The position numbers were made by a program, and so were the translations under genes. 64,000 bases of DNA from Bacteroidota bacterium (GTDB taxonomy: Bacteria > Bacteroidota > Bacteroidia > Chitinophagales > Chitinophagaceae). The notes under the pieces are model-generated. The model had not been told where the DNA came from, ran no database searches, and was given only the letters and a program-made list of their open reading frames with translations. Location of the stretch: positions 1 through 64,000 of the forward strand of contig JAUZNZ010000005.1 of the NCBI GenBank assembly GCA_030706735.1. Reading direction: 5' to 3'. This document shows, piece by piece, positions 1 through 64,000 of the stretch (within the stretch, counting starts at the first letter, position 1; every line of letters begins with the position of its first letter).

Positions 1-265
1 GACCCGCGCGGGTGGTCCGCCCAGGGACTATACGCAGGAGGAGCCTTATTTTCGAGCTCATTCAAATGCTCAAGGCGGGAATGGCCGATCGTTCTGACAT
101 GGCCGGGCTTTGCGATGGCATATGAGAAAATACAGCGACGGAGGCGCTATAGTCCCTAAGGGCGGGGACACGAAAAGGCAAGGACATGGGTCCAAGCCAC
201 GGCTATTAGTGGGCCGCTGATTCGAGGAGACGCGCATAAGCACGAGCGAGCGCGCGAGCGCGAGC
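1..265. other. Left edge, no gene recognised
   Basis: No convincing coding region was found in this edge segment. A short open frame on the minus strand here has no recognisable protein features. Two inverted copies of a 10-base word (agggactata at 23-32, its complement at 148-157) lie about 115 bp apart. A purine/GC-alternating run of cgagcg-like units sits at 241-265, just past the stop of the aminotransferase. It may be the tail of an intergenic region that starts outside the window. Confidence 0.4.
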
Positions 266-1456
266 TTACTTAAGTTTGCCCAGGGCTTCGGCAATGCGCT
301 TCCAGGCCTTTTCGATATTCTCCATGCTGTTCGCGAATGAGAAGCGGACGCAGGCCGGCTCGCCGAATGCGTCGCCCATCACCGATGAAACGTGCGCCGT
401 ATTCAGCAGGTACATGCAGAAATCGCTGGCATTCCGGATGAGGTGTTGGCCGTCGGACTTGCCGAAGTAGGAAGACACGTCGGGAAAAATATAAAATGCG
501 CCTTCCGGCTCGAAGCAGGTCAGACCGGGTATGGCCCGTACCAGTTCCATGGTACGCTGGCGACGTCGTCCGAATTCCCGGACCATTTCGTGAGAGGGGC
601 CCAGGTCAGTGGTCAAAGCGACGACGGCTGATTTTTGCGCGATCGAGTTGGTGCCGCTGGTGAACTGCCCCTGTAATTTTTCGCAGGCTTTGGCGACCTC
701 CGATTGAGCGGCGATATAGCCCAACCTCCAACCGGTCATGGCAAATGCCTTGCTCAGGCCGTTCACGATCACGACGCGATCCTTGATATCGTCGAACTGG
801 GCGATGCTTTCGGGCTTTCCGACGTAGTTGATCAATTCATAGATCTCATCCGAAATGATGAAGATGCCGGGATGCCGGCGAAAGACTTCCGCCAGCCCTT
901 CCAACTCCTTCCGGCTATAAACGGCTCCCGAGGGATTGCAGGGGGACGAGAAGAGAAAAGCCTTAGTCTTGGGTGTAATGGCCGCCTCGAGTTGGGCCGG
1001 GGTGATCTTGAACCCGCTTTTCGGGCTCGAACGGATCTCCACCACTTTGCCCTTGGCGATCTTGACCAGCTCGGAGTAGGTCACCCAGTAAGGCGTAGGT
1101 ATAATGACCTCTTCCCCTTCATCCACCAGGGCCAGGATGATATTGGCCAGGCTCTGCTTGGCGCCGGTGGACACCACAATATTTTCCGGCTTATAATCCA
1201 GGTTGTTATCCCTCTTGAGCTTGGTACAAACGGCCTCGCGCAGATCGGGATAGCCTGCGACAGGCGTATAGTGGCTCCAATTATCGTCAATAGCCTTCTT
1301 GGCGGCTGCTTTAATATGGTTTGGGGTGTCGAAATCGGGTTCGCCGAGGCTCAGGTCGATGACGTCAATGCCCTTTGCCCTTAATTCACGACCTAGCTTG
1401 GCCATTTTCAATGTTTCCGGCTCACTAAACCGGGTCAGGATCGATGAGAGTTGCAT
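266..1456 (-). CDS. Pyridoxal-phosphate aminotransferase, aspartate aminotransferase type (class I/II)
   Basis: This is a cytoplasmic fold-type I PLP enzyme of the aspartate/aromatic aminotransferase group, which moves an amino group between an amino acid and a 2-oxo acid. At 396 residues it has the normal family length. Visible motifs are SPCNPSG (about 171-177), the SDEIYE stretch (202-207) with cofactor-contacting Asp203 and Tyr206, and the PLP-lysine motif VNGLSKAFAMTGWRLGY with Lys236. A C-terminal CVRFSFANS motif should hold the carboxylate-binding Arg. The start was set at the ATG at 1456 (MQLSSILTRF), where family similarity begins. An open extension to 1504 has arginine-rich, non-homologous sequence. 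It is divergent from secDF. Substrate preference cannot be read from the sequence; the Bacteroidota homologues are usually called AspC. Confidence 0.93.
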   Translation of the reverse strand: MQLSSILTRFSEPETLKMAKLGRELRAKGIDVIDLSLGEPDFDTPNHIKAAAKKAIDDNWSHYTPVAGYPDLREAVCTKLKRDNNLDYKPENIVVSTGAKQSLANIILALVDEGEEVIIPTPYWVTYSELVKIAKGKVVEIRSSPKSGFKITPAQLEAAITPKTKAFLFSSPCNPSGAVYSRKELEGLAEVFRRHPGIFIISDEIYELINYVGKPESIAQFDDIKDRVVIVNGLSKAFAMTGWRLGYIAAQSEVAKACEKLQGQFTSGTNSIAQKSAVVALTTDLGPSHEMVREFGRRRQRTMELVRAIPGLTCFEPEGAFYIFPDVSSYFGKSDGQHLIRNASDFCMYLLNTAHVSSVMGDAFGEPACVRFSFANSMENIEKAWKRIAEALGKLK

Positions 1457-1582
1457 ACTGGTTGGTTCAAATTTGCGCGCGCGAAGATACGCCGCCGGAA
1501 GCAAGCCGCAAGCGGTCGGGAAATTTTTTCGACCGATTTATGGGTTGGGGCGGGCTCAGGCCCGGACTCAGCCAAAAAACCC

Positions 1583-1590
1583 TATCTTTG
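1583..1590 (+). promoter_or_regulatory. Bacteroidota-type -7 element TATCTTTG upstream of secDF
   Basis: TATCTTTG matches the TAnnTTTG -7 consensus used by the primary sigma factor of Bacteroidota. It lies 31 bases before the secDF start codon. No clear TTG -33 element is seen at the usual 19-21 base spacing, so the assignment rests on the -7 match and position. Confidence 0.5.
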
Positions 1591-1621
1591 CACTCCTTAA
1601 AAAAAATAAACAAAACTTCCC

Positions 1622-4600
1622 ATGCGAGTATTGGTAAGTATTTTTGCTGCCTTATTGATCATCATATCCGCCTACCAGCTTTCCTTCACCTGGTTCGTAA
1701 ACAAACATGAGTCGGCCATGGATGCGCGGGCAAGGACCTATGTAAACAGGCTATACCCGTCCGCACAAACAAAATACCCCGGAGACAAGGAGGCAAGGGC
1801 CCTTTACCAGGACACGCTCGACCAGGTCTTCAACAGCCGTAAGAAGAAGCTGCTGGACAGCACCAAGGATACGAAGATCACCTGGTGGGGAACCACTTAC
1901 CAGAAATCGAAAGAAAGCGAGTTGCTGCTGGGCCTGGACCTGCAGGGAGGCATCAGCGTGACGCTCGACGTAGCGCTCGATGCCCTGATCAAGGGCCTTG
2001 CCAATAACCCCCGCGATCAGCAGGTGCTCAAGGCCATCAACCTGGCCAATGCCAAGAAGCAGACCAGGGCCGGCAATTTTATCGACCTTTTTGCCCAGTC
2101 CTATAAGGAGTTATATCCCGGCTCCAAGATGGCGCCTTTATTTGCGAACAGCAATAACAGCAACCGGCTGAAGTTCGACGCGTCCGATGATGCCGTCATC
2201 TCCTATCTGAACGAACAGGCCGTTGCGGCCATGAACCAGACCTATAAGGTATTACAGCTACGTATCGATAAATTCGGGGTCGCCCAGCCCAGCATCAGCC
2301 TGGATGCGAACAGGGGCATCATTTCCGTAGAACTGGCGGGCGCCACCGATCCGGACAGGGTACGCAAGTACTTGCAGTCCACCGCCAACCTCCAGTTCTG
2401 GGAAGTCTATAATCTCGGAGAGCTCCAGAATCCATTCCTGACGGCCGACAAATCCCTGCAAAACTATCTCAATGGCGTGAAGGATACCGGCGTCGCCAAA
2501 TCAGACTCCGGCAAGCTGGCCAAGGCCGATTCGACCAAACAGGACAGCTCCGCCGTTGCGGGTCCCAATCAAAATCCGCTGCTGAACAATCGCCTGATCC
2601 GGTTCATTCCGCCGCAGCAAGGCAAGAACGGCACGCCTCAATATTCGGCTGCTCTCGCGGTGGTCAATACAAAGGACACGGCGAAGGTGGATGAATACCT
2701 CGCCCTGCCGGTCGTGCGCAATAATTTCCCGCAGGATCTCAAGTTCCTTTGGGGCAAGCAGCGGCTGGATGAAAACGGAAAGGTGATCCCCGAACTGGAT
2801 CTCTATGCGATACGAACCATCCCCGGAAAAGACAAAGCGGAGATCGAGGGAGACGCCATCGAGGATGCCAACCAGGACTATGAGCCGGTGACCGGCGAGG
2901 TCATCGTCGAAATGAGCATGAAGAAGCAGGGCGCCAAGAAGTGGGCCGACATGACCACTAAGAATGTGGGGAAGCCCATTGCGATCGTGCTGGATGATGT
3001 CGTCTATTCGGCCCCGTTTGTGAACGAGCCGATCACGGGCGGAAATTCCCGGATCACGATGGGCGGCAGCAGGAACCAGCAGACAGTCGTCGAGGCGCAG
3101 GATCTGGCCAATATCCTCAAGTCCGGGAAACTGGATGCGCCGGCCAAGATCGTCCATGACGAGGTGGTCGGACCGACCCTCGGCAAGGAGGCGGTCAGAG
3201 GCGGCATGATGGCCTTCGGCATCTCCTTTCTGGTGATCTTTATCCTCATGCTGGTGTATTACAATACGGCAGGATGGGTGGCCAATATCGCCCTTATCCT
3301 CAACCTGTTGTTCACCATCGGCGTATTGAGTTCGCTGCATGCGACCCTCACTGCGCCGGGCATCGCCGCCCTTGTTCTCACGGTGGGCATGGCCGTCGAC
3401 ACCAATGTGATCATTTTCGAACGCATCAAGGAAGAGTTAACGCGCGGAAAATCGTACCCCCTTGCGGTGAGCGACGGTTATAAGCGCTCGCTGGCCCCCG
3501 TGCTGGATGCGCACGTGACCAACCTGCTCACGGCCCTGATCCTTTTCTATTTTGGTCTCGGCCCGGTATTGGGCTTTGCCACTACCCAGATACTGGGTAT
3601 CCTGTTGTCCTTATTCTGCGGCATCCTGGTGTCCAGGCTTGTCACGGACTATTATACCAATAAAAACCGCCACTTCAAATATTTCACGGGCCTGTCAAGC
3701 CGGATCTTCCGGCACCACGCCTTTAAGTTCATCGAATATCGCAAGGTCGCCTATGTGATCTCCGTCGTCGTTCTGATCCTGGGCGTCAGTTCCTTCTTCC
3801 ATGGGTTCAAGGAGGGCGTCGAGTTCCAGGGGGGGCGCAGCTATGTGATCGATTTTCACAAACCCGTGCAAGCCGAACAGGTACGGGCCACGCTGAAGCA
3901 ATTGGTGCCCGTGCTGGGCGATCCGGAGATCAAGACCTATGGCAGCGCCGAACAGTTGGAGATCACGTCAGACTATCTCATCAAACAGGAGGGCCCGCAA
4001 ACCGATTCGATCGTGATGAATACCCTCTATGGGGGACTGCAGAGCTTCCTACCCCAGGGGACGAGCTATCCTGAATTCACGTCCAACCGATTCATACAGG
4101 GTACCAAAAAGGTGCTGCCTACCATTTCGGACGATCTGAAGGCAGGGGCTTACCGGGCCACGATCTTTGCGCTCATCATCATCTTCCTGTATATCTTCAT
4201 TCGGTTCCGTGACTGGCGCTATTCGTTGGGAACGATCATCGCGCTGTTCCACGATATCTTCGTGACCCTGGCCGTGTTCTCTTACCTGCGGTCGCTGGTG
4301 CCCTTCTCGCTTGAGCTCAACCAGCATTTCATCGCCGCCCTGCTGACGGTTATCGGATTTTCGATGAACGATACCGTGATCGTCTTCGACAGGATCCGTG
4401 AGAACAGTCATCTCATGAAAGGGGCGAGCAATGCCGAGATCATCAATAAGTCCGTCAATGATACCCTGAGCCGAACCATCATGACCTCGTTGACGGTGTT
4501 CCTCACCCTGCTGATCCTGTTCCTGGTGGGTGGTGAAGTGACCCGGGGATTCGCATTTGCCATGCTGATCGGGGTGATCACGGGCACGTATTCGTCCATT

Positions 4601-4720
4601 TTCGTTGCCGCCCCCTTCCTCGTGGATTTCGCCAAACGTAAGCCGCTCGGCGGCGGCGAGGCTCCCCGGACAGTAAAAGTTCCGGAAAGACCGAAGGCTG
4701 CCATCCCGGTAAAGAAATAG
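1622..4720 (+). CDS. secDF: Protein translocase subunit SecDF (fused SecD-SecF)
   Basis: This inner-membrane RND-type protein uses the proton motive force to help the Sec translocon complete export of proteins. SecD and SecF are joined in one chain of 1032 residues, the usual arrangement in Bacteroidota. A first membrane helix lies at about 4-20. The SecD signature LGLDLQGGISVTLDV is near 100-115, followed by a large periplasmic P1 domain. A block of five membrane helices lies at about 520-680 and includes DTNVIIFERIKEEL. The SecF half starts near 700 (FKFIEYRKVAYVISVVVL) and carries GVEFQGGRSYVIDF and the second RND motif NDTVIVFDRIREN near 920. Both conserved Asp motifs are present, so the protein looks functional. 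The tail is short and basic. A hairpin terminator follows. Confidence 0.97.
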   Translation: MRVLVSIFAALLIIISAYQLSFTWFVNKHESAMDARARTYVNRLYPSAQTKYPGDKEARALYQDTLDQVFNSRKKKLLDSTKDTKITWWGTTYQKSKESELLLGLDLQGGISVTLDVALDALIKGLANNPRDQQVLKAINLANAKKQTRAGNFIDLFAQSYKELYPGSKMAPLFANSNNSNRLKFDASDDAVISYLNEQAVAAMNQTYKVLQLRIDKFGVAQPSISLDANRGIISVELAGATDPDRVRKYLQSTANLQFWEVYNLGELQNPFLTADKSLQNYLNGVKDTGVAKSDSGKLAKADSTKQDSSAVAGPNQNPLLNNRLIRFIPPQQGKNGTPQYSAALAVVNTKDTAKVDEYLALPVVRNNFPQDLKFLWGKQRLDENGKVIPELDLYAIRTIPGKDKAEIEGDAIEDANQDYEPVTGEVIVEMSMKKQGAKKWADMTTKNVGKPIAIVLDDVVYSAPFVNEPITGGNSRITMGGSRNQQTVVEAQDLANILKSGKLDAPAKIVHDEVVGPTLGKEAVRGGMMAFGISFLVIFILMLVYYNTAGWVANIALILNLLFTIGVLSSLHATLTAPGIAALVLTVGMAVDTNVIIFERIKEELTRGKSYPLAVSDGYKRSLAPVLDAHVTNLLTALILFYFGLGPVLGFATTQILGILLSLFCGILVSRLVTDYYTNKNRHFKYFTGLSSRIFRHHAFKFIEYRKVAYVISVVVLILGVSSFFHGFKEGVEFQGGRSYVIDFHKPVQAEQVRATLKQLVPVLGDPEIKTYGSAEQLEITSDYLIKQEGPQTDSIVMNTLYGGLQSFLPQGTSYPEFTSNRFIQGTKKVLPTISDDLKAGAYRATIFALIIIFLYIFIRFRDWRYSLGTIIALFHDIFVTLAVFSYLRSLVPFSLELNQHFIAALLTVIGFSMNDTVIVFDRIRENSHLMKGASNAEIINKSVNDTLSRTIMTSLTVFLTLLILFLVGGEVTRGFAFAMLIGVITGTYSSIFVAAPFLVDFAKRKPLGGGEAPRTVKVPERPKAAIPVKK

Positions 4721-4777
4721 CGACAGAAAAAAGAAAAAGCAAAAGAATAATAGCGGGGGAACCCGCAGGAAATAACA

Positions 4778-4812
4778 GAAAAAAGCCTGTAGCGATGCTA
4801 CAGGCTTTTTCT
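4778..4812. terminator. Bidirectional intrinsic terminator between secDF and the His-rich peptide gene
   Basis: A perfect 10-bp stem (agcctgtagc at 4784-4793, complement at 4797-4806) closes a 3-base loop. It is preceded by an A-run and followed by a T-run. It lies between convergent genes and could end transcription from both strands. Confidence 0.85.
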
Positions 4813-4840
4813 TATCATGCCATCAATGTTTTAGGCTTGC

Positions 4841-4975
4841 TTAATGGTGAACAGCATGGTGGTGATGCCGGTGATGATGGTGATGTTTACCATGATGAAC
4901 CGGGCGATGGGACTGTGCCATCGCAGCACCCGCCATGACCAGCAGGAGGGCAGCAGATAAAAGGTACTTTTTCAT
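4841..4975 (-). CDS. Small exported histidine-rich peptide
   Basis: The ATG at 4975 opens a 44-residue product with a clear signal peptide: MKKY, a hydrophobic core, then cleavage after AMA at about residue 20. The mature part is only about 24 residues, of which 14 are His, in runs of five, four and two. Such a chain would bind Ni, Cu, Zn or Co in the periplasm or outside the cell; this is inference from composition. An open extension to 5023 is not needed. A well-formed promoter lies just upstream on the same strand, and a terminator lies downstream, so this is a self-contained gene rather than a chance frame. The divergent neighbour is a two-component and metal-efflux operon, which fits a metal-related role. 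No named family is recognised. Confidence 0.75.
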   Translation of the reverse strand: MKKYLLSAALLLVMAGAAMAQSHRPVHHGKHHHHHRHHHHAVHH

Positions 4976-5007
4976 GTTTATTTTTTTAGTTCCGGAAATA
5001 GTTTTCC

Positions 5008-5039
5008 CAAAAGTAAAGTACAAAGAAAGTTTTTTTCAA
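5008..5039 (-). promoter_or_regulatory. Promoter of the His-rich peptide: TTG-N21-TACTTTTG
   Basis: Read on the minus strand, TTG (5037-5039) is followed after 21 bases by TACTTTTG (5015-5008). Both elements match the Bacteroidota -33/-7 consensus. The -7 box ends 32 bases before the ATG at 4975. This is one of the best promoter matches in the window. Confidence 0.7.
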
Positions 5040-5246
5040 GCAACACAATAAACTGCCCACCGGTGCCACAAATTTAGGCAAAGCTTCTCCCGGGGCTTCC
5101 TAAAACGGTTTCTTAACCTTATATTAACAGGAGATTGTATATTAAAAATGGAATAGATATAAGGCCGTCCTTAACTATCACTTAACGATTTAAACCCATT
5201 TGTAAAAATAAAGGATAGCAATTTTGCAGAGTCCCGACTTCAACCC

Positions 5247-6515
5247 ATGCGCTCTTCAACCTTGAAATGGATCGTCTTGTCGGCCACTTTGCTGGTGGCC
5301 CTGATCGTTACCGTCCAGCTCTATTGGCTGAAGACCGTCTATTCCTTTGAACAGCGGCAGTTCAATATCAATGTGGTCAAGAGCATCAGGGGGCTATTCG
5401 AAGACCTCGAAATGAATGATGCGCCGGGCACCAGCCTGCAGCAGCTTATCAATAACCCGGGCGACAACTACTTCATATTCAAGGCCGACACCATCCCTCC
5501 GAAGGACTCTTTGTCCTTTTATATCCAGGAGGAATTTGCGGACTTCGGCGTATTGACGGACTGCCGGTTGGGCGCGTACAGCAATGTGGACAAGAAATAC
5601 GTATATGAGGAATTCATCCCGACGCCGGCATCACGCTATGCCTCGATCAGCGCCACGTCGGACCTGCCGGTCCTGACCACGGGCTTCGATCATATCCTGC
5701 TGTACTTTCCGCACCGCCACGAGTATATCCTGCAGCAGATGGGGTTCTGGATCACCAGCAGCATCGTGCTATTCATTGCCCTGATCGGCCTTGCCGTGAG
5801 CCTGTTCTATTTTTACCGGCAGAAATTCCTCGCGGAGACGCAGAAAGACTTCGTCAATAATTTTACCCATGAATTCAAGACCCCGCTAGCCGTCATGAAG
5901 ATCGCCGCGGACGTACTTTCCCATGGCAATATCCTGCGGCAGCCCGACCGGCTGGAACGGTATTCGGCGATCATCCGTGATCAGACCACGCATTTGCAGA
6001 ACCAGGTCGAGCGCCTGTTGAAGGTGGCCTCCTCGGAATCCAGGAACCTCTCGATGAAAAAGGAAAATATAGTGGCCCAGCAACTGATCGAAGAGGCCTT
6101 GAGCAAGGTTCAGCCCCTGATCGAAGAGAAACAGGCCAAAGTGGAACTGAAGATGGAGGATACCGGGGCGGCCATCCAAGGCGACGCCGCCCACCTCGAA
6201 CTGGCTGTGGTCAATCTGCTGGAAAATGCGTTAAAATATTCGCTGCATCCGCACATCGTCGTGGAAACGGGCCATGCGGAGGATGAATTTTTCATTTCCG
6301 TGAAAGACAATGGCGTGGGCATCGAGAAAAAGTACCTCAAGAATATATTCAAGAAATTCTATCGGATACCGACGGGTGATATTCACAATGTGAAAGGATT
6401 TGGGCTGGGACTCAACTTCGTCAAGCGGATCATCGATGCGCACAATGGCAAGATCAGGGTACATAGCCTTCCGGGTATCGGTACGGAATTCAGATTATTC
6501 ATCCCTTTTAACTAA
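5247..6515 (+). CDS. Two-component sensor histidine kinase
   Basis: This inner-membrane sensor kinase has 422 residues. A first membrane helix lies at about 8-28 and a second at about 165-190. Between them is a periplasmic sensing domain of roughly 135 residues with no recognised fold. The phosphoacceptor H box NNFTHEFKTPLAVMK carries His208. The ATP-binding domain shows the N box NLLENALKYS, G1 VKDNGVGI and G2 FGLGLNFVK. It is followed after 7 bases by a response regulator and then by a CusCBA-like pump, all on the same strand. A metal or envelope-stress signal is therefore a reasonable inference, but the sensor domain itself gives no direct evidence of ligand. Confidence 0.93.
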   Translation: MRSSTLKWIVLSATLLVALIVTVQLYWLKTVYSFEQRQFNINVVKSIRGLFEDLEMNDAPGTSLQQLINNPGDNYFIFKADTIPPKDSLSFYIQEEFADFGVLTDCRLGAYSNVDKKYVYEEFIPTPASRYASISATSDLPVLTTGFDHILLYFPHRHEYILQQMGFWITSSIVLFIALIGLAVSLFYFYRQKFLAETQKDFVNNFTHEFKTPLAVMKIAADVLSHGNILRQPDRLERYSAIIRDQTTHLQNQVERLLKVASSESRNLSMKKENIVAQQLIEEALSKVQPLIEEKQAKVELKMEDTGAAIQGDAAHLELAVVNLLENALKYSLHPHIVVETGHAEDEFFISVKDNGVGIEKKYLKNIFKKFYRIPTGDIHNVKGFGLGLNFVKRIIDAHNGKIRVHSLPGIGTEFRLFIPFN

Positions 6516-6522
6516 ACCTATT

Positions 6523-7215
6523 ATGCAAGCATCCAAGGTTAAAGTGCTGTTGGCGGAAGACGACCTTTCCCTCGGATATGTCATCAAGGACAATCTGGTC
6601 GACGCGGGTTATGAGGTCGTTCTATGCCCGGACGGGCAATCGGCAATCGACAAATTCGACAAGGATGAGTTCCATATTTGCCTGCTGGATGTGATGATGC
6701 CCAATAAGGACGGGTTTGCCGTCGCCAAAAAGATCCGGCAACATTCCGACATGGTCCCGATCATCTTTCTGACGGCCCGTTCGATGGAAGAGGACAAGAT
6801 CAAAGGCTTTCAAAGCGGGGCTGACGATTATATCACCAAGCCGTTCAGCATCCAGGAATTGCTGATGCGCATGGAAGTTTTCCTCAGGCGGACGCGGAAG
6901 ATGCATTCCGACAAGGCGATCGCCTTCAAGATCGGGAACCTGCAATTCTCCTATACCGATCTCAAGCTGACCATCGACAAGGAGGTCTTTAACCTGACCC
7001 AGAAAGAGGCAGATCTGCTGAAGTTCCTTTGCGAGCATGCCAACCGGATCCTGAAAAGGGAGGAGGTATTATTGAACGTGTGGGGTAAGGATGATTATTT
7101 CCTGGGCAGGAGCATGGACGTATTCATCACCAAGCTGAGGAAATACTTCAAGGCCGACCCGGAGGTAAATCTCGAAACAATACACGGAGTGGGTTTCCGT
7201 TTTAATACCCCCTAG
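6523..7215 (+). CDS. Response regulator, OmpR/PhoB type
   Basis: This cytoplasmic transcription factor has 230 residues. The receiver domain (about 5-120) shows the acidic pair EDD (12-14), phosphoacceptor Asp56 in CLLDVMMPNKDGF, Thr84 in FLTAR and Lys106 in ITKPF. A winged-helix DNA-binding domain fills about 132-228, with the typical end TIHGVGFRFNTP. The start is the ATG at 6523 (MQASKVKVLLAEDD), 7 bases after the kinase stop. Longer frames reach into the kinase gene and are not homologous. It is probably phosphorylated by the upstream kinase and likely controls the pump genes that begin 32 bases downstream. Confidence 0.95.
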   Translation: MQASKVKVLLAEDDLSLGYVIKDNLVDAGYEVVLCPDGQSAIDKFDKDEFHICLLDVMMPNKDGFAVAKKIRQHSDMVPIIFLTARSMEEDKIKGFQSGADDYITKPFSIQELLMRMEVFLRRTRKMHSDKAIAFKIGNLQFSYTDLKLTIDKEVFNLTQKEADLLKFLCEHANRILKREEVLLNVWGKDDYFLGRSMDVFITKLRKYFKADPEVNLETIHGVGFRFNTP

Positions 7216-7247
7216 TATTTGCGCACAAAAAAATCACTCGATAACCT

Positions 7248-8522
7248 ATGCAAAAAAAGTTGATCACCCTGATCATCTCTTGTCTCTTGTTCCATTCCAT
7301 GGTCTTCGCGCAGCCAATATCCGATACGATGCGTCTTTCGCTGCCCGGCGCCGAAAGGATGTTCCTGGAAAGCAATCTCCTGTTGCTGGCGCAGCGTTAT
7401 CAAATCGATGCGGCCAGGGCACAGATCATTCAGGCCAGATTATGGCCGAACCCGAATTTCAGCATCGGGCATGGGTTGTATTCGGGACAACTGCAAAAAT
7501 TCTTTCCTTCGGGTACAAACGATGAGACGACGGCCGGGCTTTCCCAGCTCATCCTGCTGGCGGGGAAAAGGAACAAGCAGGTGCGGATCGCGCAGCAACA
7601 GGCGACACTCACCGAATACCAGTTCTTCGACCTGCTGAGGACGCTCAAGTATACGCTGCGCACCGATTTTTTCAATATCTATTACCTGCAGCAATCCGAA
7701 AAAGCCTATGACCGGGAGATCAGGGCATTGAGCCAGATCGTAGACGCGTTTGCCGTGCAGCAGGCCAGGGGAAACATTTCCGAGAAGGAGCTGGTCCGGA
7801 TCAGGGCGCAGCTATACAGCTTCCGCAGCGAATATAATGACCTGATCAACCAGATCGATGACGTACAGAGCGAGCTGCGGCTGTTGCTCAAGGTGGCCCC
7901 GGGCAGGACTATCGATCCGGTCCCGGACAGCGTGGCGATCGGCTCGCTGGACCCGGCCCGATATCCCCTGAACACGCTGATCGATTCGGCGCTGCAGAAT
8001 CGGACGGATCTTCGCATCGCCCGCGCAAACAAGGACCTGAGCAAGATGAACTATGACTACCAGCGGTCCCTGGCCGTTCCCGATCTCACCCTTTCGCTGG
8101 GTTATGACGAGGCGGGCAGCTATCTGAACGGGTATTATGGCATCGGCGCCTCCATCGACCTGCCTTTCTTCAATCGCAACCAGGGTAATATCAAGGCTGC
8201 CCGGGCGATGATCGGCGCGAATGAGGTAACACAAAAAAGCACGGAAGCCACCGTACAGGAGAATGTGTCGAGGGCATTGCAACGGGCCTTTGCGCAGGAC
8301 AAGCTTTATCGGAGCATCGACCCGGCCTTCTTCGGGGACTTCGAGCGGCTGATGCACGAGGTCCTGGTCAATTACGAGAAGCGGAATATCAGCATCCTCG
8401 ACTTCCTGGACTTCTATGACTCATATAAACAAAATATCCTGCAATTGAATTCCGTGCGGTTCAACCGGGTGAGTGCATTCGAGGATATCAACTATTATAC
8501 GGGAACCAACTTTTTTAATTGA
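7248..8522 (+). CDS. TolC-family outer-membrane efflux channel (CusC/CzcC-like)
   Basis: The product is 424 residues with a signal peptide ending near AQP (residues 1-22). The rest is long amphipathic helices typical of an OEP/TolC-fold trimeric exit duct. Two internal repeats are suggested by AAGARAEI-like helices such as YQIDAARAQIIQARLWPNP near 50-68 and RTDLRIARANKDLSKMNYD near 255. It lacks a lipobox, unlike Escherichia coli CusC. It sits between the response regulator and the periplasmic adaptor, so it is the outer-membrane member of the tripartite pump. Metal specificity is inferred from the RND partner. Confidence 0.92.
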   Translation: MQKKLITLIISCLLFHSMVFAQPISDTMRLSLPGAERMFLESNLLLLAQRYQIDAARAQIIQARLWPNPNFSIGHGLYSGQLQKFFPSGTNDETTAGLSQLILLAGKRNKQVRIAQQQATLTEYQFFDLLRTLKYTLRTDFFNIYYLQQSEKAYDREIRALSQIVDAFAVQQARGNISEKELVRIRAQLYSFRSEYNDLINQIDDVQSELRLLLKVAPGRTIDPVPDSVAIGSLDPARYPLNTLIDSALQNRTDLRIARANKDLSKMNYDYQRSLAVPDLTLSLGYDEAGSYLNGYYGIGASIDLPFFNRNQGNIKAARAMIGANEVTQKSTEATVQENVSRALQRAFAQDKLYRSIDPAFFGDFERLMHEVLVNYEKRNISILDFLDFYDSYKQNILQLNSVRFNRVSAFEDINYYTGTNFFN

Positions 8523-8537
8523 GATAAAATATACGAG

Positions 8538-9650
8538 ATGAACCGAATTGTCAGGCAATATGCGATCGGGTCCATGGCGATCTCATCCGTTCTATTGTCT
8601 TTTGCCATGGCGGGATGCAAGGACGGGGCCGGGGCTCCTGCCGAGCAAAAGCAGAAATACGTACTGCCCGATTCCCTCGCCAGGACCGTTGTGATCGACA
8701 GCGTTACGAATGCGAGGGTCGTCAATTCGATCACGCTGACGGGGAAGATCGCCTCGAATGATGATAATGTGGTGAAGATCTACCCATTGGTAAGCGGCAC
8801 CGTTCAGGACATCAAGGTGATGCTCGGGGATTATGTGCAAAAGGGACAGACCCTGGCCGTGATCAGGAGTTCCGAAATGGCCGGGTACAGCAATGATATC
8901 GTCACGGCCGAATCGAACCTTGCGGTGACGAAGAAGAACCTGGAGGCGACGCTCGATATGTACAAGAGCGGATTGGTGTCTGCGAGGGATTCCTTATCCG
9001 CCGTGGCGGCTTACGACCAGGCGAAGGCTGCGTTGGAGAAAGCCAGGAGAGTTATCCGGAACAATGGCGGGGGCATGAACGGGGAATATGCGGTGATCTC
9101 ACCGATCAACGGGTTCATCGTCGAGAAGCTGGCCACGAACAATATGGCGATCCGGTCGGACAACGGCAATAATCTGTTCACCATTTCCGATCTGAAGAAT
9201 GTGTGGGTACTGGCCAATGTCTATGAGTCCAGCATCCCGCTGATCAGGACGGGGGATAGCGTCAATGTCACTACCCTATCCTATCCGGGCAAGGTATTCC
9301 GGGGGAAAGTGGACAAGATCATGAACGTACTGGACCCGACGAACAAGGTCATGAAGGTACGTATCATGCTGCCGAATCCGGGCTATCTCCTGAAACCCGA
9401 AATGTTCGCCAATGTTACGCTGAACAATACGGAGAACAAGCGCATGCTATGTGTGCCCAGCAATGCCCTGATCTTCGATAACAGTCAATACTATGTATTG
9501 GTATATAAGAGCCCTTCCAATATTACGATCAGGCCCGTACAGGTATCGGGGACGGCGGGGGACAAAACGTATATCGCCAACGGTCTCTCGGAAGGCGAAA
9601 AGGTGATCGGATCACAGGCGCTATTGATCTATCAGGATCTGAACAGCTAG
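8538..9650 (+). CDS. Periplasmic adaptor (membrane fusion) lipoprotein of an RND efflux pump, CusB/CzcB-like
   Basis: This 370-residue protein links the inner-membrane RND pump to the outer-membrane duct. Its N-terminus has a lipobox-type end (FAMAGC, Cys27), so it is probably lipid-anchored. The order is a biotinyl-lipoyl-like half-motif near 80-110 (VSGTVQDIKVMLGDYVQKGQ), a helical hairpin at about 115-175, the second lipoyl half VISPINGFIVEKL near 180-200, then beta-barrel and membrane-proximal domains. These are HlyD/CusB features. No Met-rich N-terminal metal site like that of E. coli CusB is evident. The gene starts 15 bases after the TolC-like gene and ends 18 bases before the RND gene. 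Confidence 0.93.
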   Translation: MNRIVRQYAIGSMAISSVLLSFAMAGCKDGAGAPAEQKQKYVLPDSLARTVVIDSVTNARVVNSITLTGKIASNDDNVVKIYPLVSGTVQDIKVMLGDYVQKGQTLAVIRSSEMAGYSNDIVTAESNLAVTKKNLEATLDMYKSGLVSARDSLSAVAAYDQAKAALEKARRVIRNNGGGMNGEYAVISPINGFIVEKLATNNMAIRSDNGNNLFTISDLKNVWVLANVYESSIPLIRTGDSVNVTTLSYPGKVFRGKVDKIMNVLDPTNKVMKVRIMLPNPGYLLKPEMFANVTLNNTENKRMLCVPSNALIFDNSQYYVLVYKSPSNITIRPVQVSGTAGDKTYIANGLSEGEKVIGSQALLIYQDLNS

Positions 9651-9668
9651 TTCTTAAACAACATTCCG

Positions 9669-12600
9669 ATGAACAAAGTACTTAAAAGCATCCTGGCCTT
9701 TTCCCTCAAGAATAAATACTTCATTTTTTTCGCCACCCTGCTGCTCGCCATCTATGGCTTCTTCACATTCCAGAAAATGCCGATCGAGGCCTTCCCGGAT
9801 GTGACCAATACCGAGATCACGATCATCACGCAATGGCCCGGCCGGAGTGCGGAGGAAGTGGAAAAATTCGTGACGATCCCGATAGAGATCGCCATGAATC
9901 CCGTTCAAAAGAAGACCAGTCTCCGCTCCACCAGCATCTTCGGGCTTTCCGTGGTCAAGCTGATCTTCGAGGACGAGGTTGCCGACGGCTATGCCCGGAT
10001 GCAGGTGAACAACCTGCTGCCGAATGTGAACCTGCCGGAGAATATCAACCCCCAGGTGCAGCCGCCGACCGGACCCACGGGAGAGGTATACCGGTATACC
10101 CTGGAGAGCAGTTTTCGTAGTCCCAGGGAGCTGAAGACCTTGCAGGACTGGGTCGTGGACCGCGAATTGCGCTCGGTGGAAGGCATTGCCGACATTGTCA
10201 GCTTCGGGGGCATGGTCAAGACCTATGAGATCAGGGCCAATCCGCAGAAGCTGGTCGATCTGGGGATTACCCCGCTGGACGTCTACAATGCCGTCAATAA
10301 GAGCAATATCAATATCGGCGGCGACATCATCAACATCAACTCGCAGGCCTATGTGGTGCGCGGGATCGGATTGTTGAACGATATCAACGAGATCAAGAAC
10401 ATCATCGTCGAGAATATCAACGGCATACCCGTGCTGATCAAGGATATCGCAGACGTGGAGATCTCCAACCTGCCGCGGCTGGGCGAAGTGGGAAGGACGG
10501 ATGCCCTGATCGACAGCGCCGGACACCGGACGCTGCGGGACAACCCGGATGCCGTGGAAGGCATCGTGCTTATGAGAAAAGGCGAGAACCCTGACGCGGT
10601 GATCCGGGGGCTCAAGGAAAAGGTTGCCAGGCTGAATGACCACATCCTGCCTTCCGATACCCGGATCGTTCCGTTCTACAACCGAGAGGACCTGATCCAT
10701 TATGCCACCCACACGGTACTGCACAACCTTATCGAGGGCATCCTGCTGGTCACGCTGATCGTATCGTTGTTCATGTTCAACTGGAGAACGACGCTGATCG
10801 TATCCATTATCATCCCGCTCTCCCTTTTGTTCGCTTTTATTTGCCTGAACCTGATGGGCATGTCCGCCAACCTGCTTTCCCTGGGAGCGATCGACTTCGG
10901 GATCATCATCGATGGCGCGGTGGTGATGGTGGAAGGGTTGTTCGTCGTGCTGGACCATAAGGCGAAGGACAGTGGGATGTTGCGGTTCAACAAGCTGTCC
11001 AAGCTGGGCATGCTGCGCAAGCGGGGCGCCGAGCTGGGGAAAGCGATCTTCTTCACCAAGGTGATCATCATCACCGCCCTGTTGCCCATTTTCTCGTTTC
11101 AAAAAGTGGAAGGCAAGATGTTCTCTCCTCTCGCCTATACGCTGGGATTCGCGTTGCTTGGCGCGCTGATCTTCACCCTGACGCTGGTTCCCGTGCTGGT
11201 AAACGTCCTGCTCCGCAAGAACGTGAAGGAAAAGCATAACCCATTTGTCAGTTTCGTCACGTCCAGGATCCTTCAGGCCTTCCGCTTCGTTTTCCGGAAC
11301 AAGAGGGCCAGCCTGCTGGTGGCCTCGCTGGTGATCATCGCGGGTCTGTACTCCTTCAGGCTGCTGGGATCTGAATTCCTGCCGGAACTGAACGAAGGGT
11401 CGATTTGGGTTCGCGCCACGCTGCCCTACAGCATCTCGCTCGATACCTCCGTGGCGAAAGCCAACCAGATGCGGGCCATCATCATGCGATTTCCGCAGGT
11501 GAGGCGGGTCATGTCCCAGACCGGCCGCCCGGATGACGGGACGGACGTAGCCGGCTTTTATAACAACGAATTCGGCGTCTCCCTGTATCCGGAGGAGGAA
11601 TGGAGCCCGAGGATCAGCAAGGATGAGCTGATCGACCAAATGAACAAGGCTTTGTCGGTCGTACCCGGTGCGGAATTGAATTTTTCGCAGCCGATCATGG
11701 ATAACGTGGAGGAAGCGGTATCGGGCGTCAAGGGGTCGATCTGCGTAAAGATATTCGGAGATAACCTGGGGTATATGGAACAGCAGTGCAACAAGGTGTA
11801 TACCCTTTTAAAGGATGTCCGAGGCATCACCGACCTGGGCGTGATCAAGAATATCGGGCAGCCGGAACTGGACATCGACCTGGATCAAAGCCGGATGGCC
11901 TTGTATGGCGTCTCCACGGCCGATGCCAATGCGGTCATTGAAATGGCCATCGGTGGCAAGGCGGTGACGCAATTATATGAAGGCATCCGTAAATTCGATA
12001 TCCGCATCCGTTTCCCCGAGAATTTCCGCCGTTCCGAGGCCGATATCGGCGACCTGCTTGTGCCGACGCAGAGCGGTTCCAAGGTACCCATTCGGGAGAT
12101 CGCGACGATCACGCAAAAGACCGGGCCCTGCCTGATCTTCCGGGACGACAACGAGCGCTATTCCGCGGTCAAGTTCTCGGTGCGCGGAAGGGATATGGGA
12201 GGCACCATCAAGGAGGCGCAGGAGAAAGTGGAGCAGCAAGTTGCGTTGAAAAAGGGGTATTCGATGGTCTGGCAAGGCGACTTCGAGAACCAACAGCGCG
12301 CCTCCAAGCGACTCAGGGAAGTGGTGCCGATCAGTCTCCTGCTGATCTTCCTGCTGTTGTTCATCATGTTCGGGAACCTGAAGGACGCGGGGCTGGTATT
12401 CCTGAACGTACCCTGCGCGGTCGTAGGCGGCATCCTGGCGCTGCTGATGACCGGAACGAACTTCAGTATTTCTGCCGGCATCGGCTTCATCGCGCTGTTC
12501 GGTATCTGCATCCTGGAAGGAGTGCTCCTTATCACGGCATTCAAGCATAACCTGGAGCGCATACGGGGAACGGAGAGTCCGCTCTATACGTCGATCAAAC

Positions 12601-12851
12601 TGGGCGTGAACGACCTGATCCGGCCTGTGCTGATGACGGCCCTCATGGCGACCATCGGTTTGTTACCGGCTGCGGTGTCCACGGGTATCGGATCGGAAAG
12701 CTCGCGGCCGCTTGCCCGCGTCGTGATCGGCGGATTACTATGCGCGACGGCGTTCTCGCTGCTGATCTTTCCTTTGGCCTTCTTCCTGGCGTACCGGAAA
12801 GTCGATACCAAACACCAGGGCGAGGCCGATGAGAATAGCAAAATGAGCTAA
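9669..12851 (+). CDS. Heavy-metal efflux RND transporter (CusA/CzcA family)
   Basis: This 1060-residue inner-membrane proton/metal antiporter forms the pump of the tripartite system. Twelve membrane helices are expected, and the first (FFATLLLAIYGFFTFQ) is visible near 18-34. The HME-RND signature DFGIIIDGAVVMVEG in TM4 is near 410; its acidic residue is central to proton relay in the family. Two large periplasmic loops and the second half (NKRASLLVASLVIIAGLYSF) are complete. The motif identifies the heavy-metal branch rather than the drug branch (HAE), but separating Cu/Ag from Zn/Co/Cd is not safe from inspection. The final residues run into the next gene with only 8 bases between. Confidence 0.95.
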   Translation: MNKVLKSILAFSLKNKYFIFFATLLLAIYGFFTFQKMPIEAFPDVTNTEITIITQWPGRSAEEVEKFVTIPIEIAMNPVQKKTSLRSTSIFGLSVVKLIFEDEVADGYARMQVNNLLPNVNLPENINPQVQPPTGPTGEVYRYTLESSFRSPRELKTLQDWVVDRELRSVEGIADIVSFGGMVKTYEIRANPQKLVDLGITPLDVYNAVNKSNINIGGDIININSQAYVVRGIGLLNDINEIKNIIVENINGIPVLIKDIADVEISNLPRLGEVGRTDALIDSAGHRTLRDNPDAVEGIVLMRKGENPDAVIRGLKEKVARLNDHILPSDTRIVPFYNREDLIHYATHTVLHNLIEGILLVTLIVSLFMFNWRTTLIVSIIIPLSLLFAFICLNLMGMSANLLSLGAIDFGIIIDGAVVMVEGLFVVLDHKAKDSGMLRFNKLSKLGMLRKRGAELGKAIFFTKVIIITALLPIFSFQKVEGKMFSPLAYTLGFALLGALIFTLTLVPVLVNVLLRKNVKEKHNPFVSFVTSRILQAFRFVFRNKRASLLVASLVIIAGLYSFRLLGSEFLPELNEGSIWVRATLPYSISLDTSVAKANQMRAIIMRFPQVRRVMSQTGRPDDGTDVAGFYNNEFGVSLYPEEEWSPRISKDELIDQMNKALSVVPGAELNFSQPIMDNVEEAVSGVKGSICVKIFGDNLGYMEQQCNKVYTLLKDVRGITDLGVIKNIGQPELDIDLDQSRMALYGVSTADANAVIEMAIGGKAVTQLYEGIRKFDIRIRFPENFRRSEADIGDLLVPTQSGSKVPIREIATITQKTGPCLIFRDDNERYSAVKFSVRGRDMGGTIKEAQEKVEQQVALKKGYSMVWQGDFENQQRASKRLREVVPISLLLIFLLLFIMFGNLKDAGLVFLNVPCAVVGGILALLMTGTNFSISAGIGFIALFGICILEGVLLITAFKHNLERIRGTESPLYTSIKLGVNDLIRPVLMTALMATIGLLPAAVSTGIGSESSRPLARVVIGGLLCATAFSLLIFPLAFFLAYRKVDTKHQGEADENSKMS

Positions 12852-12859
12852 TATTGCAT

Positions 12860-13774
12860 ATGCTCAAACGAAAGCTGCTGACAGGCGTGATCCTTCTCTG
12901 CTCGCTTACCCATGTCGTTGCGCAGGATTTCTTTGAGCCTTCTTTGACGTATAACCCGGGGAGAGTACGCGGCGTCATCATCACGGAAGCCGTTGCGGGG
13001 ACGGTGATCACCGTGGGACTGAGTTATCTCTGGTACAAGAAATTCCCCCATAGCCGCTTTCATTTCTTCAATGACAACAATGAGTGGCTGAGCATGGATA
13101 AAGCGGGTCATGCGACCACGGCCTACAATATCGCCGCCATTCAAAGCGATCTCCTTCGCTGGGCGGGCGTCAAGCCGGGCATTTCCGCGTTGGCCGGGAC
13201 GCTGACCGGCCTGGGGTTCTTGACGATGATCGAGATCATGGACGGCCATTCGGTAAAATGGGGATTTTCCAAGGGGGATATGCTGGCCAATCTGGCCGGA
13301 TGCGCGCTGTTCGGAGGGCAGCAGCTCATGTGGGGAGAACAGCGGATCAGCCTTAAATTCTCCTATCATCAGACCCTGTTCGCCCAATACTATCCCGCCG
13401 AATTGGGCCGGAACCTTCCGCAACGGATGTTAAAGGATTACAATGGCCAGAGCTATTGGCTGTCCTTCAATATCGGATCCTTTCTGCCGGGGCGCAGCGA
13501 TTTTCCGAAATGGCTCAATCTTTCCGCGGGCTATGGCGCGGAAGGCATGCTCGGCGGCGTGACCAATCCCAGCACCGTGGATGGCAAGGCGGTGCCCTCT
13601 TTCACCCGGTACCGGCAGTTCTACTTTTCCTTCGATACGGATCTATACCGCGTCGACGGGTTGTCGCCCTTCGCCAGCACCCTGTTGAAGCTGAACCGGA
13701 CGCTCAAAATGCCGGCGCCGGCGCTGGAGTGGAATAAGATACAGGGATTGAATTGGCACTGGCTGTATTATTAA
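12860..13774 (+). CDS. DUF2279-like predicted periplasmic or membrane protein
   Basis: The product is 304 residues from the ATG at 12860; a TTG six bases earlier is less likely. An N-terminal signal peptide ends near VVAQ (residue about 20). The segment NDNNEWLSMDKAGHATTAYN resembles the core of the DUF2279/YfiM-type family. Hydrophobic stretches near 35-53 and 90-115 suggest membrane association. The gene starts 8 bases after the RND pump gene and is probably the last gene of that operon. Its role is unknown; being carried with a metal pump suggests an envelope function. The next promoter lies at 13801. Confidence 0.65.
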   Translation: MLKRKLLTGVILLCSLTHVVAQDFFEPSLTYNPGRVRGVIITEAVAGTVITVGLSYLWYKKFPHSRFHFFNDNNEWLSMDKAGHATTAYNIAAIQSDLLRWAGVKPGISALAGTLTGLGFLTMIEIMDGHSVKWGFSKGDMLANLAGCALFGGQQLMWGEQRISLKFSYHQTLFAQYYPAELGRNLPQRMLKDYNGQSYWLSFNIGSFLPGRSDFPKWLNLSAGYGAEGMLGGVTNPSTVDGKAVPSFTRYRQFYFSFDTDLYRVDGLSPFASTLLKLNRTLKMPAPALEWNKIQGLNWHWLYY

Positions 13775-13800
13775 GCAAATAAAACATCAAGGGCATTCGT

Positions 13801-13808
13801 TACTTTTG
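13801..13808 (+). promoter_or_regulatory. -7 element TACTTTTG
   Basis: TACTTTTG fits TAnnTTTG exactly and lies 21 bases before the ATG at 13830. It overlaps the alternative TTG start at 13806, which argues for the ATG as the true start. No matched -33 element was found. Confidence 0.5.
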
Positions 13809-13829
13809 TTCAACAGTAAACAAAACCCG

Positions 13830-14369
13830 ATGTCCATCGACACCAATCAGTTGATAATCGCCATTATTATCGCAGTCGCCCTGGCAGGAACCCTGGCTTA
13901 CCTGTTCTGGAGACAGAACAAGGAGGTTCAGAAAAGGGGAAAGCCAAAGAAAGAGGAGGAGGGGTCGAAGGGGCCGGCTCCGCGTCAATTGCAACTGCAG
14001 GCTTATGAGCGGCTGATCCTGCTCGTGGACCGCATTTCCATTCCCAACCTGATCCAACGGGCCAGTCATCCCGGCCTGGGGATAAGGGATATGCAGGCCT
14101 TGCTTACGCAGACCATCCGTCAGGAGTTCGAACACAATATCACTCAACAGATCTATGTAAGTCCCGAGGCCTGGGACGCGGTCAGGAATTTCAAGGAGCA
14201 GAACCTGCTTATCATCAATCAGGTGGCCAGCTTTCTCCCGGCGGAGGCCACCGGCATGGACCTCAACAAGCAGCTCCTGGACCTGCTTGTGCAGAATCCC
14301 AAGGCCAGCCTCCAGAATGTCGTATCAGACGCCCTGAGCTATGAGGCGAAGAAGCTGATGATCCCCTGA
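13830..14369 (+). CDS. Uncharacterised membrane-anchored protein upstream of the acyl-CoA mutase
   Basis: This 179-residue protein has one N-terminal membrane helix (about residues 7-28, IIAIIIAVALAGTLAYLFW) and then a basic, charged linker (QNKEVQKRGKPKKEEEG). A mainly helical cytoplasmic domain follows, with the segment LQAYERLILLVDRIS. I do not recognise the domain with certainty; similar proteins occur in Chitinophagaceae. It ends 24 bases before the mutase gene, so the two are probably co-transcribed. A scaffolding or regulatory link to the mutase is only a guess. Confidence 0.7.
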   Translation: MSIDTNQLIIAIIIAVALAGTLAYLFWRQNKEVQKRGKPKKEEEGSKGPAPRQLQLQAYERLILLVDRISIPNLIQRASHPGLGIRDMQALLTQTIRQEFEHNITQQIYVSPEAWDAVRNFKEQNLLIINQVASFLPAEATGMDLNKQLLDLLVQNPKASLQNVVSDALSYEAKKLMIP

Positions 14370-14393
14370 TCAGGACCAACCAATGCCATCACC

Positions 14394-15947
14394 ATGGGAA
14401 AAAAAATATTCACGGATAGCGGCATCGAGATCAGGGAAGTCTATACGAAGGGGGCTGTGGAGGCCGACCCGACGCTGCCCGGCGAGTTCCCGTTCACCCG
14501 GGGGATCCAGGCGGACATGTACCGGGGGAAGCCCTGGACCATGCGGCAGTATGCCGGATTCAGCACAGCCGAGGAAAGCAATAAGCGATACCATTATTTA
14601 CTGCAGCAGGGGGTCATGGGGTTGAGCGTAGCCTTCGACCTGCCGACCCAGATCGGCTATGACAGCGACCATGCGCTGGCCGAAGGCGAAGTGGGCAAGA
14701 CCGGGGTGGCGATCGACTCCCTGGAAGACATGCAAACGTTATTCGCCGGCATTAACCTGGAAGAGGTCTCCACGTCGATGACGATCAATGCGACGGGGTA
14801 TATCCTGCTGGCCTTTTATGCGGCGCTGGCCAGGCAACAGGGCGCCGACCTGAAAAAGATCAACGGCACGATACAAAACGATATCCTGAAAGAATATGCG
14901 GCGAGGGGAACCTATATCTACCCTCCAAAACCCTCGATGCGCATCATTACCGACATTTTCGAATGGTGCGGTCAGGAAATGCCGAAATGGAATACCATTT
15001 CGATCTCGGGATACCATATCCGCGAAGCGGGAAGTACGGCGGTACAGGAGATCGCCTTCACGCTGAGTAACGGTAAGGCTTATGTACAGGCGGCCCTGGA
15101 GAAGGGGATGGATATCGATCTGTTCGGCCGGCGGCTTTCCTTTTTCTTCAATGCGCACAATAACCTTTTCGAAGAGGTGGCCAAATTCCGGGCGGCGCGG
15201 GCGATGTGGGCCAGGATCATGAAGGATCTGGGAGCGAAGGACCCCCGGGCGATGATGTTACGATTCCATGCCCAGACGGGGGGCAGCACCCTCACGGCCC
15301 GGCAACCTTTGAATAATATTTCCCGGGTGACGGTACAGACCCTGGCGGCCGTCCTGGGCGGCACCCAATCCCTGCATACGAATGGATATGACGAGGCCCT
15401 GAGCCTGCCCACCGAGGAGGCCGCGCGTACGGCATTGCGCACGCAGCAGATCATCGCCTTCGAGAGCGGCGTGGCGGATACGGCCGACCCGCTGGCAGGG
15501 AGTTATTTTGTGGAGTCGCTGACCAGGCAGGTGGAAGAAGAAGCCTGGCAACTGATCGGCCGCATCGACGCCATGGGAGGCAGCGTCAGCGCCATTGAAC
15601 AAGGCTGGATCCAGGAAGAGATCGCGCGGAGCGCCTACGAATACCAGCGCCGGGTGGAGACGGGCGAAAAGATCATCGTCGGCGTCAATAAATTCCAGGT
15701 GGAGGAAGAGAGCGATATCCCGGTTTTCCGGATAGACGATTCGATCCGGCATGTGCAGATGGAAAAGCTGGCCGCTTTGAAAAGGCGACGGGATCCCGCC
15801 AAATGTGATTCCATCTTACAGGAGCTCAATGACAAAGCGGCCTCCGGGGAGAATATCATGCCCACCGTCCTGGCCGCCGTGGAACGATCATGCACGCTCG
15901 GCGAGATCGCCGATACGCTACGGGAAGTATTCGGCGAATACAAATAA
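14394..15947 (+). CDS. Methylmalonyl-CoA mutase-type acyl-CoA mutase, catalytic large subunit only
   Basis: The 517-residue product is the TIM-barrel catalytic domain of adenosylcobalamin-dependent acyl-CoA mutases. Visible family motifs include [20 protein letters not shown] near 25-45, [18 protein letters not shown] near 80-97, [18 protein letters not shown] near 290 and [20 protein letters not shown] near 330. The C-terminal B12-binding domain (DxHxxG) of single-chain mutases is absent; the chain ends with EVFGEYK. The length fits two-subunit enzymes, in which a small separate protein binds the cofactor. No such small subunit is in this window. The substrate could be methylmalonyl-, isobutyryl- or ethylmalonyl-CoA and is not decided here. 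Confidence 0.9.
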
Positions 15948-15948
15948 G

Positions 15949-16779
15949 CTAGACGGCGGTGAGCTCATCGGACTCGACCCAGGCCGCAATGCGGGGAGCC
16001 ACTTCGCCGGCTTCCGGTTCCTGGCTGACGAGCAGTTGATCGAGCTGCTCGTGCAGCTTCAGCAGGAGTTGACCGCTGGATTCCAGCTTGCCTTTCACTT
16101 CGGAGGCGCGAAGGACCTCTTTATCGAGGGAAGCCTGTAAACGGTCGACCGTGGCCTGCAGGCGATCGACGGTAGCCTGCAACCCGGTGATCTGGTCCTT
16201 TTGTTCGCGATCCTGCTGTTCCAATTGGTGATAGCTATTGATCCGCTGATCAAGTTGGTTCTGTAAAAAAGCCAGCTGGAGATTTTTTTCTGCCAGTTGA
16301 TCTTTTACAGCGGCCAGTTCGATGAGGTCTTCGCGGGTCGGGGGGAGCGGGTTAGCCGGTAAGGGTGTTGATTCCGGCGCGTTGGGGTCCCCGGCGCCCT
16401 TTTTGCGAAACTTATCCTGGAGATTCTCATATTTTTCTCTGAGGAGGCGGTGTTCTTCCTTGAGTTGGACAAACCTGGCCGTCGCCTGTTCGCGATCCTG
16501 TTCATATTTGTTTTTTAGCCAAAGGAGGCCTTTGTAGGCTTCGCTCGTGTTCTCCGGCAGGGATCCCATGGCTTCTCCGGTATCCGCCGGCATCGCCAGC
16601 AAATCGCCTTCGGTATAAACGCCCATGACCGGGTCATCCTGCCCGTTGTTCTTCCGGCGTTTCCGGTAATGAACATAGGTAGTGATCAGGGCAGCGACAG
16701 TGAATACCGGAAGGAATATCCATAATAAGATCCGAAGGAATTGACCCAACTCGTAGAGGTTAATGACCAGTAATTGCAT
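15949..16779 (-). CDS. Membrane-anchored coiled-coil protein of unknown function
   Basis: This is a 276-residue protein with one membrane helix near the N-terminus (about 12-36, FLRILLWIFLPVFTVAALIT), then a basic YRKRRKNN stretch. Long heptad-type helices rich in Glu, Gln and Leu fill about 85-255, for example QLAEKNLQLAFLQNQLDQR and repeated LQATVDRLQA units. It is likely an elongated cytoplasmic or periplasmic rod anchored in the inner membrane. No named family is recognised. The stop codon lies one base from the stop of the convergent mutase gene, with no room for a terminator between them. Confidence 0.75.
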   Translation of the reverse strand: MQLLVINLYELGQFLRILLWIFLPVFTVAALITTYVHYRKRRKNNGQDDPVMGVYTEGDLLAMPADTGEAMGSLPENTSEAYKGLLWLKNKYEQDREQATARFVQLKEEHRLLREKYENLQDKFRKKGAGDPNAPESTPLPANPLPPTREDLIELAAVKDQLAEKNLQLAFLQNQLDQRINSYHQLEQQDREQKDQITGLQATVDRLQATVDRLQASLDKEVLRASEVKGKLESSGQLLLKLHEQLDQLLVSQEPEAGEVAPRIAAWVESDELTAV

Positions 16780-17058
16780 GATCGAAAATTTTAAGTAAAA
16801 TTTCTATCATGATGACAGAGAGATATTTACAATGAGAAAAAAGATAGCGAATCTCGAATTCTACGACTTGTGGTCCGGGGAGGGATGTTCAGCTGATTGA
16901 GCAAGAATGATACCAAAACGGATCCGCATTCACGCCAAAAAAATATTCATTGACCGACACGGCCATGCCGGTTGCCGTTTACGTAAAACCGATCCGTGTT
17001 TGGGCAAATTAGCACATATTTGGTACTGAAAGAAGTTAATCATTAAAACAGCTATTTT

Positions 17059-17424
17059 ATGAATTGGAGTAAAAAAATGATCACTTGCGGCGCCTTCGTT
17101 GTGGCGTTTTTCTGTGTCAGCTCTGCCCAGGCGCAGATGGATACGGCAACCATGAGGCAGCGGCAGGAACAGAGGATGGAAAAGATGAAGACCGACCTCA
17201 ATCTTACGGCCGTACAGATGGATACGTTGAGAGCCGTTCAGCGGGATTACATGCCCCAGATGCGCGAGATCATGATGGATCAATCCGCTAGCCAGGAAGA
17301 CAGGAGGGCAAAGATGGCGCCCATACGGGAAGCCATGAACAAGAGGTTGGAGGCAGCATGGGGAGGCGACCTGTACAAGAAATACCAGGATTGGATGGCC
17401 GCCAATCGCCCCGGTCGTGGGTGA
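17059..17424 (+). CDS. Small secreted Spy/CpxP-like protein
   Basis: The 121-residue product has a signal peptide ending at AQAQ (about residue 24). The mature part is helical, Met- and Arg-rich, with an LNLTAVQMDTLRAVQRDY-type segment near 50-68 and SQEDRRAKMAPIREAMNKRL later. This layout resembles the LTxxQ-type periplasmic proteins (Spy, CpxP, DUF4890 group), which act as chaperones or stress sensors in other bacteria. The similarity is at the level of pattern, so function is inferred. It stands alone between a divergent coiled-coil gene and the convergent glnS. Confidence 0.7.
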   Translation: MNWSKKMITCGAFVVAFFCVSSAQAQMDTATMRQRQEQRMEKMKTDLNLTAVQMDTLRAVQRDYMPQMREIMMDQSASQEDRRAKMAPIREAMNKRLEAAWGGDLYKKYQDWMAANRPGRG

Positions 17425-17461
17425 GGCGAGAGCCGAAAGCGATCATTGTTACCTTGTGTAT

Positions 17462-17490
17462 AAAAAAGGAGGCCCGGCCTCCTTTTCCTT
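17462..17490. terminator. Bidirectional intrinsic terminator
   Basis: A 9-bp stem (aaaaggagg at 17464-17472 and its complement at 17478-17486) encloses a 5-base loop, with A-rich and T-rich flanks. It separates the Spy-like gene from the convergent glnS and could serve both. Confidence 0.8.
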
Positions 17491-17492
17491 TT

Positions 17493-19169
17493 TCAGCTCT
17501 TCTTCTGTTCTTTCGCCCAGTTGTCTTTCAGCGTGACCGTCCGGTTAAAGATCATCTTCTCCTCTGAGCTGTCCTTATCGAGGGTAAAGTATCCTTTTCG
17601 CATGAACTGATAGCGTTCAGAGAATTTGGCCGTTCTCAGGGAGGGTTCGGCATAGGCGGCGGGCAGGATCTGCAGAGAATCGGGGTTGATATAATCCTTG
17701 AAATCACCCTCCGCATTCGAGGGATCTTCCACTTTGAAGAGGCGATCATAGAGGCGAAGCTCGAGAGTTACCGCATGGGGAACGCTCACCCAATGCAGGG
17801 TTGCCTGTACCTTGGTGCCGGATTGGTCCCCTCCGCTCTTGCTGCCAGGCAGGTAGGAACACTTCAGTTCCGTAATATGCCCCGAAGCGTCCTTGATCAC
17901 TTCGTCGCATTGAATGATATAGGCGCTTTTGAGGCGCACCTTTTGCCCGGGAGCCAGGCGGAAGAATTTTTTGGGCGGGTTCTCCATGAAATCTTCTCGT
18001 TCGATATAGAGTTGACCGCTGAATGGGATGCTGCGCTGGCCCATCCCGGGATCTTCGGGATTATTCTCCGTCGTCAGCATTTCCTCCCCTTCCGGGTAAT
18101 TGGTGATGACCAGTTTGAGGGGATCGAAGACGACCATTCGTCGCCAGGCGATCCTGTTCAGGTGTTCGCGGATGCAGAATTCCAGCAATGAAACATCGAT
18201 CAGGTTCTCTCTTTTTTGTACGCCGATCTTGTCCGCAAAGGTACGGATGCTTTCGGGGGTATACCCCCGGCGGCGGTACCCGGAAATGGTGGGCATGCGC
18301 GGATCGTCCCAGGAATGCACATGCTTGTCAGCAACCAGTTGAAGGAGCTTTCTCTTGCTCATCACCGTATAGGTCAGGTTGAGACGGGCGAATTCATATT
18401 GATGGGAGGGGAAGATACCGAGCTTTTCGATGAACCAGTCATAGAGGGGACGATGCGGAATGAATTCCAGGGTGCAGATGGAATGCGTGATCTTCTCTAT
18501 GGAATCACTTTGTCCATGCGCAAAATCATACATGGGGTAGATGCACCAGGCATCGCCTGTGCGGTGATGGTGGGCGTGCTTGATGCGGTACATGATCGGG
18601 TCGCGGAGGTGCATATTGGATGCGGCCATGTCGATCTTTGCGCGCAGCACTTTTTCCCCGTCGCGGTATTTTCCCGCCCGCATTTCGGCGAAGAGGCGCA
18701 GGTTCTCGTCTACGGAGCGGGCGCGGCAGGGGCTATTCTTCCCCGGTTCGGTAGGCGTCCCTTTCAGGGCGGCGATCTCTTCACTGCTGCTGTCGTCCAC
18801 GTAGGCCAGACCAAGGCGGATAAGGCGGGTGGCGAATTCGTAAAGGGGTTCGAAATAGTCCGACGCATAGAGTTCGCTGGCCCATTCGAAACCCAGCCAG
18901 CGGATATCCTCCTTGATGCTTTCCACGTATTCCGTATCCTCGGTGACCGGGTTGGTATCGTCGAAACGAAGGTTCGTCTTCCCACGGTATTTGAGTGCGA
19001 GGCCGAAATTCAGGCAAATGGATTTGGAGTGGCCGATATGCAGGTATCCATTCGGTTCGGGGGGGAACCGGGTCAGGATCGTCGTGTACCTGCCGGCTTC
19101 CAGGTCTTGTTCAACGATCTCTTCCAGGAAGTTCAGCGATTTTTCTTCTTCTTTTCTGATCTCAGACAT
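17493..19169 (-). CDS. glnS: Glutaminyl-tRNA synthetase
   Basis: This cytoplasmic class I synthetase attaches glutamine to tRNA-Gln. The 558-residue length from the ATG at 19169 (MSEIRKEEEK) is typical of bacterial GlnS. The class I HIGH motif is in PPEPNGYLHIGHSKS near 35-49, and the second signature appears as VMSKRKLLQLV near 270. The GlnS-specific FDDTNP and the C-terminal beta-barrel anticodon-binding domains are present. A longer frame to 19271 overlaps the upstream gene yggS and is not homologous. It is the last gene of a minus-strand cluster with yggS and the acyl-CoA dehydrogenase. Confidence 0.97.
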   Translation of the reverse strand: MSEIRKEEEKSLNFLEEIVEQDLEAGRYTTILTRFPPEPNGYLHIGHSKSICLNFGLALKYRGKTNLRFDDTNPVTEDTEYVESIKEDIRWLGFEWASELYASDYFEPLYEFATRLIRLGLAYVDDSSSEEIAALKGTPTEPGKNSPCRARSVDENLRLFAEMRAGKYRDGEKVLRAKIDMAASNMHLRDPIMYRIKHAHHHRTGDAWCIYPMYDFAHGQSDSIEKITHSICTLEFIPHRPLYDWFIEKLGIFPSHQYEFARLNLTYTVMSKRKLLQLVADKHVHSWDDPRMPTISGYRRRGYTPESIRTFADKIGVQKRENLIDVSLLEFCIREHLNRIAWRRMVVFDPLKLVITNYPEGEEMLTTENNPEDPGMGQRSIPFSGQLYIEREDFMENPPKKFFRLAPGQKVRLKSAYIIQCDEVIKDASGHITELKCSYLPGSKSGGDQSGTKVQATLHWVSVPHAVTLELRLYDRLFKVEDPSNAEGDFKDYINPDSLQILPAAYAEPSLRTAKFSERYQFMRKGYFTLDKDSSEEKMIFNRTVTLKDNWAKEQKKS

Positions 19170-19233
19170 AGTGATCGGTTCCTTTGGAATGTGCGAATTT
19201 ACTTCATCTGGGGGAGCCCGCCAAAGGGGGCAG

Positions 19234-19920
19234 TCACCGGCTTTCACGCGCTCCGAAGAGGAGGCTGCCAATCCTGATCATATTGCTGCCTTCCCGGATC
19301 GCGATGCGATAGTCGCCGCTCATGCCCATGGAGAGGACGGCGGACGGCAGTGCGCCGAAGTATTTGTCCCAGGAGGCCTTTAACGAGCGAAACTCGGCGG
19401 TGATGAGGGCTTCGTCCCCGGTAAAGGAGGCCATGCCCATCAGGCCAATGACGCGTACATGGGAAAGTACCGACAAGGCGGGGGATGGGTTAGTTGCGGG
19501 GGCGGGGGATGGCGTGAGCAATTGTTCCAGTTCCGACGCGTCGAAGCCGAACTTCGTCTCTTCGCGGGCAATATGCACCTGCAAGAGGCAGTCGATGATG
19601 CGACCGCAGCGCGCAGCCTGCTTATCGACCTCTTTGAGCAGCCTGAGGCTGTCGATGCTATGAATGAGATGGACGAAGGGGGCGATGGCTTTGACCTTAT
19701 TCGATTGGAGATGGCCGATGAAGTGCCAGCGGATATCCCGGGGCAGGCCGGCCTGCTTGTCTGTCAGTTCCTGCACGTAGTTCTCGCCGAAGTCGCGCTG
19801 GCCGAGGTCGTAGAGATGGCGGATGTCCTCCGGAGGCTTTGTCTTGGAGACGGCCACCAGCGTCACGCCCGTACCCAATTCCGAGAGAAATGAATTGTAT
19901 GTTGTTCGGTCTATCGCCAT
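19234..19920 (-). CDS. YggS/PLPBP-family pyridoxal-phosphate homeostasis protein
   Basis: This 228-residue cytoplasmic TIM-barrel protein binds PLP and takes part in vitamin B6 and amino-acid homeostasis rather than catalysing a known reaction. The cofactor lysine lies in LVAVSKTKP (Lys26). The family hallmarks DFGENYVQEL near 58 and WHFIGHLQSNKVK near 82 are clear. The C-terminal phosphate-binding region LSMGMSGDYRIAIREGSNMIRIG is present in full. Its start codon directly follows the stop codon of the acyl-CoA dehydrogenase, so the two are translationally linked. Confidence 0.95.
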   Translation of the reverse strand: MAIDRTTYNSFLSELGTGVTLVAVSKTKPPEDIRHLYDLGQRDFGENYVQELTDKQAGLPRDIRWHFIGHLQSNKVKAIAPFVHLIHSIDSLRLLKEVDKQAARCGRIIDCLLQVHIAREETKFGFDASELEQLLTPSPAPATNPSPALSVLSHVRVIGLMGMASFTGDEALITAEFRSLKASWDKYFGALPSAVLSMGMSGDYRIAIREGSNMIRIGSLLFGARESR

Positions 19921-21075
19921 TTATTTCAGAATGGAGCGGCCGATCACGATGCGTTGCACCTCGCTGGTTCCTTCATAGATCTGGGTGATCTTCGCGTCAC
20001 GCATCAGCCTTTCCACGTGATATTCTTTGACGTACCCATAACCGCCATGCACCTGAACTGCTTCCGTGGCGGTCCACATGGCCGTTTCCGAAGCAAATAC
20101 CTTGGCCATCGAAGAGCTCAGGGCAAAATCCAGGTCATTATCCTTTTCCCATGCCGCGCGGAGGCAAAGAAGGCGGGAGGCCTCGATGCGGGTCGCCATA
20201 TCCGCCAGCTTGAACTGGATCGCCTGGTGATGCATGATTTCCCTGCCGAAGGCCTTTCTCTCCTTTGAATACTTCAAGGCCAGTTCATAGGCGCCGGACG
20301 CGATCCCCAGGGCCTGGGAAGCGATGCCGATACGGCCGCCGGCGAGCGTTTTCATCGCGAAGGAAAAGCCTGATCCTTGCTCCCCTACCCGATTCTCCCT
20401 GGGTACCTTCACGTCGGTGAACGAAATGCTATGGGTATCGCTGCCCCGGATGCCCAGCTTATTTTCCTTTGCGCCGACGGTCACCCCGGGGGAGCTCTTT
20501 TCGACGATCAGGGTATTGATGCCTTTGCTCCCTTTCGATGGATCCGTTTGCGCCATGACCAGGTAGACGGAGGCGGAGTTCCCATTGGTGATCCAGTTCT
20601 TTGTGCCATTCAGTAAATAATGGTCCCCCTTGTCTTCGGCCGTGGTGCGCTGCGAAGTGGCGTCGCTGCCTGCTTCGGGCTCGCTCAATAAGAAGGCGCC
20701 GATATAGAGTTCCCCATCCTTGCGGCCCTGCGCCAGGGGCGTCAGGTATTTTTGTTTTTGTGACTCTGAGCCGAACTTTTCGAGCCCCCAGCATACCAGG
20801 CTATTATTAACGCTCATGCAAACGCTGACGCTGGCGTCGACCTTACTGATCTCCTCCATGGCCAGGACATAGCTGATCGTGTCCATGCCGGCTCCCCCAT
20901 ATTTGGGGTCCACCATCATCCCCATGAAACCCAATTCGGCCAGTTTGAGTACCTGCTCTTTCGGAAAGCGCTGCTTCTCGTCCCGCTCGATCACGCCGGG
21001 CAGGCATTCGCTCTGCGCAAAATCACGGGCGGCCCTTTGGATCATCAGGTGCTCTTCGGATAATTGAAAATGCAT
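19921..21075 (-). CDS. Acyl-CoA dehydrogenase
   Basis: This FAD enzyme of 384 residues performs the first alpha,beta-dehydrogenation of an acyl-CoA. Family motifs are LSEPEAGSDATSQRTTA (FAD/acyl-CoA binding, about 130-147), the ITNGNSASVYLVMAQTD stretch, the QVHGGYGYVKEYHVERLMRD motif near 335-355 and IYEGTSEVQRIVIGR, with the usual catalytic-base region, near the end. The start is the ATG at 21075 (MHFQLSEEH). The length and motifs suggest a short-/branched-chain or butyryl-CoA type. It sits close to an acyl-CoA mutase, which would fit branched-chain or odd-chain acyl catabolism, though they are on opposite strands. Confidence 0.95.
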   Translation of the reverse strand: MHFQLSEEHLMIQRAARDFAQSECLPGVIERDEKQRFPKEQVLKLAELGFMGMMVDPKYGGAGMDTISYVLAMEEISKVDASVSVCMSVNNSLVCWGLEKFGSESQKQKYLTPLAQGRKDGELYIGAFLLSEPEAGSDATSQRTTAEDKGDHYLLNGTKNWITNGNSASVYLVMAQTDPSKGSKGINTLIVEKSSPGVTVGAKENKLGIRGSDTHSISFTDVKVPRENRVGEQGSGFSFAMKTLAGGRIGIASQALGIASGAYELALKYSKERKAFGREIMHHQAIQFKLADMATRIEASRLLCLRAAWEKDNDLDFALSSSMAKVFASETAMWTATEAVQVHGGYGYVKEYHVERLMRDAKITQIYEGTSEVQRIVIGRSILK

Positions 21076-21149
21076 AAGGTGGCAATCATTTGCTTGGCGC
21101 AAATGTAGTAAGAAGTCGATCAGGAAACTAACAGTTGGTAGTTTTTTTG

Positions 21150-21668
21150 TCAGGAGACGATGGCGTCCGCTTTCTCATCAAGGAGGGCGATGGCTGTCTT
21201 GAAGATCACGACGAAGAGACCGGCCTCTTCTTCGGTAAAATTGCTTGTGGCCTCTTCCTCGTCTTCCTCATCGCTTTCGCCATAGATGATCGCAGCGGCA
21301 AACTGGAGCAAGTGCGGCTGGCTGAAGGAATCCATAATGGTCATGGCATCGGTTTCGTCGAAACCGTCATGGAACACTTCTTCCATTTCGTCGAACTCCT
21401 TATTGAATGCCTCTTCGAATTCTTTTTCCGAAACGGGGGGGATGGGCGTTTTTATCTCGCGGAAGCTGAGAAAGATCACCGTCAGGATGTAGGCGATGTC
21501 TTCTCTTGCATCAGGCACTTTCAATTCGCGGCTTTCTCCCAATACATACCCGACCAGGGCGGGTTGTTCATTGGCGAATGCGTCCCAGATCTCTTCGACC
21601 TGGCCTTCGTCCATGCGCTGGATGCATTCATTCACATAGTCGATCGTATCATCGGTAATTTTTTGCAT
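21150..21668 (-). CDS. Uncharacterised acidic helical protein
   Basis: This 172-residue product has no signal peptide or membrane segment. It is very acidic, with clusters such as EKEFEEAFNKEFDEMEE near 100 and ESDEEDEEE near 139. The rest looks helical. No family is recognised. It lies 74 bases upstream of the acyl-CoA dehydrogenase on the same strand and could be the first gene of that cluster. The clean start ATG, full codon structure and separation from neighbours support a real gene. Confidence 0.65.
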   Translation of the reverse strand: MQKITDDTIDYVNECIQRMDEGQVEEIWDAFANEQPALVGYVLGESRELKVPDAREDIAYILTVIFLSFREIKTPIPPVSEKEFEEAFNKEFDEMEEVFHDGFDETDAMTIMDSFSQPHLLQFAAAIIYGESDEEDEEEATSNFTEEEAGLFVVIFKTAIALLDEKADAIVS

Positions 21669-21808
21669 CCCGTATTTTCCTCAAACCTACACCAAAAAGC
21701 TAAATGGACAAAAGATCGCTGAAAGACAAAAATGAAGGCCGGATGAGGGCTGGCGACGGGAAACGCATAAGGATTTCCCCTAATTTCTTCGCTTTATAGC
21801 CAAATATG

Positions 21809-21816
21809 TACCTTCG
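21809..21816 (+). promoter_or_regulatory. -7-like element TACCTTCG
   Basis: TACCTTCG differs from TAnnTTTG by one base. It lies 10 bases before the ATG at 21827 and overlaps the alternative ATG at 21806. If used, the transcript would have a very short leader, and the later ATG would be the real start. Confidence 0.35.
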
Positions 21817-21826
21817 CCGAACCCAT

Positions 21827-23296
21827 ATGACCAGGAACAATTTGCCCGGAACTCATCCCTCCTTATCCCTCTCCGTGTCTTCGGAGATCGGCCGTTTGCG
21901 CCGACTCCTGGTGCACAGCCCCGACAGCGGGCTGGGCAAAGTGGTCCCCTCCAAAGCGCAGGACTGGCTGTTCGAGGACATCGTCCATCTCGACACCATC
22001 CGGCGGAAGGAATACGACTTCTATACCAAGGTGCTGCTCTATTTCCTTGATCCGGAAAAGATAAAAGGCCGTCTCGCCGCGATCGACGACGAAAAGAGCA
22101 ACCGCCGGTTCTATAAGCCGGGCGACGATCAGTTCTTTCGTTCCGACAAGGTCGTCGAGTTGCAATGGCTGCTTGCCGATATCCTGACCGACCATGAGAT
22201 CAAGCTGAAGCTCGTCGCCTCGGTTTGCGCCATCGAGGCCTGTTCGTACGATACGCAAAAAGAGCTCCAGAAGCTCTCCCCCGTGCTCCTGGCGAAAACG
22301 TTCATCAGCGGCACCCTCAATGACGAAGAGATGTTGTTCGCGCCCATTCCCAATTTTATTTTCACCCGTGACATCGGCATCGTGATCAATGATCACGTTT
22401 TATTGAACAAGCCGGCCAAGAAGGCACGAACCCGGGAGGCCCTGCTGGCCAAATACATCTTCTTCAATCACCCTCTTTTTTCGACTTACCAGCAAAAGAT
22501 CATCGAACTGGCCGATACGCATCATCATTTCCTTCTGCCCAGGGAAGGAGACGACAAGAAAGTGACGCTTGAAGGCGGTGACGTGATGGTCGTCAGCAAG
22601 GAACACCTGCTGATCGGCGTCAGTGAACGCACGACGCAGGAGGCCGCTCACCAGGCGATCAAGATCCTGTTCGAGCGGAACGTCGTCAAGAAGATCACGA
22701 TCCTGCGCATCCCGAAAAAAAGGGACTATATGCATATCGATACCCTGTTCACCCAGGTGAAACGAAATGTTTGGATCATGTTGGGGATCTTTTCGAAAAA
22801 ATCGATCAAGCGTGAGGATGAGGACTCGGTAGAGCGCATCCTGGAGGGCAGTAAAAAAGAGGACAAGCTGCGCATCATTCAATTTCGAAAAAAAGATATT
22901 TCTAATCCGGAATACTTCGACAGCCTGGAAGATCTGCTGACTGATATCAGCCGGAACGACCTTGGCTGCACCGGGAAGATCAGGTTCATCTATTCCGGCA
23001 ACAATGAATTCCCTTTTGATGCCCGGGAGCAATGGACGGACTCGTGCAACCTGCTGGCCCTGAAAGAAGGGGTCGTTTTGGGGTATGACCGCAATGACAA
23101 GACGATCGAGGCGTTTAAGAGCAACGGGTTCGAGGTCATCCATGCGCATGACCTGATCGCCGGACTGGAGAAGGGAGAGATCGATCCCGACAGCATGGAG
23201 GATACGCTGATCCTGATGCCTTCCGCGGAACTTTCCCGGGCGAGGGGTGGATTTCATTGCATGAGCATGCCCCTGCTGCGCGATGAACTGGAGTAA
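21827..23296 (+). CDS. Arginine deiminase-family (amidinotransferase-fold) protein
   Basis: This 489-residue protein (from the ATG at 21827; an ATG at 21806 is also possible) belongs to the guanidine-modifying superfamily. The N-terminal segment SEIGRLRRLLVHSPDSGL is typical of arginine deiminases. Catalytic signatures are FTRDIG (Asp), LEGGDVMVV (Glu), MHIDTLFTQV (His) and the terminal GGFHCMSMPL with the nucleophilic Cys. The expected reaction is arginine to citrulline plus ammonia. It is longer than classical ArcA (about 410 residues), with extra sequence around 90-140 and 290-340. It is followed after 24 bases by a CtlX-like hydrolase of the same fold. Confidence 0.88.
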   Translation: MTRNNLPGTHPSLSLSVSSEIGRLRRLLVHSPDSGLGKVVPSKAQDWLFEDIVHLDTIRRKEYDFYTKVLLYFLDPEKIKGRLAAIDDEKSNRRFYKPGDDQFFRSDKVVELQWLLADILTDHEIKLKLVASVCAIEACSYDTQKELQKLSPVLLAKTFISGTLNDEEMLFAPIPNFIFTRDIGIVINDHVLLNKPAKKARTREALLAKYIFFNHPLFSTYQQKIIELADTHHHFLLPREGDDKKVTLEGGDVMVVSKEHLLIGVSERTTQEAAHQAIKILFERNVVKKITILRIPKKRDYMHIDTLFTQVKRNVWIMLGIFSKKSIKREDEDSVERILEGSKKEDKLRIIQFRKKDISNPEYFDSLEDLLTDISRNDLGCTGKIRFIYSGNNEFPFDAREQWTDSCNLLALKEGVVLGYDRNDKTIEAFKSNGFEVIHAHDLIAGLEKGEIDPDSMEDTLILMPSAELSRARGGFHCMSMPLLRDELE

Positions 23297-23320
23297 GGCG
23301 ATGAACCGGAGTAAGAAACG

Positions 23321-24241
23321 ATGCAGACGACCTCACACATACTGATGATACGCCCTGTACATTTCGGTTTTAACCCGGAGACGGCCGTGAACAATGCGTT
23401 CCAGATGCCGGGCGGGGGGAAAGGCGTCCAGGAACAGGCGTTGAGGGAATTCGACGGCTGCGTATCGGTATTGCGTGCCCATGGCGTGGACGTCATCGTC
23501 ATCGAGGACAACCCTGAGCCACACACTCCCGATTCCATATTTCCAAACAATTGGGTCTCTTTTCATCGCAATGGGACGGTATGCCTGTACCCCATGTTTG
23601 CGGAGAACCGGAGGCTGGAACGGCGGCCCGGCATCCTGGAATCGCTGGCCGGCAAATTCACGATCAAGCGCACGCTCGACCTCAGTCATTATGAACGGGA
23701 AGGCCTTTTCCTGGAGGGGACGGGCAGCATGGTCCTTGACCGGCAAAAGCATATTGCCTATGCCTGTCTGTCGCCGCGCACCGAAAGGAAAGTGCTGCTG
23801 GATTTCTGTGAAAGGATGGGGTACAAGCCCGTGCCTTTCCGGGCCGTCGATGCCAAGGGGCAGCCGATCTATCATACGAATGTCATGATGTGCGTGGCCG
23901 ATGCATATGTCGTGATCTGCCTGGACAGCCTGCCGATCAATGAAGAGAGGGACCAGGTTCGCGCGGCCATTGCCGAATCAGAAAAAGACGTCGTGGCGAT
24001 CAGTCTGGATCAAATGCAGCATTTTGCGGGCAATATGTTGCAGGTGCAAAATGACAAAAAGGAAAAACTGCTGGTCATGTCCACGCAAGCCTATACTTCG
24101 CTGACCCCCGCGCAACGGGAAAAACTGAGCTCCTATAACCGCATCATCCATTTCCCTCTCGACAGCATCGAGCGCCATGGCGGAGGCAGCGCACGGTGCA
24201 TGATGGCGGAGGTACACCTGCCTTCCCCGGCCCAAGCCTGA
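23321..24241 (+). CDS. ctlX: CtlX-like hydrolase of the amidinotransferase superfamily
   Basis: This 306-residue protein resembles CtlX, a protein named for citrulline utilisation, and more distantly dimethylarginine dimethylaminohydrolase. Visible motifs are PDSIFPNNWVSFH near 72-84, FLEGTGSMVLDR near 126-137, YHTNVMMCVAD near 184-194 and the terminal GGGSARCMMAE with the nucleophilic Cys. Asp/Glu/His/Cys positions of the fold are all present. It probably acts on arginine or citrulline derivatives made by the upstream enzyme. The exact substrate is not settled for this family. Confidence 0.85.
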   Translation: MQTTSHILMIRPVHFGFNPETAVNNAFQMPGGGKGVQEQALREFDGCVSVLRAHGVDVIVIEDNPEPHTPDSIFPNNWVSFHRNGTVCLYPMFAENRRLERRPGILESLAGKFTIKRTLDLSHYEREGLFLEGTGSMVLDRQKHIAYACLSPRTERKVLLDFCERMGYKPVPFRAVDAKGQPIYHTNVMMCVADAYVVICLDSLPINEERDQVRAAIAESEKDVVAISLDQMQHFAGNMLQVQNDKKEKLLVMSTQAYTSLTPAQREKLSSYNRIIHFPLDSIERHGGGSARCMMAEVHLPSPAQA

Positions 24242-24260
24242 GATTGCCCCTTCAAGGCCG

Positions 24261-24290
24261 TTGTCGTATCAAATCAAATCCTTACTTTTG
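24261..24290 (+). promoter_or_regulatory. pfkA promoter: TTG-N19-TACTTTTG
   Basis: TTG at 24261-24263 and TACTTTTG at 24283-24290 are separated by 19 bases, an exact fit to the Bacteroidota promoter. The leader to the pfkA ATG is about 85-90 bases and is AT-rich. Confidence 0.75.
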
Positions 24291-24382
24291 GGACTTCTTT
24301 TACGTTACAATAGAAATTATTCAACAAATCTTGCCATTGTTTAGCGTTTTTTTAAAACTACAAACCCTAGAATTGATTTTTG

Positions 24383-25366
24383 ATGGAAAACAAAGTCACT
24401 AAAATTGGCGTGCTCACTTCGGGAGGCGATGCCCCGGGAATGAACGCAGCCATCCGTGCCGTTGTTCGAACCGGTATTTATTATGGGCTGGAAGTATTTG
24501 GCATTATGCGTGGCTATAGCGGGATGATCGAGAACGATATCGTCCCCATGCATTCCAGGAGTGTAGCCAATATCATACAACGCGGGGGTACGATCCTGAA
24601 GACGGCCCGGTGCAAGGAATTTTTCGAATATGAAGGCCGGAAAAAAGCGTACGGCAATCTGAAGAAGATCGGGGTGAACGGCCTGGTCATCATTGGCGGG
24701 GATGGTTCCTTTCGCGGAGCCCATAAATTAAGCAGTGAATTCGATATTCCGTGCATCGGCCTGCCGGGCACGATCGATAAGGATATAGCGGGCACCGATT
24801 TCACCATCGGCTTTGACACCGCCGTCAATACAGCGGTGGAGGCGATCGACAAGATCCGCGATACGGCGGATGCCCATGACCGGTTGTTCATTATCGAGGT
24901 CATGGGAAGAGATGCGGGTTATATCGCCCTGCACAGCGGCATCGCCACCGGGGCGGAGAACATCCTGATCCCCGAGCGCAAGACGGACATCGAGGAGCTT
25001 CTCAGTTCGCTCCTGGAAAAGGAACGCCGGAAGAAACTGGTCAACCTGGTAGTCGTCGCGGAAGGCGACAATTTCGGGGGCGGAGCCGAAGTGGCCCGCA
25101 TCATCAAGGAGCGCCTGCCGACGATCGATACCCGGGTCTGTGTGTTGGGTCATATCCAGCGGGGCGGTGCGCCCAGCTGCATGGACCGGCTCCTGGCCAG
25201 CCGCATGGGTTATTCCGCGGTAGAGTGCCTGCTGGAAGGCAAGCATAATGTCATGGTCGGCATCCTGAACAATAAAATGCACTATACGCCGCTGGAAAAA
25301 GCGGTAAAAGCCAAACAGCGGATCAGTGAAGACTGGTTAAAGATCGTGAAAATATTAGCTTCATAA
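24383..25366 (+). CDS. pfkA: 6-phosphofructokinase
   Basis: This glycolytic enzyme phosphorylates fructose-6-phosphate to the 1,6-bisphosphate. The 327-residue size is normal for bacterial ATP-type PfkA. Motifs are IGVLTSGGDAPGMNAAIRAV at the N-terminus, GGDGSFRGA near 100-108, PGTIDKDIAGTDFTIGFDTA near 124-143 with catalytic Asp in TIDND/TIDKD position, and HIQRGG near 250. The Gly at GGDGS favours ATP over pyrophosphate as donor. The ATG at 24383 was chosen over an adjacent TTG. It lies 20 bases upstream of pyk. Confidence 0.97.
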   Translation: MENKVTKIGVLTSGGDAPGMNAAIRAVVRTGIYYGLEVFGIMRGYSGMIENDIVPMHSRSVANIIQRGGTILKTARCKEFFEYEGRKKAYGNLKKIGVNGLVIIGGDGSFRGAHKLSSEFDIPCIGLPGTIDKDIAGTDFTIGFDTAVNTAVEAIDKIRDTADAHDRLFIIEVMGRDAGYIALHSGIATGAENILIPERKTDIEELLSSLLEKERRKKLVNLVVVAEGDNFGGGAEVARIIKERLPTIDTRVCVLGHIQRGGAPSCMDRLLASRMGYSAVECLLEGKHNVMVGILNNKMHYTPLEKAVKAKQRISEDWLKIVKILAS

Positions 25367-25386
25367 CACAAACAACATCCCACTAC

Positions 25387-26880
25387 ATGTCAAAAGATCT
25401 ATCGAAATATCTGTATCACGGAATGGATAAGGAGGCAGGACTTCAGCATACTTTCCACAAGACCAAGATCGTCGCCACGGTAGGGCCGGCCTGCGATACC
25501 TATGAAAAGCTGCTGGAGCTGGTGAAGGCGGGAGTAAACGTTTTCCGGCTCAATTTTTCGCATGGCTCGCACGAGGACAAGGCCAAGATCATCCAGCATA
25601 TCCGGGACATCAATGTCAAGGAACCCTATAATATTTCGATACTCGGCGACCTGCAGGGCCCCAAGCTGCGTGTGGGAGACATCCAGGACGGCGCGCTGGC
25701 CATCGCTCCGGGCGATATCCTGACCTTCACCTCCAAGGAAAAAGTGATAGGCACCAAGGACAAGATCTATGTGAGCTACCCGAACCTGCATAACGACGTC
25801 GAAGTAGGCAACAAGATCCTGATCGACGACGGCAAGCTCGAGGTGGTGGTCGTGAACGTGGGGGCGGATGGCGACGTGAAGGTCGCGGTGACCTATGGCG
25901 GCATCCTGTTGCCGAAAAAGGGGGTCAACCTGCCTGATACGAAAATATCCCTGCCTTCGATGACCGAAAAGGATATCCTCGATCTCGCCTTTATCATCGA
26001 CCAGAAATTGGACTGGGTCGCCTTATCCTTTGTGCGGATGGCCGAGGATATCGTCGATCTCAAGCGGCGTCTCGCGGAAAAGGCGAGCCGGACGAAGGTG
26101 ATCGCCAAGATCGAAATGCCTTCGGCGCTTGATGACCTGCGCAATATCATTATCGAGTCTGACGGCGTGATGGTAGCCAGGGGCGATCTGGGCGTGGAGC
26201 TGCCGGTAGAAAAAGTTCCGATGGCGCAGCGCGAGATCATCCGCAAATCCATTCACCGGGCAAAGCCCGTTATCGTCGCGACGCAGATGATGGAAAGCAT
26301 GATCGACCGGGTAAAGCCCAACCGGAGCGAGATCACCGACGTGGCCAACGCCGTACTGGAGGGCGCGGATGCGGTCATGCTGAGTGCAGAAACGGCCACG
26401 GGGCAACATCCCGCCCTGGTCGTCGAGACGATGCGCAAGATCATCCTGGAGGTCGAAAAAACGGAGTACCGGTATAACCGGGAGGAGGACCTCAAGCCGC
26501 AACAGCATTCCCCCTCCTTCCTAAGCGACGCGATCTGCTACAATGCCTGCAAGCTGGCCAGGGATACCAATGCGGACGCGTTGATCGGCATGACGCAAAG
26601 CGGATACACCGCCTTTATGCTGTCCAGTTACCGGCCCAAGTCACCCCTGTATATCTTCTCCAAAGAGAGGAGCGTGATCAACCAGCTCAGTCTGAGCTGG
26701 GGCGTACGGGCCTTTTATTATGGAGAGGAGGAAAGCGTCGACGGCATAATCCGCGACGAACATAAGATCCTTATGGAAAGAGGCTTTATCAAGAGCGGCG
26801 ACGTGGTCGTCAATACGGGCAGCCTGCCCGTGGAGAAGCATGTTCCGACGAACATGCTCAAGGTCACAAAGCTGGAGTAG
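25387..26880 (+). CDS. pyk: Pyruvate kinase
   Basis: This glycolytic enzyme of 497 residues makes pyruvate and ATP from phosphoenolpyruvate and ADP. The N-terminal KTKIVATVGPACDTYEKLLEL and RLNFSHGSHEDK motifs, the active-site IAKIEMPSALDDL near 238 and the signature GVMVARGDLGVELPVEKVP near 258 are all present. MLSAETATGQHP follows near 333. A C-terminal allosteric-type domain is present, with its final segment VVNTGSLPVEKHVPTNMLKV. It is co-oriented with pfkA and probably in the same transcript. Its 3' end overlaps the 3' end of the convergent cutC gene by 17 bases. Confidence 0.97.
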   Translation: MSKDLSKYLYHGMDKEAGLQHTFHKTKIVATVGPACDTYEKLLELVKAGVNVFRLNFSHGSHEDKAKIIQHIRDINVKEPYNISILGDLQGPKLRVGDIQDGALAIAPGDILTFTSKEKVIGTKDKIYVSYPNLHNDVEVGNKILIDDGKLEVVVVNVGADGDVKVAVTYGGILLPKKGVNLPDTKISLPSMTEKDILDLAFIIDQKLDWVALSFVRMAEDIVDLKRRLAEKASRTKVIAKIEMPSALDDLRNIIIESDGVMVARGDLGVELPVEKVPMAQREIIRKSIHRAKPVIVATQMMESMIDRVKPNRSEITDVANAVLEGADAVMLSAETATGQHPALVVETMRKIILEVEKTEYRYNREEDLKPQQHSPSFLSDAICYNACKLARDTNADALIGMTQSGYTAFMLSSYRPKSPLYIFSKERSVINQLSLSWGVRAFYYGEEESVDGIIRDEHKILMERGFIKSGDVVVNTGSLPVEKHVPTNMLKVTKLE

Positions 26881-27634
26881 GCGAAGAGGCGGCGCCGAGC
26901 GCCCCGAGAGCTCCGAGCATCCCCTGTATTTCTTCTTTATCGGCGATCACGATGGATTGATCTTCCGCCATGGCAGAATTGGCGTATGTCATCGCGCTGG
27001 CCCGCAGGGTCCGGGCCGAACTGTGAAACTCGGAAGCACCCGTTCGTTCCGCGAGGGCGGCGATATTGGCGGCGCGCAATCCCGAACCCGGCATGATAAT
27101 GATGCGCCCGTCCGCGAGGTTCACCAGTTCGTGCAATAATTCCGCTCCTTCCGCGGCCAGCGGGCGCTGGCCCGATGTGAGAATGCGTTCGCATCCGATG
27201 CCGATGAGCTCTTCGAGAGCGCGGTAGGGCTCGGCCGTCCAGTCAAATGCGCGATGAAACGTCACACCCAATGGATAGGCAAGTTCGACCAGCCTGGCGA
27301 CGCGATCCTTGTCGACCGTCCCGTCCGCGCGCAATGCACCGATCACGACGCCATCGCAGCCTGCTTCCCGGCAAAGCACGACATCCTGCTGCATGATGCG
27401 AAACTCCTCTTCAGAGAACAGGAAGTCGCCGCCCCGGGGGCGGATGATCGGATAGAGTTCGATATGCAGGAGTTCGCGGGTCAAGCGGATGGCGCCCAGG
27501 GCGGGCGTGGTACCTCCTTCCGCGGGGCCGGCGCATAATTCCACGCGGTGCGCGCCCGACTCCTGCGCAATGAGTGCGGAAGCGAGGTTGAAGCAACAAA
27601 TTTCCAGCTTACGACCGAGTTGATCCATATCCAT
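26864..27634 (-). CDS. cutC: CutC-family protein
   Basis: This TIM-barrel cytoplasmic protein of 256 residues belongs to the CutC family, linked to copper homeostasis in early genetic work, although a direct copper role is disputed. Family motifs are LEICCFNLASALIAQESGAHRVELC near the start, GGTTPALGAI, IRPRGGDFLFSEEE near 63 and TFHRAFDWT near 125. The C-terminal ILTSGQRPLA and IMPGSGLRAANIA are present. The start could be 27634 or 27628. It overlaps the end of the upstream glycosylasparaginase gene by about 20 bases, so translation is coupled. Confidence 0.93.
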   Translation of the reverse strand: MDMDQLGRKLEICCFNLASALIAQESGAHRVELCAGPAEGGTTPALGAIRLTRELLHIELYPIIRPRGGDFLFSEEEFRIMQQDVVLCREAGCDGVVIGALRADGTVDKDRVARLVELAYPLGVTFHRAFDWTAEPYRALEELIGIGCERILTSGQRPLAAEGAELLHELVNLADGRIIIMPGSGLRAANIAALAERTGASEFHSSARTLRASAMTYANSAMAEDQSIVIADKEEIQGMLGALGALGAASSPTPAL

Positions 27635-28661
27635 ACCAGCTTTTCGAATCGACCATCTTTTCTCCGGCGTTGTTCCGGACCGCATAGCTGAACCCTTTTT
27701 GGATCGCGAAGGCGCCGACCTCGCCCTGCTTGTTCAGGGCCAGGAACGCAACCTGTATCGCTTTGGCGCCTTCGCCCTTGATGCGGACGATCCTTTCCAC
27801 GGCTGCTTTGCAGGCCGCCTCCGGCGAGAGGCCCTGTCGCATCAGCTCCACTACCGTATGCGTGCCGCAGATACGGATGACGTCTTCGCCCTGTCCGGTG
27901 GCGGTGGCGGCGCCTACCTCATTATCCACGAACAGGCCGGCGCCGATGATGGGGGAATCTCCCAGCCTGCCCCGCATCTTGAATCCCATGCCGCTTGTCG
28001 TGCAGCTGCCGCTCAGGTTGCCGGCGGCGTCCATGGCCACCATGCCGATCGTATCATGATTCCAGCTGCCGTCCTCATACCGCGCGGGGGCGAAGGGACC
28101 GTGCCCGCCTTTCGTATTTTCGACGTTGATGATGGGTTTATATTCGGATTTTTTCAACCATTCCTGATAGGCCCGCTTTGCATCGTCCGAGAGCTTTTGT
28201 TCCTCGAGGGGAAAGCCCTCGGCGACGGCGAACTGTTGGGCGCCGATGCCGACCAGCATGACGTGCGGCGTTTTTTCCATGACGCGGCGGGCCACCGATA
28301 TCGGATGTTTTATCCGTTCGAGGCAGCCGACGCTGCCGCAGTTGCCCTTGTCGTCCATGATGCAGGCGTCCAGGGTGACGAAGCCGTCGCGATCGGGATT
28401 TGCACCCAGCCCGACACAGCAATTTATCGAGGCTTCGGTCACGCGCACGCCCGCCTCCACGGCATCCAGCGCCTTCCCATTGCTCCCCAGCACCTGCCAG
28501 GCGCCCCTGTTTGCGGCGAGACCGGTATCCCAGGTGGAGATGACGATGGGATTATCTTTCACGACCAGCGGATAGGGCTTCGCGGTCATCGCCCTCTTGC
28601 CGGCAAAAAGACCCAGGGAACCGAACAGCGAAGATTGAAGGAATTTACGACGGTCGAACAT
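27609..28661 (-). CDS. Tat-exported N4-(beta-N-acetylglucosaminyl)-L-asparaginase (glycosylasparaginase)
   Basis: This Ntn-hydrolase cleaves the GlcNAc-Asn bond left after deglycosylation of N-linked glycopeptides. The 350-residue precursor is expected to self-cleave before the nucleophilic Thr in NHDTIGMVAMD (Thr204). Other family features are WDTGLAANRGAW near 44-55 and GSCTTSGMGFKMRGRLGDSPI near 218. The N-terminus MFDRRKFLQSSLFGSLGLFAG is a twin-arginine signal, so it acts outside the cytoplasm. Start at 28661; longer frames are not homologous. It fits with the GH20-GH29 fusion enzyme and SusCD genes nearby as part of glycoprotein glycan breakdown. Confidence 0.93.
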   Translation of the reverse strand: MFDRRKFLQSSLFGSLGLFAGKRAMTAKPYPLVVKDNPIVISTWDTGLAANRGAWQVLGSNGKALDAVEAGVRVTEASINCCVGLGANPDRDGFVTLDACIMDDKGNCGSVGCLERIKHPISVARRVMEKTPHVMLVGIGAQQFAVAEGFPLEEQKLSDDAKRAYQEWLKKSEYKPIINVENTKGGHGPFAPARYEDGSWNHDTIGMVAMDAAGNLSGSCTTSGMGFKMRGRLGDSPIIGAGLFVDNEVGAATATGQGEDVIRICGTHTVVELMRQGLSPEAACKAAVERIVRIKGEGAKAIQVAFLALNKQGEVGAFAIQKGFSYAVRNNAGEKMVDSKSWYGYGSTRS

Positions 28662-29130
28662 ATGTGGATCGATTAATGAATTTGTCGAGACTTTTGCGGG
28701 CCATATCGCGAATCTTCCTGTGCATCGGCGAGGTCCAGCCGAAGAGGAGGCCCGGAAGGCCGAGCGCCTGCCTGCTCCATGCCCAAAGGCTGAACTCATC
28801 CTGGTGCTCGGCGATCTTTCCGTCGACGAAGCGGAAATGGGCCTTCCCTTTATTCACGACCCGTCTGCCTGTCCGGGAAAAGGAATAATACGCAGTCCAC
28901 GTACAACCGCCATATTCCCCGTCGGCGTGGACACCGGCAAAATCCAGGCGGAACTCCCTGGCGCCGCTGAGCAGCATTTCCCACATCGCGGTGACCTGTC
29001 CGTTCTCCAGGTTCTCGAAGACGGGATCATAAAAGGTCGCATCCGCGTGGTAAAAGGAATTTACGCCGCGCCAGTCAAGGCATTGAAGACAGGTATAAAA
29101 ATCGGATATCAATCGCTCGTTCTCATTCAT
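28645..29130 (-). CDS. SnoaL-like/NTF2-fold protein
   Basis: This 161-residue protein has an NTF2-like pattern: the N-terminal helix ERLISDFYTCLQCLDWRGVN, then FYHADATFYDPVFEN and a hydrophobic beta region ending in GKIAEHQDEFSLWAWSRQALGL. The Asp in HADATFYDPV and His in EHQDEF match SnoaL-like polyketide-cyclase relatives. The substrate is unknown, and such proteins are used widely. Its end overlaps the start of the glycosylasparaginase gene by 17 bases, and it is the first gene of the three-gene minus-strand operon. Confidence 0.85.
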   Translation of the reverse strand: MNENERLISDFYTCLQCLDWRGVNSFYHADATFYDPVFENLENGQVTAMWEMLLSGAREFRLDFAGVHADGEYGGCTWTAYYSFSRTGRRVVNKGKAHFRFVDGKIAEHQDEFSLWAWSRQALGLPGLLFGWTSPMHRKIRDMARKSLDKFINRSTYVRPS

Positions 29131-29219
29131 AATCTCCGGTTCTCATTCATAAAAAAAACGCGTCCCCATTAGTGGACTTTACCTAAATTGGATCACCGGA
29201 ACTAAAATTAACGGATAAA

Positions 29220-31085
29220 ATGAGAAAACTTCTTTTTTCCCTTGTTTTTTCGTCCTTCTGGCTGGCCGGTCTGGGTCAGGAATATAACCAGGACAGCGCC
29301 TGGATCAGGAATAATTATTACAAGATCGAGCGGAGTATCCCGATGCGCGATGGCGTGAAGCTGTTCACCGCTTTTTACATTCCGAAGGATACGACCCGCG
29401 ATCATCCGATCCTGATGACGCGCAGTCCGTATTCCTGTGCGCCTTACGGCGAAGACAAGTGGCGGGCATACTGGAACGGATATCAGCGGTTTTACTTTCA
29501 TGAAGGATATATCATGGTCATCCAGGATGTGCGGGGCCGGTGGATGAGCGAGGGGCAGTTCGTAGACGTGCGGCCCTTCATCAAGGACAAGAAATCGAAT
29601 GCAGACGTGGACGAGGCCAGCGATACCTATGACGCCATCGACTGGATCGTCAGGCATATTCCCCACAATAACGGGCGGGTAGGCGTTTCCGGTATCTCCT
29701 ACCCCGGTTTTTATGCCACCATGGCTGCGGCTTCGGGCCATCCTGCCTTGAAGGCGGTCAGCCCGCAGGCGCCGGTTACCGACTGGTTCATCGGAGACGA
29801 CTTTCACCACAACGGCGCCTTTTTCGTGATGGACGCATGGTCCTTTTATTCGTCCTTCGGCAAGCCGAGGCCCCTGCCTACGACCGTGGGACCGGCCGAA
29901 TTCGTCTATTCTTCGCACGACAACTACAAATGGTACCTCGAAACGGGCGCATTGAAGAACCTGATGAAGCTGACGGGGGATACGATCGCCTTCTGGAAGG
30001 ACCTTTATCAACATCCGGATCTCGACGCATGGTGGAAAGCCCGGAATGCGCGGGTAGCCATGACCGGTATCAAGCCGGCGATGCTGGTTGTCGGCGGTCT
30101 GTTCGACGCAGAGGATTGTTTCGGCGCCTGGAACCTGTTCAAAGCCCTCCGGAGCCAGAGCCCGGCAACGAACAGTCATCTCGTCATGGGACCCTGGTAT
30201 CACGGGCAGTGGGCGAGCGTGACCAGCCCGGGAAATCACCTGGGCAATATCCGGTTCGGATCGAATACCTCCTATCACTTCCAGCAGGACATCGAGATCC
30301 CCTTCTTCAACTTCTATTTAAAAGGCGAGGGAACGGACCCTGCCCTTCCGGCCGCGACGATATTCTTCAGCGGCGCGAATGCCTGGAAGACGTTTTCGCA
30401 GTGGCCTCCGGCAGACAAGCAAGATCAGTCCATTTATTTTCAGCCCGGAGGAGGGTTATCCCCGGAGGCACCTGCGTCAAAGAATGCGTTCAGCGAATAC
30501 CTGAGCGATCCGGCGCATCCGGTCCCGTATACGGCGGCCGTGCATTTCGAGCGGACGCGGGAGTACATGACCGATGACCAGCGATTCGCCTCCCGCCGGC
30601 CCGACGTGCTCAGCTTCAGGACGCCCGTGCTGACCGAGGACCTGACCCTTGCCGGACCGGTGATCGCCGACCTGAATGTCAGCATCAGCACGACGGATGC
30701 AGATTTCGTCGTGAAACTGATCGACGTCTTCCCGGACGATTTCAGTTATGACAAACAAATTTCGGCGATGGGCGGTTATGAAATGCTGGTGCACGGAGAG
30801 ATCATGCGGGGGCGTTTCCGGGAGAGCTTCGGGAAGCCGGTCCCGTTCACGCCGGGCAAGGTCGAGAAGGTCCGTTTTGCGTTGCCGGACGTCGCCCATA
30901 CCTTTAAGAAGGGGCATCGGTTGATGATCCAGGTGCAGAGCAGCTGGTTCCCCCTGGCCGACAGGAATCCGCAAAAATTTGTCGATATCTATACGTGTGA
31001 GGACAGCGATTTTCAGAAGGCGACGATCCGTTTGTACCATGACAGCGATCACCCGTCACGGATCATCCTCCCGGTGTTAAAATAA
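29220..31085 (+). CDS. CocE/NonD-family hydrolase (X-Pro dipeptidyl-peptidase type), copy 1
   Basis: This 621-residue alpha/beta hydrolase has a signal peptide (about 1-20, ending LGQ). Family motifs are YYKIERSIPMRDGVKLFTAF near 31-50, MTRSPYSCAPYG, VIQDVRGRWMSEGQF near 100-114 and the nucleophile elbow GVSGISYPGF with Ser160. A Gly-rich MGPWYHGQW motif and a C-terminal jelly-roll domain (RPDVLSFRTPVLTEDLTLAGP onward) complete the family layout. Members include X-Pro dipeptidases, cocaine esterase and glutaryl-7-ACA acylases, so the natural substrate is uncertain. A close paralogue follows 5 bases downstream. Confidence 0.92.
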   Translation: MRKLLFSLVFSSFWLAGLGQEYNQDSAWIRNNYYKIERSIPMRDGVKLFTAFYIPKDTTRDHPILMTRSPYSCAPYGEDKWRAYWNGYQRFYFHEGYIMVIQDVRGRWMSEGQFVDVRPFIKDKKSNADVDEASDTYDAIDWIVRHIPHNNGRVGVSGISYPGFYATMAAASGHPALKAVSPQAPVTDWFIGDDFHHNGAFFVMDAWSFYSSFGKPRPLPTTVGPAEFVYSSHDNYKWYLETGALKNLMKLTGDTIAFWKDLYQHPDLDAWWKARNARVAMTGIKPAMLVVGGLFDAEDCFGAWNLFKALRSQSPATNSHLVMGPWYHGQWASVTSPGNHLGNIRFGSNTSYHFQQDIEIPFFNFYLKGEGTDPALPAATIFFSGANAWKTFSQWPPADKQDQSIYFQPGGGLSPEAPASKNAFSEYLSDPAHPVPYTAAVHFERTREYMTDDQRFASRRPDVLSFRTPVLTEDLTLAGPVIADLNVSISTTDADFVVKLIDVFPDDFSYDKQISAMGGYEMLVHGEIMRGRFRESFGKPVPFTPGKVEKVRFALPDVAHTFKKGHRLMIQVQSSWFPLADRNPQKFVDIYTCEDSDFQKATIRLYHDSDHPSRIILPVLK

Positions 31086-31090
31086 TCCAT

Positions 31091-32980
31091 ATGTTACGAA
31101 GCGCATCCGCCATTTGCCTTATCCTCCTGCTGACCCGTTCGGCGGCGCAGTCACAGCAGCCCGTCAACGACCCGGCTTTTGTAAAGAACAATTATGACAA
31201 ACGGGAAGTCTCCATTCCCATGCGGGACGGAAAGAGGCTCTATACCGTGATCTACAGTCCGAAGGACGGGGGCCGCCCCTACCCCATCCTGATGATGCGC
31301 ACGCCGTATTCGGCCGGTCCCTATGGCGACAGTCTATACCGTACATCGATCGGCCCCAATCGTACACTGCAGCGTGAAAAATATATTTTCGTCTACCAGG
31401 ACGTGCGCGGGCGATATATGAGCGAAGGAGATTTTGAAGAAATGACGCCTGCCAGGGAAGGCAAACGAACGAGCCGGGAAACGGATGAAAGCTCCGATAC
31501 CTGGGATACGGTCGATTGGCTGCTGAAGAATGTAAAGAACAATAATGGCCGGGTCGGCATCTGGGGCATCTCCTATCCCGGTTTCTATGCCTCGGCCTCG
31601 CTGCCTGATGCACATCCGGCGATCAAGGCGGTATCTCCCCAGGCGCCGGTGACGGACGAGTTCATCGGCGACGATGCCAACCATAATGGCGCTTTTTACC
31701 TGCTCGATAATTTTGATTTCGACAACTCCTTCGACGTAAAAAGGGAGGGGCCGGTGCAACGATACTCCGGTACTGTTTTCCCATTGGATATCAAGGATGC
31801 TTACCAGTTCTTCCTGGACCTGGGGCCGATACAAAACAGCCAGGACGCCAGGTTCTTCAACTATAAGAGCAAGATCTGGAATGAATACCTGGAGCATTCG
31901 ACCTATGACGCGTACTGGCAGGCCAGGAATCTCCGTCCGAACCTGAGGAATATCCGTCCGGCCGTCCTATGCGTGGGCGGATGGTTCGATGCGGAAGACC
32001 TGTTTGGCGCTTTGCGTACGTATGAAGCCATCGAGCACCAGTCGCCGCGGAATGACAATCATCTGGTCATGGGACCCTGGACGCATGGAGGATGGGCGGC
32101 GGGCAACTGGACGAAATTCGGCGTCCTGGACTTCGGGGGGAATGTGAATGAAACCTATCATCTGCTGGAAAGCCGGTTTTTTGACCACTATCTGAAGGAC
32201 TCAGCCGGGCCCGCGCTGGCGGAGGCCACGGTATTCGAGACGGGCAGCAACCAATGGAAGGAATATGGGACCTGGCCGCCTGCGGAAGCCAGGCCGAGGA
32301 AGCTCTATTTCCGATCCCGGGGAGGGCTTTCGATGACCGCGCCCACCGGGCAAAAAGGAGCCGCCGACAAAGGTTCCGCCGACGCCGTTCCCGATGAGTA
32401 CCTGAGCGACCCTTCCCGGCCCGTACCTTATGTCGACGGGATCCATGGGGGGAGGGACAATCAATATATTGTGTCCGACCAGCGCTTTGCCGCGGAGCGG
32501 CCTGACGTGCTCGTCTACCAAACGGAGCCTCTGGCAGAAGACCTGCATGTCGTCGGGCGGCTGAAGGCAGATGTCTTCCTGAGCTCGACGGGCACCGATG
32601 CCGATGTCGTTATCAAGCTGATCGATGTGCTGCCGGGGACGGATTCGGGGTCGGCCGGGGGGCAGCTTGCCGGCTATCAGCGACTTGTCCGGGCAGACGT
32701 TTTCCGGGCCAAATTCCGTCATAGCTATGAACGCCCGGAGCCGCTGGTACCCGGTCAGCCGGCCGAGATCGCTTTCGAGCTGAATGAGATCGCCCATACC
32801 TTCAAAAAGGGCCATCGGATCATGGTACAGGTACAGAGCAGTTGGTTCCCGCTGGTGGACCGCAACCCTCAACAGTTTGTTAATATCCCCACGGCCACGG
32901 AGGCCGACTTCCGCAAGGCGACGATCAGCATCTATCATGATCCGGAGCATCCTTCGGGGATCGTGCTGCCTGTTATGTGA
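31091..32980 (+). CDS. CocE/NonD-family hydrolase, copy 2
   Basis: The 629-residue product has the same layout as the upstream gene: signal peptide ending AAQSQ, VSIPMRDGKRLYTVIYSPKDG near 40-60, VYQDVRGRYMSEGDF near 100, the elbow GIWGISYPGF with Ser161, then MGPWTHGGW and the jelly-roll C-terminal domain. It differs by an insertion rich in Gly, Ala and Asp near 415-435 (QKGAADKGSADAVPDE). The two genes are 5 bases apart and clearly arose by duplication. The divergence between them suggests different peptide or ester substrates. Exported peptidase activity is inferred from the family. Confidence 0.92.
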   Translation: MLRSASAICLILLLTRSAAQSQQPVNDPAFVKNNYDKREVSIPMRDGKRLYTVIYSPKDGGRPYPILMMRTPYSAGPYGDSLYRTSIGPNRTLQREKYIFVYQDVRGRYMSEGDFEEMTPAREGKRTSRETDESSDTWDTVDWLLKNVKNNNGRVGIWGISYPGFYASASLPDAHPAIKAVSPQAPVTDEFIGDDANHNGAFYLLDNFDFDNSFDVKREGPVQRYSGTVFPLDIKDAYQFFLDLGPIQNSQDARFFNYKSKIWNEYLEHSTYDAYWQARNLRPNLRNIRPAVLCVGGWFDAEDLFGALRTYEAIEHQSPRNDNHLVMGPWTHGGWAAGNWTKFGVLDFGGNVNETYHLLESRFFDHYLKDSAGPALAEATVFETGSNQWKEYGTWPPAEARPRKLYFRSRGGLSMTAPTGQKGAADKGSADAVPDEYLSDPSRPVPYVDGIHGGRDNQYIVSDQRFAAERPDVLVYQTEPLAEDLHVVGRLKADVFLSSTGTDADVVIKLIDVLPGTDSGSAGGQLAGYQRLVRADVFRAKFRHSYERPEPLVPGQPAEIAFELNEIAHTFKKGHRIMVQVQSSWFPLVDRNPQQFVNIPTATEADFRKATISIYHDPEHPSGIVLPVM

Positions 32981-33060
32981 GAAAGAAAATTTGCGGCAAT
33001 CCTGCCCTTTCCTTAAATTTAATGGACAGGCTCTTTATTTGCTCACCTAAATGTAATCCA

Positions 33061-33468
33061 ATGGAATCTACAGCATCCATCGAACAGTTTCGGGAGGAAT
33101 TGCAATCCTGGAAACATGAGCTCTCCTCCATCAAGCAAGAGATCCGCCACTTCGAAAAGCACCTCGAACAACTGTCCACAAAGCGATTGCCCAAAGAACT
33201 CCTCGCGCAGGTCGAACATTTCCAAAATCAATTCATCTGCCAGAAAGAGGTGATCGACCAATTACGTCATGATCTCCCCGATTCAGGGTACAAGGTCGAA
33301 AACATTTTCAACCACCTCCGTTCCGGAAAGCGATGGTCGTCTATCGGTGCGATGCAAGATGAAAATGAAGTAATGACCGAAGGTCTGGAAGAAAGGATGG
33401 ACACTTTCCGCAGGATCTATATCGAGATCAAGCAGGACTTCCATCAGTTCGACGCCGAATGGATGTGA
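33061..33468 (+). CDS. Coiled-coil protein of unknown function
   Basis: This 135-residue product starts at the ATG at 33061 (MESTASIEQF). A longer frame overlapping the CocE gene is less likely. It is helical throughout, with heptads such as LSSIKQEIRHFEKHLEQLST near 20-40, and an acidic tail. It has no signal peptide or membrane segment. No family is recognised. It stands alone on the plus strand between the CocE pair and the GH20-GH29 gene. Confidence 0.65.
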   Translation: MESTASIEQFREELQSWKHELSSIKQEIRHFEKHLEQLSTKRLPKELLAQVEHFQNQFICQKEVIDQLRHDLPDSGYKVENIFNHLRSGKRWSSIGAMQDENEVMTEGLEERMDTFRRIYIEIKQDFHQFDAEWM

Positions 33469-33502
33469 ACCCCGGAGTTTTTTTGCTAAAATAAAAATCT
33501 CC

Positions 33503-33510
33503 TACCTTGG
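33503..33510 (+). promoter_or_regulatory. -7-like element TACCTTGG before the GH20-GH29 gene
   Basis: TACCTTGG matches TAnnTTTG except at one position. It lies only 4 bases before the ATG at 33515, so if used the transcript would be nearly leaderless or start at a later codon. No clear -33 partner was found. Confidence 0.3.
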
Positions 33511-33514
33511 CGGG

Positions 33515-36475
33515 ATGAGAACAATCCTTCCATTCGCCCTTTGTTTTTTTTGCTTTGCCATGACTGCCGGGGCGCAAGAGCCCGCCATTATCCCCAAGCC
33601 CGTCAGTGCGCAATGGGGAGAAGGCCATTTTGCCTTAGACAAGAATACGGTCCTGATCGCAGACCCGTCTGACAAGCCTTCGGTTGATTTCTTCAACGAT
33701 TATCTGGAGGAAATATATGGATTCAGATTGCGCGTGGTGAAAGACCAAGGCCATTCCACCCCGCCGAAGCATATTATAAAACTGGTGACCGACGGTCAGC
33801 CTGTCCACTCCGGGCATCCCGGGGAATACCGGATGACCGTCACGACGGACTACGCCGCCATTACCGCCCCCAGCCACGAGGGGACATTTTACGGCATACA
33901 GACCCTGATCCAGCTGCTGCCAGCCAAGGTAGGGTCGGTCCTCGACCTGCCTGCGGCCGTCATTGACGACTATCCGCGATTCGCTTACCGGGGGCTGCAC
34001 CTGGATGTAGGCCGGCACTTCTTCCCGGTCTCCTTTATCAAGAAGTATATCGATCTGATCGCCCTGCACAAAATGAATTATTTCCACTGGCATCTGACCG
34101 AGGACCAGGGGTGGCGGATCGAGATCAAGAAATATCCAAGGCTGACGGAGGTCGGTGGCTGTCGCAGCGGGACCATCATCGGGCATTATCCCGGCACGGG
34201 GAATGACAGCACGCTCACCTGCGGCTACTACACCCAGGATGAGATCAGGGACGTGATCAAATACGCCGCGGCCCGCTATATTACCATCATCCCGGAGATC
34301 GAGCTGCCGGGTCATTCCTCGGCAGCGCTGACCGCCTATCCCTGGCTGGGCTGCACGGGCGGGCCGTACCAGGTCCAGCAAACCTGGGGCGTCTTCAAAG
34401 ATGTTTACTGCGCGGGCAATGACAGCACTTTCCATTTCCTGGAGGACGTGCTCGACGAAGTGATGGCGTTGTTCCCTTCGACTTATATTCATATTGGCGG
34501 CGACGAGTGCCCCAAGACGAGCTGGAAGGCCTGCCCCAAATGCCAGAAGCGGATCAAGGACAATGGTCTGAAGGACGAGAATGAATTGCAAAGCTATTTC
34601 GTACAGCGCATCGAGAAGTACATCAACTCGAAGGGGCGCCGCATGATCGGTTGGGATGAGATCCTGGAAGGCGGCCTTGCGCCGAATGCGACGGTCATGA
34701 GCTGGCGCGGTGAGCAGGGAGGCATCGATGCGGCCAGGCAGAACCATGACGTCATCATGACCCCCGGCAGCTATTGCTATTTCGATCACGCCCAGCACAG
34801 GAATGAGGATTCGTTGACGATCGGCGGCTACCTCCCGCTGGATACCGTTTATAGTTATGAACCTGTTCCGGCCGGGCTCACGGCCGATCAGGCAAAACAT
34901 ATATGGGGTGCGCAGGCCAATGTATGGACCGAGTATATGAGCAATGCCCGGAAAGTCGAATATATGCTGCTTCCGAGGTTAAGCGCGCTCAGCGAAGTAC
35001 TCTGGAGTCCGAGGGAGGCGCGCAACTGGCCTGACTTCGAAGAACGGCTGGAGACCCAATACCGGCGGTATTCGCTATGGGACGTTCGCTACGACCGGGC
35101 CTATATGGCGCCCACCGATCCACTGGTTCGCAGTAAGCTGGCCCAGTGGCAGGACTGCAAGTTCGGGCTGATGATGCATTGGGGCACGTACAGCCAGTGG
35201 GGCATCGTGGAAAGCTGGAGCATTTGTCCCGAAGATGAGGGATGGACCCAGCGCAGGGGCCCTTACAGCGCGAACTATAACGACTATGTCAAGGCGTACC
35301 GCAACCTGCAGACGACCTTTAATCCGGTACGATTCGATGCCGCGAAATGGGCTGCCGCCGCAAAGGAAGCGGGCATGAAGTACGTGGTCTTTACGACAAA
35401 GCACCATGATGGATTTTGCATGTTCGATACCAAACAAACCGACTATAAGATCACGTCCTCGAAATGTCCGTTCTCTGCAGATCCGCGCAGCAATGTCGCC
35501 AGGGAAATATTCGACGCCTTCCGCAAACAGGACTTCCTCATCGGAGCCTATTTCTCGAAGCCGGACTGGAATTCGGAAAACTACTGGTGGCCTTACTTTC
35601 CGCCGAAGGACCGGAATGTGAATTACGATCCGGCCAAATATTCGAAGCGCTGGAAGGCGTTTTCGGACTATACCTATAACCAGATCGAGGAACTGATGAC
35701 GGGCTATGGGCGGATGGATATACTCTGGCTGGACGGTGGCTGGGTCCGGCCGCTTACGTCAGTGGACCGGTCCGTGGATTGGCAGCGCGGCATCCGTTAT
35801 GACCAGGACGTGAACATGGCCGGGATCGCGAAAATGGCCCGGAGCCATCAGCCCGGCCTGATCGTCGTCGACCGCAGCGTGCCCGGCGAATTTGAGAACT
35901 ATACCACCCCGGAACAGCAGGTGCCTGTGCGTCCCATGGACGATCCCTGGGAGACCTGCATGACCATGGGCAATTCCTGGAGCTATGTGCCGCATGACCA
36001 TTATAAATCGGCCACGCAACTGGTGCACTTACTGGTAAAGATCGTTTCACGCGGGGGGAACTTCCTTTTGAACATCGGCCCGTCGCCGGAGGGCGACTGG
36101 GACGATACGGCCTATTCCCGGTTGAAGGACATGGGTTCCTGGCTGCGGGTCCATGGAGAGGGGATCTATAATACGAAGCCGCTTGCCCCCTACTCTTCCG
36201 GCAATGTGTATTTGACGCAATCAACGGATGGCAAACATGATTATGCCTTTGTATTGGGAGCGGAGGATCAAAAAGACGTCATATGGCCGGCGCAGGTGGA
36301 GATCGATGGGCTCGTCATCCCAAAGAGCAGCCGGATCGAGGTGGTTGGAGAAGGAGGCGGGAAGAAATCTCCATTGCAGTGGAAGCAGGAAGGGAAGCGA
36401 TTGATCATTACTATTCCTCCGCGGCTGCGAGGGCAGGTCGCCGGACCTTATGCGGCCGCTTTGCGGATCGGATAG
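33515..36475 (+). CDS. Two-enzyme fusion: GH20 beta-N-acetylhexosaminidase and GH29 alpha-L-fucosidase
   Basis: This 986-residue exported protein has a signal peptide ending near TAGAQ (about residue 21). Residues 25-145 look like the GH20b N-terminal domain. The GH20 catalytic barrel follows (about 150-510), with YRGLHLDVGRHFFP, HWHLTEDQGWRIEIKKYP and the catalytic pair in HIGGDECPKTSW (Asp330, Glu331). A second catalytic module starts near 540 (WQDCKFGLMMHWGTYSQWG) and carries FTTKHHDGFCMFDT and the GH29 nucleophile Asp740 in ILWLDGGW. A short beta-rich tail ends the chain. Both active sites look intact, so one chain could remove GlcNAc/GalNAc and fucose. It faces the SusCD genes across a shared terminator. 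Confidence 0.93.
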   Translation: MRTILPFALCFFCFAMTAGAQEPAIIPKPVSAQWGEGHFALDKNTVLIADPSDKPSVDFFNDYLEEIYGFRLRVVKDQGHSTPPKHIIKLVTDGQPVHSGHPGEYRMTVTTDYAAITAPSHEGTFYGIQTLIQLLPAKVGSVLDLPAAVIDDYPRFAYRGLHLDVGRHFFPVSFIKKYIDLIALHKMNYFHWHLTEDQGWRIEIKKYPRLTEVGGCRSGTIIGHYPGTGNDSTLTCGYYTQDEIRDVIKYAAARYITIIPEIELPGHSSAALTAYPWLGCTGGPYQVQQTWGVFKDVYCAGNDSTFHFLEDVLDEVMALFPSTYIHIGGDECPKTSWKACPKCQKRIKDNGLKDENELQSYFVQRIEKYINSKGRRMIGWDEILEGGLAPNATVMSWRGEQGGIDAARQNHDVIMTPGSYCYFDHAQHRNEDSLTIGGYLPLDTVYSYEPVPAGLTADQAKHIWGAQANVWTEYMSNARKVEYMLLPRLSALSEVLWSPREARNWPDFEERLETQYRRYSLWDVRYDRAYMAPTDPLVRSKLAQWQDCKFGLMMHWGTYSQWGIVESWSICPEDEGWTQRRGPYSANYNDYVKAYRNLQTTFNPVRFDAAKWAAAAKEAGMKYVVFTTKHHDGFCMFDTKQTDYKITSSKCPFSADPRSNVAREIFDAFRKQDFLIGAYFSKPDWNSENYWWPYFPPKDRNVNYDPAKYSKRWKAFSDYTYNQIEELMTGYGRMDILWLDGGWVRPLTSVDRSVDWQRGIRYDQDVNMAGIAKMARSHQPGLIVVDRSVPGEFENYTTPEQQVPVRPMDDPWETCMTMGNSWSYVPHDHYKSATQLVHLLVKIVSRGGNFLLNIGPSPEGDWDDTAYSRLKDMGSWLRVHGEGIYNTKPLAPYSSGNVYLTQSTDGKHDYAFVLGAEDQKDVIWPAQVEIDGLVIPKSSRIEVVGEGGGKKSPLQWKQEGKRLIITIPPRLRGQVAGPYAAALRIG

Positions 36476-36495
36476 CCCGGAGAGATCGGATAAAA

Positions 36496-36534
36496 AAGGA
36501 AGCCGCCCCACTGCATCGGGACGGCTCTTTTTTT
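36496..36534. terminator. Intrinsic terminator between the GH20-GH29 gene and susD
   Basis: A 9-bp stem with one mismatch (agccgcccc at 36501-36509 against gggacggct at 36518-36526) closes an 8-base loop. It is preceded by an A-run and followed by seven T. It lies between convergent genes and probably serves both. Confidence 0.75.
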
Positions 36535-36552
36535 AACCAAAACACTGCTATC

Positions 36553-38118
36553 TTATTTATCCCACCATACGCGGGAAGTCATTTTATCTCCGTTCGCCAG
36601 TCCTTGCACGGCGGCTCCATAATTCGTTCCGTTCGTTGAGGCCTCTCCCTGCGGATAGGTGAAGCGCCGGGGGATCGTACCGCCCGTTGCGTTGCCGGTA
36701 TAGTTCACCGGCGTCAGCGTGGGATAGCCGCTCCTCCTCCAGTTTGCAAAAGACTCATTCTCGTCCATGAAGCTCGTCACCCAGTACTGGTAATTGATCT
36801 GCTTCAGGCCGGTGACCGCATTGTACGGATTGGCCGCGAGGTAGGCGGTGATGGAGGCAGGGGAAGGCCCTGCGCCGAGTTGTGATCCCAGCATCGCCAT
36901 CGAGCCCGTGACGCCGGCGTTGTAATAGGTCGCCGCCGGTGTGCCGGTTACCCAGCCATTCTGCGCCGCTTCGGCCAGGTACAACTGTGTTTCCCCGTAG
37001 GTCAGGAAAAAGGTGGGAGCATCGAGTCGCGCGAAGGTATAGCGATTCACGACCGAATACTTATTCTGTGTGCCCGGCCAGTTGGGTGCATGAGAGATGT
37101 CGAAGGCGCCGCCGCTTACGTCGAATCCATTCGGCTGGCCCAGCTGACTTGCAAAGCTGGTATCCCCCTTGTCGGTCGTGACGCCCGGATCGGCGCATAC
37201 GGTTCCCAGGTAGGAAAGGCGGGGATCGCCTGTGCTGACGAGGTAATCGACGAAGGTCTTGCTGAGGCGCGAGGCATTCGGGTCGTTCCCGATCAGGATC
37301 AGACCGCTACCGTTCGGCACGGGGGTACCGCTTACGACCTGGTGCTGGACGATCGCGTTGTCGACGTTGCTGGTCATGACGCCGCCCTGGGCGGCGGCTG
37401 CTGCCCATTTAGCCGCATTGGTAGCGTCGACCTTGCTCAGGCGCATGGCGATGCGAAGCATTTCCGAATACGCGAACTTCTTCCACTCCACCGGGTCTCC
37501 TCCGTAAAGCAGGTCGCCCGAACCGACCGTATTGTTCGCGTTGGGATTGAGCTTGGATGCCGCATCCTGCAACTCGTTCAGCATGTCGGTATAGATATCC
37601 TGCTGCTTGTCGTATTTGGGCGACGTGATCCCTGAGATATAACCCAGGCCGGCCTGGGAATAAGGACAGTCCCCGTACATGTCCGTGATGCGCTGGAACA
37701 TGAAGACCTTGAAGATGCGCGCGATATTGTAAAAATTGGCTTGCGCGGTATCTCCCTTCGTATGGGTTACTACCTCGACGATGTTGGTGACGCTGTTATT
37801 GTAGTTCTGATCCCAATACGCCGAATTGTAGGCGGCGTTGTACATATATTTGTCCCCGTCCCAGTATCCGGTGGTAGAAGACAGGTGCTGGATCATGCAC
37901 GCCGAATAGATCAGGTTGTTGCGCCAATCCTCATACCCATTGGCGTCGCTGTTGCCGGACGTGATCAACTGGGCATTGGTGAACAGGTAGGCATAATTGA
38001 TATTGCTTGCCGTGATATGGTTCGGGTCGGTGTTGATCCCTACAAAGTCCTTTTTGCAACTGCTGCAGAACAACCCCGCCGCAAGCGCTATGATGAAGGA
38101 TATTTTCGTTGCTTTCAT
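36553..38118 (-). CDS. SusD/RagB-family glycan-binding outer-membrane lipoprotein
   Basis: This 521-residue protein is the surface glycan-binding lid of a SusCD uptake complex. The N-terminus has a lipobox with Cys after FCSSC (about residues 18-21), so it is lipid-anchored to the outer membrane. The pattern of SusD-like_2-type proteins is visible: INTDPNHITASNINYAYLF near 29-47, QNYNNSVTNIVEVV, FQRITDMYGDCPYSQAG near 140 and a C-terminal NWRRSGYPTLTPVNY. The TPR-like helical core is intact. It follows two SusC genes on the same strand, 28 bases after the nearer one. Confidence 0.93.
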   Translation of the reverse strand: MKATKISFIIALAAGLFCSSCKKDFVGINTDPNHITASNINYAYLFTNAQLITSGNSDANGYEDWRNNLIYSACMIQHLSSTTGYWDGDKYMYNAAYNSAYWDQNYNNSVTNIVEVVTHTKGDTAQANFYNIARIFKVFMFQRITDMYGDCPYSQAGLGYISGITSPKYDKQQDIYTDMLNELQDAASKLNPNANNTVGSGDLLYGGDPVEWKKFAYSEMLRIAMRLSKVDATNAAKWAAAAAQGGVMTSNVDNAIVQHQVVSGTPVPNGSGLILIGNDPNASRLSKTFVDYLVSTGDPRLSYLGTVCADPGVTTDKGDTSFASQLGQPNGFDVSGGAFDISHAPNWPGTQNKYSVVNRYTFARLDAPTFFLTYGETQLYLAEAAQNGWVTGTPAATYYNAGVTGSMAMLGSQLGAGPSPASITAYLAANPYNAVTGLKQINYQYWVTSFMDENESFANWRRSGYPTLTPVNYTGNATGGTIPRRFTYPQGEASTNGTNYGAAVQGLANGDKMTSRVWWDK

Positions 38119-38146
38119 GATGAATGTCTTTAGGTTGGGTTAATGA

Positions 38147-41100
38147 TTAGAATTTCACGTTCACGTTAAGACCTAAACTTCTGACCGCCGGGTAACCCGA
38201 TAGCTCCAACCCTTGTCCGTTGGTATTGTTCAAACTGGATTCGGGGTCGATATTCGGAGTGTGTTTTACGAGGGTCGCCAGGTTGCGTCCGACCAGGGAT
38301 ACATTCAATCCCTTAATAAAGCTGTTCCCCAAACTCTTTTCCGGGAGGGAATAGGTCAGCGAAAGACTGCGAAGCTTGATGAAACTCGCGTCATAGACAA
38401 ACTCCTGCGCGATATGATCCGAACCGCCTGCCGAAATATCCTGCCAATACTGTTCCGCATTGACCTTGGTCGTATTCGCGCCGCCGCCGTCCGTCACCCC
38501 TGTTCCTACAAACCCTCCTTCCCGCCCTTGCAAGGTCGTCTTTTGCAAACCGTAATAATAGAGTAGCAGGTTAGTGCCCGAGTAGATCTTCGCTCCGTAC
38601 TTGAAGTCGAATAGTACGGAGAGGGCGAAATTCTTATAGTGGAAGGTATTGCTGAAGCCGCCGGTCGTCTTATACACGCCCGAGCCGAGGGCGATCACGC
38701 TGTCGCTCTGTTCCGGCTCGCCAATGCTGTTAAAAATGGTCTGGCCTTTGACATTCCTTTTGTATCCAAAGCCCATGATCTGTCCATACGGCATGCCGAC
38801 GACATTGCTGACGCTGACCTCGCTGCCCCAACGGGGGAAGGCGCCGCCGATCACGATGCTGCGCAGACCACCGAGGTACTCAACCTGGTTGCTATTGAGT
38901 CCGATGTTGAATGACATATCCCAGCTAAAATTACGGGTTTTAACGGGTGAGCCCGTCAGCAATAATTCGACGCCCTTGTTCCGCAATTTGCCGATGTTCT
39001 CGATGTTGGAGTTGTAGCCGGAGGTGGGGCTCACCGTCACCTGGACGATATCGTTGGTCGTTCGTTTATCATAGACCGCGAGGTCGAACCCGACGCGGTT
39101 ATTCAGGAATTCCATATTCAGGCCGATCTCTTTCTCGGCGATCTGAACCGGTTTGAGGCTGGCATTGGGGATCACCTGGCCGCCCGCGACATAGCCCACG
39201 GGCTGGCCGCTGATGCTGTATCCCTGCAAGCCATAGGTCAGGATATTCTGGTAAGGCGTCGTTCCGTTGGAAGACTGCGCGTAAGAAGCACGCAGCTTGC
39301 CGAAGCTGACCCATTCCGGCATGCGCAGCGCATCCGTGAATACGAAGCTGGCCGCCACGGAAGGATACAGGTAATGATCCGTATTGATGTTCAGGGTGGA
39401 GAACCAGTCATTTCTGGCCGTTACGGTAAGGAAGAGGAAGTTCTTATAGCCCAGGTCGGCGCTGCCGTATACGGAGTTGACGCGGTAGTGGGTGTAATCG
39501 ATGCCGAAGGGCTTGGTCGAAATATTATTCGGGCTATAGAAACCGCTGATCACGAAGGGCCCTGCGGGACCGTTGCCAGAGCCGGGCACGGCGCCCACGC
39601 CATAGATCTGGTTTACGTTGTCCTGCTGATTGCCACCCACATTGGCATTGAAGGTCAGGTCCGGGCCAAAATGTTTATTGATACCGATCAGGAAATTGCT
39701 GTTCAGTTCATGGTAGTTCACTTCATACTGCGTCAGGTTGCCCCCGTGGCCGCTGCTGCGCGTATATTCCACGCCGGAGGGCGTGATCTGGGTCACGTCG
39801 AAAATGTACCCGTCGCGCGTCACCTGACCTTGCAGATAGAGCCAATCGAGGATGTTGTATTTGAGCGTCAGTCCACCCGTCAGGCGATTGCGCGAAGTGG
39901 CATTCTGGTAGTCATAGGCGATATAATAGGGGTTCTCGAAATAGACGTCGGCGCCCGGATTCAGCTCGGTGCCGTCGGGGTTCACGGTATGATCCTTCAT
40001 CCAGCGGATGTCGAAACTGTTGGCCAGATAAAGAGGCGCAGCCAGTACGTTGCCCGGCGCGTCGGAGAAAGACGCCCGGTTCCTGACCTGCTCAAAAATA
40101 TAGTTCGCCGTAAGGGTCATGGACAGGCGGTTGGTGATATTATAGTTCGAGTTGAAATTGACCGCCTGCGATTTCATATTCGAATTGGGCACCACGGTGC
40201 CGAGGTAAAGATTCGAGAGACCTAGGCGGAAATGCCCCTTGTCATTGCCTCCTGTGAGACCGACGGAGGTTTGATTGGTCAGGCCGGTCTTGAAGAAATT
40301 TTTGAAATTGTCCTTCATGGGGCTATAACTATAGCTGTCGCCCAGGAAGTTGACCGCCTGGGAGCCGTCCAGTTTGGCGCCCCAGGAAAGATAGGGAGCA
40401 TTTTGTGCCGCAATCGCGCTGTTTGGCTTTACGCCAAGCGTCCCCTGGCCATAGGTATATTGATAATCGCGGTCATCGATCACCGTGTTGGCCGTGAAAT
40501 TATTGTTGATCTCCACGCCGATGCCGCGTGCCTTGCTGCCGGACTTGGTGGTAATGAGGATGGCGCCATTGCCGCCCCGATAGCCGTACAAGGCAGACGC
40601 CGCCGCGCCCTTCAGTACCTGCATGCTTTCGATATCATCGGCATTGATATTCGACAGGCCGTCGCCGAGATCCTGGCCGCCCCATTCGCCGGCATAGCCC
40701 TGATTGGAATTGTCATAGGGCACGCCGTCAATGACATAAAGAGGTTGATTATTGCCGCTGAGCGATGCGTTGCCGCGGATGAGAACGCGGCTGCTGCCAT
40801 AAGGGCCGGTAGCATCTCCCGCCACGGCTACGCCGGCCACCTGGCCGGTCAGGGCATTGCCGATATTCATTTCACGCGACTGGGTCAGTTTGGAGCCGTC
40901 CACTTCCGTTGTGGAGTAACCGAGGGAGCGGGCCTGCTTTTTAATGCCCAGGGCGGTCACGACCACTTCCGTCATTTGCGTATTGGACGATACGAGCGTC
41001 ACATTGATCGTCGTTTCGTTGCCGACCGTGACTTCCTGTTGTTTAAAGCCAATGGAAGAAAAGACCAGCACGTCGCCGCTCTTTGCGTTGATGGCAAAAG

Positions 41101-41329
41101 CGCCGCTGCTGTTCGTAAATGTTCCCTTCTTCGCACCTTTGACCATCACGCTTACATCCTGCAAGGGTTTGCCGTCTGTGCCGGTAACCGTGCCGACAAT
41201 GAGCGTGCGGGGAGAAAGTTGTACGGGAGAGTGCGCAGTCAGGCTTTGCGCTCCGGCCTGCGCTAAAAAAAGAGCTTGTATGCCCAGGAGGCAGAAGAGC
41301 ACACGATAACTCATGCTAATTTTTCTCAT
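38147..41329 (-). CDS. SusC/RagA-family TonB-dependent outer-membrane transporter, copy B
   Basis: This 1060-residue beta-barrel imports oligosaccharides with energy from TonB. The order is signal peptide (ending AQAGAQ), a carboxypeptidase-D-like regulatory domain (GTVTGTDGKPLQDVSVMVKG, about 48-120), a plug with the SusC signature YGSSRVLIRGNASLSGNNQP, and a barrel ending in LNVNVKF with a terminal Phe. There is no STN domain. The start at 41329 (MRKISMSYR) was preferred because the paralogue upstream begins with the same MRK context. It pairs with the downstream SusD. Long identical blocks are shared with copy A, showing recent duplication. Confidence 0.95.
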   Translation of the reverse strand: MRKISMSYRVLFCLLGIQALFLAQAGAQSLTAHSPVQLSPRTLIVGTVTGTDGKPLQDVSVMVKGAKKGTFTNSSGAFAINAKSGDVLVFSSIGFKQQEVTVGNETTINVTLVSSNTQMTEVVVTALGIKKQARSLGYSTTEVDGSKLTQSREMNIGNALTGQVAGVAVAGDATGPYGSSRVLIRGNASLSGNNQPLYVIDGVPYDNSNQGYAGEWGGQDLGDGLSNINADDIESMQVLKGAAASALYGYRGGNGAILITTKSGSKARGIGVEINNNFTANTVIDDRDYQYTYGQGTLGVKPNSAIAAQNAPYLSWGAKLDGSQAVNFLGDSYSYSPMKDNFKNFFKTGLTNQTSVGLTGGNDKGHFRLGLSNLYLGTVVPNSNMKSQAVNFNSNYNITNRLSMTLTANYIFEQVRNRASFSDAPGNVLAAPLYLANSFDIRWMKDHTVNPDGTELNPGADVYFENPYYIAYDYQNATSRNRLTGGLTLKYNILDWLYLQGQVTRDGYIFDVTQITPSGVEYTRSSGHGGNLTQYEVNYHELNSNFLIGINKHFGPDLTFNANVGGNQQDNVNQIYGVGAVPGSGNGPAGPFVISGFYSPNNISTKPFGIDYTHYRVNSVYGSADLGYKNFLFLTVTARNDWFSTLNINTDHYLYPSVAASFVFTDALRMPEWVSFGKLRASYAQSSNGTTPYQNILTYGLQGYSISGQPVGYVAGGQVIPNASLKPVQIAEKEIGLNMEFLNNRVGFDLAVYDKRTTNDIVQVTVSPTSGYNSNIENIGKLRNKGVELLLTGSPVKTRNFSWDMSFNIGLNSNQVEYLGGLRSIVIGGAFPRWGSEVSVSNVVGMPYGQIMGFGYKRNVKGQTIFNSIGEPEQSDSVIALGSGVYKTTGGFSNTFHYKNFALSVLFDFKYGAKIYSGTNLLLYYYGLQKTTLQGREGGFVGTGVTDGGGANTTKVNAEQYWQDISAGGSDHIAQEFVYDASFIKLRSLSLTYSLPEKSLGNSFIKGLNVSLVGRNLATLVKHTPNIDPESSLNNTNGQGLELSGYPAVRSLGLNVNVKF

Positions 41330-41485
41330 TTGCAGCAATTTTTGGGTAAAATAGATGAATGCTTTACATGCAAGTGGCGTGGAAGGCGCTTCTGTAATGT
41401 GCGATCCGGGATTTTTTTTGTTTACATCGATTGCATTGGAGACGAAGAGCGGGTGGGAGACGAAGAGCCGGCGGGAGACGCCTAT

Positions 41486-44400
41486 TTACAAACGCATGTT
41501 GATGTTGAGGCCCATGCTCCGGACGGCAGGATAGCCGGAAAGCTCCAGCCCCTGCCCATTACTGTTATTGATACTCGATTCGGGATCGATATTGGGGGTA
41601 TGTTTGACCAGTGTGGCCAGGTTGCGTCCGACCAGCGAGATCGTCAGGCCCTTGATGACCCCGTTCTTGCTCTTTTTTTCCGGGAAGGAATACGCCAGGA
41701 TGAGCGAGCGGAGCTTTACGAAGCTGGCGTCGTAGACGAATTCCTCGGCGATATGGTCGGCGCCCGTAGCGGAGATATCCTGGAAATATTGCTGGGCCGG
41801 TACGGAAAAAGTATTGGGGTGGCCATTTTCCAGCACGCCGGGACCTATATACCCGCCCTCCCTGCCCTGCAAGGTGGCCGACTGCAGACCATAGTAATAA
41901 AGCAAGAGGTTGGTGCCTGAATAGATCTTTGCGCCGAACTTGAAATCGACGAGGAAGGAAAGTGAAAGATCCTTATAGTGGAACTCGTTGCTGAGGCCGC
42001 CGGTTTGCCTGTACACCGTAGAGCCCAGGGGGATGATGCCGGCATGTTCCGGTTCGCCTGCCGGCGCGGGATTGCTTAGGCCATCGCTATAGATGTAGCG
42101 GCCGCGGGGGTCGCGCTTATAGGCGAAACCCATGATCTGTCCATACGGCATGCCGACGACATTGCTGATGCTCACCTCGCTGCCCCAGCGGGGGTAGGCG
42201 CCATCGATGACGATGCTGTTCAAGCCGCCGATATACAGCACCTTATTATTATTGACCGCGAAATTAAAGGACAGGTCCCATTTGAAGGATTTTGACTTCA
42301 CGGGGTTGGCGGTGAACAGCAGCTCGAAGCCGCTATTTCTGATCCTGCCGATATTTTGCACATCCTGGGTATAACCGGAGGTCGGGCTCACCGTTATCTT
42401 GACGATATCGTCGGTGGTTTGCTTGTCATAGTAAGTCAGGTCGAATCCGAGGCGGCTTTCCAGGAATTGCATATAGAGGCCGCCCTCCTTTTCCGAAATG
42501 CTGACGGGCCTCAGGTTGGCGTTGGGGATCAGGCTGCCGGTCGAGACATATCCCAGTTGCTGTCCGCTGACGGTATAGCCCTGCAATCCGTAGGTCAGCG
42601 TATTCTGATACGGTTCCGTCCCGTTCGAAGAACCTGCAAGCGAGGCCCTGAGCTTGCCTGAGCTGATCCATGCAGGCATATGCCAGGCCTCGGTAAAGAC
42701 CAGGCTGGCCGAGACCGACGGATAGAGATAATGATCCGTATTGATATTCAGCGTCGAGAACCAATCGTTGCGTGCGGTCAGACTGAGAAAAAGGTAGTTC
42801 CTGAATCCCAGGTCGGCGCTGCCGTACACCGAATTCACGCGGTAATGCTTATAAAAATTGCTATATGGCTTGACGGCAATATTATCCTGATTGTAGTAGC
42901 CGGCAATGATGAAGGGCCCGGCCGCCCGGTTATTCGAATTCGGCACGGCCCCGATGCCACCTACCGAGTTGATATTGTCCTGCCTGTTGGCGCCCAGGTG
43001 CGCATTGAAACTGACCTCCTTTCCGAACAACCTGTCCACGCCGACCATGATATTGTCGTTCAACTCGTGATAGTTCACGGTATACTGTGTCAGATTGCCG
43101 CCGTGCAACCCATCGCTGCGGGTATATTCCACTCCCGAAGGCACGATATTGGTCGCGTCGAAAATATAGCCGTCGAAAGAGACCTGGCCCTGCACGTATA
43201 ACCAGTCCAGGAGATTGTCCTTCAGGGTCAGGCCGCCGGTGAAGCGATTGCGTGCCGTCCGGTTCTGATAATCGTACGCGATGTAATACGGGTTCTCGAA
43301 ATAGGGGTCCGAGTTGCCGGGCAGATGTTCCGTGCCGTCCGGGTTGACCGTATTGTTTTTCATCCAGCGGATGTCGAAGGAGTTGGCCAGGTAGAGCGGG
43401 GCGGCGATCACGTTTCCGGGAGCATCGGACAGGGAAGCCCGGTTGTTGACCTGCTCGAGAATATAGTCTGCCGTCAGGATCATTTGCAACCTGTTAGTCA
43501 CGAAATAGGTGGAATTGAAATTGAGGGCCTGCTGCCGCATGGCCGAATTGGGCACGATCGCGTTGAGGTCGAGGGTTGAACCGGCAAGCCGGAAATGCCC
43601 CTTGTTATTACCGCCGGTCAGCGCTACGGACAGTTGGTTTGTCGAGCCCGTCCGGAAGAAATCGGAAAAGCCATTTTTCGCGGGTGCGTAAATATAATTG
43701 TTGCCGAGATAATTCACTGCCTGCGAGCCATCCAACCTGGCTCCCCAGCTATAATAAGGACTTTCGAGCGCGACGTCCTTCCCAAGCGGTTTGACACCCG
43801 AAATGCCCTGGCCATATACATATTGATATTTGCGCTCGTCAATGACCGAATTGAGCACCCCGTTATCATTCACCTGGATGCCGATCCCGCGTGTCCGGGA
43901 GCCGGATTTGGTGGTGATCAGGATCGCGCCGTTACCGCCGCGAAACCCGTAGAGGGCCGAGGCCGCCACGCCTTTCAATACCAGGACGGACTCGATATCA
44001 TCCGGATTGATATTGGACAGACCGTCGCCCAGGTCGGCGCCTCCCCATTCGTTCGAATAGCCCTGGTTGCTATTGTCGTAGGGGATCCCGTCGATGACAT
44101 AGAGTGGTTGGTTATTGCCGCTAAGGGAGGCATTGCCGCGGATCAGCACCCTGCTGCTGCCGTAGGGGCCCGTACCATTGACGGCCACGCTGACACCGGC
44201 CACCTGCCCGATCAGGGCATTCCCGAAATTGATCTCGCGGGATTGGGTGAATGCGGAGCCCGGGAGTTCCGTGGCGGAGTAGCCCATCGAACGGGATTGC
44301 TTTTTAATTCCCATGGCGGTCACCAGTACTTCGGTCAGGGGTTGGTCGGAGGGTTCGAGCACGATATCGTTCCGGACGGCTTCTCCCGCCGGGAGTTCCT

Positions 44401-45001
44401 TATTCCTGAACCCCACAAAAGAAAAGATCAGGATATCCTTTTGCGCCGCCGACAGTTCGAAACCCCCTCCGAGATCCGTAGAGGTCCCTTTATTCGTTCC
44501 CTTGAGGGTAACGCTGACGCCTTGCAGGTACCTTCCGTCGGCCGCCATCACTTTTCCGGCAATATTCGTTCTTACCGAAGCGGCGGCGATACTGTCCTCG
44601 CGGTCATATGCCGGGTACTGGATCGGGATCGTCGCATTTTCGTCCGGATTTTTTCCCGGGTTCCGCCTGGCCAGGATGACGAAGGTGCTTTCGTCGACCT
44701 TCTTATAATTGAGGCCGGTATTGCGCAGTACCTGGTCCAGGATCCGTTCGATGTTCAGGTCGGGTTGGATGACGGGCGTGTTGACGAGTACGGACCCGAG
44801 GGTTTGCTGGGAGAAAAGGAAATATACTCCCTTGGTATGGTTCAATTCGATGAGCACGTCGAGAAGAGGTCGTTTGGCGGGGGCATTTTGTTTTCCGGGA
44901 GAATAGGAGTACTTACTCTGGGCATTAGCGGGAAAGGCACACAAAAAAAATTGTGCACCAAGAAGAAATCCAAGCATGCAGTAAGGGCTTGATTTTCTCA
45001 T
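41486..45001 (-). CDS. SusC/RagA-family TonB-dependent transporter with N-terminal STN signalling domain, copy A
   Basis: This 1171-residue protein adds an N-terminal secretin/TonB short domain (about 45-110, including LIELNHTKGVYFLFSQQTL and LDQVLRNTGLNYKK) before the CPD-like domain (AGKVMAADGRYLQGVSVTLKG) and the SusC plug and barrel. STN domains contact FecR-type anti-sigma proteins, and a fecR gene lies 27 bases upstream. It is therefore probably the ligand-sensing transporter that signals to the sigma factor. It has no SusD of its own directly downstream; the next genes are SusC copy B and a single SusD. Confidence 0.95.
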   Translation of the reverse strand: MRKSSPYCMLGFLLGAQFFLCAFPANAQSKYSYSPGKQNAPAKRPLLDVLIELNHTKGVYFLFSQQTLGSVLVNTPVIQPDLNIERILDQVLRNTGLNYKKVDESTFVILARRNPGKNPDENATIPIQYPAYDREDSIAAASVRTNIAGKVMAADGRYLQGVSVTLKGTNKGTSTDLGGGFELSAAQKDILIFSFVGFRNKELPAGEAVRNDIVLEPSDQPLTEVLVTAMGIKKQSRSMGYSATELPGSAFTQSREINFGNALIGQVAGVSVAVNGTGPYGSSRVLIRGNASLSGNNQPLYVIDGIPYDNSNQGYSNEWGGADLGDGLSNINPDDIESVLVLKGVAASALYGFRGGNGAILITTKSGSRTRGIGIQVNDNGVLNSVIDERKYQYVYGQGISGVKPLGKDVALESPYYSWGARLDGSQAVNYLGNNYIYAPAKNGFSDFFRTGSTNQLSVALTGGNNKGHFRLAGSTLDLNAIVPNSAMRQQALNFNSTYFVTNRLQMILTADYILEQVNNRASLSDAPGNVIAAPLYLANSFDIRWMKNNTVNPDGTEHLPGNSDPYFENPYYIAYDYQNRTARNRFTGGLTLKDNLLDWLYVQGQVSFDGYIFDATNIVPSGVEYTRSDGLHGGNLTQYTVNYHELNDNIMVGVDRLFGKEVSFNAHLGANRQDNINSVGGIGAVPNSNNRAAGPFIIAGYYNQDNIAVKPYSNFYKHYRVNSVYGSADLGFRNYLFLSLTARNDWFSTLNINTDHYLYPSVSASLVFTEAWHMPAWISSGKLRASLAGSSNGTEPYQNTLTYGLQGYTVSGQQLGYVSTGSLIPNANLRPVSISEKEGGLYMQFLESRLGFDLTYYDKQTTDDIVKITVSPTSGYTQDVQNIGRIRNSGFELLFTANPVKSKSFKWDLSFNFAVNNNKVLYIGGLNSIVIDGAYPRWGSEVSISNVVGMPYGQIMGFAYKRDPRGRYIYSDGLSNPAPAGEPEHAGIIPLGSTVYRQTGGLSNEFHYKDLSLSFLVDFKFGAKIYSGTNLLLYYYGLQSATLQGREGGYIGPGVLENGHPNTFSVPAQQYFQDISATGADHIAEEFVYDASFVKLRSLILAYSFPEKKSKNGVIKGLTISLVGRNLATLVKHTPNIDPESSINNSNGQGLELSGYPAVRSMGLNINMRL

Positions 45002-45028
45002 TTGCAGTATTTTGGTAAACCCAGCGCT

Positions 45029-46057
45029 CTACTTTTGCGAATGGTTCCTGATCACGATGTCCCCATTCTGTCTTACCACGTCGAAGTCGCCTGTCGCTTC
45101 CAATGCCTGTAATAATACGTCCAGGTTATTATTGCGTAAGATCCCGTTGATGGTTTTCTCTTTGACCGAATCATCCGCGAGCTTCACATCCACCCCATAT
45201 TGATCCCTGATGACCCGGACCAACTCACGGATCGGCGTCCGGTAAAATTCCAGCTTCTGCTCTTTCCAGGCTGCCAGGCTATCGCTCCTGACCGTCTTCT
45301 TTTCGAGCAGGGAGTGACCGTACTCCACATAATCTCCCGGCTTCATGCTCAGGTCCGCGCAACGGTCGCATCCGGGTTGGTGCAGGATCACGCTGCCTTC
45401 CTGAAGCATCACGTTATCCCTCCCGTCCCGGTTCACTACATTGAATTGCGTGCCGGTCACGATCACGTCGAAATGATCCGTATGCACGATAAAGCGGCTC
45501 TTCAGGGGCGTCTTACGCACGTGAAACCAGGCCTCTCCCTTAAGCCATACTTCGCGATCGACCCCATCCCGCCAACCGGTGGAATAATTGAGCTCGCTAT
45601 GGGCATTTATCGTTACTTCGGTGCCATCGGGCAATTGCCGTTGCCTGATCTCACCGTATTGCGTGCGAAAACTGGAATGACCGGAGAGGAGGCTCCTGGT
45701 GAATAGCGCCCCGGATACGATCACGGTCACAATGGCTGCGGCCGCCAGCAAGCGGCGACGGCTGGAGAGGATACCGCCTGTTCCGGCCGTTGCGGAAGAG
45801 GATTGGCGGATCTTGTCCATGAGCGCCTGTTCGGCAGCCATCGCTTGTCCGGCAGGCAGTCCCTGCTCACGGATACGCAGCGAATCCAACAATCTGACGG
45901 CCTGTTGAACCAGTTCCCCGCGGCCGGCGCCTGCGGATATCCAATGCTCCAGATCCTTCTCTTTTCCCGGATCGGCGCCTTCCCCGGTCTTAAAATACCA
46001 GGCAAGAAAGGATTCGTCGGCCAGCAACTGTTCCGGTTCAAGATAATTTTCTAACAT
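45029..46057 (-). CDS. FecR-family anti-sigma/signal-transducing membrane protein
   Basis: This 342-residue inner-membrane protein has one membrane helix near 108-128 (RRLLAAAAIVTVIVSGALF). A cytoplasmic N-terminal part of about 105 residues would hold the sigma factor. The periplasmic FecR domain follows, with TEVTINAHSELNYSTGWRDG and VWLKGEAWFHV near 150-185, and a C-terminal DUF4974-like STN-contact domain (KLEFYRTPIRELVRVIRDQYGVDV). It transmits the signal from the STN-bearing SusC copy A to the divergent ECF sigma factor. This cell-surface signalling layout is established for the family. Confidence 0.95.
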   Translation of the reverse strand: MLENYLEPEQLLADESFLAWYFKTGEGADPGKEKDLEHWISAGAGRGELVQQAVRLLDSLRIREQGLPAGQAMAAEQALMDKIRQSSSATAGTGGILSSRRRLLAAAAIVTVIVSGALFTRSLLSGHSSFRTQYGEIRQRQLPDGTEVTINAHSELNYSTGWRDGVDREVWLKGEAWFHVRKTPLKSRFIVHTDHFDVIVTGTQFNVVNRDGRDNVMLQEGSVILHQPGCDRCADLSMKPGDYVEYGHSLLEKKTVRSDSLAAWKEQKLEFYRTPIRELVRVIRDQYGVDVKLADDSVKEKTINGILRNNNLDVLLQALEATGDFDVVRQNGDIVIRNHSQK

Positions 46058-46249
46058 ACAAAGGATAACATCTTACTTGAAAGTATAGTTAAAGATAGGT
46101 TTGTAATGTCCTTTGAGGAAGTTTTTCGCGGTTTTTTTCGATTCCCGGATCAAAAATCCAGCCCTGAAACCCAGCGCATTGTTTAATTTCCTACATTCAA
46201 TGAACATGTCATTCCCGAACCTTTCGCTTTGATGTGTAAATGACCGCCA

Positions 46250-46819
46250 TTGAGCACTGCTGACCAGGACATAATGCTGTGGGAATCCTTCCGTAAAGGA
46301 GATAAGGACGCTTTTGCCGCGCTGTTCCGGGCGCACTATGAAGCCCTGTTCCGCTATGGCTCCAAATTCACGCCCGAGAACGAACAACTGGAGGACTGTA
46401 TCCAGGAACTGTTCATCGAACTTTGGCAGGCGAAGTCCCGCACCCCGGTGATCTCGGTTAAGGCGTATCTGCTTAAATCACTGAAGTATAAGCTATTAAG
46501 AACATTGACCCAGCGAGGAAGGGTCGTACAACTGACCGATAAGGATGGCCCGTCCTTCGAATGGAGCCATGAGAACCTGCTTATCGCGGAGCAGGAGGAT
46601 TTAGATAAACGGAAGCGGGTGATGGAGGCCATGGGGCGGCTGCCTGCCAGGCAGAAAGAGATCATTTACCTGAAATATTACCAGAACCTGAGCTATGAAG
46701 AGGTCAGCGAGATCATGAATATCAATTACCAGGTGGCCCGAAATCTCCTGTATCAGGCCATTAAGTCTTTAAAGAATCTACTGGCTTTGTCCCTCGAACT
46801 CTTCTTCTTTCTTCTCTGA
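46250..46819 (+). CDS. ECF-type RNA polymerase sigma factor
   Basis: This 189-residue sigma-70 factor of the extracytoplasmic type starts at a TTG at 46250, which gives the usual short lead before the conserved LWESFRKGDKDAFAALF. An ATG at 46274 (MLWESFRKGD, 181 residues) is the alternative. Region 2 (about 20-85) includes QLEDCIQELFIELWQ. Region 4 (about 120-180) includes MGRLPARQKEIIYLKYYQNLSYEEVSEIM, a complete helix-turn-helix. It is divergent from fecR and should be released to transcribe the SusC/D genes when ligand is present. Confidence 0.93.
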   Translation: MSTADQDIMLWESFRKGDKDAFAALFRAHYEALFRYGSKFTPENEQLEDCIQELFIELWQAKSRTPVISVKAYLLKSLKYKLLRTLTQRGRVVQLTDKDGPSFEWSHENLLIAEQEDLDKRKRVMEAMGRLPARQKEIIYLKYYQNLSYEEVSEIMNINYQVARNLLYQAIKSLKNLLALSLELFFFLL

Positions 46820-46891
46820 AAAAAATTTTAGTAAAACGCAGGGATCGTTACATTTTATATCGGAGCGACACTGATGAAGGGAAATTGGGAT

Positions 46892-46899
46892 TAGTTTTG
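46892..46899 (+). promoter_or_regulatory. -7 element TAGTTTTG upstream of nagB
   Basis: TAGTTTTG matches TAnnTTTG exactly. It lies 30 bases before the ATG at 46930 and supports that start. No matching -33 TTG is seen at the usual spacing. Confidence 0.5.
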
Positions 46900-46929
46900 C
46901 AGCAATTTCAGAACAGCAAAATTCGAAAT

Positions 46930-48837
46930 ATGAGCATGGTCGATTCGTTGGAGAAGATACCGGTCAAGATATTCAATTCCCTGGACGAAGGATCCCGGTT
47001 TGCCGGGAAGGAGATTGCGAACCTGATCCGCGAGCGGAACGCCAAAAGGGAAAAGACGGTGCTTGGCCTGGCGACGGGCTCGACCCCCAAGTCCCTCTAT
47101 GTGGAACTGGTGCGGCTGCACCGGGAAGAGGGCCTCAGCTTCCGGAACGTGGTTACTTTCAACCTCGACGAGTATTATCCCATCGACAACGACGCGTTGC
47201 AAAGCTATAACCGCTTCATGAAGGAGCAGCTGTTCGACAGGATCGACATCGATCCGGCGAACTGTCATATTCCAAATGGCGAATGGAAGAAGGAAGACAT
47301 TAAGAAACATTGCATCGCCTATGAGAAGATGATCGAGGAGGCGGGCGGCATCGACCTGCAGATCCTCGGCATCGGGAACAACGGGCATATCGGATTCAAT
47401 GAGCCAGGGAGCAGCCTGTATTCCAGGACGCGTCTGATCCCGCTGGACAATTCCACGCGGATCGCCAACTCCCATGAATTTCAGAATATCTCCAAGGTAC
47501 CCAGGCTGGCGATCACGATGGGCATCAGTACGATCATGCGGGCCAAGCGCATTCTCCTCATGGCCTGGGGCCAGATCAAGGCGCCCGTCATTCAAAAAGC
47601 GGTGGAGGGCAATCTCACGGAGCAGATCCCCGCCTCTCTCCTGCAGCAGCATCCAGACTGCCTGTTCGTGACCGACCAAATGGCGGCTTCCGACCTGACA
47701 CGGTTCAAATCCCCCTGGCTGACCGGGGAATGCGAATGGACGCCCCAGATGATCCGGAAAGCGGTAGTCAATATGGCATTGAAATTGGGCAAGCCGATCC
47801 TGAGCCTCACCAACAGCGATTACAATGACAACTCGCTGAGCGATTTGCTGGTCGAGAAAGGAGATGCGTATGAGATCAATTTGCAGGTTTTCTATCTGTT
47901 GCGCGACAGCATAACGGGATGGCCCGGGGGAAAGCCCGACGTGGACAATCCGGCCCACGCCGAACGCTCCAAGCCTTATCCGAAGCGAGTGTTGATCTTC
48001 TCGCCGCATCCGGACGACGATATCATTTCCATGGGGGGCAGTTTTATGCGACTGCATGACCAGGGCCATGAGGTGCATGTCGCCTATCAAACCTCCGGTA
48101 ATATTGCGGTGACGGATGAATTCGTCACCCGATTCCTTGATTTTGCCGTCGGGTTCGAGGTATTGGCCGGCATCGACAATAAGAAATCTTCGCAAATCCT
48201 GCAGAATGCCACACGGTTCCTGAACAATAAGAAGGCAAGCGACATCGATACGCCGGAGATCCGGAGCATCAAGGGGTTGATCCGGCGCTGCGAAGCAAGG
48301 GCCACCTGTCATTATGTGGGCATCAAGGATCAGCAGATCCATTTTATGAACCTGCCGTTCTATGAGACCGGTACGATCGAAAAGCGGCCGATGGGCGAAG
48401 AGGATATCCGGCTTACGATGGAGCTGTTGCGGAAGGTGCAGCCTCACCAGGTCTATTGTGCGGGGGATCTTGCCGACCCGCATGGGACGCATAAGGTCTG
48501 CCTGGATATCGTATTCGAATCCCTGCGCAGGTTGAAGGCAGCGGGCGACCCCTGGGTCAAGGATTGCTGGGTATGGCTCTACAAAGGTGCCTGGCAGGAA
48601 TGGGATATCAGCGAGATTGAAATGGCGATCCCCATGAGCCCGGACCAGGTCATGAAAAAGCGCTTCGGTATCTTCATTCATCAATCTCAAAAGGACATGG
48701 TGCCTTTTCAGGGTAGCGATAGCCGTGAGTTCTGGCAGCGCGCGGAGGATCGGAATGCCGCCACGGCCAACCTATATGCCCAACTTGGGCTTACCAAATA
48801 TGCCGCCATGGAGGCTTTCGTCCGCTGGCATTATTGA
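46930..48837 (+). CDS. nagB: Glucosamine-6-phosphate deaminase fused to a LmbE/PIG-L-type deacetylase domain
   Basis: The 635-residue product has an N-terminal NagB domain (about 10-270) with GLATGSTPKSLYVELV, FNLDEYYPI and GIGNNGHIGFNEPGS, which converts glucosamine-6-phosphate to fructose-6-phosphate and ammonia. A C-terminal PIG-L/LmbE domain starts near 350 and shows the zinc-binding motif IFSPHPDDDIISMGG. This two-domain form is known in Bacteroidota, though the second activity is not well defined. It is downstream of the ECF sigma gene and fits use of GlcNAc freed by the GH20 enzyme and glycosylasparaginase. Start at ATG 46930 is supported by the upstream -7 box. Confidence 0.94.
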   Translation: MSMVDSLEKIPVKIFNSLDEGSRFAGKEIANLIRERNAKREKTVLGLATGSTPKSLYVELVRLHREEGLSFRNVVTFNLDEYYPIDNDALQSYNRFMKEQLFDRIDIDPANCHIPNGEWKKEDIKKHCIAYEKMIEEAGGIDLQILGIGNNGHIGFNEPGSSLYSRTRLIPLDNSTRIANSHEFQNISKVPRLAITMGISTIMRAKRILLMAWGQIKAPVIQKAVEGNLTEQIPASLLQQHPDCLFVTDQMAASDLTRFKSPWLTGECEWTPQMIRKAVVNMALKLGKPILSLTNSDYNDNSLSDLLVEKGDAYEINLQVFYLLRDSITGWPGGKPDVDNPAHAERSKPYPKRVLIFSPHPDDDIISMGGSFMRLHDQGHEVHVAYQTSGNIAVTDEFVTRFLDFAVGFEVLAGIDNKKSSQILQNATRFLNNKKASDIDTPEIRSIKGLIRRCEARATCHYVGIKDQQIHFMNLPFYETGTIEKRPMGEEDIRLTMELLRKVQPHQVYCAGDLADPHGTHKVCLDIVFESLRRLKAAGDPWVKDCWVWLYKGAWQEWDISEIEMAIPMSPDQVMKKRFGIFIHQSQKDMVPFQGSDSREFWQRAEDRNAATANLYAQLGLTKYAAMEAFVRWHY

Positions 48838-48879
48838 TTTTCCCGATAAAGGGCGTAATTTTAGCGTTTGTAACGTAAT

Positions 48880-49563
48880 ATGCCTCAATCCACTTATATC
48901 ACTTTACGGCAGGAATGGGCAACGGCCTGGCAGTCTCCGCGATTCCGCTGGATGATGAGATTGGGCGCGTCGCTCACCATCATTATGTTGTCGCTATTCC
49001 CGTTGTTCTTCCAGATTATCGAGAAGAGGGACGGTATTGTCGTCAATGACCGGTTGCTGGATATCCTGCCTCCGCATAATGTTTCGATGGGCATCCTGCT
49101 GATCGTGTGGTCGATGGGGGCATTAATGCTGGTCAGGTGCATCCGGTCGCCGGAGCTGTTGATGACCTTCATCTGGAGTTATGTCGCCGTGAACCTTTGC
49201 CGGGTGCTCACGATCACCCTGGTGCCCCTGGATCCGCCCGCCAACCTGATCGTGCTCGCGGACCCCATGTCAAATGCCTTTTATGGGGCCAAGTTCGTGA
49301 CCAAGGACCTGTTCTTTTCCGGTCATACGTCGGCGGTATTCCTAATCTTTCTTTGCCTGCCCGGTCGGACCGATAAGGCCATTGCGCTGACGGCGTCCGT
49401 GCTGGTTGGCATTCTGGTGCTGGTACAGCATATACACTATACCATGGATGTAGTGGCCGCGCCCCTTTTTACCTGGCTCCTCTTTGTCCTGATGCAGCGG
49501 GTATTGCAGCGATATGGGGTGATCGGCGCGGGGCGAGTGGTAGGTGCCGAGGCCGACAGATAA
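48880..49563 (+). CDS. PAP2-related membrane protein (sphingomyelin-synthase-like PAP2_C type)
   Basis: This 227-residue membrane protein has about six hydrophobic segments. The C-terminal half carries the two phosphatase-superfamily motifs: DLFFSGHTSAVF near 145-156 (catalytic His) and HYTMDVVAAPLFTW near 187-200 (His/Asp). This matches the PAP2_C family that includes sphingomyelin synthases and related phosphotransferases. It may transfer or remove a phospho-headgroup in lipid metabolism. Bacteroidota of this type make sphingolipids, which would fit, but the reaction is inferred. Confidence 0.85.
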   Translation: MPQSTYITLRQEWATAWQSPRFRWMMRLGASLTIIMLSLFPLFFQIIEKRDGIVVNDRLLDILPPHNVSMGILLIVWSMGALMLVRCIRSPELLMTFIWSYVAVNLCRVLTITLVPLDPPANLIVLADPMSNAFYGAKFVTKDLFFSGHTSAVFLIFLCLPGRTDKAIALTASVLVGILVLVQHIHYTMDVVAAPLFTWLLFVLMQRVLQRYGVIGAGRVVGAEADR

Positions 49564-49606
49564 GCGGCCCCGGACGATGGCGATAGGCTCCCGGCCGGCG
49601 GGCGGG

Positions 49607-50710
49607 CTAGAAGGCCTCCCCCAATTGCAGGTAAAATCCCCCCAGGAACTTTGGGTTGATACCATAATCGAGGCGAAGGTTGAGCCTTTCCGATTGGTTC
49701 AAGGCCAGGCGAATGCCACCGCCGAAGGTATATTTCAGGTGATCGAAGTTGATCTTTGACAGGTTGGAGCCCACATTGCCGATATCTCCGAAACCCACCA
49801 GGCCGAATCGCCAGAACACCGGAATGCGGTATTCGGCCTGGAGGACGCCCATGTCCTTATCGCGGAAGCGACCCTGATAGTACCCCCTCATGCTGGAAGA
49901 ACCACCCAGAGAGGCCAGACTTCGCAAGGGCGTTTCTCCGGCGTTGAAGAAGCCATACGCCTGCAGCGCCAATACCTGCCCGCCTTCGACGCGAATAAAT
50001 TGACGCAGATCAAGAACAAAATTAGTATATTGATAATCAGAACCCAATAAAGGGTTAAAGTGGGCGAAATAAAACTGCATCATCGTACCACGATCGGGGG
50101 CAAACGCGTTATTACGGGAGTCGTATGTGAAACTGAGACCGAGGCCGGAGACGTGATAACCATGCCGTCCGGACACGTTTTCCTTGTCAAACAGTCCACC
50201 GGCCGTGAATTCCGTATCGAATACCCGCTGGAATTGGTAGACAAGACCTAAAAAAAGATTGCGGCCGATAAGGCTTTGGGGATGCAAGTAGACATAATAC
50301 TGTTTATATTTATAGGGCTCTCTGCTGCTGTCCGGTGCGGTATTGCCCAATCCCCAGAACTTATCCGGAAAAGAGCTATAGGACAACTGCTGGTTAATAA
50401 TGAACCGTTCCCCCGGAAAATAGATGGAACCATTTAGTGCCACGACAAACTGGCTCTTCGTCGTATAGAGGGCCAGGGCCTGCAGATTCGAGGTTCGGGT
50501 GGCCGTATCATGGATCTTTAAATGAAAGGTAGATGAGCCGGCGCCGCCGAAGGACCAGCCCGTTTCAATGGACCGGGCAATGATTGGCAGTATGAGAACA
50601 TGCCTTATCTTTGCCGGGTGATCGTTTTGACCAAAGAGGTGCGAATGGCAGAGCAACAGGCAAGATAACCATGGGAGGCGACGAAAGGGTGTTTTTCGGA
50701 GCGAACACAC
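49607..50710 (-). CDS. Omp85/BamA-type outer-membrane protein (surface antigen family)
   Basis: This 367-residue protein has a signal peptide ending at LFGQ (about residue 27) and a beta-barrel pattern throughout. The typical C-terminal Omp85 segment is visible: GGSSSMRGYYQGRFRDKDMG near 270 (the conserved G-x-RGY loop motif) and ending with FGGGIRLALN...LGEAF. No POTRA domains are present, so it is a short, barrel-only member (such as those near patatin-like or metallophosphatase proteins). It may place or export a partner protein or lipid. It stands alone, convergent with the PAP2-related gene. Confidence 0.88.
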   Translation of the reverse strand: MCSLRKTPFRRLPWLSCLLLCHSHLFGQNDHPAKIRHVLILPIIARSIETGWSFGGAGSSTFHLKIHDTATRTSNLQALALYTTKSQFVVALNGSIYFPGERFIINQQLSYSSFPDKFWGLGNTAPDSSREPYKYKQYYVYLHPQSLIGRNLFLGLVYQFQRVFDTEFTAGGLFDKENVSGRHGYHVSGLGLSFTYDSRNNAFAPDRGTMMQFYFAHFNPLLGSDYQYTNFVLDLRQFIRVEGGQVLALQAYGFFNAGETPLRSLASLGGSSSMRGYYQGRFRDKDMGVLQAEYRIPVFWRFGLVGFGDIGNVGSNLSKINFDHLKYTFGGGIRLALNQSERLNLRLDYGINPKFLGGFYLQLGEAF

Positions 50711-50903
50711 AGGGAATCTAGTAATTATATTATTTGCGTTTAGGGAGATTATAGAAGCAAATTAACGCGGAAAATCTAATTTCCTTACATTTGGAAGATT
50801 AATCAAGAATTCACAATTTGTTAAAATCTAATTCATCTACTATTTTTAGAGGCTCTGGAGCGGAAAGGAAGGCCCTTCCCTTTCTTAAATAAAAGCTAGC
50901 ATT

Positions 50904-51719
50904 ATGAAAAAACTTGAATGCCCCGAATTCATTTTAGGAGAGAAGCTGACAGAAGAGCAATTTGAGTATTTCGACAAGAATGGCGTTATATTATTCAGGA
51001 ACTTCCTTAACCCCGAGACAGTAGAATTATTCAAGCAGGAACTCAATCGTATTGAGAAACAATGGCTTGCCGAAGGCCGGGAAAAAGTGAACGGGATACC
51101 CCTCAAGTTTGGGAAGGACCAGGACGGGAACAAGATGATCCAGCGGATGTGTTTTCTCTCCCTGAACAGCGACATGTTCCATGAATTCCTGCAGGAGCCT
51201 CGTCTGAGGGCCTTGCTTGGGTTGCTTTACCCTTACGAGGGTCGGATCGCGGAGAACGAGAAAGACGGCCTGATCCTGAACCACTATGTCCGGATGCCGG
51301 AAAGTTCGTTCACCCAGATGGGCTGGCATACGGATAGTCCGCGCGACCTCTTCCTTGGCCAGAAGATCATGCCCATGCTGAATGTCGGCATCCATCTCGA
51401 CGACACTCCATTTGACAATGGGGGGTTACGGGTATTGCCGGGTACGCATAAGCAAAATATGCTCAAGTTGTTATTTGGCAAGAAGTACTTCATCGACAAT
51501 AATCCGGATCGCCGTGAGATCGGCTTCGACGTGAATGCCGGCGATCTGACGGTGCATGACGGCCGCATCTGGCATCGCGCCCAGCAGTCCCCATTATATG
51601 GCGAGGCCAGCCGCCGCCGGGTGATGTATGTGCCGATCATTACCGGGAAATACATGCCCAAGCACGACAAGAGCAAGACCCCCTTCTACCATCGTTTTGC
51701 CTCCAAAGTGCAGAATTAA
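50904..51719 (+). CDS. Phytanoyl-CoA dioxygenase (PhyH)-family non-haem iron oxygenase
   Basis: This 271-residue enzyme of the Fe(II)/2-oxoglutarate group has the iron-binding HxD in GWHTDSPRDLF (His142, Asp144) and the distal His224 in GRIWHRAQQSP. A basic residue stretch ASRRRVMYVP follows and should bind 2-oxoglutarate. It hydroxylates an unknown organic substrate. The upstream region is AT-rich with no clear match to the -33/-7 promoter. A perfect hairpin and T-run follow the gene. Confidence 0.9.
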   Translation: MKKLECPEFILGEKLTEEQFEYFDKNGVILFRNFLNPETVELFKQELNRIEKQWLAEGREKVNGIPLKFGKDQDGNKMIQRMCFLSLNSDMFHEFLQEPRLRALLGLLYPYEGRIAENEKDGLILNHYVRMPESSFTQMGWHTDSPRDLFLGQKIMPMLNVGIHLDDTPFDNGGLRVLPGTHKQNMLKLLFGKKYFIDNNPDRREIGFDVNAGDLTVHDGRIWHRAQQSPLYGEASRRRVMYVPIITGKYMPKHDKSKTPFYHRFASKVQN

Positions 51720-51752
51720 CCGCCTCGAAAGACAAACCAGCAACCGATCGAT

Positions 51753-51760
51753 TATATTTG
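51753..51760 (+). promoter_or_regulatory. -7 element TATATTTG before the SDR gene
   Basis: TATATTTG is an exact TAnnTTTG match, 51 bases before the ATG at 51811. It directly precedes a strong terminator hairpin, so a transcript from it would begin with that hairpin. No -33 partner is clear. Confidence 0.4.
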
Positions 51761-51762
51761 TG

Positions 51763-51790
51763 AGGGCCAACTTCGTTGGCCCTCTTTTTT
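51763..51790 (+). terminator. Intrinsic terminator after the PhyH-like gene
   Basis: A perfect 9-bp stem (agggccaac at 51763-51771 and its complement at 51775-51783) with a 3-base loop is followed by C and six T. It should end the PhyH transcript. Because it lies between a -7 box and the next gene, it might also act as an attenuator for that gene. Confidence 0.8.
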
Positions 51791-51810
51791 AAAGCCTAAA
51801 CGGAGAAGCT

Positions 51811-52584
51811 ATGGACTATGCATTGATCACGGGCGCCAGCAAAGGGATCGGCAAGGCCGTCGCCGAAGAACTGGCTCGCCGGAAATTCGGCCTGCTGCTG
51901 GTCGCGCGATCGGAAGACGCATTGAAGCAGACGGCCGGCGAACTGGGCGCCCGTTACGGGGTGGAGGTGGATTGGCTGGCGCTGGATCTGTCCACCGCCG
52001 ATGCGGCGCAAAAAGTATACGATTGGTGTATGGCGAAAGGATATGCCGTTCAGGCATTGGTCAACAATGCCGGATATGGGTTGAGCGGCCCCTTCGAAAA
52101 ATACAGTCTGGAGGAGCATGCGAATATGATGCAGTTGAACATGGGCACCCTGGTGGGACTGACACGATTATTCCTGCCGGCGATGCGGAATCAATCGCGG
52201 GCGTATATTATGAACATTGCGAGTTCCGCCGCTTACCAGGCCGTGCCCCTGCTCAGCCTTTATGCCGCGACGAAATCCTTTGTCCTGTCCTTTAGCCGCG
52301 GACTGCACCAGGAACTGCGCTCCGGCACGGTCTCGGTGACCTGTATCAGTCCGGGCGCCACGGATACCGATTTCCCCAATCGTGCACAGCTGGGAGAGAA
52401 AGGGATGAAGACTGCCGAAAAATTCAATATGACCCCTTCCGCGGTGGCGTCTCTGGCCGTGCGGGCGATGTTGGCGGGGCGGAGTGAGGTTGTCGTAGGC
52501 CTGGTGAATAAAGTGGGCGCGCTGATGGCGTGGCTGCTGCCTAAGAGCCTGGTGGAAAGGACGGCTATGAAGATTTATGAATGA
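51811..52584 (+). CDS. Short-chain dehydrogenase/reductase
   Basis: This 257-residue NAD(P)-dependent oxidoreductase has the cofactor motif ITGASKGIGKAVAEEL (about 6-21), NNAGYGLSG near 85-93 and the catalytic set Ser138/139, Tyr151 and Lys155 in SLYAATKSF. A conserved SPGATDTDF follows. The Arg33 region (VARSEDALK) suggests preference for NADP. Substrate is unknown. The gene is the last before the tRNA-Arg locus. Confidence 0.93.
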   Translation: MDYALITGASKGIGKAVAEELARRKFGLLLVARSEDALKQTAGELGARYGVEVDWLALDLSTADAAQKVYDWCMAKGYAVQALVNNAGYGLSGPFEKYSLEEHANMMQLNMGTLVGLTRLFLPAMRNQSRAYIMNIASSAAYQAVPLLSLYAATKSFVLSFSRGLHQELRSGTVSVTCISPGATDTDFPNRAQLGEKGMKTAEKFNMTPSAVASLAVRAMLAGRSEVVVGLVNKVGALMAWLLPKSLVERTAMKIYE

Positions 52585-52680
52585 GGGGCGGGTTGAGATG
52601 TCGGGAGGCCGCGCTGATGGCGGGATGACGGGTGAGCGGATAGGCGACGAAGCTCATTTTTTCGATTCTTGATTTTGTTC

Positions 52681-52688
52681 TATATTTG
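52681..52688 (+). promoter_or_regulatory. tRNA-Arg promoter -7 element TATATTTG
   Basis: An exact TAnnTTTG match lies 46 bases upstream of the mature tRNA 5' end. The -33 element is not clear; a T-rich segment precedes it. Confidence 0.55.
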
Positions 52689-52734
52689 CAGCCCCTTAAC
52701 GACTTGTGCGCATTGTTGGCGCACCCATTAAGAA

Positions 52735-52808
52735 GGCCCCGTAGCTCAATTGAATAGAGCATTTGACTACGGATCAAAAGGTTTCAGGTTTGAATCCTGA
52801 CGGGGTCA
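52735..52808 (+). tRNA. tRNA-Arg (anticodon ACG)
   Basis: The 74-base gene folds into a full cloverleaf: acceptor ggccccg/cggggtc (one G-T), D-stem gctc/gagc, anticodon stem tttga/tcaaa with loop ctacgga giving anticodon ACG, and T-stem tcagg/cctga. The discriminator is A, and CCA is not encoded. Its 3' half, from the last base of the 5' anticodon stem onward, is repeated at 62405-62448. The gene therefore remained intact at the left end after an element integrated. Confidence 0.95.
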
Positions 52809-52809
52809 C
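52766..52809 (+). repeat. attL: 44-bp direct repeat within tRNA-Arg
   Basis: This 44-base sequence starts at the anticodon arm and runs one base past the discriminator. It is identical to 62405-62448. The pair defines the ends of an integrated element of about 9.6 kb. Use of the 3' half of a tRNA as the attachment site is classic for tyrosine recombinases. Confidence 0.93.
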
Positions 52810-52818
52810 TGAAAATGA

Positions 52819-52851
52819 GGCACTTAGAATAAAATTTCTAGGTGCTTTTTT
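52819..52851 (+). terminator. Terminator supplied by the element downstream of tRNA-Arg
   Basis: A 10-bp stem with one G-T pair (gcacttagaa at 52820-52829 against ttctaggtgc at 52836-52845) is followed by six T. It lies just inside the element and replaces the original tRNA terminator, which now sits beyond the right att site at 62449. Confidence 0.75.
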
Positions 52852-53176
52852 ATTATTTGCACAAAATGTGCATGCAAATAAATTTCATGCCGCGGTTGTG
52901 ATTAAACCAGGTTAAACCGAGTAAATAACACACTGATACTTTTTTGTCTGAAACTTTACTGAAACAATAAGAAGTGAGAAATAATTTTGAGGAGGAAGTT
53001 AAGTAAGGCGCATTATGATGCGGTGAATTGTGCAAACCTTTTGATCAACATGCAAATGGTTGAAAGCCTTACTACCGAACAGTCGCAGTATCTTTTCACT
53101 GCCTCCTTCCCTTTGGCTAAATATTAGGCAGCCAACCTAATTAGCTATCTTCGTACTTATCTAAACAGGCTAGGAT
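52852..53176. other. Intergenic segment inside the element's left end
   Basis: No gene was recognised in these 325 AT-rich bases. A TATCTTCG box at 53146-53153 (one base off TAnnTTTG) lies 23 bases before the ATG of the HNH gene and could be its -7 element. Recombinase arm sites might be expected here, but none was identified. Confidence 0.4.
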
Positions 53177-54322
53177 ATGGTGAGAAATGAATTAATGGCA
53201 GGGCTAAACCCGGCCTATGGATATCCGGAAAAATTCCATCCCCAGGCGGCGGAATTTTTTATGAATTATACCCTTGAGAAAGAACTCGGTTGCCCCAATG
53301 AAAAAATTTCTAATCTCCTGCCTCCCAAGGACCGGATTTGCAGATTCTGCAGTCTGAAATATCCCAGTGTCACATTTCGGAAGGATGCACATATATATTC
53401 AGAATTTCTTGGTAATAAATATCTTTTGTCAGACTTTGAATGTGATAATTGTAATTTGCGATTTGGCACCTACGAGGATCATTTTTCTAAATTTCTTGGC
53501 ATCGCCAGAACTATGCTGTCTGTCAAAGGGAAAGAGAAAATTCCCAAGTTTAAATCTCCTGGAGGGAAGGTAGTCATTGAAAGCGATTTAGGAGAGGGAA
53601 ATCAAACCATCATCCATGCTAAAAGAGCTATTACTTCAGACGAAACCTTTGTATTCGATGCAGAAACAAAAACGACAAAAATCAATTTTACCAAGCATCC
53701 CTATATACCTGTGAAAGCCTATAAGGCTTTGCTTAAAATGGCCCTTTCCTGTATTGACGAAAAAGAATTGTGGGCCTACAAAATGGCGTTTGAGTATCTT
53801 AAAAACGGGAAACATGATAAGGAGTGGATTGGAATGGCCCATGTGTATAGATACGCCATGCCTTACACTTTCTGCTATTTAAAACCGTGCGGCTTCCTTT
53901 ATCGAAAAAGAAATCCATTCAATCCAGCGTACACACACGTCTTTGTTTTAAACGCTTTGAATTCCATCTATCAATTTGTTGTACCCTTTCATGCTTCAGA
54001 CCTTCAGTATGCAAATAAAAAGCCTGGCCTGATTCTACCCTGGGCACCTCCACTTTTTGGGTCGCCCTATCCCTTTTCCATAAACACCATTCGGCAAATG
54101 CAACTAGACTTTTCATCCGCTGATACTGTTAGAAACGACAAGGAGTCGTTGACATTTTCCGGATCTGATGACTCCTACGAAATTGCCCGCATTATCGATA
54201 AGAGGACAGGCCAAATTAGAGAAGAAGCATTTGATGGTTCAAAAATAATTGGAATAGACTTCTTGCGCCAGCCATACGACCCGAAGGACCATGGTCCCAC
54301 AGACCCTTCAACTTTAAGTTAA
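53177..54322 (+). CDS. HNH_5-type endonuclease domain protein
   Basis: The 381-residue protein has, near its N-terminus, a zinc-finger/HNH layout: CRFC (Cys55, Cys58), then FRKDAHIYSEFLGNK (Asp70-Ala-His72), then ECDNCNLRFGTYED (Cys89, Cys92). This order matches the HNH_5 family. Residues 110-381 form a separate region of unknown fold, with beta-rich sequence and a charged end. It probably cuts DNA or RNA as an effector or homing-type function, but the target is unknown. It is the first gene inside attL and is convergent with the ubiquitin-like operon, separated by about 106 bases. Confidence 0.75.
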   Translation: MVRNELMAGLNPAYGYPEKFHPQAAEFFMNYTLEKELGCPNEKISNLLPPKDRICRFCSLKYPSVTFRKDAHIYSEFLGNKYLLSDFECDNCNLRFGTYEDHFSKFLGIARTMLSVKGKEKIPKFKSPGGKVVIESDLGEGNQTIIHAKRAITSDETFVFDAETKTTKINFTKHPYIPVKAYKALLKMALSCIDEKELWAYKMAFEYLKNGKHDKEWIGMAHVYRYAMPYTFCYLKPCGFLYRKRNPFNPAYTHVFVLNALNSIYQFVVPFHASDLQYANKKPGLILPWAPPLFGSPYPFSINTIRQMQLDFSSADTVRNDKESLTFSGSDDSYEIARIIDKRTGQIREEAFDGSKIIGIDFLRQPYDPKDHGPTDPSTLS

Positions 54323-54428
54323 AAGATGACCGAGCTTTAGTAAATCGGATTGGACCAATAAATCTCTATTTAGCAATCAATAATAAGTCCTTCTACACAA
54401 CCAGACTCAAGTGAGCAGACATGGCTTG

Positions 54429-54806
54429 CTACTTCCAACGGCCCTTCTTTTTGGTTTGTCGGGTTGGCTTATGTTTCCCAAAAAATTTAGTTCTCCGCAG
54501 CTCCTCTCGTTTTCTTCCCAGTTTAATTTCCTTGTCACTCCATTTAGAAGATTCGACGACTTCGTTATTTACAATCCAATAGTGCGACCGACAGTCAAAA
54601 TTCCAGTTACCAATCGATGGGCTAAGGGAAACACTTAGCCCGTCAAAGGTCAACTTCCAGTCGGTCGGTGAGATTGGCGTCACGACCTCGTTACCACACC
54701 CGCATGCGCATTTGTGCACCGCCGTTTTATATTTGATGCTGACAAATAGCCACCCATAAGGCACATCGTCTGGGATCGTTTCAACGAATTTATGCTGTAA
54801 TATCAT
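54429..54806 (-). CDS. DUF6527-family protein of the ubiquitin-like operon
   Basis: This 125-residue protein has a cysteine-rich motif CACGCG (Cys33, Cys35, Cys37) and a later DCRSHYWIVN (Cys72, His75), a likely zinc-binding set. The spacing, with LSPSIGNW between, matches the pattern I associate with DUF6527. The C-terminal 40 residues are very basic (KHKPTRQTKKKGRWK end). DUF6527 genes are often found next to E1-like and ubiquitin-like genes, which supports the call. Its start overlaps the end of the E1-like gene by 17 bases. Its role (for example substrate recognition or an E3-like function) is not known. Confidence 0.75.
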   Translation of the reverse strand: MILQHKFVETIPDDVPYGWLFVSIKYKTAVHKCACGCGNEVVTPISPTDWKLTFDGLSVSLSPSIGNWNFDCRSHYWIVNNEVVESSKWSDKEIKLGRKREELRRTKFFGKHKPTRQTKKKGRWK

Positions 54807-55986
54807 CGTTCATGAGTTTACCGGTGTTAGTGAAATATAGGTTATTGTGTTCGTGCCTTAAATCCTGGTAAAACCCAACTATTTTCTTCCATTTGATTAC
54901 TGCCAATACAGCATTCAAACAGTTGAGGTCGGCAATCTGGATATTTGATGCATATTCATTAACATCTGGCTCATCCTGTCCTATACGATTATCAAGATGA
55001 TCAAACTTCAACCTGCTAGCTGTAGTTACACGGATGGTAGCAATCAGGCTTTCATCGACCAAGTTAACTCCCAAACCTACATCTATACAAGGAACGCCCT
55101 GGCGCACTAGATGAGTGACGATTTGGTGTCGAACCCCATTCTTATCGACGGAGACAAATACAAAATCGAGTCCACTGAGATTGTCAATGTTAGCTGCGCT
55201 AATGAATTCAGGATGCACCCGAATCCCTTTATGCATACGCCCGTAGATTTCGGCAAAATAATCCACCTTGTTTCGACTTTTGCCTTGATCGAGATTCCGG
55301 CCATCAACAGCTCCCGGGGCACGGAAGGCGTTGTGAAGTTGGAATTCATCTCCATCAAACAAGTGGATTTCCGCCACGGGAGTCTTGGCAACAAGATCAA
55401 GAATGTAAGATCCTGTGCCACCAAGCCCGACTATGCCGATTCGCTGTCCAGTGAATTTTTCATTTATGATCTCTAGCCTCGCTCTTGCTGAATTAGTGTC
55501 GGGATATTGAAAAACACTATCGTCGGCTTGCGCAGGGAGCTTTTTAGGTTTAGCCAACGGTTTTGCACTGGCTTCAGAATCGATAATTCTTGCCTGCGCA
55601 CCCAATATTTCGGCATAGGTTCTTATCTTCTCATAAAAATCCTGGTATTTCCCCGTTACCGGCTTGCTGGAGAAATAATGGTTTGCCTTGATTGTCGGTG
55701 TGATTTGCTGGTCCCCGCTGCTGTTGATTATTGAAGTAAGCGGCTGTCCCTGTGCATCACAGGGTTTATCTCCGCAAAAGAAGACCGTATGGTCCTGTGG
55801 AATCGAAGTGCGATTTGGGCTCTCTAATGTGAGAACTGTGACAATGGTGCCGTACTTAACTTCCTTGCTTGAATTGACGTAGGGAATATGATGGACCAAC
55901 AGGTACGCTCCATTCAGATCAAGGTCGTAACCCTCATTAGAAAGCCGCTGAATGTCAGGACTATGACTTATCAGTTGCTGTAGCAT
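54790..55986 (-). CDS. E1-like ThiF-family adenylyltransferase with N-terminal DUF6791-type domain
   Basis: This 398-residue protein is expected to activate the C-terminus of a ubiquitin-like protein using ATP. The N-terminal domain (about 1-135) shows FFCGDKPCDAQGQPL (Cys71, Cys76) and YFSSKPVTGKYQDFYEKI, a pattern fitting DUF6791. A Pro/Lys-rich linker follows. The Rossmann-type ThiF domain (about 165-398) has the nucleotide loop GLGGTGS (187-193), acidic HLFDGDEFQLHNAFR (Asp211, Asp213, Asn219, Arg222), GKSRNK and VSVDKN. Cys356 is a candidate thioester residue. It overlaps the ubiquitin-like gene by 26 bases. Confidence 0.88.
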   Translation of the reverse strand: MLQQLISHSPDIQRLSNEGYDLDLNGAYLLVHHIPYVNSSKEVKYGTIVTVLTLESPNRTSIPQDHTVFFCGDKPCDAQGQPLTSIINSSGDQQITPTIKANHYFSSKPVTGKYQDFYEKIRTYAEILGAQARIIDSEASAKPLAKPKKLPAQADDSVFQYPDTNSARARLEIINEKFTGQRIGIVGLGGTGSYILDLVAKTPVAEIHLFDGDEFQLHNAFRAPGAVDGRNLDQGKSRNKVDYFAEIYGRMHKGIRVHPEFISAANIDNLSGLDFVFVSVDKNGVRHQIVTHLVRQGVPCIDVGLGVNLVDESLIATIRVTTASRLKFDHLDNRIGQDEPDVNEYASNIQIADLNCLNAVLAVIKWKKIVGFYQDLRHEHNNLYFTNTGKLMNDDITA

Positions 55987-56431
55987 GAAAGATCATTTTA
56001 TTTTTTACAAAAACGGTCTCTCCACGAACCATGGAGCCCTCTGGATTTTGACGTGGACCGTCTTCATAAGCCACAGTATAAACCATGGTTGGCCTGTCGT
56101 CAAATTTGCCAAATGCTAACTCGACCACCTCCTTAAAACTGATCTCATGCTTGTCCCATCGCTTTTCGCGCCCATTGACGATGATCTTTATGTCTTTAGG
56201 TGCTTCGCGAGAGAAAAAATGCTCCAGACCAGGCCGGGCTAAATCCACCTTAGTTGCGTCCATTATCAATTCATCCTCCCACGGCGCTTCAATTTTTAGA
56301 AATATCTCATCATCGGCAGAAATGCCACCAAGTTTCCGAATTTCGCTGCCAGTGATATACTGGTGGAACCATTCATGCTGCTGACCGTTAATTACCAGAT
56401 GAAGCACTTTCTTTTCGCTATCGTAATGCAT
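55961..56431 (-). CDS. Multiubiquitin-domain protein: two tandem ubiquitin-like repeats
   Basis: This 156-residue protein holds two beta-grasp units in tandem. The first is about 8-75 (VLHLVINGQQHEW to ISADDEIFLKIEAP), the second about 80-156 (IKIIVNGREKRWDKHEISFK, then VVELAFGKFDD, MVYTVAYEDGP and VRGETVFVKNKMIFHATATD). The second repeat, with its conserved TDKS end, fits the Multi_ubiq family well. There is no terminal Gly-Gly, so activation by the E1-like enzyme would need processing or a different chemistry. It is the first gene of the three-gene operon and is divergent from the sigma-factor gene. Confidence 0.88.
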   Translation of the reverse strand: MHYDSEKKVLHLVINGQQHEWFHQYITGSEIRKLGGISADDEIFLKIEAPWEDELIMDATKVDLARPGLEHFFSREAPKDIKIIVNGREKRWDKHEISFKEVVELAFGKFDDRPTMVYTVAYEDGPRQNPEGSMVRGETVFVKNKMIFHATATDKS

Positions 56432-56575
56432 CGTTGATTAATTTGATTGTTTTAAATTTGTTTGAAAGGCCTTTACTATGAATATGCTGGGCGGTTACAT
56501 TTTTTTAAAACTTGATTATCAAACAATTACGTTCTTTGCAAATTGCTTGTAACCTCTTTGCATAATAATATATAG
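56432..56575. promoter_or_regulatory. Divergent promoter region of the two cargo operons
   Basis: This 144-base AT-rich region lies between the start codons of the ubiquitin-like gene and the sigma-factor gene. Two nearby copies of a ctttgca word occur close to the sigma gene (in ttctttgcaaattgc and cctctttgcata). A shared control region for both operons is plausible. No exact -33/-7 pair was assigned. Confidence 0.45.
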
Positions 56576-57208
56576 ATGACATCCTCCACATATAACGATA
56601 TTGTTAGTCTTGTACAACAGAAAGACTGGAAGGGCTTTGAAATGCTATACAATACGTACGGACAGAAGTTCTTTTCCTTTGCTGTGAAACGTTGGTTCCT
56701 GACCGAAGACGAGGCATGGGAGGTCGTATATCAGACTCTGCAAACTTTAGTGCTTAAATTACCAATCCACAAATTCGAGTCAAAGAAACATTTCGAGAAT
56801 TTCCTCTACAAAGTATTTATTAATTACTTACGCCAGCATTATCGTCGCCATCGAAAAAAGCAGAGCGAAGAAGTAGGTTTCACAATCAGCCTTCAGGCCG
56901 CTTTTGCAGAAGACGAGCCGGCAACTAACGATGACCCTGGGTCCGCACCCGAATTGGATACCCAAGCTATTCGAGAATATTACCGTGATGATGTAGCGGA
57001 AAGTCCCAATTTAGTGGCGTTGAAATGTGCCCTTCACCAACTCAAACCGGATGAAAGAGATATCCTCTTACTGCGAGCTCAGAATTATACTTACGAAGAG
57101 ATTGCTAAAATGCTGAATATAAAGAATAACCAATTAAAAGTCAAACATCTTAGAAGCAAAAAAAAATTAATACAATTGTTAAACAAAAAAACCGCAAATC
57201 ATGGCTAA
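56576..57208 (+). CDS. Sigma-70-family RNA polymerase sigma factor on the element
   Basis: This 210-residue protein has region 2 at about 15-90 (MLYNTYGQKFFSFAVKRWFL, then EAWEVVYQTLQTLVLKL) and region 4 at about 145-205 (LHQLKPDERDILLLRAQNYT, EEIAKMLNIKNNQLKVKHLR). Between them is an acidic, low-complexity linker (EDEPATNDDPGS) longer than usual for an ECF factor. It may switch on the element's own operon. It starts the plus-strand cassette, and its last 8 bases overlap the next gene. No classical membrane anti-sigma factor is adjacent. Confidence 0.88.
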   Translation: MTSSTYNDIVSLVQQKDWKGFEMLYNTYGQKFFSFAVKRWFLTEDEAWEVVYQTLQTLVLKLPIHKFESKKHFENFLYKVFINYLRQHYRRHRKKQSEEVGFTISLQAAFAEDEPATNDDPGSAPELDTQAIREYYRDDVAESPNLVALKCALHQLKPDERDILLLRAQNYTYEEIAKMLNIKNNQLKVKHLRSKKKLIQLLNKKTANHG

Positions 57209-57812
57209 TTCAAACAAAGTTAATGCTCTAGCTGAAGCCTTGCGGATCATGTTGCTGGAAGAAGCCAGAGAGGCCGACGTGGATCTGTCAGCTAAGAAAA
57301 TGCAACTCATTCTTTCGCTGCCTGATGATACGCTAGACATGAGTAAGGAGAAGCGGCAGCAAATAGTCGACCGGCTTTTCAAAACGGCCTCGGAACCATC
57401 CCTTGGAGAATTGATCCGCGTTTCGATGAAACGCACTAAATTCACGGAGTCTAGCCTAGCCAAAGTCACTAGAGTACCCGCTACTATTCTGCGCAAACTG
57501 AAATCAGACTCCATCGTGCCTAATAAGGTTCCGGTCCTATTGTTAAGGGATATATTGAACCGATTGCAACTATCTTTTGATATAGCCGAAAAAGCCGTTC
57601 TCAAAACGTTTACTATGATCCAGAAAACAGAGTTGGATCAGTTGAAGGCTTCTCCTGTACGCGCTTGGGCGCGGCGTCCCGGCGAAGATAAAGGGAAAGT
57701 CCTGATTAATAAGACCGAGGATACTGCTGGTCGGGAGTTATACGAAAACAAGGAGTCACTAATAAAGTATTTATCGCAGTTGAAGCATTTGATGGAGGAC
57801 AAAAAGCAATAA
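57201..57812 (+). CDS. HTH-like partner protein of the element's sigma factor, unknown family
   Basis: This 203-residue soluble protein overlaps the sigma gene by 8 bases. A helix-turn-helix-like segment lies around 78-115: ESSLAKVTRVPATILRKLKS, then DSIVPNKVPVLLLRDILNRLQ. Before it is a helical domain (about 1-75). The C-terminal third is charged and Lys/Glu-rich (RRPGEDKGKVLINKTED). It has no membrane segment, so it is not a usual transmembrane anti-sigma protein; a soluble regulator of the sigma factor is a reasonable guess. No named family is recognised. Confidence 0.7.
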   Translation: MANSNKVNALAEALRIMLLEEAREADVDLSAKKMQLILSLPDDTLDMSKEKRQQIVDRLFKTASEPSLGELIRVSMKRTKFTESSLAKVTRVPATILRKLKSDSIVPNKVPVLLLRDILNRLQLSFDIAEKAVLKTFTMIQKTELDQLKASPVRAWARRPGEDKGKVLINKTEDTAGRELYENKESLIKYLSQLKHLMEDKKQ

Positions 57813-57822
57813 ACTTGTTGAA

Positions 57823-58233
57823 TTGCAAACGTATAAAATTCATATTGAAGGTTACTGGCGAGATAAAAATAAAAATGGTATACCTGACTATGCAGGCATC
57901 TATTTCGTATATACGTCCAAGTACAACGATTCGAACGACACGGTAACGCTAATAAAGCCTGTGTATGTCGGCGAAAGTGAAAACGTAAAAGAAGGTATTA
58001 TACAAAATGTATCTTTTGCCTATTGGCGAAGTTTCCTCGCCCCAGGTGAGGAGTTGTGTTTCTCAGTCGCGGAAATGGCATCGTCCGGCAGGACAGCAGT
58101 AAGAGCAGCCATTGTATTCGAACTGAAACCTGCCGCCAACACGGAATTTAAGGACTCGCAATGGCAAACTGGGTTTGAGGTGTTGATAACCGGTCGAACT
58201 AGGCTTTTGCCAGATCATCTTAAAGTACCATAA
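57823..58233 (+). CDS. GIY-YIG-like protein lacking the catalytic arginine
   Basis: This 136-residue product starts at a TTG (57823), 10 bases after the previous stop; no in-frame ATG is available. It has a GIY-YIG-type pattern: AGIYFVYTSK (Gly25-Ile-Tyr27), then PVYVGESENV (Tyr48-Val-Gly50), then the helix RAAIVFELKPAANTE with Glu100, Pro103 and Asn106 where GIY-YIG nucleases have their metal-binding Glu. The Arg that normally follows the YVG motif is missing (ENVKEGII). A DKNKNGIPD loop at 14-22 looks like a calcium-binding repeat. It may bind nucleic acid without cutting it, or use altered chemistry. Confidence 0.65.
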   Translation: MQTYKIHIEGYWRDKNKNGIPDYAGIYFVYTSKYNDSNDTVTLIKPVYVGESENVKEGIIQNVSFAYWRSFLAPGEELCFSVAEMASSGRTAVRAAIVFELKPAANTEFKDSQWQTGFEVLITGRTRLLPDHLKVP

Positions 58234-58262
58234 AAGGAAAAGCATGAGACAGAATTCAAGAT

Positions 58263-58703
58263 ATGAGCAAATCAGGCCAGATATGGGAGCAGTATATTGC
58301 GCTGGATGAAATTACCGACGAGGTAAATCGAGCTATTATCCACCTAAAGAAAGCATTTCTGCTATCCACTGAAAAAGAAAATCATCCGCGACTTGCAGTT
58401 TCGGATGCAGAAGTTCTTGTCGCCAGGAATATACTGAACGAATTGTTTCGTTTTATCTCCTCCCTCCGTCAAAAAGGCAAAGAATCGTCATATACCCGCA
58501 TGCCAGAGCCTGCAGCAACAGAACTCAGGACAAAACTTGACGCGTTGCTACCACCAAAAAGAAAAATGGCTGATTTTGAGCGGGCTATTTATTCGGGTAT
58601 AAGTCTTACCCACTATCATTTTAGGCTGCTTGATGACCTAATCAGAGCGCTAGATGCAGAACGAAGTCTCATCATTCAAAATCTCAGAAAGACAAACGCA
58701 TGA
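58263..58703 (+). CDS. Small helical protein of unknown function in the sigma cassette
   Basis: This 146-residue product is helical throughout, with no signal peptide or membrane segment. It contains DEVNRAIIHLKKAFLLSTEK near 18-37, VARNILNELFRFISSLRQKG near 53-72 and a C-terminal LLDDLIRALDAERSLIIQNL helix. It overlaps the metallopeptidase gene start by 4 bases (ATGA), so translation is coupled. Possibly an adaptor, inhibitor or antitoxin-like partner of the peptidase; this is inferred only from position. Confidence 0.7.
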   Translation: MSKSGQIWEQYIALDEITDEVNRAIIHLKKAFLLSTEKENHPRLAVSDAEVLVARNILNELFRFISSLRQKGKESSYTRMPEPAATELRTKLDALLPPKRKMADFERAIYSGISLTHYHFRLLDDLIRALDAERSLIIQNLRKTNA

Positions 58704-59833
58704 TAGCGCTCCTTAAAGGTATGTTCATTGACCTGCATAACAGGACTGACGCAATGGTCGACCGCTTGGCTAAGCAGACTTTAGATACTCCAGGCGCCAG
58801 CAGCTTTAAGGAGACAACAATCCTTGAACTGCTTGCCCTTAAGCAAAAACTCAGATCTTTACTTGATGAAGGAATACTCGATGACCCATTTTTTGCTCCC
58901 AATTCGTCGATAATATATAGTCATTTAGAGGAAGAGTTCCGGGAGATCGAACAATACTTATACCAGCCAATTAGCCGATATGACCTTAGAGCCGAAGGGT
59001 ATTTTGAGCTAATCATCCATTCTATCTACAAAGAAATTAATTTCTCACAAAAACCGCCCTTTGTCAGCACCATGTCAAACTCAGATGCTTATTTTCGCGC
59101 TTATCCGAAATACAAAATTATCATGTTGCCTCAAGGTGAAGAAAAGCATTTACTCAATCTCGGAGACCTTTACCACGAAATCGGACACTTGATTTACATG
59201 CAGTATGACACTTTCTTGATCGGTGATTTCGTTCAACGCATGACCGACCACTACCGGAATGTGCCCCAACACGGTGGAAAGAGAGACCACGGGATGAAAA
59301 TTTCTGTCCAGCATGCCAGACAAGCCTGGAAAGAAACTTGGATGGAAGAGTTGGCCTGCGACCTAATGGCAACATATGCTGTCGGCCCAGCATACGGATG
59401 GTCACATTTAAAGATTTGCGTACTGAGCAGCAAACAAAATACCCTTTTTTCCAAGTCAAATCTATTCAGGAATCATCCTCCTGATGACATTCGTATGCAA
59501 ATTATATTACGGATGTTGGACCTCATCGGGTGTAAGACCCAAGCCGCAGCCATTGCATCGACTTGGCATGACCTAACTGCAGCAACCCAAAATAGCAAGC
59601 CTCCGTATTACGACGAAGTTTTTCCAGCTGACCTACTCAGCTTAATCGCGCAAAATGTATTTAATGGATGCTGCGATATTATGTTGCAATCATATCCTCA
59701 ACAATTGGCAAACGACACCCGGCCGGTTTCAAAAATCATCAACGAAGCCTGGGATAAAATTCTCATTGATCCCGATAACTCGACCCAATGGACAATAGAA
59801 CAGATCAACAATATTTTGTCCTGGATCTTATAA
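58700..59833 (+). CDS. HExxH zinc metallopeptidase-like protein
   Basis: This 377-residue soluble protein has a gluzincin-type active site: HEIGHLIY (His159, Glu160, His163) and downstream MEELACDLMATYAVGP, where Glu217 with Asp221 (ExxxD) is the likely third zinc ligand. The N-terminal 110 residues are helical and charged, perhaps a substrate- or partner-binding domain. A C-terminal helical region follows. No signal peptide is present, so it should act in the cytoplasm. The peptidase family could not be named. It is coupled to the preceding helical protein gene and followed after 160 bases by a protein kinase gene. Confidence 0.75.
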   Translation: MIALLKGMFIDLHNRTDAMVDRLAKQTLDTPGASSFKETTILELLALKQKLRSLLDEGILDDPFFAPNSSIIYSHLEEEFREIEQYLYQPISRYDLRAEGYFELIIHSIYKEINFSQKPPFVSTMSNSDAYFRAYPKYKIIMLPQGEEKHLLNLGDLYHEIGHLIYMQYDTFLIGDFVQRMTDHYRNVPQHGGKRDHGMKISVQHARQAWKETWMEELACDLMATYAVGPAYGWSHLKICVLSSKQNTLFSKSNLFRNHPPDDIRMQIILRMLDLIGCKTQAAAIASTWHDLTAATQNSKPPYYDEVFPADLLSLIAQNVFNGCCDIMLQSYPQQLANDTRPVSKIINEAWDKILIDPDNSTQWTIEQINNILSWIL

Positions 59834-59993
59834 TGAATAAGATTCCCATTCTAACATTCCCGCACATACTGTCATGCCAATCTGTCAAGTTGTCGCGTCA
59901 ACAATAAGCGAAGAGCATTGGCTTTCCTTTTGATAGAAAGAAACAGCCCTTTAAAGCAGACCAAAATTTAGAACTTACCAAAACATCTATTTT

Positions 59994-60818
59994 ATGGGAG
60001 AATTTTTAAACAGAATAAAAACACTAGGAAGGGGTGGTCTTGGCGTAGTGTCACTCTACCAAACAACCGAAGGCCAGGTTGCTGTAAAGCAAATGCTTAA
60101 TTCTTGGGATTCTACGCTTCGAGAGCGATTTCATCGTGAAATTCAAATCATGGCAAGTCTTGTACATAAGAATATCGTGAAAATTCTCAACTACAATATA
60201 AGCCAAGCCGAACCTTGGTACACTATGAAATATTATAAGGATGGCAGCCTGCGTGATCAAATCAAGAAACTGGCCGAGCTAGGAAAAATATATAATCAAT
60301 CTGCTGCCGCCTCTATTATCTATTTTCTTGCTGATGCAATGTCACATGCCCACGCAAATAATATCATTCATCGTGATCTTAAGCCTGAGAATATTCTCTT
60401 TGAAAATGAAGAACCAAAAATTGCTGATTGGGGAATTGGTAGATTTATCCACCACCAAAGTAAGGTCTTAACGAATGAAGGCATTGGAACAAAGATTTAT
60501 TGTGCTCCGGAACAATGGCAGTCTGGAAATGCAGATCAGCGCTCAGATATTTACTCGCTTGGGATAATCTTTCGAGAACTACTAACCGGTTTAACTCACG
60601 GTACTATTTCAGACCCGATACTGAATAATATTGTCACTAAAATGACAGCTTTGAGCCCGGACGATAGATATCAGTCGATGTACGAAGTAATGCAAGCAAT
60701 TCAGACCCTAGAAATCGTTAATACAGAAAATCCGATGCAAGCATTTTGGGAGGGAGCTGCAAAAGTGGCGATCACGGCAGGACTTGCATGGCTATTAATA
60801 AATGCACTCAGTGACTAA
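59994..60818 (+). CDS. Tail-anchored Hanks-type Ser/Thr protein kinase
   Basis: This 274-residue kinase has the glycine-rich loop LGRGGLGVVSLYQ (about 11-23), the ATP-lysine Lys32 in VAVKQ, Glu49, the catalytic loop IIHRDLKPENIL with Asp128 and Asn133, then the metal site IADWGIGRF. The usual DFG is changed to DWG (Asp145-Trp-Gly147). APEQW follows at 171-175. The last 22 residues (AAKVAITAGLAWLLINALSD) form a hydrophobic tail, so it is probably membrane-anchored by its C-terminus. All catalytic residues are present, so it should be active. It may phosphorylate a cassette protein. Confidence 0.88.
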   Translation: MGEFLNRIKTLGRGGLGVVSLYQTTEGQVAVKQMLNSWDSTLRERFHREIQIMASLVHKNIVKILNYNISQAEPWYTMKYYKDGSLRDQIKKLAELGKIYNQSAAASIIYFLADAMSHAHANNIIHRDLKPENILFENEEPKIADWGIGRFIHHQSKVLTNEGIGTKIYCAPEQWQSGNADQRSDIYSLGIIFRELLTGLTHGTISDPILNNIVTKMTALSPDDRYQSMYEVMQAIQTLEIVNTENPMQAFWEGAAKVAITAGLAWLLINALSD

Positions 60819-60841
60819 TCGAGTGTGAAACTTGCGAGCAA

Positions 60842-62221
60842 TTATCGATTAGAATAGGTTTTATCATTTGGTCCCTTAATGATTTCCATCCTCTGTGAAG
60901 CAAGCCTTTTCTGCTCAATGGGTAAACTCCCCACATACCGTTTGGTTGTCCGGGGATCCATATGCCCCATGAATTCCTGCACATCAAAGAGCGATGCGCC
61001 ACCCGCTATTTGCATGGTAGCAAAGGTTGATCTCAAATAATAACACCGCCCCGGCTTATTAACGCCTACTTCCTTTAGTATAAAGGATAGCCACTTGTTT
61101 ATAAATTCGATTAGAAGCTGCCGTTCCTGATATTCTCTCAATGGATTCATTCCAGGTTTAAGAATTGGGAAAAGATAGCTCTCAGGGTCTTCAATGATAT
61201 TACCATTTTCATCCCGGGAGCACTGCCGATCGATGATTTGCTTTATTTCGTCATTAATGTAAATAGCAATTGACGGGGGATCTTCCTTCGCAATCTCTTC
61301 GGTTTTTACCCGCTCAAATACGATAAGATTACCCTGAATATTCTTTCGTTTTAGCCGAACGATATCAGCCGGGTTAATACCATTGCCAAACAGAATAAAT
61401 AAGGAATAATCTTTGGCGCGCTGCAGCCAGGGTTTTTCCGGATCACATTGATATCCGTAAATTTTACGAAGTTCTTCAACCTCGTACACTTTTTTTACGC
61501 TTCTCGTCCCGGGGATACGATATTCCTTCTTGCCAAATGGATAACAGTTCTCCTTCTTAATTATTTTCATGTCATGGGCCTCATTGAACACATGGCGAAG
61601 GTGCCTAATATACATCCCGACAGTCGTTTTGCTGTTACCTAAACCCTTCATCCATTCTGTGTAATTGTATAAGTAAAGCTTGTTAATTCTTTTAAATTTC
61701 ACATTCCCGCCGAATTTTACCAACGAGATATAGGCACTTTGATAAAGGATGGCGGTACTAACTTTGCCGATAACAATTTTAAACTTGATCAATTCCTTAA
61801 ATACATGGCCGATTGTCCCTATTTCAAGGCTCTCCTGCAAGATGGGAAACCTCTTATAGTATTCAGTCAGGTCAAACGGCTCTTGCGCGGGCACCGAAAC
61901 CTTTATCTTCAGCTTGGTCTGGTCGATTTCAGGATTATCCTTAATAAACCTCAGCTCGAACTGGTCAAAATCAAAAGGGTCCAGTTCATCTGCTGCCTCC
62001 TGGGCTTTAACACGTAGATTATTGAATGCCTTACGGAGGTTTTGTACTTTTTCACTTACCCGTTGTTGAGACCAGGCTTTGATCTCGTCTGCGGTAATTC
62101 CGTAAACCGTGGTGTACATCCGCATATCGCCGGTTTCATAAATGCGAAGTTTGACTGGATAATCTTTTGTCTTAGAACGGAACCGACGTTTGTCATGATA
62201 AATGTCTACTCTGATTGCCAT
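60842..62221 (-). CDS. Tyrosine recombinase (site-specific integrase) of the element
   Basis: This 459-residue integrase starts at the ATG at 62221 (MAIRVDIYHDKRRF); a longer frame to 62245 is less likely. It has an N-terminal arm-binding region, a SAM-like core-binding domain in the middle (KTTVGMYIRHLRHVFNEAHD) and a C-terminal catalytic domain with YYLRSTFATM (Arg397), GHMDPRTTKRY (His420 and nucleophilic Tyr429). The first catalytic Arg position reads as GINPADIVRLKR, as in many Bacteroidota integrases, so a different residue may act there. It lies 183 bases from attR and should drive insertion into tRNA-Arg. It is convergent with the kinase. Confidence 0.93.
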   Translation of the reverse strand: MAIRVDIYHDKRRFRSKTKDYPVKLRIYETGDMRMYTTVYGITADEIKAWSQQRVSEKVQNLRKAFNNLRVKAQEAADELDPFDFDQFELRFIKDNPEIDQTKLKIKVSVPAQEPFDLTEYYKRFPILQESLEIGTIGHVFKELIKFKIVIGKVSTAILYQSAYISLVKFGGNVKFKRINKLYLYNYTEWMKGLGNSKTTVGMYIRHLRHVFNEAHDMKIIKKENCYPFGKKEYRIPGTRSVKKVYEVEELRKIYGYQCDPEKPWLQRAKDYSLFILFGNGINPADIVRLKRKNIQGNLIVFERVKTEEIAKEDPPSIAIYINDEIKQIIDRQCSRDENGNIIEDPESYLFPILKPGMNPLREYQERQLLIEFINKWLSFILKEVGVNKPGRCYYLRSTFATMQIAGGASLFDVQEFMGHMDPRTTKRYVGSLPIEQKRLASQRMEIIKGPNDKTYSNR

Positions 62222-62404
62222 AGCTTCTCCAATTTGTGCTCTCAAAATCTCCGGTTATTTGCACAGAATTTGCACAAAAACTCTGCTTAAACGGCCTTCG
62301 GACCAATAAGGCAAAGTTTGGGAAAAACTACTTAACTATTGATATTCAAATAGTTAAGTTAAGGCAAGTTCGGACGAGTTAAGCCCAGTTAAGTCGATTT
62401 TGGA

Positions 62405-62448
62405 ACTACGGATCAAAAGGTTTCAGGTTTGAATCCTGACGGGGTCAC
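62405..62448 (+). repeat. attR: 44-bp direct repeat
   Basis: This is an exact copy of 52766-52809, the 3' half of tRNA-Arg. It marks the right end of the element. The chromosome continues to the right with the original tRNA terminator. Confidence 0.93.
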
Positions 62449-62477
62449 AAAACCCCTCGCGCATGCGAGGGGTTTTT
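62449..62477 (+). terminator. Original tRNA-Arg terminator, now beyond attR
   Basis: A perfect 12-bp stem (aaaacccctcgc at 62449-62460 and its complement at 62465-62476) with loop gcat ends in a T-run. It directly follows attR, where the tRNA terminator would have been before integration. Confidence 0.85.
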
Positions 62478-62784
62478 GCATTCCAGGAGCGGGCGAGCTT
62501 GCTCGCTAAAGCGGATGGATGCAAAAACCCGTCCCGACGAAGTCGGGGCGACGGGTTTTGGGTAAGGCCAATGCGAGAGGGATGCCGGAGCGAAGCGGAG
62601 GCCATCCTGACGGGGTCACGAAACCCTCGGCAACTGCCGAGGGTTTCGTGCGTTTGCGAACGTAATGAACTGGTTCGGCGAGGCCGAAGGAGCGAAACGG
62701 AATATGGGTGTTTTTACTGTTTTTATTGCGCGGATTTTACCCGTATTTGGCCCAACAGATCTTGGCACCTCTTAAATAAATGTT
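62478..62784. repeat. Hairpin-rich intergenic segment with a third tRNA 3'-end fragment
   Basis: No gene was recognised. Three inverted repeats occur. A small gcgagc/gctcgc hairpin lies near 62488-62501. A larger one (aaaacccgt, then cccgac/gtcggg, then acgggtttt) spans 62524-62559 with a short bulge. A perfect 13-bp terminator stem spans 62619-62631/62636-62648. A 16-base copy of the tRNA-Arg 3' end lies at 62604-62619, directly before the last hairpin. The segment may be a mosaic of REP-like elements or scars of other insertions. Confidence 0.6.
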
Positions 62785-63183
62785 ATGGCAAAATCCCTCG
62801 ACGAACTCGAACTGGCTGAGAAGATATTCCTGGTAGCAGAATATTCCACGATTCTCGAAGAGATGGGCGCCGGAAAAAGCCAGGGCCAGGTTGTCCGCCG
62901 GATGGTGCAGGAAGGATACGGCATGGAAAGCGCGCTTTCCTTATACGCCCAGCTTGCGGTGAACAGTACCAAATCAGAAGAGGTCGTGCAGTCTTTGCGT
63001 CGCCAGATAGAGGATGCAAGGAACCGTCAGTTTCTACAGGAATTGCTGTCAAAGCCGCAAACTACTTCAATGAGTAGCTCGGACCTCGCGCGAATATCAG
63101 AAGCGGAAGAAAACAAAGAAAGAATGGGAGAGCTTGCCAGACACATCTTTCCACATCTCCTCATGAAAATTTTTGGCATTTGA
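62785..63183 (+). CDS. Small helical protein of unknown function
   Basis: This 132-residue product is predicted helical, with an N-terminal segment LDELELAEKIFLVAEYSTIL and an SLRRQIEDARNRQFLQELL helix near 70-88. It has no signal peptide or membrane segment. No family is recognised. It begins after the hairpin cluster and is separated by a 390-base gap from the next gene. Base composition is closer to the core than to the element. Confidence 0.6.
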   Translation: MAKSLDELELAEKIFLVAEYSTILEEMGAGKSQGQVVRRMVQEGYGMESALSLYAQLAVNSTKSEEVVQSLRRQIEDARNRQFLQELLSKPQTTSMSSSDLARISEAEENKERMGELARHIFPHLLMKIFGI

Positions 63184-63573
63184 GTCGATTAAGTGATTTT
63201 CTTTAACGAATAATATAGTCTTTTGAAATACTTCGATTTTGACTCTATTTTTAATCCTTGACACCTCGCCTTCAGCTAACTGTCCCTTATCGAAAATTGA
63301 ATTATAAGAGAGCTTGGTCCTTGAAATTCTATAAGGTACCATTCTTCCGGATCTTCTTTAAAGTGAACCAATCGGCGTTCCGCCCCGAAAACGTTTTTGT
63401 CAGGTTGTGTGGTATTCCCCTTAGATCCCTCCGCTTTGGCATAGTATCTCAACTATTAAGTCATGGCTGCATTATGAACTAAATTAGGGAATACTGGCCG
63501 CAGATCAGCTGGACCTTGCTTTTGCAAAAATTAAATATTACATTCGATTGCCTTTGGACATTAAGCTTTCTGC
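63184..63573. other. Intergenic segment, possible promoter only
   Basis: No supported gene was found in these 390 bases; a short frame starting near 63258 lacks a credible start or features. A TTG at 63516-63518 and TACATTCG at 63539-63546 are 20 bases apart, a near match to the Bacteroidota promoter, and lie just upstream of the lipoprotein gene at 63574. Confidence 0.45.
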
Positions 63574-63975
63574 ATGAAACATTTCCTGATCTTGCTATGC
63601 ATTTCGATTTGCTTGACAGCCTGTTCAAACAAGCATTATCATTGGAATGGGGTCGTGAGAGATTTCGGCGAATATCATTTCATGAAGAACGGGTATATCC
63701 TAAAAGCGACTTCCACAGACGACGGAATCTTAAGCTATGCCCTGGAGGATTCAACGCATAGGATGATATTGAAATCGGATAGAAAGCTAGACGGTATTAG
63801 CATTTACCAGAGCTGGGCGATATGCTTTGATGATGAGGATAATATTTGGGTTAACAGCTCTGATATCGGGACCACTTGTTGGGAGCGAATCGGCAAGGAT
63901 ACATTCCAACGAACGATGCTTGACCAAGGGAGTACCCTACTTAAATTTATGCCTTCTGTTTTAGGCAGACCCTAA
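63574..63975 (+). CDS. Small lipoprotein of unknown function
   Basis: This 133-residue product begins with a lipoprotein signal (MKHFLILLCISICLTACSNK) with the lipid-anchored Cys at 17. The rest is beta-rich with aromatic residues, including HYHWNGVVRDFGEYHFMK near 21-38 and a WVNSSDIGTTCWERIGK segment near 93-109 with one more Cys. No family is recognised. It is probably anchored in the outer membrane or surface-exposed. It ends 25 bases before the window edge. Confidence 0.65.
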   Translation: MKHFLILLCISICLTACSNKHYHWNGVVRDFGEYHFMKNGYILKATSTDDGILSYALEDSTHRMILKSDRKLDGISIYQSWAICFDDEDNIWVNSSDIGTTCWERIGKDTFQRTMLDQGSTLLKFMPSVLGRP

Positions 63976-64000
63976 GATGTGTGACCGACCGGGCAAATCT

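Follow-up and report, generated by a model that had tools for sequence, protein, structure and literature searches.

An integrative island of a Bacteroidota bacterium carries, on one strand, closely spaced genes for a sigma factor, an HTH-like protein, a GIY-YIG-like protein, a small helical protein, an HExxH peptidase and a Ser/Thr kinase, which raises the question of whether these genes form a functional unit and what such a unit would control. We addressed this question in the whole 64,000-nucleotide stretch of DNA containing the island (hereafter the window) and by comparison with related loci.

Organization of the island and its gene cluster

The layout of the sigma-to-kinase genes was reproduced base for base from the sequence, and the positions, overlaps and gaps given for all six genes in the first-pass annotation agreed with the ORF coordinates. 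The cluster opens with a sigma-70 family (ECF-like) factor (56576..57208, plus strand; TIGR02937, 7.9e-18, NCBIfam; PF08281, 8.1e-11, Pfam), the gene of which overlaps that of the HTH protein (57201..57812, plus) by 8 bases, and continues after 10 bases with the GIY-YIG-like gene (57823..58233, plus; TTG start) and after a further 29 bases with that of the helical protein, the putative partner of the peptidase (58263..58703, plus), which overlaps the gene of the HExxH...ExxxD metallopeptidase (58700..59833, plus) by 4 bases. The kinase gene (59994..60818, plus; PF00069, 9.8e-44) follows after 160 bases. The island measures 9.7 kb and is bounded by 44-bp att repeats at tRNA-Arg; the left repeat (52766..52809, plus), which is the 3' part of tRNA-Arg (52735-52809), is identical over 44 bases to the right one (62405..62448, plus), and an ORF between the cargo and the right repeat (60842..62245, minus) was named by eye as a tyrosine-type integrase. 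The att repeat had been absent from the first-pass annotation, as had the divergent Multi_ubiq operon and the common motif described below.

Recurrence of the gene set

Thirty-three loci were compared, after removal of duplicates of one genome (L018, L021, L029, L043, L087), of a locus with the peptidase in three pieces (L035) and of two chance matches with no neighbourhood (L013, L048); the near-copies L014/L015, L022/L031, L023/L034 and L028/L030 were kept among the 33. The order of sigma factor, HTH protein, helical protein and HExxH peptidase was found in 26 of these loci, over several families and plasmids, and in 24 of the 28 loci in which both genes were recognised, the helical-peptidase junction measured -4 or -1 bases. 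Relatives of the helical protein occurred in 27 other loci. The set is thus more than a chance assembly, given the recurring order and the tight junction, and the earlier claim that the genes form a unit was well supported, with homologues occurring as a set rather than always singly. Chance packing of unrelated cargo, for which the location between att repeats at tRNA-Arg could speak, is contradicted by this recurrence and is extremely improbable.

The kinase did not share in the recurrence. A kinase gene was present near the module in only two of the 33 loci, namely the window and L047, in the latter on the opposite strand, and the kinase was therefore rejected as a core sixth component. The first-pass annotation had proposed that this tail-anchored kinase senses and activates the peptidase; although it lies on the same strand, 160 bases further on, this reading is very improbable in view of the count, and the kinase is probably island cargo that is not part of the switch. 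It matched the PADLOC PD-T4-6 model PDLC04047 at 2.4e-51, a value to be read alongside the similar scores of generic kinase models.

Between the regulator and the peptidase, 29 of the 33 loci carry a Cas4-like nuclease and a long pAgo, in the place of which the window has the GIY-YIG-like protein. In six loci without a sigma gene (L046, L090, L091, L032, L033, L047), the first gene is a canonical XRE (HTH_3) gene, and the peptidase is kept. The peptidase and the helical protein were thus retained both under a different regulator and in loci lacking pAgo. The defence-type neighbours of the module loci were varied.

Relation to published Argonaute operons

The first-pass annotation recognised no described system with this combination. 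This was not supported, since the window cassette is a relative, minus pAgo, of operons published in 2022, in which, according to the available text, a sigma-70 factor is associated with a Cas4-like nuclease and a DNA-guided, RNA-targeting pAgo (PnyAgo group), or an HTH regulator with a Cas4-like nuclease and pAgo (PliAgo group) (Lisitskaya et al., 2022; PMC9360449). Our comparison includes the PnyAgo host species (L024) and the R. slithyformis pAgo accession used in that study (L090). Like the PnyAgo group, the window has a sigma-70 factor gene first (TIGR02937); unlike it, the window has neither a long pAgo nor a Cas4-like PD-(D/E)XK nuclease, as no cas4 profile match was found near the module and no pAgo match in the window genome (A5 profile, E≤0.001). 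The words protease and peptidase are absent from the available text of PMC9360449, supplements aside, and the literature searched, including word searches of PMC9360449 and PMC6299218 without their supplements, gave no description of a peptidase-bearing sigma/pAgo module. What is added here to the published pAgo operons is the HTH partner of the sigma factor, the helical protein, the peptidase, the effector operons and the motif.

Properties of the cassette proteins

In the peptidase, H159, E160, H163 and E217...D221 were invariant in all 22 aligned relatives, a gluzincin-type signature, and the predicted structure was confident (mean pLDDT 88.2). Searches of Pfam, PADLOC and NCBIfam assigned the protein to no family at E≤1, its fold gave no Foldseek match at E≤0.001, and the PDB sequence profile returned chance-level matches only, the best of which (E 0.0046) fell on a helical stretch. 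Human MATCAP appeared in the Foldseek output at rank 42 with E 3.1 and was not used as a fold match.

Among the labels of the first-pass annotation, HExxH was upheld by these invariant residues, whereas the sequence matches behind HTH-like and GIY-YIG-like were weak. For the HTH protein, the best sequence match was in NCBIfam (E 0.014), with no HTH family in Pfam. The predicted core (residues ~67-145), followed by a disordered linker (151-178) and a conserved, ordered C-terminal helix (184-202), resembled XRE/cro proteins in Foldseek (best E 0.041, probability 1.00), with no match at E≤0.001. PDB sequence profile searches gave nothing usable for the HTH and helical proteins. We propose that the HTH protein may serve as an anti-sigma factor or repressor and as the substrate of the peptidase.

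The GIY-YIG-like protein of the window had no GIY-YIG match in Pfam; seven plasmid relatives carry a GIY-YIG annotation, and one of the two tested matched PF01541 with an E of 0.0016, which falls short of the cut-off. GIY and YVG are present in the window protein in alignment with its relatives. The catalytic residues of GIY-YIG nucleases are Arg, His and Glu, at which positions a three-sequence alignment placed Gly, Asn and Arg in the window protein and Arg, His and Glu in the Synechococcus relative. Relatives were found in two of 395 genomes, the window's own included, plus the seven plasmid records, and no peptidase adjoined them in the two records inspected; they were accordingly rejected as markers of further cassettes. 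No relative of the peptidase or of the GIY-YIG-like protein was found on viral contigs, nor any of the latter in phages.

A motif common to the sigma genes and neighbouring operons

A motif GTAACC-N5-KCAT, usually followed by TAR, was found upstream of 24 of the 26 sigma genes; the Fibrella loci L028 and L030 had none. TAR stands at exactly position 25 of the motif in 18 of the 24, matching the distance between the -35 and -10 elements of ECF promoters. In L009 and L016 the mechanical ORF has the motif within its first codons, and the sigma start of these two loci was therefore placed manually, further downstream. In several loci the motif lies 27-34 nt from the start codon, and transcripts from a promoter at that distance would have next to no leader.

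For scoring, a 20-site matrix was built without the window, L088, L015 and L034. In the window, the copy toward the sigma gene (56549..56564, plus; 27 nt upstream of the start codon) scored 30.1, and an opposite-strand copy, GTAACC-N5-GCATA (56483..56498, minus), faces the ubiquitin-like operon 67 nt upstream of its start codon with a weak score of 13.7 and no TAR box at position 25. The corresponding copy in Spirosoma L088 scored 18.8 and lies 311 nt from the start codon of the ubiquitin-like operon. The 5-Mb genome of the window contains three exact copies of the core, two of them inside the single 144-bp gap between the sigma gene and the ubiquitin-like operon, where the inverted pair was also found by a repeat search. 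The motif further precedes DUF900 hydrolase genes in L022 and L031, i.e., two of the four DUF900 neighbours. At a threshold of ≥13 the matrix gave 45 matches, many of which were its own training sites and three of which were L020 repeated as L087, and the reversed control gave 11 in 1.72 million positions. With a stricter pattern in 10 genomes, 17 matches were obtained, nine at sigma genes and eight elsewhere versus six in the backwards control, so that the motif is private in these genomes. Motif-like matches also lay within the sigma coding region of L023, L025 and L027, with scores of up to 21.6, and a small number at other places had no gene behind them. The presence of the motif before the sigma gene and before the neighbouring operon fits the earlier suggestion of a switch-controlled response with a self-transcribing sigma factor, the anti-phage side of which is conjectural.

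The motif could instead be the binding site of the HTH protein, which would repress both divergent operons and be cut by the peptidase as CapP cuts CapH, with the sigma factor acting only as an amplifier. The XRE-like core, the canonical XRE genes that replace sigma factor and HTH protein in six loci, the closeness of the motif to start codons and the position of the middle box KCAT within the would-be promoter spacer are consistent with such an operator. The sigma motif is, however, non-palindromic, unlike the two palindromic copies that precede the XRE gene of L090, and its AAC-type box and TAR stand at ECF-like spacing; we thus regard the operator as unlikely. A common operator was also considered for the XRE-type Runella locus L090 itself and rejected, the palindromes lying before the XRE gene and not before Multi_ubiq.

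The divergent ubiquitin-like operon

The divergent neighbour of the sigma cassette encodes, in order, a multiubiquitin protein with two Multi_ubiq stretches (55961..56431, minus; PF14452, 3.8e-27), an E1-like DUF6791-ThiF protein (54790..55986, minus; PF20590, 6.8e-50; PF00899, 8.7e-12) and a DUF6527 protein (54429..54806, minus; PF20137, 2.3e-25). As it combines these three families, it may be filed as Bub-like, by resemblance; the words DUF6527 and DUF6791 occurred in none of the best literature matches listed. Such an operon adjoins the module in three of the 33 loci, divergently in the window and L088 and co-directionally in L090. These neighbours came from peptidase searches and not from searches with ubiquitin-like genes, and the three peptidases occupy different places in a tree with a weak backbone. 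All 11 other Multi_ubiq loci fetched lacked the HTH, helical and peptidase genes of the module, and the link is thus not obligate; at least six of 11 other Multi_ubiq loci in the family have an M78 (ImmA/IrrE) peptidase nearby, which occupies the corresponding slot.

Alternatively, the peptidase could itself be the toxic effector, with pAgo or the GIY-YIG-like protein turning it on and the sigma factor and HTH protein setting dosage only; the ubiquitin-like operon would then share a defence island with the cassette but act independently of it. The absence of a Multi_ubiq neighbour in 30 of the 33 loci, the varied defence-type neighbours and the retention of peptidase and helical protein through regulator change and pAgo absence would suit this reading. 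We consider it quite improbable, as the window, L088, L022 and L031 have copies of the motif directed toward the neighbouring operon.

Controllers of adjacent pathways are known beside Bub operons, namely CapH + CapP, CapW and CapK + CapS, and 219 of 544 Bub operons have CapW or CapH + CapP according to the available text of PMC13373217, from which the word Argonaute is absent. CapH + CapP resembles the window in placing a regulator of HTH type (putative in the window) and a metallopeptidase next to a ubiquitin-like conjugation operon, and the six loci with an XRE gene and a kept peptidase follow the same repressor-plus-zincin logic. The sigma factor is an addition here. Furthermore, the window peptidase matches no Peptidase_M78 (ImmA/IrrE) model. 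Compared with an XRE/HTH repressor, the HTH protein of the window has no HTH family in Pfam and an XRE-like core by Foldseek (best E 0.041). In CapH + CapP, the HTH protein is cleaved on ssDNA binding. The pairing of the cassette with a ubiquitin-like operon suggests a proteolytic on-switch for immunity genes.

Proposed switch and its implications

The cassette may well switch on the adjacent immunity operon through a private sigma factor that proteolysis sets free, a reading to which we give about an even chance. The protein-protein steps, the way in which control runs and the role in defence are inferred, as follows. At rest, the XRE-like HTH protein would keep the ECF-type sigma factor inactive or its promoters silent. 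A sensor, putatively pAgo with the Cas4-like nuclease in 29 of the 33 loci and the GIY-YIG-like protein here, would detect an invader or nucleic-acid damage and activate the HExxH peptidase via the helical partner; the sensor in the window is a guess, since its genome gave no pAgo match. The peptidase would then cut the HTH protein, probably in the disordered linker, and the freed sigma factor would transcribe from GTAACC...TAR promoters, on one side the operon to which it belongs and on the other the divergent Multi_ubiq-E1-DUF6527 operon, which would carry out the response by conjugating the ubiquitin-like protein.

The switch would resemble Calp (CalpL-CalpT-CalpS) and Craspase in a protease-controlled sigma factor within a nucleic-acid-guided immune system. 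In these systems, an anti-sigma protein holds the sigma factor and is the substrate of the protease. The protease is Lon-SAVED or caspase-like there, in contrast to the HExxH metallopeptidase here, and the cassette has no CRISPR genes. More tentatively, the switch could be guide-programmed, with a DNA-guided, RNA-sensing Argonaute reporting its target to the HExxH peptidase, which would free the private sigma factor for an exchangeable effector operon, here ubiquitin-like conjugation; in the window, a GIY-YIG protein that is catalytically dead would have replaced the Argonaute sensor.

The defence role of ubiquitin-like operons was described as not yet demonstrated in the available text of a 2026 paper (PMC13373217). 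If the proposed switch is true, DNA-guided RNA-targeting Argonautes would not just cut but raise an alarm by starting transcription, and one pathway would connect them with a sigma factor and with ubiquitin-like conjugation in bacteria. A role would thereby be found for the sigma factor, which in 2022 was noted but given none, and what turns on ubiquitin-like operons would become testable.

Conservation of the cassette

The gene layout proposed for this region in the first-pass annotation proved exact: six plus-strand genes encode a sigma factor (56576-57208), an HTH-like protein (57201-57812), a GIY-YIG-like protein (57823-58233), a helical protein (58263-58703), an HExxH peptidase (58700-59833) and a kinase (59994-60818). 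Adjacent genes overlap by 8 bases (sigma/HTH-like) and 4 bases (helical/peptidase), and the remaining gaps measure 10, 29 and 160 bases. Its sigma factor and kinase labels were clear from family models, and its HTH and GIY-YIG labels found no Pfam support for the window proteins themselves. For the HExxH protein of the window, Pfam, PADLOC and NCBIfam gave no match at E ≤ 1. Structure prediction of the sigma-linked HTH protein suggested an XRE-like core (pLDDT ~90), a disordered linker (residues 151-178) and a C-terminal helix that is ordered and conserved; structure comparison of this protein returned nothing at E ≤ 0.001.

With the peptidase as query, 7 genomes matched among 195 of the family, 8 among 395 of the phylum (profile search) and 6 among 395 of the class, the last set sharing five with the phylum profile set. 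Genome contigs yielded 22 loci and plasmids five records; viral contigs yielded no relative. The matches in G055 (family set) and G462 (phylum set) were judged spurious. All matches minus duplicates, one broken copy and these two hits constituted a set of 33 loci. The sigma and HTH genes were present in 26 of them, and a Cas4-like nuclease and a prokaryotic Argonaute (pAgo) lay between the regulator and the peptidase in 29, the four exceptions being the window, two Fibrella loci and one Solirubrobacterales locus. The helical gene was recognised in 28 loci, in 24 of which its junction with the peptidase gene was -4 or -1, and an unrecognised small gene filled its place in the five others. All three Cas4-like proteins checked matched PDDEXK_1 and PADLOC Aga_Cas4-like_Nuc, and all three pAgo proteins checked matched PADLOC pAgo_II; the pAgo profile further matched solved pAgo structures (best 9wmd, 1056 bits). 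An alignment (A8) also showed an LFRKLRTxRG tail strongly kept at the end of the helical protein in most Bacteroidota relatives, which the window copy lacks.

A motif upstream of the sigma genes

The sequence GTAACC-N5-KCAT was found upstream of 24 of the 26 sigma genes, being absent before those of the two Fibrella loci. In these 24 sites TAR stood exactly at position 25 in 18 and at positions 24-26 in 21; most other positions had it in 1-4 sites, though position 21 had it in 11. The two window copies (56483-56498, minus strand; 56549-56564, plus strand) were also recovered as inverted arms in an independent repeat search. ECF promoters have an AAC-type box followed, after about 18 bases, by TAR, and because the motif takes this form we read it as the sigma factor's own promoter.

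A matrix of 20 sites, built with the window and the Spirosoma plasmid locus L088 left out, gave the copy facing the ubiquitin-like operon scores of 13.7 (window) and 18.8 (L088). With training sites counted, 45 matches scored ≥13 in 1.72 million positions versus 11 in the reversed control, and 29 versus 1 scored ≥17. In the close relatives L022 and L031 a motif copy faces a DUF900 gene, both boxes being kept and the bases between them changed; the matrix listed only that of L031 (13.3). Some matches had no gene behind them, and others fell within the coding sequence for sigma in L023, L025 and L027 (14.4-21.6), approximately 100 nt after the start; both kinds count against the simple picture, although the latter may be a mere echo of kept protein sequence. 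The core pattern occurred three times in the window genome, versus once in the backwards control, two copies lying in the 144-base gap and one within an ORF. In 10 genomes a stricter pattern gave 17 copies, nine of them at sigma genes and the remaining eight comparable with six in the control. Since the non-sigma copies thus resemble the control and the window copies lie mostly in the gap, the motif is private to the locus.

Proposed mechanism and regulator exchange

From these observations we infer a switch in which the sigma factor would use its own promoter in both directions, the HTH protein would act as a brake and the peptidase would remove it. The peptidase is probably active, as its HExxH and ExxxD residues were kept in 22 of 22 aligned relatives. 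The window would need another sensor, as its locus lacks pAgo and Cas4-like genes and a pAgo profile found no match in the window genome. Their place is occupied by the GIY-YIG-like protein, which in alignment with a Synechococcus relative has lost three residues. We take these to be the catalytic ones, and binding rather than cutting is therefore likely.

In six loci (L046, L090, L091, L032, L033 and L047) a canonical XRE gene (HTH_3) stood in the place of sigma and HTH, and the peptidase was retained where the regulator changes; no gene of L092 was recognised as a regulator. The pairing of an XRE protein with a zincin corresponds to CapH/CapP. PMC13373217, from 2026, counts 219 of 544 Bub operons beside CapW or CapH and CapP, and 59 beside CapK and CapS. 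Thirteen other genomes of the window's family had a Multi_ubiq match; none of the 11 loci fetched from them contained HTH, helical or peptidase relatives, and at least six carried an M78 peptidase among the chosen proteins tested.

Neighbouring operons

In the window the cassette lies in a 9.7-kb island bounded by identical 44-bp repeats; one repeat coincides with the 3' part of tRNA-Arg, and an integrase sits at the opposite end of the island. The ubiquitin-like operon (54429-56431, minus strand), divergent from the sigma gene across the 144-base gap, encodes three proteins identified with Pfam: Multi_ubiq with two domains, an E1-like protein of DUF6791-ThiF type, and one with DUF6527. An HNH_5-like gene (53177-54322; Pfam E 3.6e-6, 0.2 bits under the cut-off) lies between tRNA-Arg and this operon. 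Multi_ubiq-E1-DUF6527 genes adjoin the module in 3 of the 33 loci, divergent from sigma in the window and L088, and co-directional after the peptidase in the Runella plasmid L090. Other neighbours were a DUF900 hydrolase (L022 and L024, and, judging from similar length and start, L026 and L031), subtilase and MBL (L016), McrBC (L020), PIN_2 (L027), caspase-like and LmuA-like MBL proteins (L029), a CBASS-type phospholipase (L091, by annotation) and an AAA ATPase (L044). Such varied neighbours could serve as effectors of the switch.

Large helicase-like genes also flank several loci; PIF1 was confirmed in L014 and L022, and those in L008, L015, L017, L019, L024, L026 and L046 were named by length or sequence start. 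In four Cytophagia-type loci (L044, L045, L088 and L089) a convergent pair downstream of the peptidase, an AAA ATPase (AAA_21 in L044) and a 279-293-residue protein, resembles Septu/PtuAB by eye only. In another family genome (L082), a weak sigma-like gene (3448-4122, minus strand; Sigma70_r2 E 3.2e-4, below the cut-off) is divergent from a Multi_ubiq operon across a 99-base gap (4122-4222). GTTACA and TGTAAC boxes occur there in either direction, and the locus may be a further, distant case of sigma control that lacks the peptidase.

Relation to known systems

Lisitskaya et al. (2022; PMC9360449) divide DNA-guided RNA-targeting pAgos into two groups. The pAgo follows a Cas4-like nuclease in each; an HTH regulator accompanies one group, a sigma-70 factor the other. 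Locus L024 comes from the host species of PnyAgo, Pedobacter nyackensis; the R. slithyformis accession used in that work is the one in L090. A word search of its main text finds neither protease nor peptidase, and one of the 2018 survey PMC6299218 finds no sigma, peptidase or protease. The sigma-pAgo link is therefore already known. Within the literature searched, the present analysis appears to add the HTH partner, the helical protein, the peptidase, the operons beside the module and the motif. Sigma, Cas4-like and pAgo operons, Multi_ubiq operons and islands at tRNA genes are known parts; the conserved peptidase-HTH-sigma core, a putative promoter, private and bidirectional, that faces operons of immunity type, and the variant with Argonaute replaced are new and worth testing. 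We file the cassette with controllers of adjacent immune pathways.
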